The notes below the pieces were generated by a model. It had not been told where the DNA came from, made no database searches, and saw nothing but the letters and a program-made list of their open reading frames with translations. A stretch of 64,000 nucleotides of DNA from Alphaproteobacteria bacterium (GTDB taxonomy: Bacteria > Pseudomonadota > Alphaproteobacteria > Caulobacterales > Aquidulcibacteraceae). Below, piece by piece: positions 1 to 64,000 of the stretch (positions within the stretch are counted from its first letter, which is position 1; every line of letters begins with the position of its first letter). The translations under genes and the position numbers were made by a program. The stretch lies in the NCBI GenBank assembly GCA_018969015.1, contig JAGWZE010000005.1, forward strand, positions 62,001-126,000. The letters are read 5' to 3'.

Positions 1-239
1 GCCTCACGATCTCGCCCGATCGCCTGCAGCACATCCGCCGCAACCGCCTCGCCGCCATGAACGAGACGCGGGATTCGAGCTATGTCGACGAAGACCAGAT
101 CCGGCAGGAGATCATCTTCGCCTCGCGGCTCTACGAAAAACACGGCTGGCCGGTGATCGACGTCTCGCGCCGCTCGATCGAAGAAACCGCCGCGGCGGTG
201 CTGAACCTGCTCGCGGAGCGCCGGAGCGCCACGCCGTGA
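1..239 (+). CDS. ppsR: pyruvate, phosphate dikinase regulatory protein, C-terminal part
   Basis: This is the last 78 codons of a gene that begins upstream of the window; the frame is open from base 3. The family is a bifunctional serine/threonine kinase and phosphorylase that switches pyruvate phosphate dikinase or PEP synthetase off and on. The visible part shows the C-terminal pattern of the family: SPDRLQHIRRNRL, then SSYVDEDQIRQEI, and a tail containing WPVIDVSRRSIEETAA. The ATP-binding P-loop lies outside the window. The stop codon overlaps the GTG start of maf by four bases, so the two are probably translationally coupled. The ppsR-maf-aroE-coaE-dnaQ order is common in alphaproteobacteria and supports the call. 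Confidence 0.85.
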   Translation, partial: LTISPDRLQHIRRNRLAAMNETRDSSYVDEDQIRQEIIFASRLYEKHGWPVIDVSRRSIEETAAAVLNLLAERRSATP

Positions 240-829
240 GCGGGATCATCCTCGCGTCCGGCAGCGCGATCCGCGCGCAGGTTCTGCGCAATGCGGGCGT
301 GCCGTTCGATGTCGTGCGGCCGAGCGTTGACGAAGAGGCGGTTAAGGTCGGCCTGCGCGCCGAAGGCCTCGCGCCGCGGGATCAGGCGGACGCGTTGGCC
401 GAAGTGAAGGCGCTGTCGGTCTCGCGCCGCATCGGCGGGTTCGTGCTCGGCGCGGATCAAATGCTCGAGTGCGACGGGATCGTTTTCGACAAGCCCGAGG
501 GCCGCGCCGGCGCTGTCCGCCATTTGCAGACACTGCGCGGCAAGACGCACCGGCTGATCAGCGCCGCGGTCGTCGCGAAAGACGGCGCGGTGATCTGGCG
601 CCACATCGAAACGCCGAAGCTGACGATGCGCATGTTCGACGACACGTTCATCGAGGCCTATCTCGATCGCGTCGGACCCGAGTTGGAGAAGAGCGTCGGC
701 GCCTACCAGCTGGAAGGCGAGGGCGTTCAGCTCTTCGAACGCATCGAAGGCGACTATTTCTCCATCCTCGGCCTGCCGCTTCTGCCTCTGCTCGCGCTGC
801 TGCGGCGGCACGGCGTGATCCCGACATGA
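236..829 (+). CDS. maf: Maf-family nucleoside triphosphate pyrophosphatase
   Basis: A 197-residue Maf-like enzyme that hydrolyses non-canonical or modified nucleoside triphosphates to monophosphates and pyrophosphate in the cytoplasm. The N-terminal signature appears as LASGSAIRAQVLRNAGVPF; the usual SPRR has become SAIR, a difference that often separates Maf subgroups. The catalytic aspartate sits in VLGADQM near residue 70 and the family FDKPEG motif follows. Length is normal for the family. The GTG start overlaps the ppsR stop, and its own TGA overlaps the ATG of aroE, so it is the middle gene of a coupled operon. I do not claim which subgroup substrate (dTTP/UTP or m7GTP) it prefers. Confidence 0.9.
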   Translation: MSGIILASGSAIRAQVLRNAGVPFDVVRPSVDEEAVKVGLRAEGLAPRDQADALAEVKALSVSRRIGGFVLGADQMLECDGIVFDKPEGRAGAVRHLQTLRGKTHRLISAAVVAKDGAVIWRHIETPKLTMRMFDDTFIEAYLDRVGPELEKSVGAYQLEGEGVQLFERIEGDYFSILGLPLLPLLALLRRHGVIPT

Positions 830-1665
830 GCGGGCGCGTCATCACCGGGCGGACGAAAGTGCTCGCGGTCCTGGGCAATCCGATCGCGCACTCGCTTTCG
901 CCCCCGATGCACAACGCCTGGCTGGCGGCGGCCGGGATCGACGCGACCTATGTGGCGCTGCCGATCGAGGGCGACGTGTTCGCCGCGCTGCCATCCTTCG
1001 GGCTTTACGGCGCGAACGTCACGGTGCCCCATAAGGAGCGGGCGGCCGCCATCGCGACGCAAAGGGACGAGGCGGTCGCGAGGCTCGGCGCGGCGAACGT
1101 GCTCCGCTTCGGGCCGAACGGCGTGGCCGCGTTCAACACGGATGCGCCGGGGTTCGTGGCGAGCCTCGACGAGGCCGCCCCGGGCTGGCGGGATCGCGTG
1201 AAAACGGCCCTCGTGATCGGCGCCGGCGGCGCCGCGCGGGCGATCGCCTGGGGCCTCGCCGCGGCAGGCGTGGAGAAGCTCCTCGTCAGCAACCGCACGG
1301 AAGCGCGCGCGCTGGAGGTGTGCGCAGTGTGCCCGCGCGCGGCGCCCTGGCCCTGGGCTTATCTTGGTGATGCTTTCGCGAAGGCGGACCTGATCGTCAA
1401 CGCAACGTCGCTGGGACTTGCCGGCGGGCCTTCGCCGGACTGGCCGATCGAGGCGGCCGCGCCGCACGCGCTGGTCGTCGACGCCGTGTACAAGCCGCTC
1501 GAGACGCCGCTGCTCGCCCAGGCGCGGGCGCGCGGACTCGCCACGGTGGACGGGCTCGGCATGTTGATCCATCAAGGAGCGCTGGCGTTCGAGATCTGGT
1601 TCGGCGTGAAGCCGGACACACGCGCCGCGCGAGGCCTGTTGAACGAACTGCTTGCGCGGGGCTGA
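826..1665 (+). CDS. aroE: shikimate 5-dehydrogenase
   Basis: This 279-residue NADP-dependent enzyme reduces 3-dehydroshikimate to shikimate in aromatic amino acid synthesis. The substrate-binding motif GNPIAHSLSPPMHN is at residues 16-29. The catalytic lysine is in NVTVPHKERA, the paired aspartate in FNTDAPGF, the nucleotide-binding loop is GAGGAAR near residue 130, and the C-terminal DGLGMLIHQG motif is present. The ATG at 826 overlaps the maf stop (ATGA) and fits the family length; an open frame continues upstream inside maf but has no homology there. coaE follows 21 bases later, so all four upstream genes probably share one transcript. Confidence 0.95.
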   Translation: MSGRVITGRTKVLAVLGNPIAHSLSPPMHNAWLAAAGIDATYVALPIEGDVFAALPSFGLYGANVTVPHKERAAAIATQRDEAVARLGAANVLRFGPNGVAAFNTDAPGFVASLDEAAPGWRDRVKTALVIGAGGAARAIAWGLAAAGVEKLLVSNRTEARALEVCAVCPRAAPWPWAYLGDAFAKADLIVNATSLGLAGGPSPDWPIEAAAPHALVVDAVYKPLETPLLAQARARGLATVDGLGMLIHQGALAFEIWFGVKPDTRAARGLLNELLARG

Positions 1666-1686
1666 GCAGAGGGGAAGGGGCGGCCG

Positions 1687-2298
1687 ATGATCATTCTCGG
1701 GCTCACCGGCTCGATCGGCATGGGCAAATCCACCACGGCGCAGATGTTCGCCGAGGAGGGCGTGCCGGTGTATGACGCGGACGCCGCGGTCCATGCGCTC
1801 TACGAACCGGGCGGCGCGGCTGTGGACCCCGTCGGCGCGGCGTTTCCCGGCGTCGTCAAGGACGGCGCGATCGATCGCGCGGCGCTCGGCCAGGCGGTGT
1901 TCGGCAACGCCGAGGCGATCAAGCGGCTCGAGACGATCGTGCATCCGCTTGTGCGCGAGGCGCAGGCGCAATTCCTGCGGCGCAACTTGGAGCGGAAATC
2001 CGATCTCGTTGTGCTCGATATTCCGCTGCTGTTCGAAACGGGCGCGAACACCTTCATGGACGCCGTCGTGGTGGTGAGCGCGCCGGCCGACGTGCAGCGC
2101 GCGCGCGTGCTGGCCCGGCCCGGGATGACAGAAGACAAGTTCGAAGCCATTCTCGCCAAGCAACGTCCGGATGCGGAGAAACGGGCGAAGGCGGATTTCG
2201 TGGTCAATACCGGGTTGGGCCTCGAGGAGGCGCGCGCGCAGGTGCGGGCGATCCTCTCCGTGATCCGCGAGGACGCGCTGGCCCCGGCGGCAAGCTAG
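1687..2298 (+). CDS. coaE: dephospho-CoA kinase
   Basis: A 203-residue P-loop kinase that phosphorylates the 3'-hydroxyl of dephospho-CoA, the last step of coenzyme A synthesis. The Walker A loop [12 protein letters not shown] is at residues 5-16, followed by the family's [26 protein letters not shown] forms the CoA-domain strand and [19 protein letters not shown] is the lid region. An AGGGGAAGGGG stretch just before the ATG can serve as ribosome binding site. It follows aroE and precedes an unrelated channel gene in a cluster that in relatives continues straight to dnaQ. Confidence 0.95.
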
Positions 2299-2313
2299 GG
2301 GACAGCGCGGGGC

Positions 2314-2955
2314 ATGGAAGATCATCGTTCGCCGGAGAAAGACTATAACCTCGAACGCCTGATCTTCCTTTCGGATGGCCTCTTCGCGATCGTCATCACG
2401 CTTCTCGTCATCGAGCTGAAACCGCCGGAAAACTGGGACAAGACGTTCGCCGGCTTGATGGACGAGCAATGGCGCGCGCTGGCGGCCTATGCGGTGACGT
2501 TTCTGGCGATCGGCGCGTTCTGGAATGCGCATCGACAGATGTTTGCGCGCGTGTCGAAGTTCCACCCGGGCCTGGTGGTGTTCAACCTGCTTTTTCTGGG
2601 CCTCGTGACGCTCTTGCCCTACGCCGCAGAACTGTTGTTCGAAGCGGGGCCGCGGGGCGAGCCATACCTCATTTACATGGGGCTTCTGGCTGCGATTTCG
2701 CTCGCGCAGGCCGTGCTGTGGGCCTTCGCTGCGCTCATCGCGAATGTCTTGGATACAGGCCTTCCCGTGCGCGATCGCGCGGTGTTGTTCCTGACCATGT
2801 GCGCGCCGGCGGGGCTCCTGGTCTACGGCGGCTGGATGAGCACGCAGGGGCGCGCGCTCGACCAGTGGATCTGGGTTGGCCCGGTCCTTGCCGTCGTCGC
2901 CCTGATTCGCCGACGACTCACCGCCAAGGCCGCGAAACTACCGGAGCGATCTTGA
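2314..2955 (+). CDS. TMEM175-family (DUF1211) potassium channel-like membrane protein
   Basis: A 213-residue integral membrane protein with about six hydrophobic segments (residues 19-35, 54-72, 86-108, 118-144, 155-175, 184-200). The family hallmark R-x-x-x-F-S-D at the start of helix 1 appears as RLIFLSDGLFAI, with the Phe to Leu change one position before Ser-Asp. Bacterial TMEM175 proteins form tetrameric, voltage-insensitive K+-selective pores. The gene lies 15 bases after coaE and 31 bases before dnaQ, inside an otherwise conserved housekeeping cluster, so it is probably expressed with them. No regulatory domain is present. The channel role is inferred from the family. Confidence 0.8.
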   Translation: MEDHRSPEKDYNLERLIFLSDGLFAIVITLLVIELKPPENWDKTFAGLMDEQWRALAAYAVTFLAIGAFWNAHRQMFARVSKFHPGLVVFNLLFLGLVTLLPYAAELLFEAGPRGEPYLIYMGLLAAISLAQAVLWAFAALIANVLDTGLPVRDRAVLFLTMCAPAGLLVYGGWMSTQGRALDQWIWVGPVLAVVALIRRRLTAKAAKLPERS

Positions 2956-2986
2956 ACCCGCGCCCGACGCAGCTTACGCCACATCC

Positions 2987-3712
2987 ATGCGCGTTGTGAT
3001 CTTCGACACGGAAACGACCGGCGTCGCCCCCGATGCCGGCGATCGCATCGTCGAGATCGGCTGCGTCGAGATGATCGGCTTCGAGATCGGCCGCACCTGG
3101 CACGCCTATCTCGATCCGGAGCGCGACGTGCCCGAAGAGGTCGTGCGGGTGCACGGACTCACGCGGGATTTCTTGCGCGGGAAACCGAAATTCTCCGAGG
3201 TCGTCGAAGACCTGATCGCGTTTTTCGGGCCCGACCCGATCGTCGCGCACAACGCCGAGTTCGACCGCCGCTTCCTCAACGCCGAGCTCGAGCGTCTGAA
3301 CCGCATTCCCGCGCCGCAGGACCGCTTCATCGATACGCTGGCGATCGCCAAGAAGGTGATGCCGCCGGGCAAGCGGCTCTCGCTCGATGCGCTGTCGAAG
3401 GAATTCCGCCTCGATCGGCTGGGTTTTGACCTCTCGGCCCGGAAGGGGGCGGGGGGCCACGGCGCCCTGCTCGACGCCAAGATGCTCGCCGAGATCTATA
3501 TCGGCCTCCAGGGCGGGCGCGAGCAGAAGCTGTTCGCCGAAGACAAGCCACGCACGGCGGAACGCGAGGCCACCGCGGCGCAGATCACCATCACGCAGCG
3601 CGCCCCGCGGCCCGTGCCGATGGGCCCGCTCTCCACGCCGGAGGAGCGCGATGCGCACGCGGCGTTCCTCGCCCAGCTCGGCAAGGAGCCGCTCTGGTCC
3701 AAGATCGGCTAG
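2987..3712 (+). CDS. dnaQ: DNA polymerase III epsilon subunit, 3'-5' exonuclease
   Basis: A 241-residue proofreading exonuclease of the replicative polymerase, DEDDh class. Exo I is FDTETTG (Asp7, Glu9), Exo II is VAHNAEFDRRFL (Asp93), and Exo III-epsilon has GGHGALLDAKML with His158 and Asp163. The C-terminal tail after about residue 185 is alanine- and proline-rich and ends in a short helix, consistent with the alpha-subunit-binding segment. Length matches the family. Its place after coaE and near secB is typical of alphaproteobacteria. Confidence 0.95.
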   Translation: MRVVIFDTETTGVAPDAGDRIVEIGCVEMIGFEIGRTWHAYLDPERDVPEEVVRVHGLTRDFLRGKPKFSEVVEDLIAFFGPDPIVAHNAEFDRRFLNAELERLNRIPAPQDRFIDTLAIAKKVMPPGKRLSLDALSKEFRLDRLGFDLSARKGAGGHGALLDAKMLAEIYIGLQGGREQKLFAEDKPRTAEREATAAQITITQRAPRPVPMGPLSTPEERDAHAAFLAQLGKEPLWSKIG

Positions 3713-3777
3713 GGCCGGCTGGATCGCGGCGCATCTCTTCCCTATAGCTCGCCCCCGGACGTGATGCGGGGGGACGC

Positions 3778-5889
3778 ATGGGAAAGATTCTGGCCTGGAT
3801 CGCAGGATCGGTGGCGGGCCTTGCGGCGCTCGCCGCCATCGCGCTGCTTGCGCTCGATGCGCCCAATGCGCCGCCGCCGCCCGATCTCGACGCCATCCGC
3901 GCCAAGGCCGCAACGTACCGCGCCGTCATCGCGCGCGACTCCTGGGGCGTCCCGCACGTGCGCGGCGCGCGCAACGCGGACGCGGCGTTCGGCATCGGCT
4001 ACGCGCACGCCGAAGATGATTTCGCCACGATCCAGGAAGTGGCGCTCGCCACGCGCGGCACGCTCGCGGCCGAACGCGGCGCGGGCGCGGCCCCCACCGA
4101 TTACCTCGTGCGCATGATGCGCATCTGGGAGGATCTCGACGCGCGCTACACGACCGATCTCCCGGAGGACGTGCGCGCCGTGCTCGAGGCCTATGCGGAC
4201 GGCGTGAATTTCTACGCCGCCCAGCACCCGGAGAAGGTGGCGCCCGGCCTGCTGCCAATGACGGGCAAGGACATCGCCGCGGGTTTCGCGTTCAAGACGC
4301 CGCTCTTCTACGGGTTCGACGCGCAGCTGAAGGCGCTCCTCTCGCCCGACGAAAAGGCCGGCCCGCCGAAAGGCTCGAACGGCGTCGCGGTCGCGCCCGC
4401 TCGCTCGACGGACGGCGCGACGCGCCTGCTCGTCAATTCGCACCAGCCCTACACCGGGCCTGTCGCCTGGTACGAAGCGGTGATCGAGAGCGGGGAGGGC
4501 TGGCACGTCGCCGGCGGTTTCTTCCCCGGTTCGCCCTTCATGCTGCACGGACACAACAGGAATCTCGGCTGGGCCAATACGGTCAACGCGCCCGACCTCG
4601 TCGACATCTACAAGCTTGAGATCGACCCGGCCGACCCGAACCGCTACCGGCTCGACGGCAAATGGACGCCGTTCGAGCGCAAGATGGCCCGCATCCGCGT
4701 GAAGCTGTGGGGCCCGTTCTTCTGGACCGCGACGCGGGAGATGATCTGGTCCGAGCACGGCATGGCGTTCCGCACGCCGCGCGGCGTGTTCGCGGTGCGC
4801 TACGCCGGCCAGCGCGAGATCCGTGGCGCGCTGCAGTACTGGCGTCTCGACACTGCGCGCACCGCGGAAGAGTGGCGCGCGGCGATGGCGCTGCAGGCGC
4901 TGCCGAGCATCAACTACATCTATGCCGATCGCACCGGCCTGATCGGTTACGTCTATAACGGGCTCTTCCCCGTCCGCGCCGAAGGGCAGGACTGGAGCGG
5001 CATTCTCCCGGGCGACCGCAGCGACCTCATCTGGCGAGCCTATCGTCCGTTTACGGAGGTTCCGCAGATCTGGGCGCCGCGATCGGGCTACGTCTTCAAC
5101 TCCAACAACACGCCCTTCGCGGCCACCGATCCCGCCGATGCGCTGAAGCCGGAGCGGTTTCCCGCCACCATGGGCCTGCAGGCCAACATGACGAACCGCG
5201 CATGGCGCGCGCTCGAGACGTACGGCGCCGACACGGCGATCAGCCCCGAGGAGTTCCGCGCGTACAAGTTCGACGTCGCCTTCAGCCCGCGCTCGGCGCA
5301 GATGGAGATGGTGCGCGAGCTGCTCGCGATGACGTTCGATGATCCGGATCTGAAGGCCGGCCAGGACGTGCTGCGCGCGTGGGACGGGCGCACCGACCGC
5401 GCCAATCGCGGCGCGGCGTTGGCGATGCTCACCGTGGCGCAACGCGCGCGCGATCTGGAGGACGGCAAGCCCCCGGGCGATCTCACCGCCGCCTACAAGA
5501 AAGCCGTGACGACGCTGAAGACCAAGTTCGGCCGTCTCGATCCGGCCTGGTCGCAGCTGATGCATTTCCGCCGTGGCGGGCTCGATCTGCCGATCGACGG
5601 CGGGCCCGACGCGTTCCGCGCCGTCTACGGCGAACCGCAAAAGGACGGCACGCTGACGGCCATCGCCGGCGACACGCTGATCATGTTCGTGACGTGGGAC
5701 AAAAGCGGGCGCGTGGCGTCCGAAAGCATCCACCAGTTCGGCTCGGCGACGCTCGACGCCGCCTCGCCGCACTACGCCGACCAGGCCCCGCTGTTCGCGG
5801 CCATGCGCACCAAGCCGGTGCTGTTCTGGCCCGAGGATCAGGCGGGGAAGATGGTGGAGAGCTACGCGCCCGGCGCGCGCGGGAAGTGA
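3778..5889 (+). CDS. penicillin acylase family (peptidase S45) N-terminal nucleophile hydrolase
   Basis: A 703-residue enzyme of the group that includes penicillin G acylase, aculeacin A acylase and the AHL acylase PvdQ. A hydrophobic segment (residues about 5-27) forms a signal peptide or anchor, so it acts in the periplasm. The alpha chain carries RDSWGVPHVRG and GIGYAHAEDDF. The autocatalytic cleavage site and nucleophile is Ser200 in KGSNGVAVAP, followed in the beta chain by NSHQPYTGP and the oxyanion-region HGHNRNLGWANT. An SNNTPFAATDP stretch is also typical. Relatives cleave amide bonds of acyl-homoserine lactones, lipopeptides or beta-lactams; the substrate cannot be read here. The ATG follows a GGGGGGA run. 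Downstream is an inverted repeat, then convergent secB. Confidence 0.88.
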   Translation: MGKILAWIAGSVAGLAALAAIALLALDAPNAPPPPDLDAIRAKAATYRAVIARDSWGVPHVRGARNADAAFGIGYAHAEDDFATIQEVALATRGTLAAERGAGAAPTDYLVRMMRIWEDLDARYTTDLPEDVRAVLEAYADGVNFYAAQHPEKVAPGLLPMTGKDIAAGFAFKTPLFYGFDAQLKALLSPDEKAGPPKGSNGVAVAPARSTDGATRLLVNSHQPYTGPVAWYEAVIESGEGWHVAGGFFPGSPFMLHGHNRNLGWANTVNAPDLVDIYKLEIDPADPNRYRLDGKWTPFERKMARIRVKLWGPFFWTATREMIWSEHGMAFRTPRGVFAVRYAGQREIRGALQYWRLDTARTAEEWRAAMALQALPSINYIYADRTGLIGYVYNGLFPVRAEGQDWSGILPGDRSDLIWRAYRPFTEVPQIWAPRSGYVFNSNNTPFAATDPADALKPERFPATMGLQANMTNRAWRALETYGADTAISPEEFRAYKFDVAFSPRSAQMEMVRELLAMTFDDPDLKAGQDVLRAWDGRTDRANRGAALAMLTVAQRARDLEDGKPPGDLTAAYKKAVTTLKTKFGRLDPAWSQLMHFRRGGLDLPIDGGPDAFRAVYGEPQKDGTLTAIAGDTLIMFVTWDKSGRVASESIHQFGSATLDAASPHYADQAPLFAAMRTKPVLFWPEDQAGKMVESYAPGARGK

Positions 5890-5931
5890 GGGGCGGGTGG
5901 GCGGTGTCGACTACCAGAGCCCACGAGTGCC

Positions 5932-6024
5932 CGTCATCCTCGCCCGAGCGAAGCGAGGGCGGGGATCCAGCAGACCGTGTCCGTTAAATCTGGATCCCCG
6001 TCGCCTTCGGCGACGAGGATGACG
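5932..6024. repeat. family C interspersed inverted repeat, copy 1
   Basis: A roughly 93-bp element between convergent acylase and secB genes. It begins cgtcatcctcg and ends cgaggatgacg. Internal arms ggggatccag and ctggatcccc are also complementary, and each outer arm holds its own small hairpin (cgagcgaagcg, cgccttcggcg). A second copy lies at 50017-50117. The nested palindrome right after a stop codon could act as a two-way terminator or REP-like element. Confidence 0.8.
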
Positions 6025-6056
6025 CCGACGATGGGGCGTCGAGGAGACCGCCCCCC

Positions 6057-6533
6057 TTACGTCGCCCGCTGCTGACGCTCGCGGAGCTGCGCGCGGTACA
6101 GCGCGGCGAAGTCGATCGGGTCCACCAGAAGCGGCGGGTAGCCGCCCTCGCGGGTGACTTCAGCGAGCATGCGGCGGGAGAAGGGGAACAGCAGCCGCGG
6201 GCACTCGATGAGCAGCAGCGGCTCGACGTCTTCCTGCGCGACGTTCACGAACTGGAACACGCCGGAATAGACGAGCTCCGTGATGAACATCACGTCGTCG
6301 CCGCGGGTCGCTTTCGCGCCGATGCGGAGATCCACCTCATAGGCGTCGCCTTCGCCCAACGGGCGGGCGTTGACGTCGATGCCCATGTCGATCGCCGGGG
6401 CGATGTCTTGACGCTGGGTTCCCGTCGCCGCGGTCGGGTTTTCGAACGACAAATCCTTCACGTATTGGGCCAACACGCGAATGTGAGGGCTGTCGTTCGC
6501 GGAGGGACCGCCTTCCGGGGAGAGGCTGGACAT
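6057..6533 (-). CDS. secB: protein-export chaperone SecB
   Basis: A 158-residue cytoplasmic chaperone that keeps precursor proteins unfolded and hands them to SecA. Typical blocks are present: IRVLAQYVKDLSFENP near the N-terminus, EVDLRIGAKA, then FITELVYSGVFQF, and the strongly conserved ECPRLLFPFSRRMLAEVTREGGYPP region (given here as key pattern PRLLFPFSRR). Start is the ATG at 6533, with a GACGGAA stretch upstream. It is divergent from the Tim44-domain gene with a 167-base gap, the usual arrangement in alphaproteobacteria, though fxsA, often between them, is absent. Confidence 0.95.
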   Translation of the reverse strand: MSSLSPEGGPSANDSPHIRVLAQYVKDLSFENPTAATGTQRQDIAPAIDMGIDVNARPLGEGDAYEVDLRIGAKATRGDDVMFITELVYSGVFQFVNVAQEDVEPLLLIECPRLLFPFSRRMLAEVTREGGYPPLLVDPIDFAALYRAQLRERQQRAT

Positions 6534-6700
6534 GGAGAAGTTCCGTCTTTTGCTTGGGTGGGCGGGCTAACATGCGCGGCCAAGGCTCGCAACCTCACGC
6601 GCATGTCTGGTGTCGTAATGTGGCGCCAAGACCCTTGTCGTACTATGTGTTGGCGTCAGAGCGGTCCGTCGAAGAGCGCGGGCGGCCACAGGAGTTCAGC

Positions 6701-7297
6701 GTGTCCCGCGAGTTGGTCGAAATTCTGATCTTGGCGGCAATCGCCGGTGTCGTGGTGGCGCGGCTCTATTCCGTGCTCGGCCGGAAGACCGGCGCTGAAC
6801 CGCCGGCGCATACGCGCACCGCCCCGATCGAGGCTGGCGCCACGGCAGGTCCCGCGGCCCCGATCCCGCAGCCGGCCCCGGCCGCGCCGGTCTCGGGCCC
6901 GGTCGCCGAGCTGCAGAGCGCCGATCCGTCGTTCGACGCCAACCATTTCCTCGGCGGCGCCCGCGCGGCGTACGAAATGATCGTCCAGGCCTTCGCCACG
7001 GGCGACCGGGCGACGCTGCGCACGCTGCTCACCCAGCGCGTTTTCTCGAGCTATGACAAAGCCTTGACCGATCGGGAAGCCGCGGGCGGGCAGGGTCCGG
7101 AGCTGGTCCGCCTGAAGAGCGCCGAGATCGTCGACGGCGGCGTCTATGGCGAGGTTCTGCGAGTCGCCGTGCGCTTCGAGGCCGAGCTGGCCGAGGGCGT
7201 GGCCGGCATCCGCGAGACGCGCGAACGCTGGACGTTCGAGCGCGAGCTGCGCTCCCGTGATCCGAACTGGCTGCTGGCCGGGGTCGCCCAGGCGTGA
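6701..7297 (+). CDS. Tim44-domain (TimA-like) membrane-associated protein
   Basis: A 198-residue protein with an N-terminal hydrophobic helix (about residues 4-21) ending in ARLYSVLGRKTG, an Ala/Pro-rich linker (residues 30-75), and a C-terminal Tim44-like alpha+beta domain from DPSFDANHFLGGARAAYEM to the end, including the WTFERELRSRDPNWLLAGV block. The GTG at 6701 is chosen because a clear AGGAG sits seven bases upstream; an upstream start at 6554 would add residues with no homology. The bacterial family is linked to membrane protein or respiratory complex biogenesis, but its role is poorly defined. Its GTGA stop overlaps the start of the Smr gene; mltA, which lies between the two in many relatives, is missing. 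Confidence 0.85.
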   Translation: MSRELVEILILAAIAGVVVARLYSVLGRKTGAEPPAHTRTAPIEAGATAGPAAPIPQPAPAAPVSGPVAELQSADPSFDANHFLGGARAAYEMIVQAFATGDRATLRTLLTQRVFSSYDKALTDREAAGGQGPELVRLKSAEIVDGGVYGEVLRVAVRFEAELAEGVAGIRETRERWTFERELRSRDPNWLLAGVAQA

Positions 7298-7875
7298 CGC
7301 GCCGCCGCGGCGGGTCTTCCGACGACGACGAGACATTGTGGCGGCTGGTGACCTCGACGGTCCGGCCGCTGCGTGGCCGCACGATCGCGCCAACGGCTCA
7401 CGCGCTGCGGCATGTTGAGCGGACGGCGCGGGGCGCGGCGCCTGCGGGTTCGGCATCGTCCGAGGCGCCCGCTTCCAAATCTGCGCCATCGACGCCCGCC
7501 CCGTCCCGCCGCCCCGCGGCCGGGCCGCCGCCGGATCGCAGCGCCGAACGGCGTGTGCGTCGCGGCCAGGTGGAGATCTGGGGCGCGCTCGATCTGCACG
7601 GGCTCACGCAGGATCAGGCGCGCGCCGCCGTCGGCCGGTTCGTCGCGCGGGCGGCGGCGGACGGCGCGCGGACGGTCATCGTCGTGACGGGCAAAGGTGG
7701 GCGGTTCGGCGGCGGGGAGGGCGTGCTCAAGCGCCGTTTCCCCGAGTGGCTCGCCGAGCCGGGCGTGCGGGCGATGGTGTCGGGCGTATCGCCGGCGCAC
7801 CCGCGGCATGGCGGGGCCGGCGCGTTCTACGTGTTCCTGAAACGTCAGGACCCGGCGCGCGACGCCTTTTCCTGA
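7294..7875 (+). CDS. Smr/MutS2-domain protein
   Basis: A 193-residue protein. Residues 1-95 are a basic, low-complexity Ser/Ala/Pro region. The Smr domain spans about residues 100-185 with the hallmark [12 protein letters not shown] and the glycine-rich [13 protein letters not shown] loop, then a histidine-containing [19 protein letters not shown] ending. Smr domains are DNA or RNA nucleases/binders; stand-alone ones in alphaproteobacteria are of uncertain role. The GTG start overlaps the Tim44-gene stop (GTGA). Its last 31 bases overlap the 3' end of hisE on the other strand, leaving no room for a terminator between the convergent genes. Confidence 0.88.
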
Positions 7876-8174
7876 AGCCCCGAAACGCCCGAACGCTTGG
7901 CCAAAGCGGCGACGACGTCGTCGCCCGAAACGCCGGCGGCCTGCAGCAGCACGAGCAGATGATAGAGCACGTCAGCCGCCTCGGCGGTGAGGGCCGCGCG
8001 GTCGTTCTGCGCGGCGGCGATCGCGGCCTCGACGGCCTCTTCGCCGAACTTCTTGGCGCAGCGCGCGGCGCCGGCCGCGAGGAGCTGCGCCGTATAGGAC
8101 GATCCCGGGTCCGCGCCGACGCGCGATGCGATCACGGTGGCGAGGGCGTCGATCTCGGCGCCAAGCGTCGTCAT
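7845..8174 (-). CDS. hisE: phosphoribosyl-ATP pyrophosphatase
   Basis: A 109-residue MazG-fold enzyme for the second step of histidine synthesis, removing pyrophosphate from phosphoribosyl-ATP. Key features are [25 protein letters not shown] with the acidic metal-binding GEEAVE, and [14 protein letters not shown]. The ATG overlaps the hisF stop by four bases. It is the last gene of a minus-strand his cluster. hisI, whose product does the next step, is not next to it. The 3' end overlaps the convergent Smr gene by 31 bases. Confidence 0.93.
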
Positions 8175-8935
8175 AGCGGCCTCACGTCGATGCCGGCCGC
8201 CTTCATGGCGGCGCGGGCCTCCGCCAGCGTATGCCGGCCGAAATGGAAGATCGAGGCGGCGAGCACGGCGCTCGCGCCGCCAAGCTTCACGGCGTCGACG
8301 AGATCCTGAAGGCCTCCGGCGCCGCCGGACGCGATCACGGGCGCGCGCACGCGGCTCGAGATGGCGTGGAGCAGCGCGATGTCGTAGCCCGCGCCGGTGC
8401 CGTCGCGATCCATCGAGGTGACGAGCAGCTCGCCGGCGCCGCGCTCGACGGCCTCGATCGCGAAGGCGACGGCGTCCTTGCCGGTGGCGGTGCGGCCGCC
8501 ATGCGTGAAGATCTCCCAGCGATCGTGCGCGACAGCTTTCGCGTCGATCGCGACGACGATGCATTGCGCGCCGAACTTCGCAGAGGCGGCGTCGATCAGG
8601 TCGGGCGTCTTGATCGCGGCGGTGTTGATGGCGGCCTTGTCGGCGCCAGCGAGGAGGAGGGCGCGCACGTCCTCCACAGCGCGCACGCCGCCGCCGACGG
8701 TGAGCGGCGTGAAGCAGCGCTCGGCCGTGCGGCGCACGACGTCCATCAGCGTGCCGCGGCCCTCGTGGCTGGCGGAGATGTCGAGGAAGCAGATTTCGTC
8801 CGCATGCTGCGCATCATAGACGGCGGCCTGCTCGGCCGGGTCGCCGGCGTCACGCAGATCGACGAAGTTCACGCCCTTGACGACGCGCCCGTCCTTCACG
8901 TCGAGGCAGGGGATGATGCGCGCGGCGAGCGTCAT
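8171..8935 (-). CDS. hisF: imidazole glycerol phosphate synthase cyclase subunit
   Basis: A 254-residue TIM barrel that uses ammonia from HisH to convert PRFAR to imidazole glycerol phosphate and AICAR. The catalytic aspartates are in [14 protein letters not shown] (about residue 11) and VVAIDAKAV (about residue 130). Phosphate-binding repeats TVGGGVR and ASGGAGG are present. The start overlaps the stop of the VOC gene, and the stop overlaps hisE, so the cluster is coupled throughout. Confidence 0.96.
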
Positions 8936-9411
8936 GGCGGGTCCTTCTGCGCGTTCAGCGCGATGCGATTGCCTTCGCTGTCCTGGAATTCCGCAACGAA
9001 CCCGTTCGCGCCGATCGCCTTCTTCGCGTAGAGCACGCGCCCGCCGTTCGCCACGGCGCGGGCAAGCACGGGATCGATGTCGTCGACGCCGAAATAGATG
9101 ATCGGGCCGGTCAGCGCGGGTTTGTAGACGTCACCTTTCGCCAGCGCGCCGATCGCGCCGGGGCGGCCGGCTGCGCCGGGGAACAGCGCCATCTCGTAGC
9201 CGTCGATCGTTTCGCGCGTGAGCTCCATCTGGAACACGGCGGAGTAGAACGCGATCGCGCGCGGCATGTCCGTTACGGGGATCTCGACATACACGAAGGG
9301 GTTCGGCGCCACAGGCGCTGGCGCCGCCGGCGGCGCGGGTGCGGGCGGCGCGGCTTCGTTCACGCACGCCGTCGCCAGCGCCGCGATCAGGATCGCCGCC
9401 GCGGGTTTCAC
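8932..9411 (-). CDS. VOC (glyoxalase-like) fold lipoprotein inside the his operon
   Basis: A 159-residue protein with an N-terminal hydrophobic stretch ending ALATAC, a relaxed lipobox with predicted lipidated Cys17, then a Pro/Ala spacer (residues 22-36) and one VOC domain of about 120 residues. The domain opens with [22 protein letters not shown] and closes with [13 protein letters not shown]. Start is the GTG at 9411, overlapping the hisA stop (GTGA); the stop overlaps the hisF start. Related VOC proteins are usually cytoplasmic, so an exported or lipidated form in a histidine operon is odd. No metal-ligand set is convincing, so I assign no reaction. Confidence 0.78.
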
Positions 9412-10130
9412 GCCGCCGCCGCCAGCGCGTCGCGCGCGGATAGATCGCCTTCGTACAGCGCGCGGCCGATGACGGCGCCATGGATCGCGCGGCCGGGGCG
9501 GGCGCGCAGCGCCGCGATGTCGGACACGCCTTTCACACCGCCCGAAGCGATCACCGGCACGGCGACGGCGTCGGCCACAGCGCCGCACAGCTCGACGTTC
9601 ACGCCGAGCTTGCGTCCGTCACGGCCGATGTCGGTGACGATCAGCGCGGCGACGCCGGCGTCCTCGAAGCGGCGGGCGAGATCGACGGCGGAGACGTCCG
9701 TCTGTTCGACCCAGCCCGCGACGGCGACGCGGCCATCGCGCGCGTCGATGCCCACGGCTACGCGCTCGGGATATTCGCGTGCGGCCTCGCGGACGAATTT
9801 CGGATCGCGCACGGCGGCGGTGCCGAGGATCACGCGCGAGGCGCCCTTGTCGATCCAGTAGCTGATCGACTGCAGCGTGCGGATGCCGCCGCCGATCTGC
9901 ACCGGGATCGCGGTGGCGTCGAGGATCCGGGTGAGGGCGCCGGCGTTCTTCGGCTCGCCCGCGATCGCGCCGTCGAGATCGACGACGTGGAGCCAGTGGA
10001 ACCCGGCCGATTGGAACAGCTCGGCCTGGGCGCGCGGGTCCTCGTTGAAGATCGTCGCCTCGTCCATGCGGCCTTCGGTAAGGCGCACACAACGGCCGTC
10101 TTTCAGGTCAATCGCGGGATAGAGGATCAT
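9408..10130 (-). CDS. hisA: phosphoribosylformimino-AICAR ribotide isomerase
   Basis: A 240-residue TIM barrel that isomerises ProFAR to PRFAR, the fourth histidine step. The two catalytic aspartates are in YPAIDLKDGRCVRL (Asp8) and VGIDARDGRVAVAGW (about residue 128), with phosphate-binding QIGGGIR and ASGGVKG. It starts 36 bases after hisH and its stop overlaps the VOC gene start. Confidence 0.96.
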   Translation of the reverse strand: MILYPAIDLKDGRCVRLTEGRMDEATIFNEDPRAQAELFQSAGFHWLHVVDLDGAIAGEPKNAGALTRILDATAIPVQIGGGIRTLQSISYWIDKGASRVILGTAAVRDPKFVREAAREYPERVAVGIDARDGRVAVAGWVEQTDVSAVDLARRFEDAGVAALIVTDIGRDGRKLGVNVELCGAVADAVAVPVIASGGVKGVSDIAALRARPGRAIHGAVIGRALYEGDLSARDALAAAA

Positions 10131-10166
10131 GACGGGTCCGATCTCGGGGCGGGGTGGCCCCCGGTT

Positions 10167-10805
10167 TCAAGGCGTCCAATCCACGAAGCGCGCAAGCAGC
10201 GCAAGGCCCGCGTCCTGGCTCTTTTCGGGGTGGAACTGGACACCGAGCACGTTGTCGCGGGCGACAGCGCTGGCGAACGTCTCGCCATGGGTGGTGAACG
10301 CCGCCGCGTCGGTTTCGGTTTTCAGGTCCACGATGAACGAGTGCGCGAAATAAACGTGCGCGGCCGGCGCCAGCGCATCGAACACCGGGTGGGGGCGCAC
10401 GATCCGGGCGGCGTTCCAGCCCATGTGGGGCAGGGTGGCCCCATGCGGCTCGAGCTTGCGGCACACGCCGGGCATCCAGGCGAGGCCCGCGGTCGTCTCG
10501 CGTTCGAGCCCGAGCTCGACCAGCAGCTGCATGCCCACGCACACGCCCAGGAAGGGTGCGCCATCGGTGCGCACACGCTCCACGAGCGCCTCCGCAAGCC
10601 CTTCGGCGCGCTTCAGCCCGCCCATGCATTCGGCGAAGGCCCCCTGGCCCGGCAGCACGATGCGGTCCGCCCGTCGCACGAAGGCCGGGTCGGACGTCAC
10701 CCGCACTTCGCGCCGCCGGTTGGCGCGCGCCGCCGCTTCCAGCAGCGCGCGCTCGACCGAGCGGAGATTGCCGGAGCCGTAGTCGATGACGGCGATGGTC
10801 TGCAC
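10167..10805 (-). CDS. hisH: imidazole glycerol phosphate synthase glutamine amidotransferase subunit
   Basis: A 212-residue class I glutaminase that feeds ammonia to HisF. The nucleophile elbow is GVCVGMQLL with the catalytic Cys, the His-Glu pair is in GVQFHPEKS near the C-terminus, and VIDYGSGNLRSVERAL is the typical N-terminus. It begins three bases after the hisB stop. Confidence 0.96.
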   Translation of the reverse strand: MQTIAVIDYGSGNLRSVERALLEAAARANRRREVRVTSDPAFVRRADRIVLPGQGAFAECMGGLKRAEGLAEALVERVRTDGAPFLGVCVGMQLLVELGLERETTAGLAWMPGVCRKLEPHGATLPHMGWNAARIVRPHPVFDALAPAAHVYFAHSFIVDLKTETDAAAFTTHGETFASAVARDNVLGVQFHPEKSQDAGLALLARFVDWTP

Positions 10806-10808
10806 CGC

Positions 10809-11396
10809 TCAGAGCACCCCTTTGGTGGACGGCGCCGCGCCGCCGGCCTTCGGGTCGATCTCGACCGCCTGGCGGAGGGCGCGGGCGAGCGCTTTGTAGC
10901 AGGACTCCACGATGTGGTGGGTGTTCTCGCCGTAGAGGTTCTCGATATGCACGCAGGCGCCCGAGTTCATGGCGACGGCGTGGAACCATTCTTTGAAAAG
11001 CTCGGTGTCCATGTCGCCCAGTTTGGGGCGCTCCAGACGCACCCGCCACACGAGATACGGTCGGTTCGAGAGGTCCACCGTGGCGCGGGACAGGGTCTCG
11101 TCCATCGGGATGTAGGCTGCGCCGAAGCGCCGCACGCCCTTCAGCTCGCCCCAGGCCTCCTTCAGCGCGAGGCCGATGGCGATCCCCACATCCTCGACCG
11201 TGTGGTGCATGTCCACGTGCAGATCGCCTTGAGCCTCAACGGTCAGATCGATCCCGGAATGTTTGGCGAAGCTCTCGAGCATGTGGTCGAAAAAGCCGAT
11301 CCCGGTCGACACCTGGGCCCCGCCCGTGCCGTCGAGATCGAGGGCGACCGCGATCTTCGTCTCTTTCGTCTGCCGCTGGACGGCGCCTTTACGCAT
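10809..11396 (-). CDS. hisB: imidazoleglycerol-phosphate dehydratase
   Basis: A 195-residue monofunctional dehydratase (no phosphatase domain) for the sixth histidine step. Manganese-binding motifs are seen: [30 protein letters not shown], and the second-half repeat [17 protein letters not shown]. The ATG at 11396 gives the family length and has an AGAGAGAG stretch upstream; an earlier ATG at 11477 would add 27 non-conserved residues. It is the first visible gene of the his cluster and is divergent from the EAL gene. hisG, hisD and hisC are not in the window. Confidence 0.94.
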
Positions 11397-11547
11397 GGTC
11401 AGCTCTCTCTGCGCGAACGGGCCAAAGAACCGGTCTGAGTAGGGACCAAGCTCAAGCCGCTCAAGATTATAGTTCATCTCGTCCTAACGCTTGGTCTTTA
11501 CGCCAAGCTTTTGGGTTTCGATCGGCGAAGAGGCCGGGATCAGTGAG

Positions 11548-13662
11548 ATGACGCCCCAGGCGGAGTTCATGGCAGGCGCAAAGCGGAGGGCGATGTCGCT
11601 CGCCGGTCGCGTTTGCCTGCTCGTCGCCGGGCTGATCGTCGCCGTCGCCGTGGTGTTCTCCGCCGTGATCTGGACGGCCTGGAAGGACGAGAGCCGCGGC
11701 CACGTCGAGGTGGTGGGCGGCGAGATCGCCCGGGCGCTGGGCCCCCGCATGGCCGAGTCGCTCGCCTCCGGCGACCGCGACCGCCTCGGGCGGCTCCTCA
11801 ATACGCTCAAGGACGGGACGGGTCTCGTCTGGGCCGATGTCCGCACCCCTGCCGGCGCCACGGTCATGCGCCTCACGAGCCCCGCCGCCCCGGCCCGGGC
11901 GCTGGCGGCGGCGCCCCTGGCGACCCCCAACACGCCCGGCGTGTTCGTCGGGCGGGACGCCTATGTCGTCGTCGCGCCTCTCCGGAAAGACGGCGCGACG
12001 GTCGGGTACCTGCGCGTCAGCTTCGACCGAAAGACGATCGACGACATCCGCGCCGGACGGTTCGCCGAGGTCTGGCTGATCGTTCTGGCGATGATCGCGA
12101 TCGCGGCGCCCGTCACGTTGTTCGCCGTGTCGCGGATCATGGCGCCGTTGCGCACGCTGACGGAATTCGCGCAGTCCCTCACGGAAGACGATCTGGGCCG
12201 GCGCCTCACGGTGCGCTCGGGCGATGAATTCGAGACGCTCGCCGAAGCCTTCAACCGCATGATGGGCCGGCTCGATTCGGCAATGCAGCGGATGCGCAAG
12301 CTCGCCTATGTCGATCCGATCACGGAGCTTCCGAACGCGGAGCGGTTCCAGATGGAGCTGCAGTCCGTCGTCGAAGGGGCAAAGCAGGGCGAGCAGATGG
12401 GCGCGCTCGTGGTGCTGGCGCTCGACCGCCTGCCGCGGCTGGCCGATACGCTCGGGCAGGAGGCGGCGCAGGAGCTCCTGGCGCTCGCCGGCCAGCGCCT
12501 CGCGGCGGCGGTGCGGATCGCCGATCGCACGGTGCGTCTCGCCGATGCGGGCGAAAAGCCTTCGCTTGCGGCGCGCATCTCCAACATGGAGTTCGCAGTC
12601 ATCGCGCCGAGCCTCGCGTCGCCGTCTGATGCCGCGCGGTTGGCGCAGGTCGCCGCCTCGGCGCTGTCACAGCCCGTCGGCTGGCGCGGCCATCGGATCT
12701 CTTTCGGCTGCACCGTCGGCGCGGCCATGCTCCCGCGCGATGGCGAGGACGCCGATACCGCGCTGCGCCACGCGCGCCTCGCGCTCAACGCCGCCCGCGG
12801 CGAGCAGCGGCCGATGCGCTTCTTCACGCGCTCGCTGGACAACGACGCACACGCCCGCCTGGCGCTCGAACGCGAGATGCGCGACGCGCTCGAGCGCAGC
12901 GAGTTCCGCGCCTTCTTCCAGCCGAAGGTGAATCTCCTCTCCGGCAAGATCACCGGGGCCGAGGCGCTGGCGCGCTGGACGCGTCCGGACGGGTCCCTCG
13001 TCAGCCCTGCGGTGTTCATCCCCGCGGCCGAAGAGAACGGGCTGATCGACGCGATTTCCGAGAGCATCCTGCGCGACGCCTGCTGGAAGGCGGCCGCCTG
13101 GTCGCGCGAAGGCTTCCACGCGCATGTCGCGGTCAACATCTCGGCGCTGCAGTTCAACGATGAGCGCTTCGCGCAGAAGATCCTGCGCACGCTCGAACAG
13201 GCCGGGCTGGATTGCGGCCTGCTCGAGCTCGAAGTCACCGAAAGCGTGGCGATGAAGAACCTCGACCGCGTGACGGCGCTCATCGAGCCGCTGCGCGCGC
13301 GCGGCGTGCGCTTCGCGATCGACGATTTCGGCACCGGCCACTCCAGCCTCGCGGCCCTGACGCGCCTTCCGTTCGACCTGTTGAAGATCGATCAGCAGTT
13401 CATCCGCGGCCTTGCCGAGGACAAGCACGCGCCGGCGATCGTCGAGACCATCCTCGCGATGGCCGCCAGCGTGAACTTCGACACCGTGGCCGAGGGCGTC
13501 GAGACGGAGGAGCAGGCGGCGTTCCTGCGCCTGCGCGGCTGCTCGGTGGGGCAGGGCTATCTCTACGGCCCGGCTTTGGCCCCGGCGGATTTCCTGGCCC
13601 TGCTGCGGCGCAGCGCCGGCGGCGCGGCCGAATGGCCCCAGGGGCGCCTGGGCGTCGCCTGA
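11548..13662 (+). CDS. membrane HAMP-GGDEF(degenerate)-EAL cyclic-di-GMP phosphodiesterase
   Basis: About 704 residues. A first membrane helix (near residues 18-40), a periplasmic sensor of about 120 residues, a second helix, a HAMP linker (IMAPLRTLTEFAQSLTEDD onward), then GGDEF-like and EAL domains. The GGDEF active site is lost: NMEFAVIAP stands where GGDEFAVL is expected. The EAL domain looks intact: GAEALARW, VAVNISALQF, LELEVTESVAM, DDFGTGHSSLA, LLKIDQQFI, VAEGVETEEQ and GQGYLYGPAL. It should hydrolyse c-di-GMP, with the decayed GGDEF as a possible regulatory module. Starts at 11548, 11569 or 11593 are possible; the choice is uncertain. Divergent from hisB. Confidence 0.88.
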   Translation: MTPQAEFMAGAKRRAMSLAGRVCLLVAGLIVAVAVVFSAVIWTAWKDESRGHVEVVGGEIARALGPRMAESLASGDRDRLGRLLNTLKDGTGLVWADVRTPAGATVMRLTSPAAPARALAAAPLATPNTPGVFVGRDAYVVVAPLRKDGATVGYLRVSFDRKTIDDIRAGRFAEVWLIVLAMIAIAAPVTLFAVSRIMAPLRTLTEFAQSLTEDDLGRRLTVRSGDEFETLAEAFNRMMGRLDSAMQRMRKLAYVDPITELPNAERFQMELQSVVEGAKQGEQMGALVVLALDRLPRLADTLGQEAAQELLALAGQRLAAAVRIADRTVRLADAGEKPSLAARISNMEFAVIAPSLASPSDAARLAQVAASALSQPVGWRGHRISFGCTVGAAMLPRDGEDADTALRHARLALNAARGEQRPMRFFTRSLDNDAHARLALEREMRDALERSEFRAFFQPKVNLLSGKITGAEALARWTRPDGSLVSPAVFIPAAEENGLIDAISESILRDACWKAAAWSREGFHAHVAVNISALQFNDERFAQKILRTLEQAGLDCGLLELEVTESVAMKNLDRVTALIEPLRARGVRFAIDDFGTGHSSLAALTRLPFDLLKIDQQFIRGLAEDKHAPAIVETILAMAASVNFDTVAEGVETEEQAAFLRLRGCSVGQGYLYGPALAPADFLALLRRSAGGAAEWPQGRLGVA

Positions 13663-13743
13663 TCTTTCGGATGGCTTGAACGGGGCGCGACGGACGGCCA
13701 CATCGGGCAGGTCCGCTCGTTCGCACGTCCCACGGAGCCGCCG

Positions 13744-14304
13744 GTGACCGCATCCCCTCAAGCCGAGCTTTGGCACGGCACCACGATCCTCGCCGTCCGC
13801 AAGTCCGGGCGCGTCGTCATCGCCGGGGACGGGCAGGTCTCGATCGGGCCGACGATCATGAAGGGCAACGCCCGCAAGGTGCGGCCCCTGGCGGGCGGGC
13901 AGGTGATCGCGGGGTTCGCCGGAGCCACGGCCGACGCCTTCACCCTGTTCGAGCGGCTGGAGCAGAAGCTGGAGCGCTTCCCGGCGCAGTTGGCGCGGGC
14001 GTGCGTGGAGCTCGCGAAGGACTGGCGGACGGACCGCTACCTGCGCCGGCTGGAGGCGATGCTGATCGTCGCCGATGCGCGCGACACGTTCGTGATCACG
14101 GGCGCCGGCGACGTGCTCGATCCGGAACATTCGGTCGTGGCGGTCGGCTCCGGCGGCAACTATGCGCTGGCGGCGGCGCGCGCGCTCTACGACGTGCTCG
14201 ACGATCCCGAGCAGATCGCCCGCCGCGCGATGGACATCGCCGCGGACATTTGCGTCTACACCAATCGCAACCTGACGGTGGAGACGTTGGAGTCCGCTCG
14301 ATGA
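13744..14304 (+). CDS. hslV: HslV protease subunit of the HslUV complex
   Basis: A 186-residue proteasome-type peptidase. A short propeptide precedes the N-terminal nucleophile Thr13 in [11 protein letters not shown]. The catalytic lysine region is in [12 protein letters not shown], and [14 protein letters not shown] and [11 protein letters not shown] are family motifs. GTG start at 13744. The stop overlaps the ATG of an SMR exporter gene (ATGA) rather than leading straight to hslU. Confidence 0.95.
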
Positions 14305-14645
14305 AGGGCCTCGACGCGCAGTGGACGGCGTGGGCGATGCTCGTGTGCGCCGGCTTTTTCGAGGTCGGCTTCACCACCGCCATGAAGTTCGCGAGCAAGG
14401 GCGTCTGGATGGCCCAAGTCTTGTTCGTGGCCTGCGTCATCGCCAGTTTCACGCTGCTGTCGGAAGCGACGAAGACGATCCCGATCGGCATCGGTTACGC
14501 GGTGTGGACGGGCATCGGCGCGGCCGGGACGCTCGCGGTGGCGACGCTCTATTTCAAGGAGCCGATCTCGCCGCTGCAGATCGGCTGTGTGCTGATGATC
14601 ATCGCCGCCGTGGCCGGATTGAAGTTCAGCAGTCAGCCCGCGTGA
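14301..14645 (+). CDS. small multidrug resistance (SugE/Gdx-like) exporter inside hslVU
   Basis: A 114-residue four-helix membrane protein. The essential membrane glutamate is Glu21 in [16 protein letters not shown], the pattern of the SugE/Gdx branch, and the C-terminal half has [16 protein letters not shown] and [18 protein letters not shown]. This branch includes guanidinium/H+ antiporters and quaternary ammonium exporters; which substrate applies here is not shown. The ATG overlaps the hslV stop by four bases, and hslU starts 34 bases after its own stop, so it should be co-expressed with the HslUV protease. No guanidine riboswitch is possible at this coupled start. Confidence 0.85.
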
Positions 14646-14679
14646 CGCGCTGAACGCGCACCGCCTCCAGGATGCCCTC

Positions 14680-15981
<1,302 letters not shown>

Positions 15982-16007
15982 GGGTGGCGTCTAGCGTCGG
16001 TGGTTCT

Positions 16008-16127
16008 CCCCTCAACCGTCTCGCGGCCTCCGGCCGCGATCCACCTTCTCCCACAAGGGGAGAAGGTCGCCGCAGTGGTCCTTCTCCCCTTGTGGGAGAA
16101 GGTGGCGCGAAGCGCCGGATGAGGGGT
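16008..16127. repeat. family A interspersed inverted repeat, copy 1
   Basis: A 120-bp element between convergent hslU and DUF488 genes. Its core is a perfect 26-bp inverted repeat (16041-16066 and 16080-16105) starting ccaccttctcccac, with a 13-base loop tcgccgcagtggt. The outer parts read cccctca...ggatgagggg. The 65-bp core is identical to that of copy 2 at 27724-27848. Confidence 0.85.
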
Positions 16128-16162
16128 GTCGGCGCTGCCCTCTCAAAGGTCGCGCCCCCGCC

Positions 16163-16606
16163 TCACACATGCAAATGCGTGACGTCCAACCCGTGCTCGC
16201 GCTGCAACCGCTCGGCGATCTCGGCGCGGTGGCACAGGCGCCAATCGGCCTCGAAGCACATCAGGCAGACGCGGGCGGAGCGCGCGAGGTCAACCGCCTC
16301 GCGCAAGGCGAGCTGCGCTTCCGGGCGCTCGATCGCCTCGCAATAGATCTGCCGGAACGTGGCGAGATCGCCGCGGCGGTGCGCGTCGCGGCCGGCCTTG
16401 GGCGTGCCGAGCGCCTTCAAGTGCACGTAGCCCACGCCGATGCTCGCCAGCCCGTCGCGCAGCGCGTTCTTGGCGAAGCCGGCACGGCGGGAGTTGGCGA
16501 CGTCGCGCACGTCGACGAGCAGAGAGACGTTCGCTTCGCGCAGCGCGTCGAGAAAATCGGGCTGGCCGGCGGCCTCGTAGCCGATGGTCCAAAGACGCCC
16601 GCTCAT
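16163..16606 (-). CDS. DUF488 family protein
   Basis: A 147-residue protein of the DUF488 family. The N-terminus LWTIGYE and the LLVDVRDVANSRRAGFAK block are typical, as is the C-terminal LMCFEADWRLCHRAEIAERL with its paired cysteines and CHR motif. The biochemical function is unknown; the fold is thought to resemble nucleic-acid-processing enzymes, but that is not established. Its start overlaps the uppP stop by four bases, so it is the second gene of a minus-strand pair. Confidence 0.85.
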   Translation of the reverse strand: MSGRLWTIGYEAAGQPDFLDALREANVSLLVDVRDVANSRRAGFAKNALRDGLASIGVGYVHLKALGTPKAGRDAHRRGDLATFRQIYCEAIERPEAQLALREAVDLARSARVCLMCFEADWRLCHRAEIAERLQREHGLDVTHLHV

Positions 16607-17424
16607 GCGAAGCCGTAGAGCCCGAGCAGCAGCACGCCGAGGCCGATGCGGTAGAAGGCGAACGGCGCGAACCCGAACCGGCTGACGATGCCGAGGAACA
16701 TGCGCACCACGAACAGGCCCGCGACGAACGCCGCAATGAAACCGACGCCGATCGCCTGGACCTGCGAGAAGTCGAGCTTGTCGTGGTGGCGCACCACCGA
16801 ATAGCTGAACGCGCCGAGCATCGTCGGCATCGCCAGGAAGAACGAGAACTCGGCGGCGGCGCGGCGCTCGACGCGCAGCAGCATGGCGCCCACGATCGTC
16901 GCGCCCGAGCGTGAGACGCCCGGTACGAGCGCCAAGGCCTGGAACGCGCCGATCGCCACGCTCTTCCAGATCGGGATGTCGTCCACGCTCATGTCCGTGG
17001 GCGGCGGGCGGAAGCGCTCGACGGCGAGCATGACATAGCCGCCGATGATCAGCGTCGCCGCGATGATCCGCACGGCTTCGGGGCTCGCCTGGCCGTCGAG
17101 AAAGATCCGCTCGACGACATCGCCCAGCAGCACGCCGGCCGCGGCCGCCGGCAGGAAGGCGAGGCCGATCGCCAGGGCGAAGCGGCGCGCCTCGGGCTTC
17201 GTCGGCAGGCCGGTCACGGTCTCGAGGATCTTCTTCAGATAAACGACGACGATCGCCAGGATCGCGCCGAGCTGGATCATCACCTTGAACGTGCCCGAAG
17301 GGTCATCGAACCCGATCGCGCCCCCCAGAAGCACGAGGTGGGCGGTCGAGGAGACGGGCAGGAATTCGGTCAGGCCTTCGACGATGCCGAGCAGGAGCGC
17401 CTTCAGGAGCGTGATGAGGTCCAT
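16603..17424 (-). CDS. uppP: undecaprenyl-diphosphatase
   Basis: A 273-residue polytopic membrane enzyme (BacA/UppP family) that recycles undecaprenyl pyrophosphate for cell-wall synthesis. Both signature stretches are present: GIVEGLTEFLPVSSTAHL near the N-terminus and LVPGVSRSGATI near residue 170. About eight hydrophobic helices are visible. The ATG at 17424 is preferred over a TTG at 17436. It is divergent from gltD, with 195 bases between start codons. Confidence 0.95.
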   Translation of the reverse strand: MDLITLLKALLLGIVEGLTEFLPVSSTAHLVLLGGAIGFDDPSGTFKVMIQLGAILAIVVVYLKKILETVTGLPTKPEARRFALAIGLAFLPAAAAGVLLGDVVERIFLDGQASPEAVRIIAATLIIGGYVMLAVERFRPPPTDMSVDDIPIWKSVAIGAFQALALVPGVSRSGATIVGAMLLRVERRAAAEFSFFLAMPTMLGAFSYSVVRHHDKLDFSQVQAIGVGFIAAFVAGLFVVRMFLGIVSRFGFAPFAFYRIGLGVLLLGLYGFA

Positions 17425-17619
17425 GCCCAATCCCAAGCCCGCGGCCCGCCGAACGAGCGGCCGTCGTGGCTCAGGTGTCTGCCACAGCCGTTTGGCGGGC
17501 GCGAGGGTCGGCGCTGCACGACATTAAGGACAGCAATGCTACCATAAAGGCGGAATTTTGCTTGCGAGAGCCGAATTTGGAGCGTACGTGGGCACAACTC
17601 CGGCGGGAACGAGGGCGTG

Positions 17620-19056
17620 ATGGCCGAACGTATGTTGAAGTTCACCGGCCTCGAAAAGGCGTCGCCACCGAAGCGCGCGGCCACCGAGCGGCGCGGCGAC
17701 TTCCATGAAATCTATAAAGATTTCATCGAGGCGAAGGCCAAGGAACAGGCGTCGCGCTGTTCGCAATGCGGCGTGCCATTCTGTCAGTCTCACTGCCCTT
17801 TGCAGAACAACATTCCCGACTGGCTGCGCCTCACGGCCGAGGGCCGTCTGCGCGAGGCGTACGAAGTTTCATCCGCCACGAACACGATGCCGGAGATCTG
17901 CGGCCGCATCTGCCCGCAGGACCGCCTCTGCGAAGGCAACTGCGTCATCGAGCAGTCCGGCCACGGCACGGTGACGATCGGCGCGATCGAGAAGCACATC
18001 ACCGACACCGCCTGGTCGAACGGCTGGGTGGAGCCGATCGCCCCGCCGCGGGAGCGGAAAGAGAGCGTCGGGATCGTCGGCGCGGGGCCGGCGGGCCTCG
18101 CCGCGGCCGAGGCGCTTCGCCTCAAGGGCTATCAGGTCACGGTCTATGACCGCTACGACCGCGCCGGCGGCCTGCTGATCTACGGCATCCCGAATTTCAA
18201 GCTGGAGAAGGACGTCGTCCAGCGCCGCACCAAGCGGCTCGAAGAGGGCGGCGTGCAGTTCGTGCTGAACTGCAATGTCGGCACGGACATCACGTTCGCC
18301 GAGCTCCGTGCGAAGCACCACGCCGTGCTGGTGGCGACGGGCGTCTACAAGGCCCGCGACCTCCCGGCCGCCAATGCCGCGGCCAAGGGCGTGCTGCCGG
18401 CGATGGAGTTCCTCACCGCCGCCAACCGCGCCGGGCTCGGCGACACCGTCGACGACACCGCGCTCAACGCCAAGGGCAAGCGCGTCGTCGTGGTCGGCGG
18501 CGGCGACACCGCGATGGACTGCGTCCGCACGGCCGTGCGCCAGGGCGCGAAATCCGTGACGTGCCTCTACCGCCGCGACCGGGCGAACATGCCGGGCTCG
18601 CGCGCGGAGGTCGCGAACGCCGAGGAAGAGGGCGTCGCGTTCGAATGGCTGGCCGCCCCGAAAGCGGTGCTCGGCTCCGCGCGGAAGGCCACGGGCCTGC
18701 GCGCCGTGCGCATGCGCCTGGGCGCCCCGGACGCCGGCGGTCGCCAAACGCCAGAAGAAGCGCCGGGCTCGGAGTTCGATCTTGGCGCCGATCTCGTGAT
18801 CAAGGCGCTCGGGTTCGATCCCGAGGATCTGCCTGCCGCGTTCGTCGCGCCGGATCTGAAGACTACGCGCTTCGGCACGCTGCGCGTCGATTTCCGCAGC
18901 ATGATGACGAGCCTGCCCGGCGTGTTCGCGGCGGGGGACATCGTACGCGGCGCCTCGCTCGTCGTGTGGGCGATCCGCGAAGGCCGCGACGCCGCCGACG
19001 CGATCCACGCCTATCTGAAGGAGCGCGCCGTGGCGCCGGCCGTCGCTGCGGAGTGA
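17620..19056 (+). CDS. gltD: glutamate synthase small (beta) subunit
   Basis: A 478-residue flavoprotein that passes electrons from NADPH to the large subunit for glutamate formation from glutamine and 2-oxoglutarate. Two low-potential iron-sulfur Cys sets appear as SRCSQCGVPFCQSHCPL and ICGRICPQDRLCEGNC. The FAD loop is GAGPAGLAAAEAL and the NADPH loop VVGGGDTAMDC; ALGFDPED and FAAGDIVRGASLVVWA close the fold. ATG at 17620 (a GTG sits one codon earlier). Unusually gltD precedes gltB, with a GST and a GFA gene in between. Confidence 0.95.
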   Translation: MAERMLKFTGLEKASPPKRAATERRGDFHEIYKDFIEAKAKEQASRCSQCGVPFCQSHCPLQNNIPDWLRLTAEGRLREAYEVSSATNTMPEICGRICPQDRLCEGNCVIEQSGHGTVTIGAIEKHITDTAWSNGWVEPIAPPRERKESVGIVGAGPAGLAAAEALRLKGYQVTVYDRYDRAGGLLIYGIPNFKLEKDVVQRRTKRLEEGGVQFVLNCNVGTDITFAELRAKHHAVLVATGVYKARDLPAANAAAKGVLPAMEFLTAANRAGLGDTVDDTALNAKGKRVVVVGGGDTAMDCVRTAVRQGAKSVTCLYRRDRANMPGSRAEVANAEEEGVAFEWLAAPKAVLGSARKATGLRAVRMRLGAPDAGGRQTPEEAPGSEFDLGADLVIKALGFDPEDLPAAFVAPDLKTTRFGTLRVDFRSMMTSLPGVFAAGDIVRGASLVVWAIREGRDAADAIHAYLKERAVAPAVAAE

Positions 19057-19061
19057 CGTCG

Positions 19062-19646
19062 ATGCACATCTTCGGCGATCACGGCTCCGGCAACTGCCTG
19101 AAGGTGAAATGGACGGCCGACCTGCTCGGCCTGCCGTACCGCTGGACCGAAATCGACATCCTCAAAGGCGAAAGCCGCACGCCGGACTTCCTGGCGATGA
19201 ACCCGGCCGGGCAGGTGCCGACCGTGCTGTTCGACGACGGCCGCGCCCTCGGCGAATCCAACGCGATCATGCGCTATCTCGCCCGCGGCTCGCGCCTCCT
19301 CCCGGACGATCCATTCGTGCAGGCCAAAATCGACGGCTGGCTGTTCTGGGAGCAGAACGCGCACGAGCCGAACGTCGCCGGCGCGCGCTTCCGCATGGTC
19401 TATCTGCATCAGCCGGCCTCGTCCGTGCCGGAAGCGATGCGCGTGCGTGGCGATGCGGCGCTGGATCGCCTCGAGGCGCATTTTGCCGGCGCGGACTGGC
19501 TCGTCGGCGACGGCCTGACAATTGCCGACATCGCGCTCGTCGCCTACACGCGCGTCGCGCACGAAGGCGGCTTCGATCTTGGCCCGCGCCCGGCGCTGCG
19601 GGGCTGGATCACGCGTTGCGAAAAAGCTCTGGGGATCGCCGCATGA
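19062..19646 (+). CDS. glutathione S-transferase family protein
   Basis: A 194-residue two-domain GST. The thioredoxin-like half holds GDHGSGNCLKVKW with a Ser/Asn-Cys active-site region, NPAGQVPTVLFDDGRALGESNAIMRYL is the glutathione-binding cis-Pro and ESxAI pattern, and the helical half ends with DGLTIADIALVAYTRV, the N-capping box. A GGAG lies eight bases before the ATG at 19062. It is coupled by ATGA overlap to the following GFA gene and lies between gltD and gltB. Substrate unknown. Confidence 0.88.
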   Translation: MHIFGDHGSGNCLKVKWTADLLGLPYRWTEIDILKGESRTPDFLAMNPAGQVPTVLFDDGRALGESNAIMRYLARGSRLLPDDPFVQAKIDGWLFWEQNAHEPNVAGARFRMVYLHQPASSVPEAMRVRGDAALDRLEAHFAGADWLVGDGLTIADIALVAYTRVAHEGGFDLGPRPALRGWITRCEKALGIAA

Positions 19647-20055
19647 CCGAACCGCAACGCCACGCCGGGCGCTGCCTCTGCGGCGCCGTGACCTTCGCCG
19701 GGCTCGGGCCGGTGAAGGCCGTGCATTGCTGCCATTGCCGCGACTGCGCGCGCTGGAACGGCGGGCCGCTCATCACGGCCGACTTCGCAGAAGGCATCGA
19801 AGTCGAAGGGCCGGTGCGCTGGTTCGCGAGCTCTGAGTGGGCCGAGCGCGGCTCCTGTGAGCGCTGCGGCTCCGCGCTGCTGTGGCGCCTCCGCGACGGC
19901 TCGATGATCAACGTCTCCGCCGGCGCGCTCGACGATCAGACGATCATCCGCGGCGTCGATGAGCACATCTATGTCGACTCCAAGCCCGCCTATTACGACT
20001 TCGCCGACGACGCGCCGCGTCTGACCGCCGCCCAGCACCTCGAAAGGCTCAAGCC

Positions 20056-20059
<4 letters not shown>
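19643..20059 (+). CDS. GFA-family zinc-binding protein
   Basis: A 138-residue protein of the GFA (glutathione-dependent formaldehyde-activating enzyme-like) family. The two zinc sites are visible as GRCLCGAV, VHCCHCRDCARWNG and CERCGSALLWR. The reference member binds glutathione and speeds its addition to formaldehyde, though most paralogues are untested. ATG overlaps the GST stop and its own stop overlaps gltB, so all four genes of the cluster are coupled. A glutathione link with the neighbouring GST is an inference from family names and order. Confidence 0.87.
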
Positions 20060-24594
<4,535 letters not shown>

Positions 24595-24657
24595 GCGCGG
24601 CCTCGCCTCGAAACGGCGGGCAGACGCGCTATACTCGCGCCGGTGCAGGAGACACCC

Positions 24658-25617
24658 GTGGCCGGACCGACGACATCCCCCCGCCTGAGCAGCGGAGAGA
24701 CCGCGCGCATCACGCGCCGCGTCGCGTTGCTGTCGGTGGCGGTCGCGGTCGTGCTGATCGCAGCGAAGGCGTGGGCGTGGCTGGCGTCGGGCTCGGTGGC
24801 GATGCTGTCGTCGCTGGCGGATTCGACACTCGATCTCGCGGCATCGCTGTTCACGTATTTTGCCGTGCGTTACGCGGCCACACCGCCGGACGGTGAGCAC
24901 CGCTACGGGCACGGCAAGGCGGAGGCCTTCGCCGGCCTGTTCCAGGCGGGGCTCGTCGCGGTCTCGGCGGCGCTGATCCTGATGGAGGCGTCACGTCGCA
25001 TCGCCCAGCCCGCGCCCGTGCGGGCGGGGGAGGAATCGCTCGGCGTCATGCTGCTGTCGATCGCGCTCACCGCGGCGCTGATCTTCGCGCAGACGCGGGC
25101 GCTGCGGCAAACCGGGTCGGTCGCCACCAAGGGCGATCGCGCGCACTACGCCTCGGATCTCACGAGCAACGTCGTCGTCATGGTCGGCATCGGCGCGGGG
25201 CACTTCCTCGGCTGGACGTGGGCGGATGCGGCGGCGGGCCTTCTGGTGGCGTGCTGGCTCGCGATCGGCGCGTTCGAGGTGGCGCGCGAGGCGGCGGATC
25301 ACCTGATGGACCGCGAGCTGCCGGACACAGACCGCGCGCAGATCGAGACGCTGGCGAAATCCGATCCCGCAATCCTCGGCGTGCATGACCTCCGCACCCG
25401 CACCTCCGGCCCCTACATCCACATCCAGTTCCACGCCGATCTCGATCCGACGCTCACGCTGCAGCAGGCCCACGAGATCGTCGTCGCCGCCGAGGCGCGC
25501 ATCCGCACGGCCTATCCGGCGGCGGACGTCATCATCCACCCCGATCCCGCGGACGCCGCCGAGCCCCACGGCCATGAAGCCTTCAGCGAAGGACGCGCCG
25601 CTGGCGCCGACCACTGA
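24658..25617 (+). CDS. cation diffusion facilitator (FieF-like) metal efflux transporter
   Basis: A 319-residue metal/H+ antiporter with six membrane helices and a C-terminal cytoplasmic metal-binding domain. The transport-site residues are in [11 protein letters not shown] (helix 2) and HYASDLTSN (helix 5), i.e. the D-x-x-x-D and H-x-x-x-D patterns of the Fe/Zn branch, with [16 protein letters not shown] between. The C-terminal domain holds [16 protein letters not shown] and HPDPAD. The GTG at 24658 is chosen for an AGGAG six bases upstream; a GTG at 24643 lies inside that signal. A GCTATACT at 24628-24635 may be a -10 box. It overlaps queG by 44 bases. Confidence 0.9.
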
Positions 25618-26749
25618 CGCGCGCGTGGACGCCCTGAAGGCGCAGGCCCGCGCGCTGGGGTTCGACGCGGTGGGCCTCGCCGATGCGCGCGCGCCCTGGC
25701 CGGCGCAGGCGCGCCTGCAGGAATTCCTCGCCGAAGGCCGCCATGGCGACATGGCCTGGATGGACACGCCCCGGCGCGGCCACCCCACGGCGCTGTGGCC
25801 CGAGGCGCGCACGGCCGTCATGCTCGGCGTGTCCTATGGGCCAGAGGAGAATCCGCTCGCGCTGCTCGCCGCGCGCGATCGCGGCGCGATCTCCGTCTAT
25901 GCCGCGCGTCGCGACTATCATGACGTGGTGAAGTCCAATCTGAAGGCGCTGGCGCGCTGGCTCGCCGCCGAGAGCGGGGCGGAGGTGAAGGTCTTCGTCG
26001 ACACCGCGCCGCTGATGGAAAAGCCGCTCGCGCAGCAGGCGGGCCTCGGCTGGCAGGGCAAGCACACCAACCTCGTTTCGCGCGCGCATGGCTCATGGCT
26101 GTTCCTCGGCGCGATCCTGACGGACCTCGCCTTGCCCCCGGATGCGCCGGAAGCGGACCATTGCGGCTCCTGCCGCGCGTGCCTCGACGTCTGCCCGACG
26201 GCGGCGTTCCCCGCGCCCTACCAGCTCGATGCGCGGCGGTGCCTTGCCTACCTCTCCATCGAGAGCCGCGGGCCGATCCCGCACGAATTCCGCGCGGCGA
26301 TGGGCAATCGCATTTTCGGCTGCGACGATTGCCTCGCCGTGTGCCCGTGGAACAAGTTCGCTGCCGTCGCGCGCGAGGGGCGGCTTGCCGCCCGGGACGC
26401 GCTGCAGGGGCGGCCGCTCGCCGAACTCGCCGCGCTGGACGACGCTGCGTTCCGCACGATGTTCGCGGGCACGCCCGTGAAGCGGACGGGCCGGGGCCGC
26501 TTCGTGCGGAACGTGATGATCGCGATCGGCAACAGCGGGGCCCCCGCGCTCGCCGCTACGGCGGAGCGGGGAACAGAGGACGACAGCCCCCTCGTTCGCG
26601 GCGCGGCCGTCTGGGCGCTCGCCAAGCTTGACCCGGAGCGATTCGCCGCGCTCAAGATCGCCCGTGCGGACGCCGAACGCGATCCGGAGGTGCGGGGCGA
26701 ATGGCAAGCGAAACCGACGTGCGCGGACGCCAGGCAGGCCGGCTCGTGA
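25574..26749 (+). CDS. queG: epoxyqueuosine reductase
   Basis: A 391-residue cobalamin-dependent iron-sulfur enzyme that finishes queuosine modification of tRNA wobble position 34. The two 4Fe-4S sets are [16 protein letters not shown] and [12 protein letters not shown]. The catalytic core includes [19 protein letters not shown] and [18 protein letters not shown]. The C-terminus has HEAT-like alanine-rich helices. The ATG at 25574 is inside the CDF gene; a shorter GTG start at 25625 is also possible. Its stop overlaps a GTG of mtgA. Confidence 0.94.
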
Positions 26750-27711
26750 AGCCCCGGTCAAGCTGGGTGGCGCGCCTGGCCGCGCTGGCGATCGGCCTCG
26801 TCGTCGTCCTGCCGCTGGCGGTCGTGCTGCTCTACCGCTTCGTCGATCCGCCGCTGACGCTGTTGATGGTGCAGCGCGCCTTGCAGGGCGAGGACATCAC
26901 CCACCAGGCGCGCCGCTACACGGAGATTTCGCCGAACCTCGTGCGCGCGGTGATCGCGGCGGAGGACGCCAAATTCTGCAGCCATCGCGGCTTCGATCTC
27001 GAAGCGATCGACAACGCCATGGAATACAACGCCCGCGCCGAGCAGCGCGGCTCGAGCAAGCGGCGCGGCGCCTCGACGATCAGCCAGCAGACGGCCAAGA
27101 ACCTGTTCCTCTGGCCGCAGCGCTCCTGGGTGCGCAAAGGGCTCGAGACCTATTTCACGGTGTTGATCGAGTACACGTGGCCCAAGCGCCGGATCATGGA
27201 GGCGTATCTGAACGTCGCCGAGTGGGGCGATGGCCGCTTCGGCGCAGAGGCCGCGGCGCAGGCGATCTTCGGCGTGTCGGCGAAGGATCTCACGCCGCAG
27301 CAGGCCGCGCGCCTCGCCGCCGTGCTCCCGAGCCCGAACAAGTGGCGCGCGGACAATCCGGGCCCGTACGTGCGCAAGCGCGCCGGCATCATCCAGCAGC
27401 GCATGCGCGTCGTGCAGGCCGACGGGTACGATTCCTGCGTGCTGCCGCGCAGCGCGCCGCCGCCGAAACCGCGCAAGCCGGCGCAGGAACTGCCGCCGCT
27501 CGTCGAAGCGCCGATGCCGGACCTGCCGCCGCCGCCCGAGGCGCTGGAGCCGCTGCCGCCGCTCGCCGATGCGCCGGTGGAGGACGCCGCGCCGCCGGCT
27601 GAGGGCCAACCCTCTGCCGAGGCGCCCGCCGCCGCCCCGGCCGCCGCGCCCGCGCCCGAAGCGCCGCCGCACACGCCTTCGCGGATCGACCCGCCACCGC
27701 TCACGCCCTGA
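26746..27711 (+). CDS. mtgA: monofunctional peptidoglycan glycosyltransferase with Pro/Ala-rich tail
   Basis: About 321 residues. A membrane anchor (residues 8-30) precedes a GT51 glycosyltransferase domain that polymerises lipid II into glycan. Motifs: [14 protein letters not shown] with the catalytic Glu, [39 protein letters not shown] and [12 protein letters not shown]. From about residue 230 the protein carries an unusual tail of roughly 85-90 residues, dominated by Pro, Ala and Glu, that family members normally lack; it would be periplasmic. GTG at 26746 overlaps the queG stop; an ATG at 26701 with GGAGG upstream is the alternative start. Confidence 0.9.
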
Positions 27712-27723
27712 GGCTGGCGCGAA

Positions 27724-27848
27724 CACCCCTCATCCGTCTCGCGCGCTGCGCGCGCGATCCACCTTCTCCCACAAGGGGAGAAGGTCGCCGCAGTGGTCCT
27801 TCTCCCCTTGTGGGAGAAGGTGGCGCGGAACGCGCCGGATGAGGGGTG
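27724..27848. repeat. family A interspersed inverted repeat, copy 2
   Basis: A 125-bp element between convergent mtgA and the TPR gene. The perfect 26-bp arms are 27759-27784 and 27798-27823 around the same 13-base loop as copy 1, and the outer ends read cacccctcatccg and cggatgaggggtg, themselves complementary. The inner flanks (cgcgcgctgcgcgcgcg) form another short palindrome. Confidence 0.87.
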
Positions 27849-27863
27849 AACCGCTGCGGCTCG

Positions 27864-28598
27864 TTACTCCGGCGCTTTGCCGAGACGCCGCGCCTCGCGC
27901 GCCCGGCCAAGCGTGAGCAGCCCGTCGACGTTCTTCGGATCGAGCGCCACCGCGTCGGCCGCATCCTTCTCCGCCAGCTCGAACACGGATTGCCGCAGCC
28001 GGGCCTCGGCGCGCAGGCGCAGGATCAGCGGGTCCTGCGGACGCAGGTCGAGCGCGGTGGAAAGATCCTCCTCCGCGGCCCGCCAGTTCGCCGCCATCGC
28101 GTGCGCGCGTGCGCGGTCGACGAAGAGGTCAGGGTCCTTGGCGCTCGCGGCGATGGCGCGATCGAACGCCGTTTTCGCGCGGGCGGCGTTGCGGGCGAGC
28201 AGCCAGGCGTTGCCGGCGCGCGACAGCATGGCGGCGCGGTCGCCGTCGTCCGGCGCGTCGATCGACAGGCTTTCGAACTGGCGCGCCGCGACATCCGGCT
28301 TGTTGCGGCCGGCGTCGGCGATGGCCGAACACACATAGGCTTCGCGGACATGGGCCTCCGCGATCCATTGGCGCGCGGTCTCGTAGCCGGCGTCGGCGTC
28401 CTGATCGACGGCGGCGATGCAGGCGGTCAGCCGCGCCCGATCGGCCGATTGGCCCTCCGTTGGCGGCGCAGCCTTGGCGGCGGGGGCCGCCGGCGCCGTG
28501 CGGGTGATCGCCGGGGGCGGAAGGACAGGGGCCGCGACGGGGGCTGCGACGGGGGCGGCGGCGGCGAGCGCCTGGACGGCGAGGAGCGTGACGAGCAT
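27864..28598 (-). CDS. exported TPR-repeat protein
   Basis: A 244-residue protein with a hydrophobic signal-like N-terminus (residues 1-20), a Pro/Ala linker, and helical repeats resembling tetratricopeptide repeats: LSRAGNAWLLARNAARAKTAF, DRARAHAMAANWRAAEEDL and AEARLRQSVFELAEKDA. Two cysteines (in LTACIAAVD and AYVCSAIAD) might pair in the periplasm. It likely scaffolds other proteins; no enzyme motif is present. ATG at 28598 is taken over a GTG at 28604. Its start is only nine bases from the divergent SDR start. Confidence 0.75.
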   Translation of the reverse strand: MLVTLLAVQALAAAAPVAAPVAAPVLPPPAITRTAPAAPAAKAAPPTEGQSADRARLTACIAAVDQDADAGYETARQWIAEAHVREAYVCSAIADAGRNKPDVAARQFESLSIDAPDDGDRAAMLSRAGNAWLLARNAARAKTAFDRAIAASAKDPDLFVDRARAHAMAANWRAAEEDLSTALDLRPQDPLILRLRAEARLRQSVFELAEKDAADAVALDPKNVDGLLTLGRAREARRLGKAPE

Positions 28599-28607
28599 GG
28601 TCACCCC

Positions 28608-29477
28608 ATGAGCGAGCGATTGGGCGAAGGCAAGGCGGGCGACACGTTGCTCGCATTAGGTTTCGGTTATGTGGCGCAGGCGCTTGGGCGGCGGCTTGCC
28701 GCGCAGGGCGTCCAGGTCCTTGGCACGAACCGCGCCGGCCGCGATGGCGCGCTCGCGTTCGACGGGACCATCGGGCCCGCGCTCGAAGCGGCGGCGGCGT
28801 CCGCGACGGTCGTGCTGATCTCGATCCCGCCGGATGCGGACGGATGCCCGGCCGCGCGTGCGTTCGCGACCGATCCCGCGAAGCTGCCTGCGGCGCGCTG
28901 GATCGGCTACCTCTCGACGACGGGCGTGTACGGCGACCTTGGCGGACGCTGGGCGTTCGAGTGGTCGCCCCGCGCGCCGACCAGTGACATCGCCGCCCGC
29001 CGCGTGCGCGCCGAGGATCAATGGCTGGCGCGCGGCGCGCACGTGTTCCGGCTTCCGGGCATCTACGGTCCTGGCCGCTCCGCCTTCGATCGCCTGCGCG
29101 CCGGCGACGCCCAGCGCATCGTCAAGCCGGGGCAGGTGTTCTCGCGCGCGCATGTCGAGGACATCGCCGCCGCGCTCGCCGCGTCGATCGCGCGTCCCAA
29201 CCCCGGCCGCGCCTACAATGTCTGCGACGACGAGCCCGCCCCGCCGCAGGACGTGATCACGCATGCGGCGCAGATGCTCGGCGTCACGCCGCCGCCGGAG
29301 ATCGCGTACGACAAGGCGGACTTGTCGCCGATGGCGCGGCGCTTCTATCAGGACAGCAAGCGCGTCGCGAACGCGCGCTTGAAGGCGGAGTTGGGCTGGC
29401 GGCCCGCGTTCCCGAGCTATCGCGAAGGATTGGCCGCCATTCTCGATGCGGAGCATGGGGCGGAGTCTCGGCGATGA
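28608..29477 (+). CDS. NAD(P)-binding SDR/epimerase-like protein (YeeZ-like)
   Basis: A 289-residue atypical extended short-chain dehydrogenase/reductase. The Rossmann loop is LALGFGYVAQALGRRL, with GFGYVA in place of TGxxGxxG. Active-site-like YLSTTGVYGD is present, as are FRLPGIYGPGRSAFD and a C-terminal RVANARLKAELGWRPAFPSYREGL typical of epimerase-like proteins. Substrate unknown. The ATG is nine bases from the divergent TPR gene. Its stop overlaps the next start (ATGA). Confidence 0.83.
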   Translation: MSERLGEGKAGDTLLALGFGYVAQALGRRLAAQGVQVLGTNRAGRDGALAFDGTIGPALEAAAASATVVLISIPPDADGCPAARAFATDPAKLPAARWIGYLSTTGVYGDLGGRWAFEWSPRAPTSDIAARRVRAEDQWLARGAHVFRLPGIYGPGRSAFDRLRAGDAQRIVKPGQVFSRAHVEDIAAALAASIARPNPGRAYNVCDDEPAPPQDVITHAAQMLGVTPPPEIAYDKADLSPMARRFYQDSKRVANARLKAELGWRPAFPSYREGLAAILDAEHGAESRR

Positions 29478-29716
29478 TGGGCGAAAACCCGCTCAAGGCG
29501 TTCACGATGCTGATCAAGGCGCGCGACGCCGAGGACAATTTCCACGTTCTCTACGAGGTGATCGCGCCGGATCCGGAGCAGGCGGCGCGGTTCGCGCTCG
29601 CCGACATGGCCGCGCGCGACGAAAAGGCCGTGGACGTCGAGCACGTGGAGTTCGCCCCCGTACGCAACCCGCTCGCGACGCCCGGCGTGCGCTTCCGCAC
29701 GGGCCGCCGCTACTAG
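29474..29716 (+). CDS. 80-residue conserved-looking hypothetical protein
   Basis: A small, soluble, acidic-to-neutral protein that I do not recognise. It has no signal peptide, membrane helix or cysteine. The core YEVIAPDPEQAARFALADM suggests a short alpha/beta unit, and the end FAPVRNPLATPGVRFRTGRRY is basic. Its ATG overlaps the SDR stop by four bases, which supports real translation. The stop TAG shares the palindrome CTAG with the stop of the convergent hydrolase. Confidence 0.65.
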   Translation: MMGENPLKAFTMLIKARDAEDNFHVLYEVIAPDPEQAARFALADMAARDEKAVDVEHVEFAPVRNPLATPGVRFRTGRRY

Positions 29717-30474
29717 CGCGCGAGGCGCGCCGCCATCGCATCGACGGCCGCCGCGATCATCTCGAGATCGGCGGGCGTCGAGAGGCGGTGATCGCCCGCC
29801 TTCACGAAGGTGAGGCGCACATCTTCGCTCTCCAAACGCTCGGCGAGTTCGAGCGAGAGGCCCCAGGGCACGTCGGGATCGGCTTGGCCGTGCAGGATGT
29901 GCACGGGCGCCTGGATCTGGATCGGCGTGTCGAGCAGGCAGTGGGCGCGGCCGTCCTCGATCAGCGCGCGGGTGATGGGATAGGGCCCGTCGCCATAGGC
30001 GGAGGGCCGATGCCAAACGCCGTCGTGCTCGATCGCGCGGCGCGCCTCCTCGGGCAGGTCGGGCCACATCAGCCGCGCGGTGAAGTCCGGCGCCGGCGCG
30101 ATCAGGACGAGGCCGGCCACGCGCTCGGGCCGCTCGAGCGCCGCCAGCAGCGCGAGCCATCCGCCCATGGACGAGCCGATCAGGAGCAGCGGCCCGGTCG
30201 TCACCGAGTCGATGACGGCCAGCGTGTCGTCGAGCCAGCGGCCGATCGTGCCGTCCTCGAATGCGCCTTCGGATTGGCCGCACCCGGAGTAATCGAAGCG
30301 CACGAACGCGTGACCGGCCTCCGCGGCGCGCGCGGCGAGGTGGGACGCCTTCGTGCCGGTGAGGTCCGAGCGGAATCCGCTGAGCCAGACGCGCGTCGGC
30401 CCGGCGCCGTCGACGCTTTCGAAGGCCAGGGCGCCGTGCGGGCCCGGCAATCGTTCGATGACGCCGTGCGGCAT
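29713..30474 (-). CDS. alpha/beta hydrolase
   Basis: A 253-residue alpha/beta-fold hydrolase. The nucleophile elbow is GSSMGG with Ser102. The acid is in HGQADPDVPW and the histidine in KAGDHRLS near the C-terminus. FDYSGCGQSEG is the usual preceding loop. The ATG at 30474 is selected because GGGAG lies just before it; an upstream start at 30531 has no such signal. Likely an esterase or thioesterase; substrate not inferable. It is convergent with the 80-residue orphan, sharing stop-codon bases, and divergent from the GT4 gene. Confidence 0.88.
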   Translation of the reverse strand: MPHGVIERLPGPHGALAFESVDGAGPTRVWLSGFRSDLTGTKASHLAARAAEAGHAFVRFDYSGCGQSEGAFEDGTIGRWLDDTLAVIDSVTTGPLLLIGSSMGGWLALLAALERPERVAGLVLIAPAPDFTARLMWPDLPEEARRAIEHDGVWHRPSAYGDGPYPITRALIEDGRAHCLLDTPIQIQAPVHILHGQADPDVPWGLSLELAERLESEDVRLTFVKAGDHRLSTPADLEMIAAAVDAMAARLAR

Positions 30475-30550
30475 GTTTTCTCCCGTCGCGCGCCCGTCCT
30501 GCGGCGCGCCTGTGTGCGGGGGATGCGCCACGGCGCGAATGGTGGCAAGG

Positions 30551-30558
30551 GCTAAGTC
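30551..30558 (+). promoter_or_regulatory. possible -10 element for the glycosyltransferase pair
   Basis: GCTAAGTC differs at one position from the Caulobacter housekeeping -10 consensus GCTANAWC. It ends 14 bases before the GT4 start codon. The expected -35 position (30530-30536, acggcgc) is only a partial match. Confidence 0.3.
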
Positions 30559-30572
30559 ATGCAGGTTCGCTG

Positions 30573-31733
30573 ATGGTTTCGGTTTTGCAGGTCACGCCCG
30601 CGCTCGACGCTGGCGGCGTCGAACGCACCACGATCGAGGTGGCGGAAGCCGTCGCGCGCGCGGGCGGCCGCGCCGTCGTGGCCAGCCGCGGCGGGCGGCT
30701 CGAGTCCGAGCTCGGCGCCGTGGGCGGCGAACTGGTGCGCCTGCCCTTGGACGCGAAGAATCCGGTCACGATCTGGCGCAACGCCGGCGCGCTGGCGGAC
30801 GTCGCCGCGAAGCGGCAGGTGCAGATCATCCATGCGCGGTCGCGCGCGCCGGCATGGTCGGCGTATTGGGCGTCGCGTCGGTTGCGGCTGCCATTCGTGA
30901 CCACGTATCACGGCATCTACAACGCGCGTTCGGCGTTCAAACGCGTGTACAATGGCGTTATGGCGCGAGGCGACGTGGTGATCGCCAATTCCGAATACAC
31001 GAGCGCGCATCTGATCGCCGCGCACGGGACCAATCCCGCGCGCGTCGTCGTGATTCCGCGCGGCGTCGATCTCGCGCGGTTCGATCCCGCGGCGGTCGAT
31101 CCGGCGCGTCCGGCAGCGCTGCGCGAAGCTTGGTTCGGCGCCGAGAAGCCCGCCACGACGCCATCGCCGCTCACGGTGATCCTGCCGGCGCGGCTGACGG
31201 CATGGAAAGGCCAGGGCCTGCTGATCGAGGCGGCGGCGCGGGTGGCGGCTCGCCACCCCGGCCTCGCGCGCTATGTCTTGGCCGGCGATCCGCAGGGGCG
31301 GGAGGCCTATGTCGAGGGGCTGCGGCGGCAGATCAGCGCGTCGGGTCTCCAGGGGCAGGTCGTCATCGCCGGCCATGTCGCCGACATGCCGGCCGCGTTC
31401 GCGGCAAGCGACGTGGCGGTGTTCCCGTCAACGGACCCGGAAGCCTTCGGGCGCGGCGCCGTCGAGGCGCAGGCGATGGGGCTGCCGGTCCTGGTCGCCG
31501 CCCATGGCGGGCTGACCGAAACGGTCGTGGACGGGCAAACGGGGTTTCACGTGACGCCGGGCGACACCGCGGCCTGGGCCGAGGCGCTGGAGCGGATCTT
31601 GCTTCTGCCCGCTCAAGCGCGCGCCGGGCTGGGTGGTGCGGGGCAGGCGCGCGCACGGGCGCTCTACAGCAAGACGGCGCTGCAAACGGCGACGCTGGCG
31701 GTGTACGACAGGGTCTTGAGGGAACGAGGATGA
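30573..31733 (+). CDS. GT4-family glycosyltransferase
   Basis: A 386-residue retaining glycosyltransferase with two Rossmann-like halves. The N-terminal loop PALDAGGVERTTIEVA and the C-terminal donor-site AWKGQGLLIEAAAR and EAFGRGAVEAQAMGLPVLV (the E-x7-E motif) are typical of GT4. No membrane helix. The stop overlaps the ATG of a GT9 gene, so the two probably act in one pathway of envelope polysaccharide or lipopolysaccharide assembly. The acceptor is unknown. Confidence 0.9.
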   Translation: MVSVLQVTPALDAGGVERTTIEVAEAVARAGGRAVVASRGGRLESELGAVGGELVRLPLDAKNPVTIWRNAGALADVAAKRQVQIIHARSRAPAWSAYWASRRLRLPFVTTYHGIYNARSAFKRVYNGVMARGDVVIANSEYTSAHLIAAHGTNPARVVVIPRGVDLARFDPAAVDPARPAALREAWFGAEKPATTPSPLTVILPARLTAWKGQGLLIEAAARVAARHPGLARYVLAGDPQGREAYVEGLRRQISASGLQGQVVIAGHVADMPAAFAASDVAVFPSTDPEAFGRGAVEAQAMGLPVLVAAHGGLTETVVDGQTGFHVTPGDTAAWAEALERILLLPAQARAGLGGAGQARARALYSKTALQTATLAVYDRVLRERG

Positions 31734-32773
31734 ACAGCAAAGCCGCGCACGTTGCGGTCGCGGGACCCATGCCCGCGGACGCCCGCAAAGTGCTGGTGAT
31801 CAAGCTGGGCGCGCTGGGCGACTTCATCCAGGCGCTCGCCGCCGCGCGCGTGATCCGCGATTACCATGTCGGCGCGCGCATCACGCTGCTCACCACCGAG
31901 CCGTTCAAGGACTTCGCCCGCGCCTGTCCGTATTTCGACGTCGTCGAGAGCGACGGTCGCCCCCGCGATCCGCAGGACCTCGCCCGCCTGCTCGCGCGGA
32001 TCCGCGCCGCCCGCTACGACGCCGTCTACGACCTGCAAACCTCTGGCCGCACGAGCAATTATTACCTTGGCCTGCGGCCTTGGCCGCCGCGCTGGTCCGG
32101 CATCGCGCCGGGCTGCTCGCACCCCCACGCCAACCCCGCGCGCGAGACGATGCACACGCTCGATCGCCTGGCGGACCAGCTCCATGAGGCCGGTCTCGGC
32201 CCCCGCGACGGCTACCCGATCGGCCAGGCGCCGCTGCCGGACCTGTCCTGGATCCGGCTGGCGCTGCGCGATCCGCCGTCCCTGCAGCCGGCCTATTTCG
32301 GGATCAACGGGCCGTACGTGCTCATGATCCCGGGCGCGTCCGCCCATCGGCCGGAGAAGCGCTGGCCGCCCGAGCGTTATGGCGAACTGGCCCGCCGGAT
32401 CGCCGAGAAGGGGCTGACGCCCGTCGTGATCGGCGCCGCCGACGAGCGGGAGGCCGGGGCCATGGTCTCCAAGATGGAGCCGCGGGCACGAAACCTCGTC
32501 ACCCGGACGAACCTGTTCCAGATCGCGACGTTGGCCGCCCAGGCCCACGCCGCGGTCGGCAACGACACGGGCCCGATGCACATCGCGGCCGCCGCGGGCG
32601 CGCCCTGCGTCGTGCTGTTCTCGTCGGACTCGAACCCCGCGAAAGTCGCGCCCCGCGGCCGGTCGGCCGTGCTCGCGCTCACCGCCCCGTCGCTGGCCGA
32701 TCTGCCGGTGGATGACGTGGCGCGCGCCGTCTCCAACGTCGGCGGTCTCGACCCCAGCCCCCGCCAGCGCTGA
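31730..32773 (+). CDS. GT9-family (heptosyltransferase-like) glycosyltransferase
   Basis: A 347-residue protein of the GT9 family that includes LPS heptosyltransferases. The opening VLVIKLGALGDFIQALAA, the MIPGASAHRPEKRWPPERY stretch and AVGNDTGPMHIAAAAGAPC are diagnostic. ATG overlaps the GT4 stop (ATGA). With the GT4 enzyme it likely builds part of the LPS core, but the sugars cannot be told from sequence. Confidence 0.9.
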   Translation: MNSKAAHVAVAGPMPADARKVLVIKLGALGDFIQALAAARVIRDYHVGARITLLTTEPFKDFARACPYFDVVESDGRPRDPQDLARLLARIRAARYDAVYDLQTSGRTSNYYLGLRPWPPRWSGIAPGCSHPHANPARETMHTLDRLADQLHEAGLGPRDGYPIGQAPLPDLSWIRLALRDPPSLQPAYFGINGPYVLMIPGASAHRPEKRWPPERYGELARRIAEKGLTPVVIGAADEREAGAMVSKMEPRARNLVTRTNLFQIATLAAQAHAAVGNDTGPMHIAAAAGAPCVVLFSSDSNPAKVAPRGRSAVLALTAPSLADLPVDDVARAVSNVGGLDPSPRQR

Positions 32774-32880
32774 TGGCGCCGCGGCCCGAAATGTTGTAAA
32801 CGAAGCATCGGACCGGGACGGGGCGGATCGCCGCCTGCGCCCGCGTTCGTGTCAGGATCAACAGAAATGGGAGAGTCAGC

Positions 32881-33426
32881 ATAGTCCGCCGACCAATGGC
32901 CGCGCCGCCGCCCGTCAAGGATGGGCCGCGCGTCAACGAGGAGATCCGAGCTTTTCGCGTGCTTCTGATCGACGAAGCCGGGGAGAAACAGGGTGAGATG
33001 CCGCTGAGTGCGGCGCTCGAGGCCGCCGTCGAGGCGGGCCTGGACCTTGTGGAAGTGGCCGCCCAGGCCAACCCGCCGGTCGTAAAGATCATGGACTACG
33101 GCAAATTCCGCTTCCAGGAGCAGAAGAAGAAGGCCGAAGCCCGCAAGAATGCGAAAGCCGTCGAAATCAAAGAAATCAAGGTTCGCCCCGGCATCGACGA
33201 CCACGACTATGGCGTCAAGGTCCGGGCGATGCACCGCTTCTTCGAAGAAGGCGACAAGGTGAAGGTCACCTTGCGCTTTAAGGGCCGCGAGATCGCCTAC
33301 CAGCATCTCGGCATCGAACTGCTCAACCGCATCCGCGGCGAGTTCGAGCCGATCGCGAAGGTGGAGCAGGAGCCCCGGTTCGAAGGCAAGCAGGTGATCA
33401 TGGTCATGGCCCCGCGGGCCTCATGA
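32881..33426 (+). CDS. infC: translation initiation factor IF-3, probable ATA start
   Basis: A 181-residue factor that binds the 30S subunit and checks start-codon choice. The N-terminal domain holds [10 protein letters not shown] and [23 protein letters not shown], the linker [11 protein letters not shown], and the C-terminal domain [13 protein letters not shown] and [16 protein letters not shown]. The first ATG is 32896, but a GGGAGAG at 32869-32875 is spaced correctly for an ATA codon at 32881, and the extra residues (start-V-R-R-P) match the RRP motif I recall at the N-terminus of alphaproteobacterial IF-3. Near-cognate starts are how infC autoregulates in other bacteria. If this is wrong the gene starts at 32896 (176 residues). 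rpmI is not adjacent. Confidence 0.9.
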
Positions 33427-33478
33427 CCGCTCGTTTCTCCTGACTGAGAAATTCGGTCGGCGCCGCTGGCGCTCGCGC

Positions 33479-33506
33479 GGGGACGGCCATGGCCGTCCCC
33501 GTTTTC
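33479..33506 (+). terminator. Rho-independent terminator after infC
   Basis: A GGGGACGGC / GCCGTCCCC stem with a CATG loop (33479-33500) is followed by gttttcg. It lies 53 bases after the infC stop, between convergent genes. Confidence 0.75.
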
Positions 33507-33514
33507 GTTCGCGG

Positions 33515-33961
33515 TCAGGTGCCGTAGCCGCCGTCGACGAAGGCGTAGAGGTCGCGCCGCTTGCGGCGGATGGTGGCGGCCTGCAGGCGGAAGGTGAGCG
33601 CGAGCAGCGCCGCCGAGACGGCCGCCATCCCGTAATTGATCCAGCGGATCGCTTCCGGGTGGGCGGCGAGCACGGCCCGCGCCTTCGCCTGCGCCTTGGG
33701 CGCGGCGGCGCTGGCGGCCGAAACGGCGTTGGCGCGCAGGTCGTACTGGATCTCGGCGGGGATGATGCTGGGCAGCGGGATGGCGTCGACCGTCGGGGCC
33801 GGGATGATCCCGAGCTCCACGAGGCCCACCCGGCCGAACGGCGGCAGGCGATCCGGCGCGGTCAGGCTGTGGGCGGTGAAGGCCACGAACAGGAGCCCCG
33901 CGATCCCGATCGCCAGCCGGGATCCGAAAAAGGTCGCGAGCGCGGTACGAAGGGCGGCCAT
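33515..33961 (-). CDS. hypothetical two-helix membrane protein
   Basis: A 148-residue protein I do not recognise. One hydrophobic helix lies near residues 16-32 and another near 108-126 (WINYGMAAVSAALLALTF), separated by a roughly 75-residue region containing PAPTVDAIPLPSIIPAE and an Ala/Lys-rich stretch. The C-terminus is basic (IRRKRRDLYAF), predicting that both ends face the cytoplasm. No motif suggests a function. It is convergent with infC. Confidence 0.6.
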   Translation of the reverse strand: MAALRTALATFFGSRLAIGIAGLLFVAFTAHSLTAPDRLPPFGRVGLVELGIIPAPTVDAIPLPSIIPAEIQYDLRANAVSAASAAAPKAQAKARAVLAAHPEAIRWINYGMAAVSAALLALTFRLQAATIRRKRRDLYAFVDGGYGT

Positions 33962-34136
33962 GCAGGTTCTCCGCCTCCAATCCTAGCCGAAAGCCGGCCG
34001 GGTCGCGAGTCGGCCGGCGGCCCGCCTTGCCCCTGGGTCACGGCGATTTGTGTCCAAAACGTGGACGCTGATAAAGTCTCGTTTACGCGTTGAGGCCTAT
34101 TCCAATCTCGATTGTATCGAGTGCGGGCTAGACGCG

Positions 34137-35846
34137 ATGAAGAACCTGAAACTGAAGTCCCTGCTGGTGGTCCTTGGCGGCGCCATTTGCGCGTCTCTGG
34201 CCACGTCCGTCGGCGTCGGCATGTACGCCAACAACCAGCTCAAGATCGGCAGCGACCTCTACAAGGACATCGTCCGCGGCAAGGATCTCGTCGCCGACGT
34301 CCTGCCGCCCCCCGCCTATCTGGTGGAGGCCTACCTCGTCGCCACGCACGTCGCGCTCGACAACGCCGACCTCGAAGAAGAGAAGGCCGAGTTCAAGCGC
34401 CTCAAGGCCGACTATCTGACGCGCGTCGATTTCTGGACCGAGCAGAAGGATCTGCCGCCGGAACTCTACACGATGATCACCGCCACCTCGCATCGCGAGG
34501 CGATGCGCTTCTGGGAGATCGTCGACACCAAGCTGATCCCCGCCGCCGACGCGAACGATCCCGCCGCGGTCACCCGCGCCTATGAGGAAGTCTCCGAGGC
34601 GTACAAGAACCACCGCAAGGCCGTCGACCGGATCGTCGAACTGGCGAACGCGGAAAACGCCCGCCTCGAAAAGGAGGCCGGCTCGACCGACACGCTCATG
34701 ACGGCGATCGTCGCGTTCGGCTCGCTCGCCGCCCTGTTGGCGACGCTGGGCGGCCTTTTGTTGATCTCGCGCCGCATGGTGCGTCCGATCGTCGACACCA
34801 CCGGCGTGATGGACAAGCTGGCCGCCGGCGACACGAACGTCACCATCGACGGCGCCGACCGCCAGGACGAAATCGGCGACATGGCGCGCGCGATCGCGGT
34901 GTTCCGCGACAACCAGATCGCCCGCATCGCGCTGGAGGCCGAGGCCGCCCAGAAGATGGAGAAGGAGCGTCAGCGTCAGGCCCATCTGGAGCGCCTGATT
35001 GCCGAGTTCCGCGTGACCGTGACGCGCTTCTTCGAAGGCGCGCTGGCCGAAGTCGCCAGCAACAAGCGCACGGCCGAAGCGCTCGGCATGACCGCGCACG
35101 AAGCCGAAACGCGCACTACGTCCGCCGCGCGCGCCTCCGCGAACGCCTCAGGCGAAGTGCAGACGGTCGCGGCCGCGGCCGAAGAGCTCGCCGCCTCGAT
35201 CCGCGAGATCGCCGAACAGTCCGAACGCACGCGCATCCAGGCGCAGAAGAGCCGCGAAGTGTCCGATCGCGGGGAGGCCGAAATGCAGTCGCTCGGGGAA
35301 CAGGCCAAGAAGATCTCGGCGGTCGTCGAGATGATCCAGTCGATCGCGAACCAGACCAACCTGCTCGCGCTCAACGCCACGATCGAAGCCGCCCGCGCCG
35401 GCGAGGCGGGCCGCGGCTTCGCGGTCGTCGCCGCGGAAGTGAAGTCGCTCGCCGAGCAGACGGCCAACTCCACGCGCGAGATCGAGATGATCGTCGCCGC
35501 GATGCAGTCGTCGGTGTCGGGGGCCGGCCAGGCCTTCCGCGACGCGCTTTCCGCCATGGGCGAGATCGATCAGCTCGTCGCCGGCATGGCGAGCGCGGTC
35601 ACCGAGCAAGAGGCGGCCACGGGGGAGATCTCCCACGCCATCGCCCGCGCCTCGGAAAGCGCCAGCGTCAGCTCGCAGGACATTTCCGAACTGGCCCGGG
35701 TCGCCGAGATGACGACCGCCTCGGCCGACGACGTCCAGAAGGCCTCCGACAGCCTCGTCACCACCACCGACGCCCTGCGCCGGACGGTCGAGACCTTCCT
35801 GAACGAGGTCAACCAGACCACCAACGGCGCCCGTACCGCCGCCTGA
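34137..35846 (+). CDS. methyl-accepting chemotaxis protein
   Basis: A 569-residue chemoreceptor. Membrane helix 1 spans about residues 8-29, a helical periplasmic sensor covers 30-190 with [18 protein letters not shown], helix 2 spans about 193-215, then HAMP, then a long signalling coiled coil. The kinase-binding hairpin tip is present: [21 protein letters not shown]. No CheR-binding pentapeptide ends the protein (it ends NGARTAA). Start ATG 34137; an upstream GTCCA-N5-TGGAC inverted repeat at 34052-34066 could be an operator. It separates infC from rpmI. No che genes are adjacent. Confidence 0.93.
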
Positions 35847-35886
35847 GGGCGGTCGGTCGGCACGGCGACCGGAGCGAACAGGGTGG

Positions 35887-35908
35887 CGGGCGGCCTCCGG
35901 GCCGCCCG
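35887..35908 (+). terminator. hairpin after the chemoreceptor gene
   Basis: A 9-bp GC-only stem cgggcggcc / ggccgcccg with a 4-base loop lies about 40 bases after the stop codon. There is no proper T-tract, so terminator function is uncertain. Confidence 0.45.
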
Positions 35909-36053
35909 TCGCCGTTTCCGGAGCCCTTGCCCGGCAGGCCCGCCCATGGTACTCGCGCCCCCTTCACTGGGGCAGCCCGGCCAAAAGCCATGCCGTGGCC
36001 GCCCGTCATGCCGCCGGACACCCTTTCGGGCCCGTCCGGCCCAGGAGAGCGAA

Positions 36054-36263
36054 ATGGCCAAGCAAAAGCTCAAGACGAAGAGCGGCGTCAAAAAACGCTT
36101 CAAGATCACCGCCACGGGCAAGGTGAAGCACGGGGTCGCCGGCAAGCGCCACCGCCTCATCAGCCACAATGGCAAGTACAAGCGCCAGAACCGGGGAACG
36201 ACCGTTCTCGCGAAAGCCGACGGCGATCGCGTGAAACTCTGGACCCCCTACGGCCTCGACTGA
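36054..36263 (+). CDS. rpmI: 50S ribosomal protein L35
   Basis: A 69-residue, very basic ribosomal protein. KLKTKSGVKKRFKITATGK and KRHRLISHNGKYKRQNRG are the family pattern. A strong AGGAGAG sits six bases before the ATG. rplT follows 17 bases later in the usual rpmI-rplT-pheS order. infC, which precedes rpmI in most bacteria, is 2.6 kb upstream with two unrelated genes between, so this operon must have its own promoter. Confidence 0.96.
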   Translation: MAKQKLKTKSGVKKRFKITATGKVKHGVAGKRHRLISHNGKYKRQNRGTTVLAKADGDRVKLWTPYGLD

Positions 36264-36280
36264 TCACGGAGCGCTGACCC

Positions 36281-36637
36281 ATGGCTCGCGTCAAAGGGGG
36301 CGTCACCGCGCACGCCCGCCACAAGAAAATCATTGCCGAGGCCGCCGGTTACCGGGGCCGCCGCAAGAACACCTTCCGCACGGCCAACGCCGCCGTCGAG
36401 AAGGCCGGCATCTATGCCTATATCGGCCGCAAGCAGAAGAAGCGGAACTTCCGCGCTCTGTGGATCCAGCGGATCAATGCCGCCGTGCGCGAAGAAGGCA
36501 TGACCTATTCCCGATTTATCGACGGGCTCGTGAAAGCGGGCGTGTCGGTGGACCGCAAGGTCATGGCCGATCTCGCCATGAACGAGCCCGAAGCCTTCAA
36601 GGCGCTCGTGGGCAAGGCGAAGGCCGCACTGGCCTGA
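36281..36637 (+). CDS. rplT: 50S ribosomal protein L20
   Basis: A 118-residue ribosomal protein that nucleates 50S assembly. [17 protein letters not shown], then [13 protein letters not shown] and [19 protein letters not shown] are highly conserved. In other bacteria L20 represses its own operon by binding the mRNA; I see no clear binding structure here. pheS follows after 116 bases. Confidence 0.97.
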
Positions 36638-36753
36638 CAGGCAGACGCCTGACGACTTTGGCTTGAGGCGAGCGCCCAGCCCTGTAAACCCAGGGCCGGG
36701 GCCTCGCGCGTCCTTTGCGGCGGCCCCGGCGCGACATCCGAGGACCGCACCCG

Positions 36754-37869
36754 ATGGACGGAAAACCCCAATCTCCCGCGACCGCGGACGTGGAGGCGCT
36801 CGAACGCGACCTCCTCGCCCGCCTTGACGCCGCCGCCGATGAAGCGGCGATCGAGGCGCTGCGCGTGGAGGCGCTCGGCAAGCAAGGCTCGGTCTCCGCG
36901 CTGATGAAATCGCTCGGCGGCATGAGCCCAGCGGAGCGTCAGGTCATGGGCCCGCGGCTCAATGGCCTGAAGGACAAGCTCGGCGAGGCGATCGTGGCCA
37001 AGAAGGCGTCGCTGGCCGAAGCGGCGCTGGAGGCGCGCCTCGCGGCTGAGCGCGTGGACGTCACGCTGCCGCCGCAGCGCGTCCGCATCGGCGCGATCCA
37101 CCCGATCAGCGCGGTGATGGAGGAGGTCTCGGCGATCTTCGGCCAGATGGGCTTCGCGCTCGAGGAAGGCCCGGACATCGAGACCGACTTCCACAACTTC
37201 ACCGCGCTCAACTTCCCGCCGCGCCACCCCGCGCGCGACATGCACGACACGTTCTTCCTGCAGGCCGACGAGAAGGGCGAGCGCAAGGTGCTGCGCACGC
37301 ACACGAGCCCCGTGCAGGTGCGCACGATGCTCAAGCAGAAGCCGCCCATCCGCATGGTCTGCATGGGCCGCACGTTCCGCTGCGACAGCGACGCCACGCA
37401 CACGCCGATGTTCCACCAGATCGAAGGTCTCGTAATCGACGAGACGACGACGATGGCGGATCTCAAGGGCGTGCTGATGGCCTTCATCAAGGCCTATTTC
37501 GAGGTCGACAGCGTCGAGGTCCGCTTCCGCCCGCACCACTTCCCGTTCACCGAGCCCTCGGCGGAGATGGACGTCCGCTGCGATCGCTCCGTGCCCGGAC
37601 AATTGAAGATCGGCGAGGGCGACGACTGGCTCGAGATCCTGGGCTGCGGGATGGTGCATCCCAACGTGCTGCGCCACTGCGGCCTCGATCCGGAGCGCTA
37701 CCAGGGCTACGCCTTCGGCATGGGGATCGACCGCCTGGCGATGCTCAAATACGGCGCGCCGGACCTGCGCGACTTCTTCGGCTCGGACGTGCGCTGGCTG
37801 CAGCACTACGGATTCAGCCCGTATCTCCTGCCGGGCCTCGCGGCCGGCCTTTCGGGGGGGATCGGCTAA
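36754..37869 (+). CDS. pheS: phenylalanyl-tRNA synthetase alpha subunit
   Basis: A 371-residue catalytic subunit of the class II enzyme. An N-terminal coiled coil (residues about 10-90) precedes the catalytic core with [43 protein letters not shown], the class II motif 2 [21 protein letters not shown], and motif 3 [21 protein letters not shown] lies nine bases before the ATG. A small membrane protein gene starts three bases after its stop and separates it from pheT. Confidence 0.96.
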
Positions 37870-37872
37870 GCC

Positions 37873-38361
37873 ATGCCGATCGACATCTCCTCCCAGGTCA
37901 TCACCGGCCTCCTCGGCACGATCGTCGGCGTGGTGCTGGCGGGCGCGCTCTCGTGGTCACGCTCGCGCAGCGAGCGGCGGCTGAACCTCACGCTGTCGCT
38001 CTACGCCGAGTTCCACGCGCCGGCCTTCAACCACATCCGCATCCAGGCCTACGAAGCGCTCGAAAAGAGCGGCGCCGGCGTGCCTGCGACCTACGCGGCG
38101 GTCACGACGGACGAGAAGGTCGCGATCAGCGCCGTCGTGCATTTCTTCGAGAAGCTCGCGCTTCTCACCGAAACGCGCGCCGTGAACCCCGCACTGCTGA
38201 AGCGCTTCTTCGGGCAGTACGCGCACTTCTGGCGGCCGCTGCTGTGCGACGCGCCGGGCGTGGACGATCCCGAGTGGCGCCAGACGCTGCACGCCATCCA
38301 GCGCCTGTTCGCCCGGCTCGATGCGCTCCCGAAGAAAGACCCGAAGAACCCGCGGCCATGA
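37873..38361 (+). CDS. small membrane protein between pheS and pheT
   Basis: A 162-residue protein. One N-terminal helix (residues 8-29, VITGLLGTIVGVVLAGALSW) is followed by a positively charged stretch (SRSRSERR) and a cytoplasmic all-helical domain with ISAVVHFFEKLALLTETRAV and LLKRFFGQYAHFWRPL. The layout resembles DUF4760-type proteins, a weak match by eye. It begins three bases after pheS and its stop is followed by repeat D and pheT, so it is probably co-transcribed. No function can be assigned. Confidence 0.65.
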   Translation: MPIDISSQVITGLLGTIVGVVLAGALSWSRSRSERRLNLTLSLYAEFHAPAFNHIRIQAYEALEKSGAGVPATYAAVTTDEKVAISAVVHFFEKLALLTETRAVNPALLKRFFGQYAHFWRPLLCDAPGVDDPEWRQTLHAIQRLFARLDALPKKDPKNPRP

Positions 38362-38382
38362 TCGCCTTGCGCGCAGTCGCAT

Positions 38383-38492
38383 CTTCCCCCGCCTGCGGGG
38401 GAAGTGGCCCGGAGGGCCGATGGGGGGCTTCGACGCTGCCCACGACGCCCCCCTCAGGCGCTGCGCGCCAGCTCCCCCGCAGGCGGGGGAGC
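38383..38492. repeat. family D paired hairpins before pheT
   Basis: Two near-identical 10-bp palindromes, cttcccccgc-ct-gcgggggaag (38383-38404) and gctcccccgc-ag-gcgggggagc (38471-38492), flank 66 bases, making a larger inverted repeat. It ends 25 bases before the pheT ATG, so it sits within the operon rather than at its end. Confidence 0.75.
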
Positions 38493-38517
38493 ATGGACCT
38501 CCGATAGGAACCCACCC

Positions 38518-40902
38518 ATGAAGTTCACACTCTCCTGGCTCAAAGAGCACCTCGAGACGACCGCCTCGGTGCAAGAGATCGTCGACGCCATGACGATGGC
38601 GGGGCTCGAGGTGGAGCACGTCGAGAACCCGGCGGAAAAGCTCGCCGCCTTCACGGTTGCGCGGATCGTCTCGGCGGCGCGCCATCCGAACGCGGACAAG
38701 CTCCAGGTCTGCCAGGTCGAGACGAAGGATGGCCTCAAGGAGATCGTGTGCGGCGCGCCGAACGCCCGCGCCGGCCTCGTCACGGCCTACGCGCCGATCG
38801 GCGCCTATGTGCCGGGCCTCGACGTGACGCTCGAAGCGCGCCCCGTGCGCGGCGTCGTGTCGAACGGCATGCTGTGCTCCGGCGCCGAGCTCGAAGTCAC
38901 CGCGGACGCTGATGGCATCCTCGAACTCGATCCGTCCGCGCCGGTGGGCGCGCCCGTCGCGTCGGTGCTCGGCGTTGATGACGCGGTGATCGATTTCGAG
39001 GTCACGCCCAATCGCCCCGATTGGCTCGGCGTGGAAGGCATCGCGCGCGATCTCGCGGCGGCCGGCGTCGGCACGTTCAAGCCGCGCCCGGCGGTGACGA
39101 TCAAGGGCGCGTTCGAAAGCCCCCTCAAGGTCGCGACGGACGACGCCTCCGCGTGCCCCGTGTTCGCGGCGCGCCTCATCCGCGGCGTGAAGAATGGCCC
39201 GTCGCCGGAATGGCTGCAGCGGCGCCTGCGCGCCATCGGCCTGCGCCCGCGCAACATCCTCGTCGACGTCACGAACTATTTCTGCTTCGACCGCGCCCGG
39301 CCGCTGCACGTCTACGACGCCGCGAAGGTTTCCGGCGTGGTGCGCGCGCGCCTCGGTGCGCCGGGCGAGACGCTGAAGGCGCTCGACGGCAAGACCTACG
39401 AGATCGGCGCCGAGATGTGCGTGATCGCGGACGATCGCGGCGTGCTCGGGCTCGGCGGCGTGATGGGGGGCGAGAGCTCCGGCTCCTCCGAAGAGACGAC
39501 CGACGTCCTGCTCGAAAGCGCCTATTTCGATCCGCTGCGCACGTTCCAGACCGGCCGCGCGACGGGCATCCAGAGCGACGCGAAGTACCGTTTCGAGCGC
39601 GGCGTCGATACCGGCGCGGTGATCTCCGGCCTCGATGCGGCCACGCAGATGATCCTCGATCTCTGCGGCGGCGAAGCCTCGGCGCTGATCCTTGCCGGCG
39701 AGGTTCCCGCGCCGCCGAAGGCCGTGACGTTCGATCCCGCGCGGGTGAAGGCGCTCGCCGGAATCGACGTGCCGGGCGCCGAGAGCAAGCGCATCCTCGA
39801 AGCGCTCGGCTTTGCCGTGTCGGGCAAGGGCGCGCCCTGGACGGTGACGCCGCCCTCGTGGCGCCGCGACGTGGAAGGCGCGGCCGATCTCGTCGAGGAG
39901 GTCGCGCGCATCCACGGCTTCGACAAGCTCCCCGCCGCAGAGCCGCCACGCGCCGCCGGCCTGCGCGCGCCGCCCGCGGGCGCCGGGGAAAGCCGGCTGC
40001 GTCTGGCGCGCCGCGCGCTGGCGTCCGCCGGCTATCTCGAAGCCGTAACGTGGAGCTTCTGCGATCGCGCGGCCGCGCAGCTGTTCGGCGGCGGCGCGGA
40101 CCAGCTCCTGCTCGCCAATCCGATCGCGGCGGACCTCGATTGCATGCGGCCCTCCGCAATCCCGAACCTCGCGCGCGCCGCGCAGCGCAATCTCGATCGC
40201 GGCCACGGCGACGTGCGCCTGTTCGAGGCCGGGCCCGTCTATCGCTCCGACGCCGACACGGGGCAGGAGCGCGTGGTGGCGGGCGTGCTGCAGCCGCGGC
40301 CGAAGCGCCACTGGCAGGGCGCCCCCGAAACGGACCTCTTCGCCGCCAAGCGCGATCTCTTGCTGGCGCTCGATGTGATGGGCGCGCCGGTGGCGTCACT
40401 GCAGCAGGGGCCGGCGCCGCACGCGTGGTTGCATCCGGGCCGCTCGGGCGTCGTGAAGCTCGGGAACAAGGCGATCGGCTGGTTCGGCGAACTGCATCCG
40501 CGCGCGCTTGCTGCGCTCGGCGTCGATGGCCCGGTCTACGCGTTCGAGGCGATGGTGGACGCCATCCCGGCGCCGCGCGCCAAGCCCACGCGCGCCCGCC
40601 CGCCGCTGGAGCGCGCCGCGTTCATGCCCGTCTCGCGGGATTTCGCCTTCGTCACCGACGAGAAGGTCGCGGCCGCTGATCTCGTGCGCGCGGCGTACGG
40701 CGCCGAGAAGGCGCTGATCGTCGACGTGGCGCTGTTCGACGTCTATCGCGGCGCGGGCGTGCCCGAGGGCAAGAAATCTCTCGCCGTCGAAGTCACGCTG
40801 CAGCCGAAGGACAAGACCCTCACCGACGCCGAGATCGACGCCGTGGCGGCCAAGATCGTCGCGGCCGTCGGCAAGGCCACCGGCGGCGTCCTGCGCGGGT
40901 AG
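38518..40902 (+). CDS. pheT: phenylalanyl-tRNA synthetase beta subunit
   Basis: A 794-residue subunit. The N-terminal [19 protein letters not shown] is followed by the EMAP-like tRNA-binding domain (about residues 40-150, with [12 protein letters not shown]), the B3/B4 editing domain (about 210-390, with [18 protein letters not shown] and [14 protein letters not shown]), B5 ([25 protein letters not shown]), a catalytic-like domain, and the C-terminal anticodon-binding FDX domain ([16 protein letters not shown]). It acts with PheS as an alpha2-beta2 enzyme. The gene is separated from pheS by a small membrane protein gene and repeat D. Confidence 0.97.
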
Positions 40903-40920
40903 TCGAGAGGCGCGGCGGTT

Positions 40921-41018
40921 CACCCCTCAGGCGAGGGGGGAAGGACCCCCGCCGCGACCTTCTCCCCTTGTGGGAGAAGGTGGATCGCGAGCGCAGCTCG
41001 CGAGACGGATGAGGGGTG
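40921..41018. repeat. family A interspersed repeat, partial copy 3
   Basis: A 98-bp derivative between pheT and the ion channel gene. It begins cacccctca and ends ggatgaggggtg and retains one arm of the core (gaccttctccccttgtgggagaaggtgg at 40956-40983 approximately). The other arm is replaced by a G-rich stretch, so only an outer palindrome remains. Confidence 0.75.
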
Positions 41019-41094
41019 AACCGCCCCCGCCCGACGCGTACGGAACCCTTGCCCGCCGCGCCCGTCGGCGCTTAGGTCCGGACGGGAGCCCGCC

Positions 41095-41934
41095 ATGACC
41101 GTCCGTACGCTGCGCGCACAGGTCCATGATCTTCTGGAGCCGGACGATGACCGCAGCCTGACCTGGGCCAGCGCGCTCATCGTCGCACTCGTGCTGGTGA
41201 GCCTCGGGACACTGGCGATCGAAACCGAAGCGACGCGCACGGATTCGCCCATGCCGCCCTGGGTCGCCGAGGCGGTGGTCTGGATCAACAACGTCATCGT
41301 GCTGCTGTTTGCGGGCGAGTATGCCCTGCGCACCTGGTCCGCACAGGAAAAGCCCGCCTATGCCGGACCGCTCGGCATGGCGCGCCACGCGGCGACGCCG
41401 CTCGCCGTGTTCGATCTGCTCGCGTTCGCGCCCGAGCTCCTGGCGATGATCTTCCTGCCGCACGAGGGCGGGGCGTGGCTCGCCGGGCTGCGCGCGCTGC
41501 GGTTGTTCCGGCTGTTCAAGCTGGCCCGCTACGTGCCGGCGTTCGAGATCGTGGGCAACGCCGTGCGCCGCGCGGGCGCGCCGCTGCTGGCCGCGGCCTG
41601 CGTGGCGGCGGCGCAGGTCTATGTCGCGGCGCTGATGCTCTATTTCATCGAGGGCGACATTCCGGGCCAGGAGCAATCCTTCGGCTCGGTCACGCGGGCG
41701 CTGTGGTGGGCCGTCGTGACGCTGACGACCGTGGGATATGGCGATGTCTATCCCGTCACGCCGCTGGGCCGTGTCGCCGCCGCGCTCGTCGCGCTCGCCG
41801 GCATCGGGATCGTGGCGATGCCGACGGGCATTCTCGCGTCGTCCTTCGCCGAGGAGTTCCGCGAACGCGAGGCGCGCAAGCGCAAGGCCGAAGCGGAAGA
41901 CGCGACCGCTGCCGACGCCGCCGACAAGGAATGA
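41095..41934 (+). CDS. voltage-gated-type potassium channel / ion transporter
   Basis: A 279-residue six-helix channel of the bacterial Kv type. The selectivity filter TTVGYGD is at residues 211-217. The S4-like helix LAGLRALRLFRLFKLARY carries regularly spaced Arg/Arg/Arg/Lys. The end of S6 is GIVAMPTGILASSFAEEF, and a charged C-terminal coil (REREARKRKAEAE) may form a bundle. Potassium selectivity is predicted; gating in the cell is not known. It is convergent with the EipA genes. Confidence 0.9.
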   Translation: MTVRTLRAQVHDLLEPDDDRSLTWASALIVALVLVSLGTLAIETEATRTDSPMPPWVAEAVVWINNVIVLLFAGEYALRTWSAQEKPAYAGPLGMARHAATPLAVFDLLAFAPELLAMIFLPHEGGAWLAGLRALRLFRLFKLARYVPAFEIVGNAVRRAGAPLLAAACVAAAQVYVAALMLYFIEGDIPGQEQSFGSVTRALWWAVVTLTTVGYGDVYPVTPLGRVAAALVALAGIGIVAMPTGILASSFAEEFREREARKRKAEAEDATAADAADKE

Positions 41935-41986
41935 CCCCTCCCGGCCTGAGGACGCCCCGGAGGGCGACGCCGGCAAAGAGGGGTCA
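41932..41986. terminator. inverted repeat between convergent channel and eipA genes
   Basis: TGACCCCTC (41932-41940, including the channel stop codon) is complementary to GAGGGGTCA (41978-41986), with further GC-rich complementarity inside, followed by gttt. It could terminate transcription from either side. Confidence 0.5.
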
Positions 41987-42036
41987 GTTTGGTCTGCTCG
42001 AGGGGTGCGGCTTTGCCGCCGCCACGCGTGCCGGGC

Positions 42037-42648
42037 TTAGAGCGGCAACACCTGCCGGTCGCGCGTGAAGCTGATGTAGTTGACGTTCACGCCGGCCCCG
42101 AGGCCAACGCCCGAGCGCATCGGCGCGAGCACGATGTCGCCGGCCTGCTGATAGTTCACGCCGATGCCGGCGACGAAATAGGCCGAACCCGACACGCCGG
42201 GGAAGCGCTGATAGATCGCGTCCGGATCATTCAGATTGTAGACGAGAATGAACACCTTCGAGGCGTTCGCCTGCGTCTCGAAGCCGATCGAAGGCCCCTG
42301 CCAATACACTTCGCGCGTGGCGCCATTGCGCAGCGTGAGCGTGCCTTTGCCATAGCGCGCGCCGATGCCGATCGCGCCGGACGCCTCTTCGCCGCGGATG
42401 TAGCCGACGGGACGGCCCTGCTCGCGGAACACGCGCGCCACGGCCTGGCCGGCCGCTTCCGACGTCGTGCCGAAGAAATCGCCAGCGGCCCTCGCGATCT
42501 CGTCCTGGGTGTAGGTGTCCTGCGTGGTCGCGACCTGGCCGCCGGAGGAGTCGGCGCGCGGCGGGCGCGATCCCGCCTCGCGCGGCGTGGTCGAGCAGGC
42601 GGTGAGGGCGGCGATGGCGGCGAGAGAGACGAAGAGTTTCCGGATCAT
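42037..42648 (-). CDS. DUF1134/EipA-family envelope lipoprotein
   Basis: A 203-residue protein. A signal peptide ends in AALTAC with lipidated Cys18. After a Ser/Gln-rich linker the DUF1134 domain begins with DEIARAAGDFFGTTSEAAGQ and runs to the end, including YWQGPSIGFETQANASKVF and FPGVSGSAYFVAGIGVNY. The family's founding member EipA is a periplasmic beta-barrel-like protein needed for envelope integrity in Brucella. A paralogue lies directly upstream on the same strand. The lipoprotein form here distinguishes it from that paralogue. Confidence 0.87.
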   Translation of the reverse strand: MIRKLFVSLAAIAALTACSTTPREAGSRPPRADSSGGQVATTQDTYTQDEIARAAGDFFGTTSEAAGQAVARVFREQGRPVGYIRGEEASGAIGIGARYGKGTLTLRNGATREVYWQGPSIGFETQANASKVFILVYNLNDPDAIYQRFPGVSGSAYFVAGIGVNYQQAGDIVLAPMRSGVGLGAGVNVNYISFTRDRQVLPL

Positions 42649-42734
42649 CTGGTGCTCGTGTGTTGCTGTTCAAAAAACGCGGGGGCGCGCCGGAGAGTTC
42701 CGAAGCCGTCCGGGGCCCCGCGCGGGCGCGGAGC

Positions 42735-43319
42735 CTAGAGCGGCACGACGCGCCGCTTCCGGGAGAAAGCGAGATAGCCGACATTGGCGCCGGCGCGGAA
42801 CCCGACACCCGCGCGCATCGGCGCCAATGTGATGTCGTCCGCGCGCAGATAGTTCACGCCGATGCCGCCGACGAAATAGGCCGAACCCTCAACGCCCGGA
42901 TAGCGGCGGAAGATCAGGTCCGGATCGCGCAGATTGTAGGCCAGCGTGAAGACCTTGGAGGCGTTGCCGCCGGTGTCGAAGCCGATCGACGGCCCCTGCC
43001 AGAACACCTTGCGGCGCGGGCCGGACTTCAAGAACAGCGTGCCGTCGCCGTAGCGCAACCCGACGCCGATCGCCCCGGCGACTTCCTCGCCGGCGACATA
43101 GGCCGTGGGGCGCCCGTGGTCGCGGAAGATGCGCTCGACCGCTTCGGCCGCCGCCCGCGCCGTCGTGCCGAAGAAGCCGGCGACGGCCGTGACGATCTCG
43201 TCTTCGCTGAATGTGTCGTTCTTCGACGCTCCATTCGGCTTGGCCCAGGCGGGCGCCGCGACGAGTCCCGCGAGCGCAACGGCGGCGGTGCGGCGCGTCA
43301 ATCGGCTAGTCTCAGTCAC
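42735..43319 (-). CDS. DUF1134/EipA-family exported protein (paralogue)
   Basis: A 194-residue protein whose signal peptide (SRLTRRTAAVALAGLVAAPAWA, residues 5-26) has a twin arginine and a probable AWA cleavage site, so export by Sec or Tat is possible. The domain matches its neighbour over nearly the full length: DEIVTAVAGFFGTTARAA, FWQGPSIGFDTGGNASKVF, YPGVEGSAYFVGGIGVNY, and both end in a basic stretch followed by VLPL or VVPL. It lies 86 bases upstream of the lipoprotein paralogue, and the pair looks like a tandem duplication. Confidence 0.87.
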   Translation of the reverse strand: MTETSRLTRRTAAVALAGLVAAPAWAKPNGASKNDTFSEDEIVTAVAGFFGTTARAAAEAVERIFRDHGRPTAYVAGEEVAGAIGVGLRYGDGTLFLKSGPRRKVFWQGPSIGFDTGGNASKVFTLAYNLRDPDLIFRRYPGVEGSAYFVGGIGVNYLRADDITLAPMRAGVGFRAGANVGYLAFSRKRRVVPL

Positions 43320-43467
43320 GGGCGGTCCTCCGGTGGCGCGCGGTCGCGCGGCAGTGAGGGCGGTTTAGCGCAAACGTCGACCATTCTGTAGCCTGCACGG
43401 GCCTTGCGGCGGGACTGAGGCGGCGCGGCCACACCGCTGGCGGGCCGCGCGTTTCCAGCCGCTCGCC

Positions 43468-43842
43468 TCAGCCAAGCACGCGCATCACGGCCGCTTCGAG
43501 GTCCTGCGGGCGGATCGGCTTGAACAGCAGCGCATCGGCTTCGACGGCCTCGGCGCGGGCCACGGTGGCGGGCTCGCGCGAGCCGGTGACGAAAATGATC
43601 CGGGCTCCGACGCGTGCGCGGATCTCCTGCGCCGCGTCGATGCCATCCCGCGCGCCGCGCAGCCGCACGTCCATCAGCACCAGATCCGGATGATGTTTCT
43701 CGGCCATCGCCATCGCCTCGTCGCAGCCGGCGACGGCGCCGCACACGGACACCCCCAGCGTCTCCAGCATCTCGCACAGGAGCATCGAGATCAGCGCTTC
43801 GTCCTCGACGACGAGTGCGGTGGCCTTGCGCGGCAGGATCAT
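43468..43842 (-). CDS. single-domain response regulator
   Basis: A 124-residue receiver domain without output domain. Acidic pocket residues are in LVVEDEALI, the phosphorylated Asp58 is in DLVLMDVRLRG, the switch Thr/Ser in IIFVTGSREPA, and the conserved Lys in LFKPIRPQDL. The start ATG overlaps the stop of the histidine kinase gene by four bases, so the kinase is its likely partner. It may pass phosphate on or act by protein contact. Confidence 0.9.
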   Translation of the reverse strand: MILPRKATALVVEDEALISMLLCEMLETLGVSVCGAVAGCDEAMAMAEKHHPDLVLMDVRLRGARDGIDAAQEIRARVGARIIFVTGSREPATVARAEAVEADALLFKPIRPQDLEAAVMRVLG

Positions 43843-45431
43843 GCCGGACGCGGCGTCGCGAACGTCAGCGCGACGGCCGTGCGTGCGCCGTCGCGCATCG
43901 CTTCGATCTCGCCGTCGAGTTGCGCGGCGAGGGCGCGCACGATCTGCCCGCCAAGGCCTGGCCCCGCAAGGAACGCGGAGACGTCGCCGCTGTCGCCGTC
44001 GTCGGTCACGCTCAGCGCGACCACCCGGCCGCGCCGCTGCAGCGTGATGTCGACGAGCCCGCTGGAGCGGTTCGCGAAGCCGTGGGTCAACGCGTTGGCG
44101 ACGAGCTCGGAAACGATCAGCCCCAGCGGCGTCGCGTGGTCGAGATCGAGATCGACATCCTCCGCGCGTGCGCGGAGCCGCACGCCGCGCTCGGCGGCGC
44201 CGAATGACGTCGACAACGTCTCGCAAAGATCGGCCAGGAACGGCGCGGCGTTGAACGGACCGCGCGCATGCGAAGAGATCAGTTGCTGGTGCACGAGGCC
44301 CAGCGTATGGATGCGCCGCCGCGTATCCACGAGGGCCGCACGACCATCCGCACTCGTCAGGCGCGCCGCCTGTAGATGCAGAAGGCTGTCCACGACCTGC
44401 AGATTGTTCTTCACGCGATGATAGACCTCGCGCAGCAGGTGATCGCGCTCCGAAACCATGCGCGAGAGCTCTGCGGTGCGCATGGTCACGCGGTGCTCCA
44501 GCATGTCGCGCGCGCGGCCGAGCGCCTGATGTCGGTATGCGAACACGGACAATAGGTACGCGAGCAGCACGCACGCGGAGGTGATCGCGCCGAGCCGCGC
44601 GAAGATCCAGCCATACGAGAACCGCGCGCCGCCGATCCCGGCCAGCACGTTCGCCGCCATCAGCACCGCCAGCGCAACCAGCAGCCAGACGAACAGGTCG
44701 GATCGCGCGGGAAGCCGCCACAAGCCGAAGGCGATCGCGCCGGCAAGGAAGGCCGTCGTCGCCATGTTCACGAGCACATAGAGGCCCGACCACCCCGCTT
44801 CGGAGACCAGTGCGAAGTGCGTATCCGGCGCGATCGCGCCGAGAAGACAGAGCACGAGCGCGCCGGCGCTGGCCCCGAGCACCGCCAGGCGCTGCAGGGG
44901 CTCCGCGCGCGCGGGCGGCACGGGATCACCCTCGGGTCGCGATTCCAGCACCATCGCGGCCAGCGCGGCGGCGGCGAACGTCAACGTCCAGGCCGACATC
45001 ACCCACGCGGCGGACTGGTCGCCGCCGAACACCTGCGCGTCCTGGATCAGCGCGCCGGGGAAGGTGAACAGGTAGGGCAGTGTCGCCAGGGCTGAGAACA
45101 GATACGCGCCCCCAAGCACCGCGTGCGCCGGGCGCCGCGTGCCGCGGAACTGAACGAACAGCAGCACCGCCACGGCGAACTCGGAGATCATCAGGCCGCC
45201 GCAGAAGAAGGCCGTCAGCCCCTGGACAATCGGCGCCGGTTTCGGCGCGAGCGGCGCGAGGAGAATGGCCGTCAGGCCGACTGCGAGCATCGCGGCGACC
45301 GGGGGTGAAACCGCCGTCCAGCGCATGCGCGACGTCCGCGCGATCTCGGCCAGCCAGGGGGTCTCGCGGACGAGCGGGCGGTCAGGTTTCAGTGCGGCGT
45401 CGAAGCCGTTCCGGGGGGTGTCGCCCTGCAT
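43839..45431 (-). CDS. MASE4-type membrane sensor histidine kinase (HisKA_2)
   Basis: About 530 residues. Seven or so hydrophobic helices (residues about 40-290) form a MASE4-like membrane sensor. The HisKA_2 dimerisation box LREVYHRVKNNLQVVDSLL carries the phospho-acceptor His338, and the ATPase region shows SELVANALTHGFANRSSG (N-box) and TDDGDSG. This kinase group in alphaproteobacteria often feeds general stress or light pathways, but no such partner genes are visible besides the coupled response regulator. ATG at 45431 is chosen; earlier codons are low-complexity. Confidence 0.85.
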   Translation of the reverse strand: MQGDTPRNGFDAALKPDRPLVRETPWLAEIARTSRMRWTAVSPPVAAMLAVGLTAILLAPLAPKPAPIVQGLTAFFCGGLMISEFAVAVLLFVQFRGTRRPAHAVLGGAYLFSALATLPYLFTFPGALIQDAQVFGGDQSAAWVMSAWTLTFAAAALAAMVLESRPEGDPVPPARAEPLQRLAVLGASAGALVLCLLGAIAPDTHFALVSEAGWSGLYVLVNMATTAFLAGAIAFGLWRLPARSDLFVWLLVALAVLMAANVLAGIGGARFSYGWIFARLGAITSACVLLAYLLSVFAYRHQALGRARDMLEHRVTMRTAELSRMVSERDHLLREVYHRVKNNLQVVDSLLHLQAARLTSADGRAALVDTRRRIHTLGLVHQQLISSHARGPFNAAPFLADLCETLSTSFGAAERGVRLRARAEDVDLDLDHATPLGLIVSELVANALTHGFANRSSGLVDITLQRRGRVVALSVTDDGDSGDVSAFLAGPGLGGQIVRALAAQLDGEIEAMRDGARTAVALTFATPRPA

Positions 45432-45593
45432 GTGTGCGCCTCGGCCTGGCGGCGCCCCGCGCGCCGAACTCGACCGCAACCCACAACGATCGGGCGGGCG
45501 GGCCGGTTCCGCCGGCGCTCCCGCCCGGGGCAAATTTTCTAGTCCAGGCGCTTCAGGCCACGCCGCCGGCGGCGCCCTGATCGGCGAGCGCCC

Positions 45594-45622
45594 TTTCCGC
45601 GCCTGCGAACGGATGCTACCTC
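45594..45622 (+). promoter_or_regulatory. possible lepA promoter giving a near-leaderless transcript
   Basis: TTTCCGC, 14 bases, then GCTACCTC (45615-45622) resembles the Caulobacter consensus TTGACGS-N10-14-GCTANAWC. The -10 element ends six bases before the lepA ATG, so transcription would start at or next to the start codon. Confidence 0.33.
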
Positions 45623-45628
45623 CCGCCC

Positions 45629-47434
45629 ATGATTTCCCGGGACAAGATCCGCAACTTCTCCATCGTGGCGCACATCGACCACGGCAAATCCACGCTGTCC
45701 GATCGCCTGATCCAGCTCACCGGCGGCCTGACCGCGCGGGAGATGACAGAACAGGTCCTCGACAACATGGATATCGAGCGCGAGCGGGGGATCACCATCA
45801 AGGCCCAGACCGTGCGCCTCGATTACAAGGCGAAGGACGGCGAGACCTACGTTCTCAACCTGATGGACACGCCCGGCCACGTCGACTTCGCGTACGAGGT
45901 GTCCCGTTCCCTCGCCGCGTGCGAGGGCGCCCTCCTCGTGGTGGACGCCTCCCAGGGCGTCGAGGCGCAGACGCTCGCGAACGTCTACCAGGCGCTCGAC
46001 AACAACCTCGAGATCGTTCCCGTTCTCAACAAGATCGATCTCCCGGCCGCCGAGCCGGACCGCGTGCGCGCCCAGATCGAAGACGTCATCGGCCTCGACG
46101 CCTCGCAGGCGGTGATGATCTCCGCAAAAACCGGGATCGGCATCGAAGAGGTTCTCGAAGCGATCGTCACCCGCCTGCCGCCGCCGAAGGAAGGCGATCC
46201 GGCAAAGCCCCTGAAGGCCATGCTCGTCGACGCCTGGTACGACCAGTACATGGGCGTGGTCGTCCTCGTGCGCGTGATCGACGGCGTTCTGAAGCGCGGC
46301 ATGCGCATCAAGATGATGGCGACCGACGCGGTGTACGGCGTCGAAAAGGTCGGCGCGTTCACGCCCAAGGCCACGGACGTCGAGGCGCTCGGCCCCGGCG
46401 AGATCGGCTTCATCACCGGCGCGATCAAGGAAGTCGCCGACGCGCGGGTGGGCGACACGATCACGCTCGAAAAGGGCGGGGTGACGCAGGCGCTGCCCGG
46501 CTTCAAGCCTGTGCAGCCGGTCGTGTTCTGCGGCCTGTTCCCGGTCGACGCCGCGAACTTCGAGGACCTGCGCGCCGCCATGGGCAAGCTGCGCCTCAAC
46601 GACGCCAGCTTCAGCTACGAAATGGAGACGAGCGCGGCGCTCGGCTTCGGCTTCCGCTGCGGTTTCCTTGGCCTGCTGCACCTCGAAATCATCCAGGAGC
46701 GCCTGACGCGCGAATTCAACCTGGACCTGATCGCGACGGCGCCGAGCGTGGTCTACCACGTGAAACTGACCGACGGCTCGATCCTCGAAATGCACAACCC
46801 GGCCGACATGCCGGACGCCGTGCGCGTCGACACCATCGCCGAGCCCTGGATCAAGGCGACGATCCTCACGCCCGACGAATATCTCGGCTCAATCCTGAAG
46901 CTCTGCCAGGAACGGCGCGGCGTGCAGCGCGACCTCTCCTATGTCGGCGCGCGGGCGATGCTCGTCTACGACTTGCCGCTCAACGAAGTCGTCTTCGATT
47001 TCTACGACCGTCTGAAGTCGGTCTCGAAAGGTTATGCGAGCTTCGACTACGCGATCGAGGAGTATCGCGAAGGCGACCTCGTGAAGATGTCGATCCTGGT
47101 CAACGAAGAGCCGGTCGATGCGCTCTCGATGCTCGTGCACCGCGCGCGGGCGGAAATGCGCGGCCGCGCCATGTGCGAGAAGCTCAAGGAGCTGATCCCG
47201 CAGCACCTCTTCAAGATCCCGATCCAGGCGGCCATCGGCGGCCGGGTCATCGCGCGCGAGACCATCTCGGCCCTGCGCAAGGACGTCACGGCCAAGTGCT
47301 ACGGCGGCGACGCCTCCCGCAAACGCAAGCTCCTCGACAAGCAGAAAGAGGGCAAGAAGCGGATGCGGCAGTTCGGCAAGGTCGAAATCCCGCAGGAAGC
47401 TTTCATCGCCGCGCTCAAGATGGACGCGGACTAG
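45629..47434 (+). CDS. lepA: elongation factor 4 (LepA), ribosome-associated GTPase
   Basis: A 601-residue translational GTPase that affects translation initiation and ribosome biogenesis and can back-translocate ribosomes. G1 is [11 protein letters not shown]3 DTPGHVDF, G4 [11 protein letters not shown]-like domains follow, with [19 protein letters not shown] and the LepA-specific C-terminal domain containing [18 protein letters not shown] and [17 protein letters not shown]. Full family length. No clear Shine-Dalgarno precedes the ATG, fitting a near-leaderless transcript. Confidence 0.97.
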
Positions 47435-47456
47435 CGGGCGAGAAAGCGGCAGGCTC

Positions 47457-47499
47457 CGTCATTCCGGGGCGGCCGCAGGCCGAACCCGGAACCCAGGGG
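47457..47499. repeat. family B repeat, single-arm copy 1
   Basis: The 43 bases from cgtcattccggggcggccgc to cccagggg are identical to the reverse complement of the right arm of copy 2 (51562-51721). A matching second arm is not seen here. It is followed by two copies of cccaatgga in tandem. It lies 23 bases after the lepA stop. Confidence 0.75.
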
Positions 47500-47866
47500 G
47501 CCCAATGGACCCAATGGACCTTGACCCCGCGTCGTGACCGCGCTGTGGGCGCCCGGCCTCGCCGCGCGCTCTTCCGCGCGCGTTGACGGCTATCCCACGC
47601 GGGATTCTCCAAGACCGCCTTGATATGGACAGCCTTGCACCCCCAAATAACACGCGTTTGTGGTTGGACATGATCGGCGAGATGACCGCCGTGCGGTCAC
47701 GTGGGTGCGCCGTAAGAGAAAGTGGGCGGTGGATCGCTCCCGTCTAGTGGGAATTCAGGTGCGTGCAAGTCTTCTGTGACATAGGAAGACGTATTGAAGC
47801 GATCGAAACTTGCGCATGGTTAATGCCGCTTGAGCTTCGTCAAGCTTGATCTTTGGTGGTGGTGAG
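47500..47866. other. gene-free stretch before the tailed unknown protein
   Basis: No gene, tRNA or known RNA is recognised in these 367 bases. They are less GC-rich than their surroundings in the second half. Two possible regulatory structures are present: GTCTTC-N10-GAAGAC at 47769-47790, with TGTGACATA between the arms, and GCTTGA-gcttcg-TCAAGC at 47828-47845, which ends 21 bases before the next ATG and could fold in the leader RNA. Confidence 0.5.
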
Positions 47867-48730
47867 ATGATCCAGGGTTCGGCCGTTCGGGACTATGTCG
47901 TCCTGCATGAGGTCTTCGGCGCAGCCGTCGAGCGCCTCCAACTCGGCGCGCCCGTCATTCACCGGCTGCGGCTCCCGCTCTCGTCGGGCAAGTGGCTGAT
48001 CCACGTCACCATTACCGCCGGCGTCTCCAACGTGTCGTTCTCCGCCAAGCTCGCCGAGGACATCCCCGGCGCGAAGCATCTGGGCGGTTCGCACAACGGC
48101 GCGATGAGCCCGCACTTCAGCCCCGCCACGATGACGGCCTTCATCGACGACGCGCCCGTCTCGTCAGACAAGCCGGTCGATCTCGTGGTGACGTTCGAAT
48201 CCGTCGGCCCGAACGCGATCGCCGTGCTCGGCCACCGCAGCATCTCCGTGATGGCGTGGAAGAAGGCCGATCCGGTCGTCACCGCCAAGCCGAAGGCCGA
48301 GAAGGCCGCCGCCGCTCCTGCAAAGCCGGCCGCCGTCGCCGCGCCGGCGCCAACGCCCGCGCCCGTGATCGAAGCGAAGCCCGTGAAGGCCCCGGCGCCC
48401 AAGGCGCCCGCCGAAAAGGCGCCCGAGAAGAAGGTCGCCGCCGCTCCGGCCCCGGCGCCCGCGCCGGTCCCGGCTGCGGCTCCGGTCGCCAAGAAAGAGC
48501 CGGTGAAGGCGAAGCCTGCGCCGGCGCCCGCCGCCGCGGCCCCCGCGCCGGCCGCCCCGGCGCCTGCGCCGGTTGCGGTGAAAACCCCGATCAAGCCCTC
48601 GGTCTCGGCCGTGAAGGTCAAGGCCTCGAGCAAGAGCGCCGCGGCCCCGGCGCCCGCCCCGGCCGCCGCCGCCAAAGCGGCTCCGGCCAAGCCCGCGCCG
48701 GCCAAAGCCGCCTCCGCGAAGAGAAAATAA
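47867..48730 (+). CDS. unknown N-terminal domain with long Ala/Pro/Lys tail
   Basis: A 287-residue protein I do not recognise. Residues 1-132 form a compact beta-rich domain without signal peptide: GKWLIHVTITAGVSNVSFSAKL and AVLGHRSISVMAWKK show alternating hydrophobics as in a jelly-roll sandwich. Residues about 133-287 are almost only Ala, Pro, Lys and Val, in PAPAP and KAAPAKPAPAK blocks reminiscent of histone H1-like or wall-spanning tails, ending in AKRK. The ATG at 47867 has GGTGAG upstream; an in-frame TTG lies at 47846. It could bind nucleic acid or polysaccharide; neither is shown. The next gene is a membrane TPR protein. Confidence 0.65.
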   Translation: MIQGSAVRDYVVLHEVFGAAVERLQLGAPVIHRLRLPLSSGKWLIHVTITAGVSNVSFSAKLAEDIPGAKHLGGSHNGAMSPHFSPATMTAFIDDAPVSSDKPVDLVVTFESVGPNAIAVLGHRSISVMAWKKADPVVTAKPKAEKAAAAPAKPAAVAAPAPTPAPVIEAKPVKAPAPKAPAEKAPEKKVAAAPAPAPAPVPAAAPVAKKEPVKAKPAPAPAAAAPAPAAPAPAPVAVKTPIKPSVSAVKVKASSKSAAAPAPAPAAAAKAAPAKPAPAKAASAKRK

Positions 48731-48910
48731 GCGCTTCCTCCACGGCGGCGCCGCGAAAGCGCCCGTATCGGGCCCTCTGCTGTCCGAACGGGCGTTTCGG
48801 CGTCCCGTGACCGTTTCGTTAGGTTCGTCACCGCCGGTCATTGTCGGGGCGTGGCGAAAAGGCTATGGCCTGTGTCTTCGACGGCACGGCCTCAAGACAG
48901 GGACGCGGCA

Positions 48911-49993
48911 ATGGACTCGGCGACGCCCGACATCCTCCGGCAATTCACGCGCCAAGTCATCGAGGCGTTCTTCATGTACCCGCATGTCGTTGCGGCGGTG
49001 ATCTCTGTGGTCGCCGCGGCGGTGATCGTGGGCGGGTACTGGGCGGCGCGCGGGTCGGTGCAGGGGGTGCGCTCGGCGCGCCTGGCGCTGAAGGCGCAGG
49101 CGCTGCGGGCGTCGAAGGATCACCGCGCCCTCGTGCTGATGGGCCGGATCGGCGGCGGCGGGGCCAAGCTGCGCACCGATCTCGCGAACGCCATCGAACA
49201 GAATTTCGGCGCCTACGCCTTCCACGCCCCGGTGCGGGTCGAGGCGTTTCCGATGAGCCTCCCGGCGCTGCAGGACGGCGCGCCCATCCAGCGCCGTCGC
49301 CGCGTCGCGTCCGCGGCGGTCGAGGCCCTGCAGAAGTCCGATGCGGACATCCTGATCTGGGGCCGCAAGCGCATGGGCGGCAAGGTCGATCTGTTCATCG
49401 CCACGCCGCCGCCGCCGAACCAGATCGAGGACTTCACCACGATCTCCTTCAAGCTGCGCAGCCGCGATTTCGACGCCGTCGCCGAGGCGATCGCCTATGC
49501 CTGCGCCCGCCGCGCGCGGCCCGTGCTCAACAAGCCGCAGGACTACAAGCCCGAAAAGCTGCAGCCGATCGTCGAGGCGCTCGAAAAGTTCGTCACCGAT
49601 CCGCCGGCCAGCCTGTCGGATGGCGCTCGTCTCGAGATCCTGTCGGATTTCGCCTCCGGCGCCCTCAGCCTCGGCGAGCGGGGCGGCAACACGGGATGGC
49701 TCTCACGCGCGCTCGACGCCCGCCGCCAGTATCTCGACCGTCTCGACCGCGCCGCCGATCCGGCCGCCTGGGGCCGGGCGCAACAGGAAGTGGGCCGTGC
49801 GCTCGCCGCGCTCGGCGAACGCGAAGCGGACCGCGCCAAGCTCGAAGAGGCCGTCGGCATCCTCAAGACCTCGATCGACGCCCTGCGCGCCACCGAAAGC
49901 CTGCAGAGCGCCGAAGTGGCGATGCGCGCCCTCTCGCGGGCGGAGCAGACCCTCGCCGCCCGCCGCCGCGTCGGCCTGCGCTGGCCGGTTTAG
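48911..49993 (+). CDS. membrane-anchored protein with C-terminal TPR-like repeats
   Basis: About 360 residues. One membrane helix (residues about 24-44, HVVAAVISVVAAAVIVGGYW) is followed by a basic region and a cytoplasmic alpha/beta region (LVLMGRIGGGGAKLRTDL, DADILIWGRKRMGGKVDLF), then helical repeats resembling TPRs (WGRAQQEVGRALAALGERE, KLEEAVGILKTSIDALRA). The ATG at 48911 is chosen over a GTG at 48851 because it gives a more usual N-terminus. Proteins with this layout are generally annotated only as TPR-repeat proteins; function unknown. Confidence 0.7.
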   Translation: MDSATPDILRQFTRQVIEAFFMYPHVVAAVISVVAAAVIVGGYWAARGSVQGVRSARLALKAQALRASKDHRALVLMGRIGGGGAKLRTDLANAIEQNFGAYAFHAPVRVEAFPMSLPALQDGAPIQRRRRVASAAVEALQKSDADILIWGRKRMGGKVDLFIATPPPPNQIEDFTTISFKLRSRDFDAVAEAIAYACARRARPVLNKPQDYKPEKLQPIVEALEKFVTDPPASLSDGARLEILSDFASGALSLGERGGNTGWLSRALDARRQYLDRLDRAADPAAWGRAQQEVGRALAALGEREADRAKLEEAVGILKTSIDALRATESLQSAEVAMRALSRAEQTLAARRRVGLRWPV

Positions 49994-50016
49994 GCGCTTC
50001 GCCCCGCAAACGTCTG

Positions 50017-50117
50017 CGTCATCCTCGGCGCGCCGAAGGCGCGTCGGGGATCCAGGACCGTGAGGCCCCTGGATCCCGATGGATCCCCGACCTCGCTCTG
50101 CTCGGTCGAGGATGACG
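50017..50117. repeat. family C interspersed inverted repeat, copy 2
   Basis: A 101-bp element between convergent genes. Ends are cgtcatcctcgg and cgaggatgacg; inside are ggggatccag, ctggatccc and ggatcccc, so one arm has an extra partial copy. Its arms match those of copy 1 at 5932-6024. Confidence 0.8.
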
Positions 50118-50141
50118 GACGAGGTGACGCCAACGCGTCCC

Positions 50142-50795
50142 TTACGCCTCCACACCCACGCCGATCGGGCAGCTCACGCCGGTGCCGCCCAGGCCGCAAT
50201 AGCCGCCCGGGTTCTTGCTCAGGTACTGCTGGTGGTAGTCCTCGGCGTAGAAGAACAGCGGCGCGTCGTCGATCTCGGTCGTGATCGGCCCCAGGCCCTT
50301 CTTCGCCAACGCCGCCTGGTACGCGTCGCGCGCCGCCAGCGCCGTGGCCTTCTGGGCCGGCGAGGTGGCGTAGATCGCCGAGCGGTACTGCGTGCCGATG
50401 TCGTTGCCCTGGCGCATGCCCTGCGTCGGGTCGTGGCTCTCGAAGAACACCTTCAACAGCTGGGCGTAGGAAACCTGCGCCGGATCGAAGATCACGCGCA
50501 CAACTTCGGTATGCCCGGTGCCGCCGGAGCAGACTTCCTCGTAGGACGGGTTCGGCGTCAGCCCGCCGGCATAGCCCACGGCCGTCGTCCAAACGCCCGG
50601 CGTCTGCCAGAACTTGCGCTCGGCGCCCCAGAAACAGCCGAGGCCGAACACGGCCTCCTCCAGCCCCTCCGGGAACGGCGGCGCGATCGGGCGGCTGGTG
50701 ACGTGGTGCACGTTCTTGATGGGCATCGGCACGGCGCGGCCGGGCAGGGCTTCGGCGGCGGTCGGCAGCGCGAGCTTCTTGGTCTTGGCGAACAT
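50142..50795 (-). CDS. msrA: peptide methionine sulfoxide reductase A
   Basis: A 217-residue repair enzyme that reduces the S form of methionine sulfoxide. The catalytic Cys54 is in [16 protein letters not shown] and TGHTEVVRV are substrate-site blocks, and [11 protein letters not shown] is typical. Two C-terminal cysteines in [16 protein letters not shown] may recycle the active site. No signal peptide, so cytoplasmic. It is divergent from an exported glutathione peroxidase, suggesting a small oxidative-stress pair. Confidence 0.95.
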
Positions 50796-50929
50796 GGCGG
50801 CGGCTCCTTCGGCCTTAGAGGTAGTGCGCCGGATACGCCGCGTCAGCCCGGTTGGTTGCGGGCGGGGCGATGACGGCGCGCGCTGACGTTCTATCTTCGA
50901 AGCCGGACAGATTTCGAGGAGGATGCGGC

Positions 50930-51517
50930 ATGCGGACTTTGGCGATCGCGGTGGCGTTGGCGGCGGCGGCCGTGACGTCGTCCGGGCTGATGTCGGCCCA
51001 GGCCGCGCCGGCGCAAGCGCAAGCGCCCGCGGCGACGTCCGCCCACGCCTTCTCGTTCGAAGGCCTCACCGGCGGCGCGATCCCGCTTTCGGCCTACAAA
51101 GGCAAGGTCGTGCTCGTCGTGAACACCGCCTCCAAATGCGGCTTCACCCCGCAATATGAGGGCCTGCAGAAGCTGTACGACGCCCGCAAAGGCCAGGATT
51201 TCGTCATCGTCGGCGTGCCGTCCGGAGATTTCGGCGGCCAGGAGCTCGGCTCGTCCAAGGAAATCGCGCAGTTCTGCAAGCTGAACTACGGCGTGACCTT
51301 CCCGATGGCGACGAAGAACCACGTCGTCGGCGCGGACGCGCATCCCTTCTACAAATGGGCGCTCGCGAGCTTCGGCCCTTCGACGGAGCCGAAGTGGAAC
51401 TTCCACAAGATCCTGATCGGCAAGGACGGCAAGGTCGTCGCGGCCTTCGGCTCCCGCACCACGCCCGACAGCCCCGAACTCGCCGCGGCGATCGCGAAGG
51501 CGCAGGCCGGGGCTTAG
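50930..51517 (+). CDS. exported glutathione peroxidase-family thiol peroxidase
   Basis: A 195-residue peroxidase. A signal peptide (residues 1-25, cut near AQA-AP) predicts a periplasmic enzyme, while most family members are cytosolic. The peroxidatic Cys70 is in [16 protein letters not shown]. The tetrad partners are in GDFGGQELG (Gln) and [10 protein letters not shown] (Trp and Asn). The FPCNQF block of classical members reads VPSGDF, without its Cys; another Cys in [14 protein letters not shown] could resolve. It probably reduces peroxides with thioredoxin-like donors. GAGGAGG lies seven bases before the ATG. Confidence 0.9.
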
Positions 51518-51561
51518 GCGCACGCGAAGTCTCCGCGACAGTTCAGACGCACAAATCGGTC

Positions 51562-51721
51562 CGTCATTCCGGGGCGCGCGGCACGCGCGAACCCGGAACC
51601 CAGGCGCCGGAACCCAGGTGACCGGGAGCCCGCGATCGCGCGCGTTGGCGCATCGAATGGTCCGGACAGCCCATGTGGCCCCTGGGTTCCGGGTTCGGCC
51701 TGCGGCCGCCCCGGAATGACG
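51562..51721. repeat. family B interspersed inverted repeat, copy 2
   Basis: A 160-bp element filling most of the 341-base gap between gpx and mdh. Ends are cgtcattccgg and ccggaatgacg; gaacccggaacccagg pairs with cctgggttccgggttc inside. The rest of the gap holds a CGCCGG-N5-CCGGCG hairpin at 51737-51753 and the mdh promoter candidate. Confidence 0.85.
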
Positions 51722-51781
51722 AAGCGTATGATTTTTCGCCGGGGTCACCGGCGCCTCGGACCCTCCCAGACCTGCGCCGCA

Positions 51782-52821
<1,040 letters not shown>

Positions 52822-52829
52822 CGGTTCGG

Positions 52830-52858
52830 CGCCCTCCCGGTCCGCGGCCGGGAGGGCG
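52830..52858 (+). terminator. strong hairpin after mdh
   Basis: An 11-bp perfect stem CGCCCTCCCGG / CCGGGAGGGCG with a 7-base loop begins nine bases after the mdh stop. It has no T-tract, as is common for GC-rich genomes. Its presence supports mdh as a monocistronic unit. Confidence 0.6.
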
Positions 52859-52963
52859 ATCGTCCGGTCCCCGCGTTCCCGTTCACACGAAATTTGAACG
52901 TCTCCGGAGCAACCGTTCCCATCCGCCTTCGTTCGGGTTCGAGAAGGCTGGAGGGGCGCGACC

Positions 52964-54097
52964 TTGGACCGATACCCCGCACTTGAGGGATTGCGCGCCT
53001 GGCTGGCCTGGGCGGTCGTCGCGTCGCACGTGATGCAGGCCAGCGAACTCTACGAAACCAGCCACCTCGCGGCCTGGCTGTTCGATTTCGGCGAACGCGC
53101 CGTCGAAGTCTTCATCATCCTCAGCGGCTTCGTCGTGACGCATCTGCTGCTGTCGCGGCAGGAGACCTATGCGTCCTATCTCCGGCGGCGGGCCTTCCGG
53201 CTGCTGCCGGCGTTCATCGTGGCGTGCCTCGTGGGGGCGGCGGCGGTGTCGATCGCCGCCCACGCGCTCGGGCCCGCAACGGCGCAATCCGAGTGGGCGC
53301 GCCATGCGCAGGCCCTCGCTGCGGCGCAGGCGGAGCATCCGTGGGCGCACGCTCTGCTGCACCTGACGATGCTGCACGGCCTCGTGCCGAACACGGTCCT
53401 GCCGATGTCGCAGTACGCGTTCACGCCGCCGGGCTGGAGCCTGTCGCTCGAGTGGCAGTTCTACCTGCTGGCGCCGGGCGTGGTGTGGCTGTGGCGGCGG
53501 CGTTGGGGCCCCGTGCTGGTGACGGCCGCCGTGCTGGCGATGTACGCCGCCTACGCCGCCGTGACCGCAGCGCATCCGCAGCTCTGGACGAACCCGAGCC
53601 TTCTCCCCGGCGCGGCGCCCTTCTTCCTCGTGGGCGTCGCCAGCCGGTTCGCGGCCCCGCGCTGCGCCGGCACGATCGCGCACCCGCTCGCGCTCGCGGC
53701 GTTGGCGTTCGCGGCGCTCACCGCGCTGGGGCTGATCGCGCTTGGGCTTTGGGCGGCGATGCTGGCTGTGCTGTGGGCGCGGCGCGATGGCGCGGGCCGG
53801 ATCGACGCCGCGGCGCTGGCTCTGGCGGACCACGCGCTCTGCTCACCGGCGGCGCAGTATTTCGGCGCGCGCTCCTACAGCGTCTATCTCATCCACGTGC
53901 CGATCCTGATGCTGGCGTCGGCCGCGATCGGCGGGTTCGCGCAGATGGAGGCGCACCACAAGGCCTACCTGCTCGCCGCGGTGGCGATCCCCGCTTCGGT
54001 CGTCGCGGCGCACGTTCTCTACGCCGCTGTCGAGCGCCCGATGATCGCCCTCGGCGCACGCCGGCCCGCGCCGCGCGCGCTCGTCGCGGCGCAATGA
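52964..54097 (+). CDS. acyltransferase family 3 membrane protein
   Basis: A 377-residue protein with about ten membrane helices of the Acyltransferase_3 (OafA/NodX) family. YPALEGLRAWLAWAVVASHV holds the conserved Arg and the putative catalytic His, EVFIILSGFVVTHLL the FFxxSGF-like motif, and GWSLSLEWQFYLLAPG the family W-S-x-x-x-E block. Such enzymes acylate exported polysaccharides or lipids. The TTG start at 52964 is supported by GGAGGGG eight bases upstream and by the family N-terminus. The acceptor is unknown. Confidence 0.9.
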   Translation: MDRYPALEGLRAWLAWAVVASHVMQASELYETSHLAAWLFDFGERAVEVFIILSGFVVTHLLLSRQETYASYLRRRAFRLLPAFIVACLVGAAAVSIAAHALGPATAQSEWARHAQALAAAQAEHPWAHALLHLTMLHGLVPNTVLPMSQYAFTPPGWSLSLEWQFYLLAPGVVWLWRRRWGPVLVTAAVLAMYAAYAAVTAAHPQLWTNPSLLPGAAPFFLVGVASRFAAPRCAGTIAHPLALAALAFAALTALGLIALGLWAAMLAVLWARRDGAGRIDAAALALADHALCSPAAQYFGARSYSVYLIHVPILMLASAAIGGFAQMEAHHKAYLLAAVAIPASVVAAHVLYAAVERPMIALGARRPAPRALVAAQ

Positions 54098-54170
54098 CGT
54101 CGCCGCGCCCGCGCGCCCGCGCCTGAAGCGTCGCGGTTGCGCGCACGAATGGGGCCGGTATGGTCCGGCC

Positions 54171-55547
54171 ATGTCGAACGTCCGCCTCGCTCTCGCCGCC
54201 GCCGCTTTCGCGGCTCTCGTCCTTCCTGCGCGCGCCGAACCCGTCGCCGCTACGCCGATCCCGAAGAAGATCGAGCGCACCGTGGGCAAGCTTCAGGCCC
54301 AGGCCGCGTCGAGCGACCAGGCGCTGGATCTCGTGAAGGACCTCGTCACGAATGTCGGCCCGCGGCAGGCCGCCACCGAAGCCGAAGCGCGCGCGCGGCA
54401 ATGGGCGGTCGATCGTCTCACGACGCTCGGCTTCAAGAACGTCCGCGTCGAGCCGTTCACGATGACGGCGTGGCGCCGCGTGAAGGACGAAGTGGTGATC
54501 CTCACGCCGACGCCGATGAAACTCGGCGCCCGCGCGCTGGGCTATTCGGCCTCGGGCAAGGCGGAAGCCGAGATCGTCCGCTTCACCTCCGTCGCCGAGC
54601 TCAAGGCCGCCCCCGACTCCGCGGTGCGCGACAAGATCGTGTTCATCGACGAGCGCATGGAGCGCACGCCCACGGGCGCAGGCTACGCCGCCGCCGGCAT
54701 CAAGCGGCGCGAGTGCGGCCCCGCGACGGCGCTGAAGGGCGGTCTCGCCTGCCTGATCCGCACCGTCGGCACCACCGAGCGCTTCGTGAACACCGGCATG
54801 ATGTCCCGCGGCGGGCTGATGGGCGCGCTGCCGGCCGCCGCCATCTCCAACGAGGAGTCCGATGCGCTCGCGGCGCTGCTGGCGAAAGGCCCGGTGCGCG
54901 CGCGCGTCGACATCCAGACCGAGACGATCTCCGACGCCCCGTCCGGCAACGTCATCGCCGAATTGCCGGGCCGCGAGAAGCCGGACGAAATCGTCCTGCT
55001 CGGCGCGCATCTCGACAGCTGGGACATCACCCCCGGCGCGCAGGACGACGGCGCGGGCGTCGGCGTGATCATGGCCGCCGGCAAGCTCATCGAACAGCTG
55101 CCGCGCAATCCGAAGCGCACGATCCGCCTCGTTCTGTTCGGCGCGGAGGAGCAGGGCCTTCTGGGCGCGCAAGCCTACGCCAAGGCGCACGCCGCCGACC
55201 TGCCGAAGCACGTGCTCGCGTTCGAGCCGGACAGCGGCGCGGGCGCGGTGCGCGCGTTCTCGACGAAGTTCCCGGCGGAAAAGCTCGGCTACGGCGCCGC
55301 GATGCGCAAGGCGATCGGCGAGACGGACGGCGACAACACCGCCCGCGGATCGTCCGACGTCAGCGTTCTCGCCGGCGCGGGCGTTCCGGTCGTCGACATC
55401 CTCGTCGACATGTCCGCCTATTTCGACATCCACCACACCGTGCAGGACACGCCGGACCGCATCGTTCCCGAGAACCTGCGCCAGCAGACGTCCGCCTACG
55501 CCACGATCGCCTACATCGCGGCGGAGAGCGGGTGGGTGTTCAAGTAG
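54171..55547 (+). CDS. exported M28-family zinc aminopeptidase
   Basis: A 458-residue protein. A signal peptide (residues 1-22, ending ARA) is followed by an M28 domain with a PA insert (residues about 110-230). Zinc and catalytic residues visible: His280 in LLGAHLDSW, Asp292/293 in GAQDDGAGVG, Glu326-Glu327 in FGAEEQGLLGA, the Asp in FEPDSGAG, and a His in DIHHTVQDT. It likely trims peptides in the periplasm, as in glutamate carboxypeptidase-like or aminopeptidase Q proteins. Convergent with a small membrane protein gene 29 bases away. Confidence 0.92.
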   Translation: MSNVRLALAAAAFAALVLPARAEPVAATPIPKKIERTVGKLQAQAASSDQALDLVKDLVTNVGPRQAATEAEARARQWAVDRLTTLGFKNVRVEPFTMTAWRRVKDEVVILTPTPMKLGARALGYSASGKAEAEIVRFTSVAELKAAPDSAVRDKIVFIDERMERTPTGAGYAAAGIKRRECGPATALKGGLACLIRTVGTTERFVNTGMMSRGGLMGALPAAAISNEESDALAALLAKGPVRARVDIQTETISDAPSGNVIAELPGREKPDEIVLLGAHLDSWDITPGAQDDGAGVGVIMAAGKLIEQLPRNPKRTIRLVLFGAEEQGLLGAQAYAKAHAADLPKHVLAFEPDSGAGAVRAFSTKFPAEKLGYGAAMRKAIGETDGDNTARGSSDVSVLAGAGVPVVDILVDMSAYFDIHHTVQDTPDRIVPENLRQQTSAYATIAYIAAESGWVFK

Positions 55548-55576
55548 GCGCTCCCCAAAAATCGATGACGACGCGC

Positions 55577-55843
55577 TCAGCCTTTCGCCAGCAGCGCCTG
55601 CGCGAGCGCGGGATGCGTCGCGGCGTAAACGCCGGCCGCGCCGAGACCGGCCACGAACGCCCAGCCCATCAGATGCATCATTATACGTCCGAACTTGCGC
55701 TGACGCCCGCTCTTCGTCAGCGGGATGCCGATCTTGCGCGACACGTTGGATTCCAGCCGCGACAGGCCGATCGCGCGACGCCACGAGAACGACACGCCCG
55801 GAATGCCGGTATTGGTGTGCTGGTGCTGATGCGATTGCGTCAT
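55577..55843 (-). CDS. 88-residue single-pass membrane protein, His/Gln-rich N-terminus
   Basis: I do not recognise this protein. It begins with a His/Gln-rich segment (HQHQHTN), then a basic cytoplasmic stretch (SFSWRRAIGLSRLESNVSRKIG, SGRQRKFGR), and one hydrophobic helix (residues about 56-80). The HQHQH run may bind metal, but it is too short to claim. It lies between convergent M28 and upstream methyltransferase genes, with the ATG near 55843. Confidence 0.55.
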   Translation of the reverse strand: MTQSHQHQHTNTGIPGVSFSWRRAIGLSRLESNVSRKIGIPLTKSGRQRKFGRIMMHLMGWAFVAGLGAAGVYAATHPALAQALLAKG

Positions 55844-55917
55844 GACGCGCGCCTCCTACGACCCGATCGAGGAGGCGCTGCGCCGGTTGACAAGGTGTTA
55901 CCGCGATTGCCGCGCGC

Positions 55918-56745
55918 TCACCGCGCCGCCGTCACCACCCAGCACGCCGCCGGCATCGCCACGCCCTTCGGCGTTTCGTAGCGCGAAAGCATCGTCGTCA
56001 GCGCGTCGCCGATTGTGGCCGGATCGATCCCCTGCTCACGGATGAGCGGGCCCAGCGGTCCGATCCGCAACATCTTTGGCGCGGCCGCCGCGGCGCTGGG
56101 GCCAAGCACGTAATCGGTATCGAGCGGTTCGATGTGGATGTCGCGCCAGCCGGCGGCGGCGAGCAGGCCGGCGGTCCGGTCCCTGTCGGCGAACGCGAAC
56201 GGCCCGGGCGCGTGCGGCTCGGGCGGCTGCGGCGGCGCCTTCAGGAACGGCAGCGCCGCGACCAGCGTTTCGCGCGCCCATGCATTCTCGGCCATCCCGC
56301 GCCAGCAAATGAAGGCGATGCGCCCGCCCGGTTTCATCGCCGCGCCGATATGCGTGAACGCCGCAACCGGATCCTCGAAGAACATCACGCCGAAGCGCGA
56401 GAACGCCGCGTCAAAAGGCGCATGCGGCAGCGGATCGCGGCCCGCATCGGCGCAGATATAGGCCACGTCGCCGCCCTTGCTCATCGCGAGATCGACGAGC
56501 GGCGCGGAAATGTCCACCGCCGTCACCGATCCGCCCGGCTGCACGCGCGTCGCCAGCACACGGCTCGTCGCGCCGGCGCCGCAACCGATGTCGAGGATGG
56601 CCTCCCCGGCGCGCGGCGTAAGCGCGGCCATGGCCGCTTCGCCGAGCGGCGCGAGCATCGCGTCCAGCGATTCGTTTTCCTCGACCCACACGGGGCCAGC
56701 GTTGTGGTTCCAGTAGTCTGCCTGGGCGGAGTGAGCAGTCGTCAT
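55918..56745 (-). CDS. SAM-dependent methyltransferase
   Basis: A 275-residue class I methyltransferase. YWNHNAGPVWVE is an N-terminal cap; motif I is LDIGCGAGATSR, the ribose-binding acid is in VTAVDIS, motif II region CADAGRDPLPHAPFDAAFSRFGVMFF, and GGRIAFICWRGM follows motif IV. The small-molecule substrate is not evident. ATG at 56745, 48 bases from the divergent GNAT start. A longer open frame upstream is a base-composition shadow. Confidence 0.88.
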   Translation of the reverse strand: MTTAHSAQADYWNHNAGPVWVEENESLDAMLAPLGEAAMAALTPRAGEAILDIGCGAGATSRVLATRVQPGGSVTAVDISAPLVDLAMSKGGDVAYICADAGRDPLPHAPFDAAFSRFGVMFFEDPVAAFTHIGAAMKPGGRIAFICWRGMAENAWARETLVAALPFLKAPPQPPEPHAPGPFAFADRDRTAGLLAAAGWRDIHIEPLDTDYVLGPSAAAAAPKMLRIGPLGPLIREQGIDPATIGDALTTMLSRYETPKGVAMPAACWVVTAAR

Positions 56746-56793
56746 GGCGAGGGGACATGCCACGCGCAGCCGCCGCCTGCTACACCCGATGAC

Positions 56794-57345
56794 ATGCAAA
56801 CCGCGTTCGCCCACGAGGCCCCGATCCTGACGACCGACCGCCTGCTGCTGCGGGCGTGGCGTGACGACGACATCGACGGCCTCACCGACATGATGGCCGA
56901 CGCCGAGGTCGCGCAGTTCCTCACGATCGACCGCCGTCCGCCCGATCGCGCGACGACATGGCGGTCGATGGCGGCGTTCATCGGCCACTGGCAGCTGCGC
57001 GGCTACGGCCTGTTCGTGGTCGAGGAGCGGGCGACGGGCGCGTTCGTCGGGCGCGTCGGGCCCTGGCGGCCCGAAGGCTGGCCGGGCTTCGAAATCGGCT
57101 GGGGCCTCGCGCGGGCGCACTGGGGCAAAGGCTACGCGGCAGAGGCCGCACGGGTGGCGGGCGAGTGGGCGTTCGAGACGTTCGCGCTCGATGCGGTGAT
57201 CAGCCTGATCCACGTGGATAACGTGCGCTCGCAGAACGTCGCCATGCGGCTCGGCGAGCGCCCCGGCGCCGCTACGCTGCACGCCGGGCAGCCGCACGTG
57301 ATCTGGCGCGCGACGCGTTCGGAATGGGGCCGCCCCCGCGTCTGA
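56794..57345 (+). CDS. GNAT-family N-acetyltransferase
   Basis: A 183-residue acetyltransferase of the RimJ/RimL-like branch. TTDRLLLRAWRDDD opens the fold; the acetyl-CoA loop appears as ARAHWGKGYAAEAA, followed by VISLIHVDNVRSQNVAMRLG. It may acetylate a protein N-terminus or small amine. A GCTACACC at 56779-56786, seven bases before the ATG, resembles a -10 box and would give a nearly leaderless transcript. Confidence 0.87.
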   Translation: MQTAFAHEAPILTTDRLLLRAWRDDDIDGLTDMMADAEVAQFLTIDRRPPDRATTWRSMAAFIGHWQLRGYGLFVVEERATGAFVGRVGPWRPEGWPGFEIGWGLARAHWGKGYAAEAARVAGEWAFETFALDAVISLIHVDNVRSQNVAMRLGERPGAATLHAGQPHVIWRATRSEWGRPRV

Positions 57346-57362
57346 CCGGGCTCAGGCGGCGC

Positions 57363-58181
57363 TCAAAACCACCCCAGCTCCTTGAGCACCTTGAGGTTGC
57401 GCCGGCTCACCGGGGCGACGGCGCCGCTCGGCAGCACCAGGTCGACGCGCCCTTCGCCGCGGCGCACGTCGGCCACGGCCGCGCGCGCGACCCACCAGGA
57501 CCGGTGCGTCTGCGCGCCGTCGAGCCCCTCCAGTTCGGCGATGGCGTCGGCGAGGCGGTAGAGGATCAGGTCCTCGCCCTTGGACGTGTGCAGGCGCAGA
57601 TAGTGGTCCTCCGCCTCGAGCGCGTAGAGCACGGCGCCCATCAGCTTGGGCGGGAAGCGGCGGGCGAAGGCCGGCGCGGCGGGCGGACTGCCCGGCGGGG
57701 CGCCGGCTTGCGGCGCGGCCTCGTCGGTCATGACCGTCGGCGGGCGGGCGAGCATCATGATCGCCGTCATCGCCGCCGAGACGGCGACCACTGCGCCGAA
57801 CAGGAACGTCAGCGAGGCCGGTGACTGGCCGAACATGATCGCCGTGTAGCCGGCCACCACGAGCGTTAGCGGCCCCGAGATCAGCACCGTGATCACCGCC
57901 CAGGTGGCGAGGCGCGACTGCGTCGGCGCCCGCGTGGCGACGAGGCCCGACACCACCGCGCCGATCGCCGCGCCGATCAGCATCGTCGGCACCCAGTAGA
58001 CGAGGCGGGGGCCGAGCGGCAGCGCGTCGGTCCCGAACGCGCCGGCCACGGCCAGGAAGGCCCCGGCGCAGGCCGCCACCGCATAGCCGCTCCCGAATGT
58101 CGTCAGCCGCGCCCATGCCAGTCGCGAAGCGCGAACGGTCGCACGCTGCAGTTCGCGGATTTGCGGCGGCTTTTCACGCAT
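57363..58181 (-). CDS. membrane-embedded LytTR DNA-binding regulator
   Basis: A 272-residue regulator. Four hydrophobic helices (about residues 30-150) precede a linker and a LytTR DNA-binding domain (about 170-272) with LYALEAEDHYLRLHTSKG, HRSWWVARAAVADV and PVSRRNLKVLKELGWF. This membrane-LytTR form is common in Caulobacterales. It is divergent from a DUF2306 membrane protein gene, 79 bases apart, a likely target or partner. The signal is unknown. Confidence 0.87.
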   Translation of the reverse strand: MREKPPQIRELQRATVRASRLAWARLTTFGSGYAVAACAGAFLAVAGAFGTDALPLGPRLVYWVPTMLIGAAIGAVVSGLVATRAPTQSRLATWAVITVLISGPLTLVVAGYTAIMFGQSPASLTFLFGAVVAVSAAMTAIMMLARPPTVMTDEAAPQAGAPPGSPPAAPAFARRFPPKLMGAVLYALEAEDHYLRLHTSKGEDLILYRLADAIAELEGLDGAQTHRSWWVARAAVADVRRGEGRVDLVLPSGAVAPVSRRNLKVLKELGWF

Positions 58182-58260
58182 GCGGACGGGCCTCGGCGGG
58201 GGCAGCGGGGCAAGACGAGGGCGCGGTCAATGAACCGGCCGCGCCTGGAGATGCCCGAAC

Positions 58261-58815
58261 ATGACGACGACGACAACGCACCCGACCCCCGAGCGCCGCG
58301 GCACGCTGCTGCGCCTCCTCGTGACGTGCGGGATCGCCGCCGCGGTCGTGGGCGTCGCCATGGGACCCGTCTGGCGTTCGGTGCTCGCGGCGGCGTCCTC
58401 AGCCGGGGACCTGCATCTCCAGTTCGACATCGGGCTGCTCGCCCGGCGCGGCCTGGCCGTTCAGATCCATGTCGGGGCGGCGCTCACCGCGCTCGCGATC
58501 GGCGGTTTCATGCTCGCCCGGCCCAAGGGCGGGGGCCTGCACCGGACGCTGGGCTGGACCTGGGTCGTCGCGATGGCGACCACGGCGGGCAGCTCGCTGT
58601 TCCTGCGCGACCTCAACCACGGCGCGTTCAGCTTCATCCATCTGCTCAGCGGCTGGGTGCTCGTGGCGCTGCCGATGGCGATCGCCGCGATCCGGCGCGG
58701 CAATGTTCGCCTGCACCGGCGGATGATGCTCGGCCTCTACATGGGCGGCCTCGTCTTCACGGGCCTCCTGACCTTCATCCCGGGCCGGCTGATGTGGTCC
58801 GTGTTTTTCGGCTGA
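58261..58815 (+). CDS. DUF2306 membrane protein
   Basis: A 184-residue protein with four to five hydrophobic helices (about residues 17-40, 70-85, 97-115, 124-143, 155-178). The family pattern is present: LHLQFDIGLL, VQIHVGAALTALAIGGFML, RTLGWTWVVAMATTAGSSLF, and RRGNVRLHRRMMLGLYMGGLV. Conserved histidines in VQIHVG, LHRTLGW and RLHRRM suggest possible haem or quinone contacts, as in other four-helix membrane families, but no activity is known. Divergent from the LytTR regulator. Confidence 0.8.
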   Translation: MTTTTTHPTPERRGTLLRLLVTCGIAAAVVGVAMGPVWRSVLAAASSAGDLHLQFDIGLLARRGLAVQIHVGAALTALAIGGFMLARPKGGGLHRTLGWTWVVAMATTAGSSLFLRDLNHGAFSFIHLLSGWVLVALPMAIAAIRRGNVRLHRRMMLGLYMGGLVFTGLLTFIPGRLMWSVFFG

Positions 58816-58838
58816 GGCGTCGCCAAACCGTCGTCGCC

Positions 58839-58851
58839 CTGGTTTAACCAG
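58839..58851. promoter_or_regulatory. palindrome upstream of the PhoD-like gene
   Basis: CTGGTT-T-AACCAG, a 6-bp inverted repeat around one base, lies 19 bases before the ATG. It could be an operator; the regulator is unknown. Confidence 0.3.
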
Positions 58852-58870
58852 AGCCGAAACGGAGGGCGGC

Positions 58871-60019
58871 ATGCGTGGTGTGGCGGCGATCATGATGGCG
58901 GCGGCGCTGGCGGGGTGCGCTGCGGGAGGCGGTCCCGCGTCCCCGGCGCCGGGGACGGCTTCGCAAGCCCCGTTGTCGATCTTGCAGGACTTCCCCCAGG
59001 CCCCGCAGACGCCCGCGCTGCCGAAAGGGCCGATCACGAAGATCGTCATCGGCTCGTGCCTGAACGAGGAATGGAACCGCAACCAGACCGCGCTCGAGCG
59101 GATGACCGCCGAGAAAGCCGATCTCGCCATCCTCATGGGCGACAACGTCTACGGCTCTGCGACGGAGGACGATCCGGAGCTCTCGGACCTGCGCGCCTCC
59201 TATTGGCAGCAGGCCCGCCGCAAGGAGTTTGCGGGCCTCGTGTCGTCGACGCCGACGCTCGCCATCTGGGATGACCATGATTTCGGCAAGAACGATGGCG
59301 GCGGCGCCGATTATCCGGGGCGCGAAGTTGCGCAGAAAATGTTCGACGCCTTTTGGCGCGTCGCGCCGGACGATCCCCGCGCCCACCCCAATGGCGTTTA
59401 CGGCGCCTGGACGATCGGGCCGAAGGGACAACGCGTGCAGATCCTGCTGCTCGACACGCGCTATTGGCGCTCGCCCTTGAAGCCGACGGACCAGCGCAAC
59501 GCCAAAGGCAAGGAACGCTACCTGGAAGACTCGACGCCCGGAAAAACCATCCTCGGCGAAGGCCAATGGCGCTGGCTCGAAGCCCAGTTGAAACAGCCGG
59601 CCGATCTGCGCCTGGTGGTGTCCTCGATCCAGCTCGTCGCGCTTGGCCATGGCTACGAGAAGTGGGGCAACTTCCCGCCGGAGCGCGCGCGCTTCTTCGA
59701 TCTCGTGCGCACGACCGGCGCGAAAGGCGTCGTCGTGCTGTCGGGCGATCGCCACTACAGCGCGATCAACGCCGAGCCTGCCGCCGCGCCGTACCCGATC
59801 TATGATTTCACCTCGAGCGCCATCAACATGCCCTGGGGCGCGGGCGAGGGCGAAACCCTGCCGACGATGGTCACGCCAGGCTACACCCAGGAAAACTACG
59901 GCGTCGTCTCGATCGATTGGGCCGGGCGCACCGTCACGCTCGAAGCGCGCGACAAGGCGGGCGCGCGCGTGTTCGCTCGCGTCGTGCCGTTCGCCGAAAT
60001 CGGCCTCGGCGGCGCCTGA
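58871..60019 (+). CDS. PhoD-like metallophosphatase lipoprotein
   Basis: A 382-residue protein. The signal peptide ends in AALAGC with lipidated Cys16, then a Pro/Ala linker. The PhoD-type metallophosphoesterase core shows KIVIGSCLNEEWN, LMGDNVYG, IWDDHDFGKNDGGG, LLLDTRYWR and VLSGDRHYSAI. Relatives are alkaline phosphatase/phosphodiesterases that act outside the inner membrane. No Tat motif, unlike classical PhoD; lipoprotein export by Sec is predicted. Confidence 0.9.
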   Translation: MRGVAAIMMAAALAGCAAGGGPASPAPGTASQAPLSILQDFPQAPQTPALPKGPITKIVIGSCLNEEWNRNQTALERMTAEKADLAILMGDNVYGSATEDDPELSDLRASYWQQARRKEFAGLVSSTPTLAIWDDHDFGKNDGGGADYPGREVAQKMFDAFWRVAPDDPRAHPNGVYGAWTIGPKGQRVQILLLDTRYWRSPLKPTDQRNAKGKERYLEDSTPGKTILGEGQWRWLEAQLKQPADLRLVVSSIQLVALGHGYEKWGNFPPERARFFDLVRTTGAKGVVVLSGDRHYSAINAEPAAAPYPIYDFTSSAINMPWGAGEGETLPTMVTPGYTQENYGVVSIDWAGRTVTLEARDKAGARVFARVVPFAEIGLGGA

Positions 60020-60025
60020 CGTGAA

Positions 60026-60054
60026 TCGACGCGCGGTCTGACGCCCGCTACGAC
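60026..60054 (+). promoter_or_regulatory. possible MFS-gene promoter
   Basis: TCGACGC, 14 bases, then GCTACGAC (60047-60054) matches the Caulobacter consensus TTGACGS-N10-14-GCTANAWC with one mismatch in each box. The -10 element ends seven bases before the ATG, so the transcript would be almost leaderless. Confidence 0.5.
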
Positions 60055-60061
60055 ACCCGCC

Positions 60062-61294
60062 ATGTCCGGGCTGGGAAACGTCGCCGCTCTGATCGCCGCA
60101 TTGGCGACGTCGCAACTCGCGCAGGGGCTGCTCAGCGTCTTCTTTCCGCTGGCGATGAGCGCGGATGGGCTTTCGGCCGCCGCCGTGGGCCTCGTCGGCG
60201 CGGCCTATTCCGCAGGATTCATGGCCGGCGCCTGGGTGGGGCCAACTCTGCTCGCGCGCTCGGGCCATATCCGCGTGTTCGCCGCCTGCGGTGCGATCGC
60301 GGCCGCCGCTACGCTCTCCGTGCATTTCGCGGGCGGGCTGCCAGGCTGGATGATCGCGCGCGCCGCCATGGGCGCCGCCGTCGCGCTGCTGTTCGCCGCC
60401 GGCGAAAGCTGGATGAACGCCTCCATCAGCCGCGCCGAGCGCGGCCGCGTGATCGGCGTCTACATGGTCAGCACCAAGGCGGCGTTGGGGCTCGGGCCGT
60501 TCCTCACCTACGGCTACACGGCCGATGCGCCGGAGCCGCTGATGGTCGCCGCCGCGATCATCGCGCTCTCCATCGTGCCGATCTGCTTCACCACCACGAA
60601 GCAGCCCGAACCGCCGAAAGCCCAGCCGCTCGCGCTGCGGGAGCAGTTCGCCACCGCGCCCGCGGCGGTGACGGCCTGTTTCGGCGCCGGGGTGCTCAAC
60701 GCCGCCGTGCTCACGCTCGCGCCGCTCTACGCCAAGGACCATTTCGGCGAGGCGTCCGCCACGATGTTCCAGGCGGCGGGCCAGCTCGGCTCGCTGCTGC
60801 TCCAGTACCCCGCGGGCCGACTTTCCGATCGCATCGACCGGCGCCTCGTCATCGGTGGCCTCACTGGGCTCGCCGCCGCCGCCGCGGTCGCGCTCGCGGT
60901 GATGGGGGCCGATCTCGGCTTTCCGCTGGCGGCGCTGCTGTTCGCCATCTGGGGCGCGGGCTCGCTGTCGTTCTACGGCATCGCCGTCGCCCACATGGCC
61001 GATCGCGCCGAGCCCGCGCAGATGGCGCGCGCCACGTCGGGCCTGTTGTTCGTCTGGGCCGTGGGCTCGGTCGTTGGGCCGCTTACCGCGGGCGCAGTCA
61101 CGAGCCTGTTCGGCCAGAACGCGCTGTTCGCCTACGCCGCCGTGATGGGCGGGGCGCTGTCGCTCTACATGATCGCGCGCAGCGGCGTGCGCGCGCCGAG
61201 CCGGAAGGTGACGCCCGAGGCCGTCGCGCCGAAACAGGCCACCAGCGTCGTCGCGGCCGAGATGGCCTATGGCGAAGACGACCCCAAAACCTGA
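60062..61294 (+). CDS. MFS transporter (YcaD-like)
   Basis: A 410-residue major facilitator with 12 hydrophobic helices and a central loop near residue 185. LLFAAGESWMNASISRAERGRVIGVYM between helices 4 and 5 (key GESWM...RG) and QLGSLLLQYPAGRLSDRIDRRLVI (the A-like motif of the second half) resemble the YcaD group, whose substrates are not known. Repeat B3 follows. No regulator gene is adjacent. Confidence 0.87.
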   Translation: MSGLGNVAALIAALATSQLAQGLLSVFFPLAMSADGLSAAAVGLVGAAYSAGFMAGAWVGPTLLARSGHIRVFAACGAIAAAATLSVHFAGGLPGWMIARAAMGAAVALLFAAGESWMNASISRAERGRVIGVYMVSTKAALGLGPFLTYGYTADAPEPLMVAAAIIALSIVPICFTTTKQPEPPKAQPLALREQFATAPAAVTACFGAGVLNAAVLTLAPLYAKDHFGEASATMFQAAGQLGSLLLQYPAGRLSDRIDRRLVIGGLTGLAAAAAVALAVMGADLGFPLAALLFAIWGAGSLSFYGIAVAHMADRAEPAQMARATSGLLFVWAVGSVVGPLTAGAVTSLFGQNALFAYAAVMGGALSLYMIARSGVRAPSRKVTPEAVAPKQATSVVAAEMAYGEDDPKT

Positions 61295-61303
61295 GCCGCG
61301 CCC

Positions 61304-61465
61304 CGTCATTCCGGAGCGGCCGAAGGCCGAACCCGGAACCCAGGGGCAAAATCACGAACGAGAAACCCGCCCTTGGCGGGCGGCGCTGGTGAGTGATCGG
61401 CAAGCGGTGGCCGGCCCAGTCCCCTGGGTTCCGGGTTCGCGCGTTCCGCGCGCGCCGGAATGACG
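61304..61465. repeat. family B interspersed inverted repeat, copy 3
   Basis: A 162-bp element filling half of the 315-base gap between the MFS gene and sucC. Ends are cgtcattccgg and ccggaatgacg; gaacccggaacccaggggc pairs with cccctgggttccgggttc. It starts ten bases after the MFS stop. The remainder of the gap holds only the sucC promoter candidate. Confidence 0.85.
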
Positions 61466-61542
61466 CCCGCTTTTGGGGATGCGGTCTCGCAGGCGCGCAA
61501 GGCGGCCGCCAGCGCATGACGGTGCGGCAGCCGCCCCCCGCC

Positions 61543-61572
61543 TTGCATCGCCGCCCCGCGGCCTCCTATAAG
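61543..61572 (+). promoter_or_regulatory. possible sucC promoter
   Basis: TTGCAT, 18 bases, TATAAG (61567-61572) is a good match to a vegetative promoter, 37 bases before the sucC ATG. Confidence 0.45.
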
Positions 61573-61609
61573 CCCCACCATACGCCGGTTGCGAACCCCT
61601 GAGGGCCCC

Positions 61610-62803
<1,194 letters not shown>

Positions 62804-62816
62804 GTAGCGAAATCGG

Positions 62817-62849
62817 GTGAGGGTCCAGCCCAAGGGCATGGACCCTCAC
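62817..62849 (+). terminator. hairpin after sucC
   Basis: An 11-bp perfect stem GTGAGGGTCCA / TGGACCCTCAC with an 11-base loop, beginning 13 bases after the sucC stop, without T-tract. It suggests sucC transcription may end here rather than continue to sucD. Confidence 0.55.
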
Positions 62850-62875
62850 GCACGACGACTGAGGTCTAAACCCTG

Positions 62876-63202
62876 ATGACCCGCCAGTTCGCGATCGCGC
62901 TTGCCTTCGCCGCGCTCTCCGCTGTCCCCGCCTCGGCGGAGAACATCACCTACGGCTGGTGCAAATCCACCGTCGACGGCCGCGCCTATTACTCCACGAT
63001 CTGGAGCCGCGCCGACGACGAAGCCGGCTTCTCGCCCGCGTACACCTTCAAAAAGGACATCGACGCGCGCACGAAAAAGTCCGCCGACGTGACCTGCGAA
63101 GAGGCGCCGAGCGAAAACAAGGCGAAAGCCGATCGCGACGCCGACATCGCCAAAACCAAAGCGGCCGGCGGCGCGGTGACGGTCACGACCGGATCGTATT
63201 GA
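62876..63202 (+). CDS. small exported hypothetical protein
   Basis: A 108-residue protein with a clear signal peptide (residues 1-21, cut at ASA-EN). The mature part has two cysteines (YGWCKST and VTCEEAP) that may form a disulfide, and a charged helical C-terminus (ENKAKADRDADIAKTKAAG). I do not recognise the family. It lies 72 bases after sucC and is convergent with the binding-fold protein. Confidence 0.65.
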   Translation: MTRQFAIALAFAALSAVPASAENITYGWCKSTVDGRAYYSTIWSRADDEAGFSPAYTFKKDIDARTKKSADVTCEEAPSENKAKADRDADIAKTKAAGGAVTVTTGSY

Positions 63203-63209
63203 AGCTTTG

Positions 63210-63244
63210 CCCGCAGAGGCGCGCCGTCCGCCTGCCTCTGCGGG
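63210..63244. terminator. hairpin between convergent genes
   Basis: CCCGCAGAGGC and GCCTCTGCGGG form an 11-bp stem with a 13-base loop, just after the stop of the small exported protein and just before the stop of the minus-strand gene; it could serve both. Confidence 0.55.
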
Positions 63245-63259
63245 GGAGAGCGGCCGCCC

Positions 63260-64000
63260 TCAGCTCCCCGGATCGAGCCGCTTCGGCGCCGGATCGACCA
63301 CGGCCGCCGTGCCGGACTTCACCTCCAGCACCGCCAGCCCGCGCTCGATCGAGCCGTCGCGCTTGAAGCGGAACACGCCGTCGGTGCCGAGGAAACCGTC
63401 CTGCCGCTCGATCGCCTGGCGATTGAGCGCGGTGCGGCCTTGATCCTTGCTCAGCGCGGCGGCGATCGCGACGGCGTCGTAGGCGAGGCTGGCCAGACGC
63501 GGCGGCGCGCGATTGTAGGCGGCGCGGTAGCGCTGGTCGAACTCGGCGCGCACGCCCGGCTCGGGCGCCGGATACCAGCCGCCGGCCAAGGTCGGCTCGC
63601 GCGAGGCGCCGTCCGCCCCGGCCCATTGCCCCGTGCCGAGCAGGCGCACGGTGCGCAGATCGACGCCGCCCTGCAACAGCGCCGGTCCCGCCGCACGCAG
63701 CGGCGCGCCGCCGTCTGCGATCAGCACGGCCTGGATGTTGGAGGCGACGACTGCCGCCGCAACGGTGCGCGCGGCCGTCGCTGCGGCGTTGGCCGAGACG
63801 GTGTCGTTCGGGCCGCGATTGTAGAATTGCGTCGTGACGACGACGCCCTGGCGCGCGGCGATCTCGGCGCGGAACGCCGCCTCGACGCGGCGGCCATATT
63901 CCGTGTTCGGCGCCAGGACCGCGAAGCTGCGCAGCCCCTTGGCCGACGCGAACGCCGCGATGCGCTGCACTTCGGTCTCGAGCGGAAAGCTCAGGAGATA
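63260..64000 (-). CDS. periplasmic-binding-fold protein (penicillin-binding protein activator-like), C-terminal part
   Basis: The frame is open to the window edge, so only the last 246 codons are seen. The sequence fits the type 1 periplasmic-binding fold of LpoA-like activators and LivJ-type receptors: AAFASAKGLRSFAVLAPNTEYGRR, then VVASNIQAVLIADGGAPLRA, LLGTGQWAG, GGWYPAPEPGVRAEFDQRYRAAY, and LASLAYDAVAIAAALSKDQG. An open codon run (YLLSFPLETEVQ) extends upstream of the first GTG, so that GTG is not the start. It may activate peptidoglycan synthases; this is a family-level guess. Confidence 0.8.
   Translation of the reverse strand, partial: YLLSFPLETEVQRIAAFASAKGLRSFAVLAPNTEYGRRVEAAFRAEIAARQGVVVTTQFYNRGPNDTVSANAAATAARTVAAAVVASNIQAVLIADGGAPLRAAGPALLQGGVDLRTVRLLGTGQWAGADGASREPTLAGGWYPAPEPGVRAEFDQRYRAAYNRAPPRLASLAYDAVAIAAALSKDQGRTALNRQAIERQDGFLGTDGVFRFKRDGSIERGLAVLEVKSGTAAVVDPAPKRLDPGS

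Follow-up and report, generated by a model that had tools for sequence, protein, structure and literature searches.

The 64,000-nucleotide stretch of DNA analysed here (the window) carries, at positions 47867–48730 of the forward strand, an open reading frame of 287 residues that joins a 132-residue N-terminal domain to a 155-residue C-terminal tail. It is preceded by a gene that we take to be lepA (45629–47434) and ends in a TAA stop codon at 48728–48730 (+); a TTG at 47846, if used as the start, would lengthen the protein by seven residues. Codon use was scored with a model trained on the clear genes of the window. The reference consisted of 72 right-frame pieces, which were scored on their own training genes and ranged from 0.305 to 0.815 bits per codon, and 360 wrong-frame pieces of known genes, with a maximum of 0.018. 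The domain scored 0.383 bits per codon (its five other frames, ≤ −0.278), and its GC content by codon position is 0.64/0.46/0.90. The tail scored 0.248 (five other frames, ≤ 0.048), slightly under the right-frame range, as might be expected given its strongly biased composition. The same frame is best in both parts. The 287-residue frame is very probably coding, and we consider this orphan gene real and its product probably translated. The coordinates, frame and domain-plus-tail layout given in the original prediction, which was made from the letters alone, are confirmed.

The same prediction reported no signal peptide, and this was borne out: the mean hydropathy of 19-residue stretches starting at residues 1–22 does not exceed 0.85. 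Nor is there space for an added signal peptide, since the frame is closed by a TGA at 47831, 36 bases before the start. No membrane segment was found either, the highest 19-residue hydropathy mean in the whole protein being 1.32, inside the domain. The protein has no cysteine and hence no lipobox.

Downstream, at about 48851–49993 (+), lies an uncharacterised gene without a Pfam match that is present in 42 of the 60 family genomes, our own included; beyond it, on the opposite strand, is a PMSR-family gene (msrA). By eye, the protein of 48851–49993 (+) has one membrane segment near its N-terminus; in named genome contigs, none of 102 pattern stretches for this protein was confirmed. We compared the stretch from lepA to the downstream gene in 20 relatives, together with 58 shorter loci around either gene. 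These 78 relatives' loci (L022–L050 and L052–L100; 424,423 bases) contain no tblastn match to the domain at E 1 and no Ala/Pro/Lys-tailed frame, by which we mean an open frame, at least 100 residues long, in which some run of 60 residues is at least 70% Ala+Pro+Lys and includes at least 5 Lys and at least 6 Pro. When Val was counted too, under a less strict criterion, L085 and L096 showed Ala/Val-rich frames, which look like antisense readings. In two relatives with short intervals, G021 and G016 (L081 and L082), other genes are present between lepA and the downstream gene: a DUF5615 gene and one unmatched gene among the frames read in G021, and a Zeta_toxin/AAA_33 gene and a DUF29 gene in G016. 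Since these two relatives, the ones read in detail, differ in what they carry, the place beside lepA looks like a variable slot. On the other side of lepA, 42037–42648 (−) and 42735–43319 (−) are two adjacent EipA-family (PF06577) paralogues; judged by eye, the first begins like a lipoprotein.

Is expression of the gene regulated through its leader? The leader, from the lepA stop to the start codon (47435–47866, +), had been said to hold two inverted repeats suggestive of regulated expression. Short hairpins do occur, at 47563–47582, 47683–47699, 47769–47790 and 47828–47845. They comprise seven perfect 6-bp stems, which overlap and group into four clusters, an enrichment over shuffled sequences (mean 1.4; 4 of 500 shuffles reach seven). 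The step from stems to regulation is weak, however: the predicted RNA fold of positions 47600–47870 is no better than that of shuffles (z 0.28), and the leader is partly a dispersed repeat. The one terminator-like site in the leader is the hairpin at 47828–47845, and 1.5 such sites are expected in shuffles. A consensus search of the leader gave no sigma-70-like promoter, and Rfam, searched to E 1, matched nothing in the leader region.

Used as a query against its own genome, with 40 of the 140 candidates scored, the leader has at least 78 matches, itself included. The 77 non-self matches listed cover only query bases 10–72 (47449–47511 of the window) and mark a dispersed repeat of about 46 bp, which we presume to be REP-like (REP/BIME or MITE) and whose leader copy is at 47453–47501 (+). 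The listed copies stand mostly in inverted pairs about 10–90 bases apart. Such pairs in the window are 51560–51604 (+) with 51679–51725 (−), and 61300–61346 (+) with 61421–61465 (−). The leader copy has no partner arm among the matches listed.

Residues 1–132 had been described as impossible to place by family, and this holds: a profile search to E 1 matched them to no family of Pfam or NCBIfam. PADLOC likewise gave no family up to E 1, and the single PHROGs match covers 19 residues at E 0.13. Among PDB sequences (phmmer, up to E 10) the sole match to the domain was Ika8, at E 0.23, with BC2L-CN and PLTL absent; the full protein matched no PDB sequence at E 0.001. Genomes were searched with residues 1–132 in overlapping sets, each of which includes the own genome. 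Only the own genome was matched among 41 relatives at E 0.01, among 385 genomes at class level at E 0.001, and among 398 at phylum level at E 0.001. At family level 15 of 60 genomes were matched at E 1 (best non-self E 0.0105), and at order level three of 398 at E 0.01, the two non-self matches having E-values of 0.008 and 0.010. We take the non-self family and order matches to be chance: nine of the 19 loci were read, and there the matches are stop-broken, antisense to an apparent real gene, or in seemingly unrelated proteins, one of which is presumably a flagellar hook-cap-like protein. None of 88 pattern stretches in named genome contigs and none of 8 in viral contigs was confirmed for residues 1–132, and tblastn of plasmids and phages to E 1 gave no match. 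No credible relative emerged, then, from any of the sets searched, whether of genomes, plasmids, phages or viruses. The family set comprises 60 genomes from 14 genera, with the own genome as the sole member of its genus, so that "orphan" here means absent from other sampled genera, not from unsampled close kin. With no homologues, there is no conservation to support any function. The papers listed by our literature search include no described protein of this kind, and a search on histone-like tails gave nothing relevant beyond AlgP.

The N-terminal domain (47867–48262, +) has an ordinary composition, a pI of 7.1 and no net charge. AlphaFold2, run on the lone domain sequence, gave a best model with a pLDDT of 72.9, a pTM of 0.70, ten strands and no helix; four of the five domain models have mean pLDDT values of 52–63. 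Most strands are retained at lower confidence in the full-length model, in which residues 20–24 become a 5-residue helix. The beta-rich character claimed for this domain is therefore supported by prediction, as a beta sandwich of modest confidence. In Foldseek searches with the domain model, nothing in the PDB reached E 0.001; eight BFVD entries did (best 1.8e-4). Among these are a phage tail fibre, a collagen-like protein of a giant virus and several uncharacterised proteins of phages.

VIA-align 2, run on the highest-ranked chains, placed the C-terminal domain of Pgp3 first for the domain model (Z 10.1, 2.5 Å, 112 residues). Furin/Kex2 P domains reached a Z of about 9, PLTL 8.8 (2.9 Å, 112 residues) and BC2L-CN 8.7 (3.0 Å, 112 residues); the PLTL and BC2L-CN chains together span Z 8.3–8.8 over 112–114 residues at 2.9–3.1 Å. 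EDA-A1, BclA, 4-1BBL, BxpB/ExsF and C1q heads are among the lower neighbours (Z 7.4–7.8). For the full-length model the values are 8.9 for Kex2, 7.6–8.2 for Pgp3 and 7.9–8.1 for BC2L-CN and PLTL. The order of neighbours is unstable, with Pgp3 leading for the domain model and Kex2 for the full-length model, and Z values of 8–10 are only somewhat over the best values of 7–8 typical of models without a clear match. Furthermore, the furin/Kex2 P domains, which are not TNF folds, rank equal to or above the TNF-like lectins with both models. By their titles, 22 of the 50 rows for the domain model are of TNF/C1q type (Pgp3 being counted as TNF-like, on our assumption), 16 are furin/Kex2 P domains, and the rest are mainly viral or phage jelly rolls. 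From these counts, a jelly-roll fold of residues 1–132 is probable, and the TNF/C1q type is its likelier, though not proven, sort.

Does this fold indicate sugar binding? The original prediction held that a jelly-roll match would support it. Jelly-roll neighbours were found with both AlphaFold2 models, but the fucose pocket of the nearest lectins is mostly without an evident counterpart. In PLTL, fucose is held by Arg91, Arg117, Thr80 and Ser89 and is stacked on Tyr53. We compared the pocket by aligned ranges only (model residues 11–132 to PLTL 2–135); by the aligned end points, Arg91, Arg117 and Tyr53 of PLTL would fall at about residues 90, 115 and 57 of the domain. Arginine occurs in the domain only at 8, 23, 33, 35 and 124, with none between 36 and 123, and the sole tyrosine is residue 10. 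No arginine is close to the position corresponding to Arg91, nor any tyrosine to that of Tyr53, and Arg124 is some ten residues off the place of Arg117. Most of the fucose-holding residues of PLTL thus appear to have no evident counterpart, and the fold by itself lends no support to carbohydrate binding. On this evidence, the domain does not belong to the fucose-binding PLTL/BC2L-CN group; it may have another ligand or a different pocket make-up.

The tail (residues 133–287; 48263–48727, +) consists of 62 Ala, 36 Pro, 25 Lys and 14 Val among 155 residues (137, or 88%), has a net charge of +20 and a pI of 10.5, and ends in SAKRK. Runs of Ala and Pro are up to 19 residues long. The full-length AlphaFold2 model predicts it to be unstructured, with block pLDDT values of 43–59 and one 4-residue helix past residue 133. 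An Ala/Pro/Lys(/Val) tail of this length, with an AKRK end, had been described correctly. Its DNA is rich in imperfect short tandem repeats of 3–21 bp (13 rows, some overlapping). By the criterion used for the relatives' loci, no other such tail occurs in 464 kb of the same genome, namely the window plus 400 kb from three contigs, about 14% of the genome. A search of the genome with the tail itself gave no convincing second copy among the 150 of 545 candidates scored; the matches besides self (E 0.004, 0.0085 and 3.7) were taken as low-complexity, and the one examined is at 31462–31728 of the window. Histone-H1-like polyanion binding is the most natural reading of the tail's candidate role. 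However, its long Ala/Pro runs resemble spacers as much as a grip on DNA.

What might such a protein do? The reading that we prefer, and hold only tentatively, is that of a lineage-specific cytoplasmic protein in which a jelly-roll head, probably of TNF/C1q type, carries a 155-residue cationic tail that binds an internal polyanion. The analysis shows a coding-like frame, the absence of a signal peptide, and the composition and charge of the tail; the fold and the disorder of the tail are predicted, and the trimer, the location and the ligand are inferred. The heads would form an oligomer, probably the trimer known from other TNF-type folds, in which the N- and C-termini face one side. From each trimer three tails, with a charge of about +60 in all, would then project and bind DNA, RNA or polyphosphate through multivalent charge, in a role akin to the one proposed for the AlgP and PhaF tails, that of linking granules to the nucleoid. 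In favour of this reading, a beta sandwich with TNF/C1q-type neighbours was obtained in both AlphaFold2 runs, with most strands in common. The host genome also has matches over the cut-off to polyphosphate kinase (PF02503) and Phasin_2 (PF09361), which makes granules possible and nothing more. TNF/C1q-type jelly rolls in bacteria and phages are best known extracellularly, as lectins, spore-surface proteins and receptor-binding domains. It is unlikely, in our view, that the full picture applies, in which a trimeric TNF/C1q-type head with three H1-like tails acts in the cytoplasm as a "tassel", condensing or tethering DNA or polyphosphate, arose independently of the helical AlgP/PhaF proteins, and occurs in one lineage so far.

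Several other explanations have to be weighed. The gene could be cargo of the variable chromosomal slot between lepA and the downstream gene, as a phage-related or conflict-system part. The presence of other genes in the interval in G021 and G016 fits this idea, and the structural neighbours of the domain include phage tail and baseplate domains. Against it, the phage and viral collections gave no credible match and PADLOC none, and codon use fits the host. Moreover, phage receptor-binding proteins are not known for cationic tails of low complexity. We regard the cargo explanation as unlikely. Another doubtful alternative is a young or fast-drifting gene with little specific function, in which slippage in GC-rich DNA lengthened the tail. 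Both the want of credible relatives in the sets searched and the tandem repeats in the tail DNA are what this would predict. In contrast, the codon pattern is that of a maintained gene, with the same best frame in domain and tail, and a compact fold such as that predicted here would be unexpected from random sequence.

Two further alternatives place the protein outside the cytoplasm. Ala/Pro runs in wall-spanning linkers are extended rods, and the runs in this tail would suit the wall-spanning linker that the original prediction had suggested, taken here as TonB- or TolA-like. This is disfavoured by the absence of an export signal, membrane anchor or lipobox, the most hydrophobic segment being within the domain, and we consider it very improbable. 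The protein could also be a non-classically exported lectin, with a TNF-like head that binds an extracellular glycan and a tail that acts as a linker or as an anchor to the anionic envelope. BC2L-CN and PLTL are structural neighbours of both models, and BC2L-C is a precedent: it has an N-terminal TNF-like region followed by a 28-residue linker and lacks a canonical secretion signal, yet it has been located both at the surface and in the medium (PMC3164656). This precedent also argues against a cytoplasmic location for the product studied here. However, neither lectin is matched by sequence, the arginine and tyrosine positions do not fit the fucose residues of PLTL, and the head is followed by the tail, not by a second, anchoring lectin domain. 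An exported lectin is thus, we believe, rather improbable.

If the polyanion-binding reading is correct, the joining of a cytoplasmic TNF/C1q-type head to an H1-like tail would be a design not seen before for proteins that bind or tether polyanions. As a single orphan gene with no evidence of conservation, the case is of use mainly as a candidate for testing.

How does the protein compare with known systems? The highest Z values, for the C-terminal domain of Pgp3 (10.1) and the furin/Kex2 P domains (about 9), extend over 111–116 residues, but this likeness is structural only, with 4–9% identity and a different architecture. The N-terminal domain of BC2L-C (2wq4, 6zzw) and PLTL (9ib6), which are 52% identical to each other, share with our protein an approximately 130-residue TNF-type jelly roll, here predicted, at the very N-terminus; in PLTL, two trimers meet via opposing N- and C-termini (PMC12914763), in line with the one-sided termini proposed above for the heads. 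BC2L-C also resembles our protein in lacking a canonical secretion signal and in having a linker-like stretch after the head. Unlike these lectins, our protein has no detectable sequence similarity to either, and it has a cationic tail where BC2L-C has its second lectin domain. With AlgP and PhaF of Pseudomonas it shares the plan of an N-terminal domain followed by a disordered (here predicted) Lys/Pro/Ala-rich C-terminal tail, and the 155 residues of its tail are close to the 154 of the AlgP repeat region. AlgP, however, has 25 perfect copies of KPAA in that region, whereas our tail has one KPAA and no KPVA, and lysine makes up 16% of it as against 25% of a perfect KPAA repeat. The heads differ as well: that of AlgP is predicted to be helical, and that of our protein to be beta.
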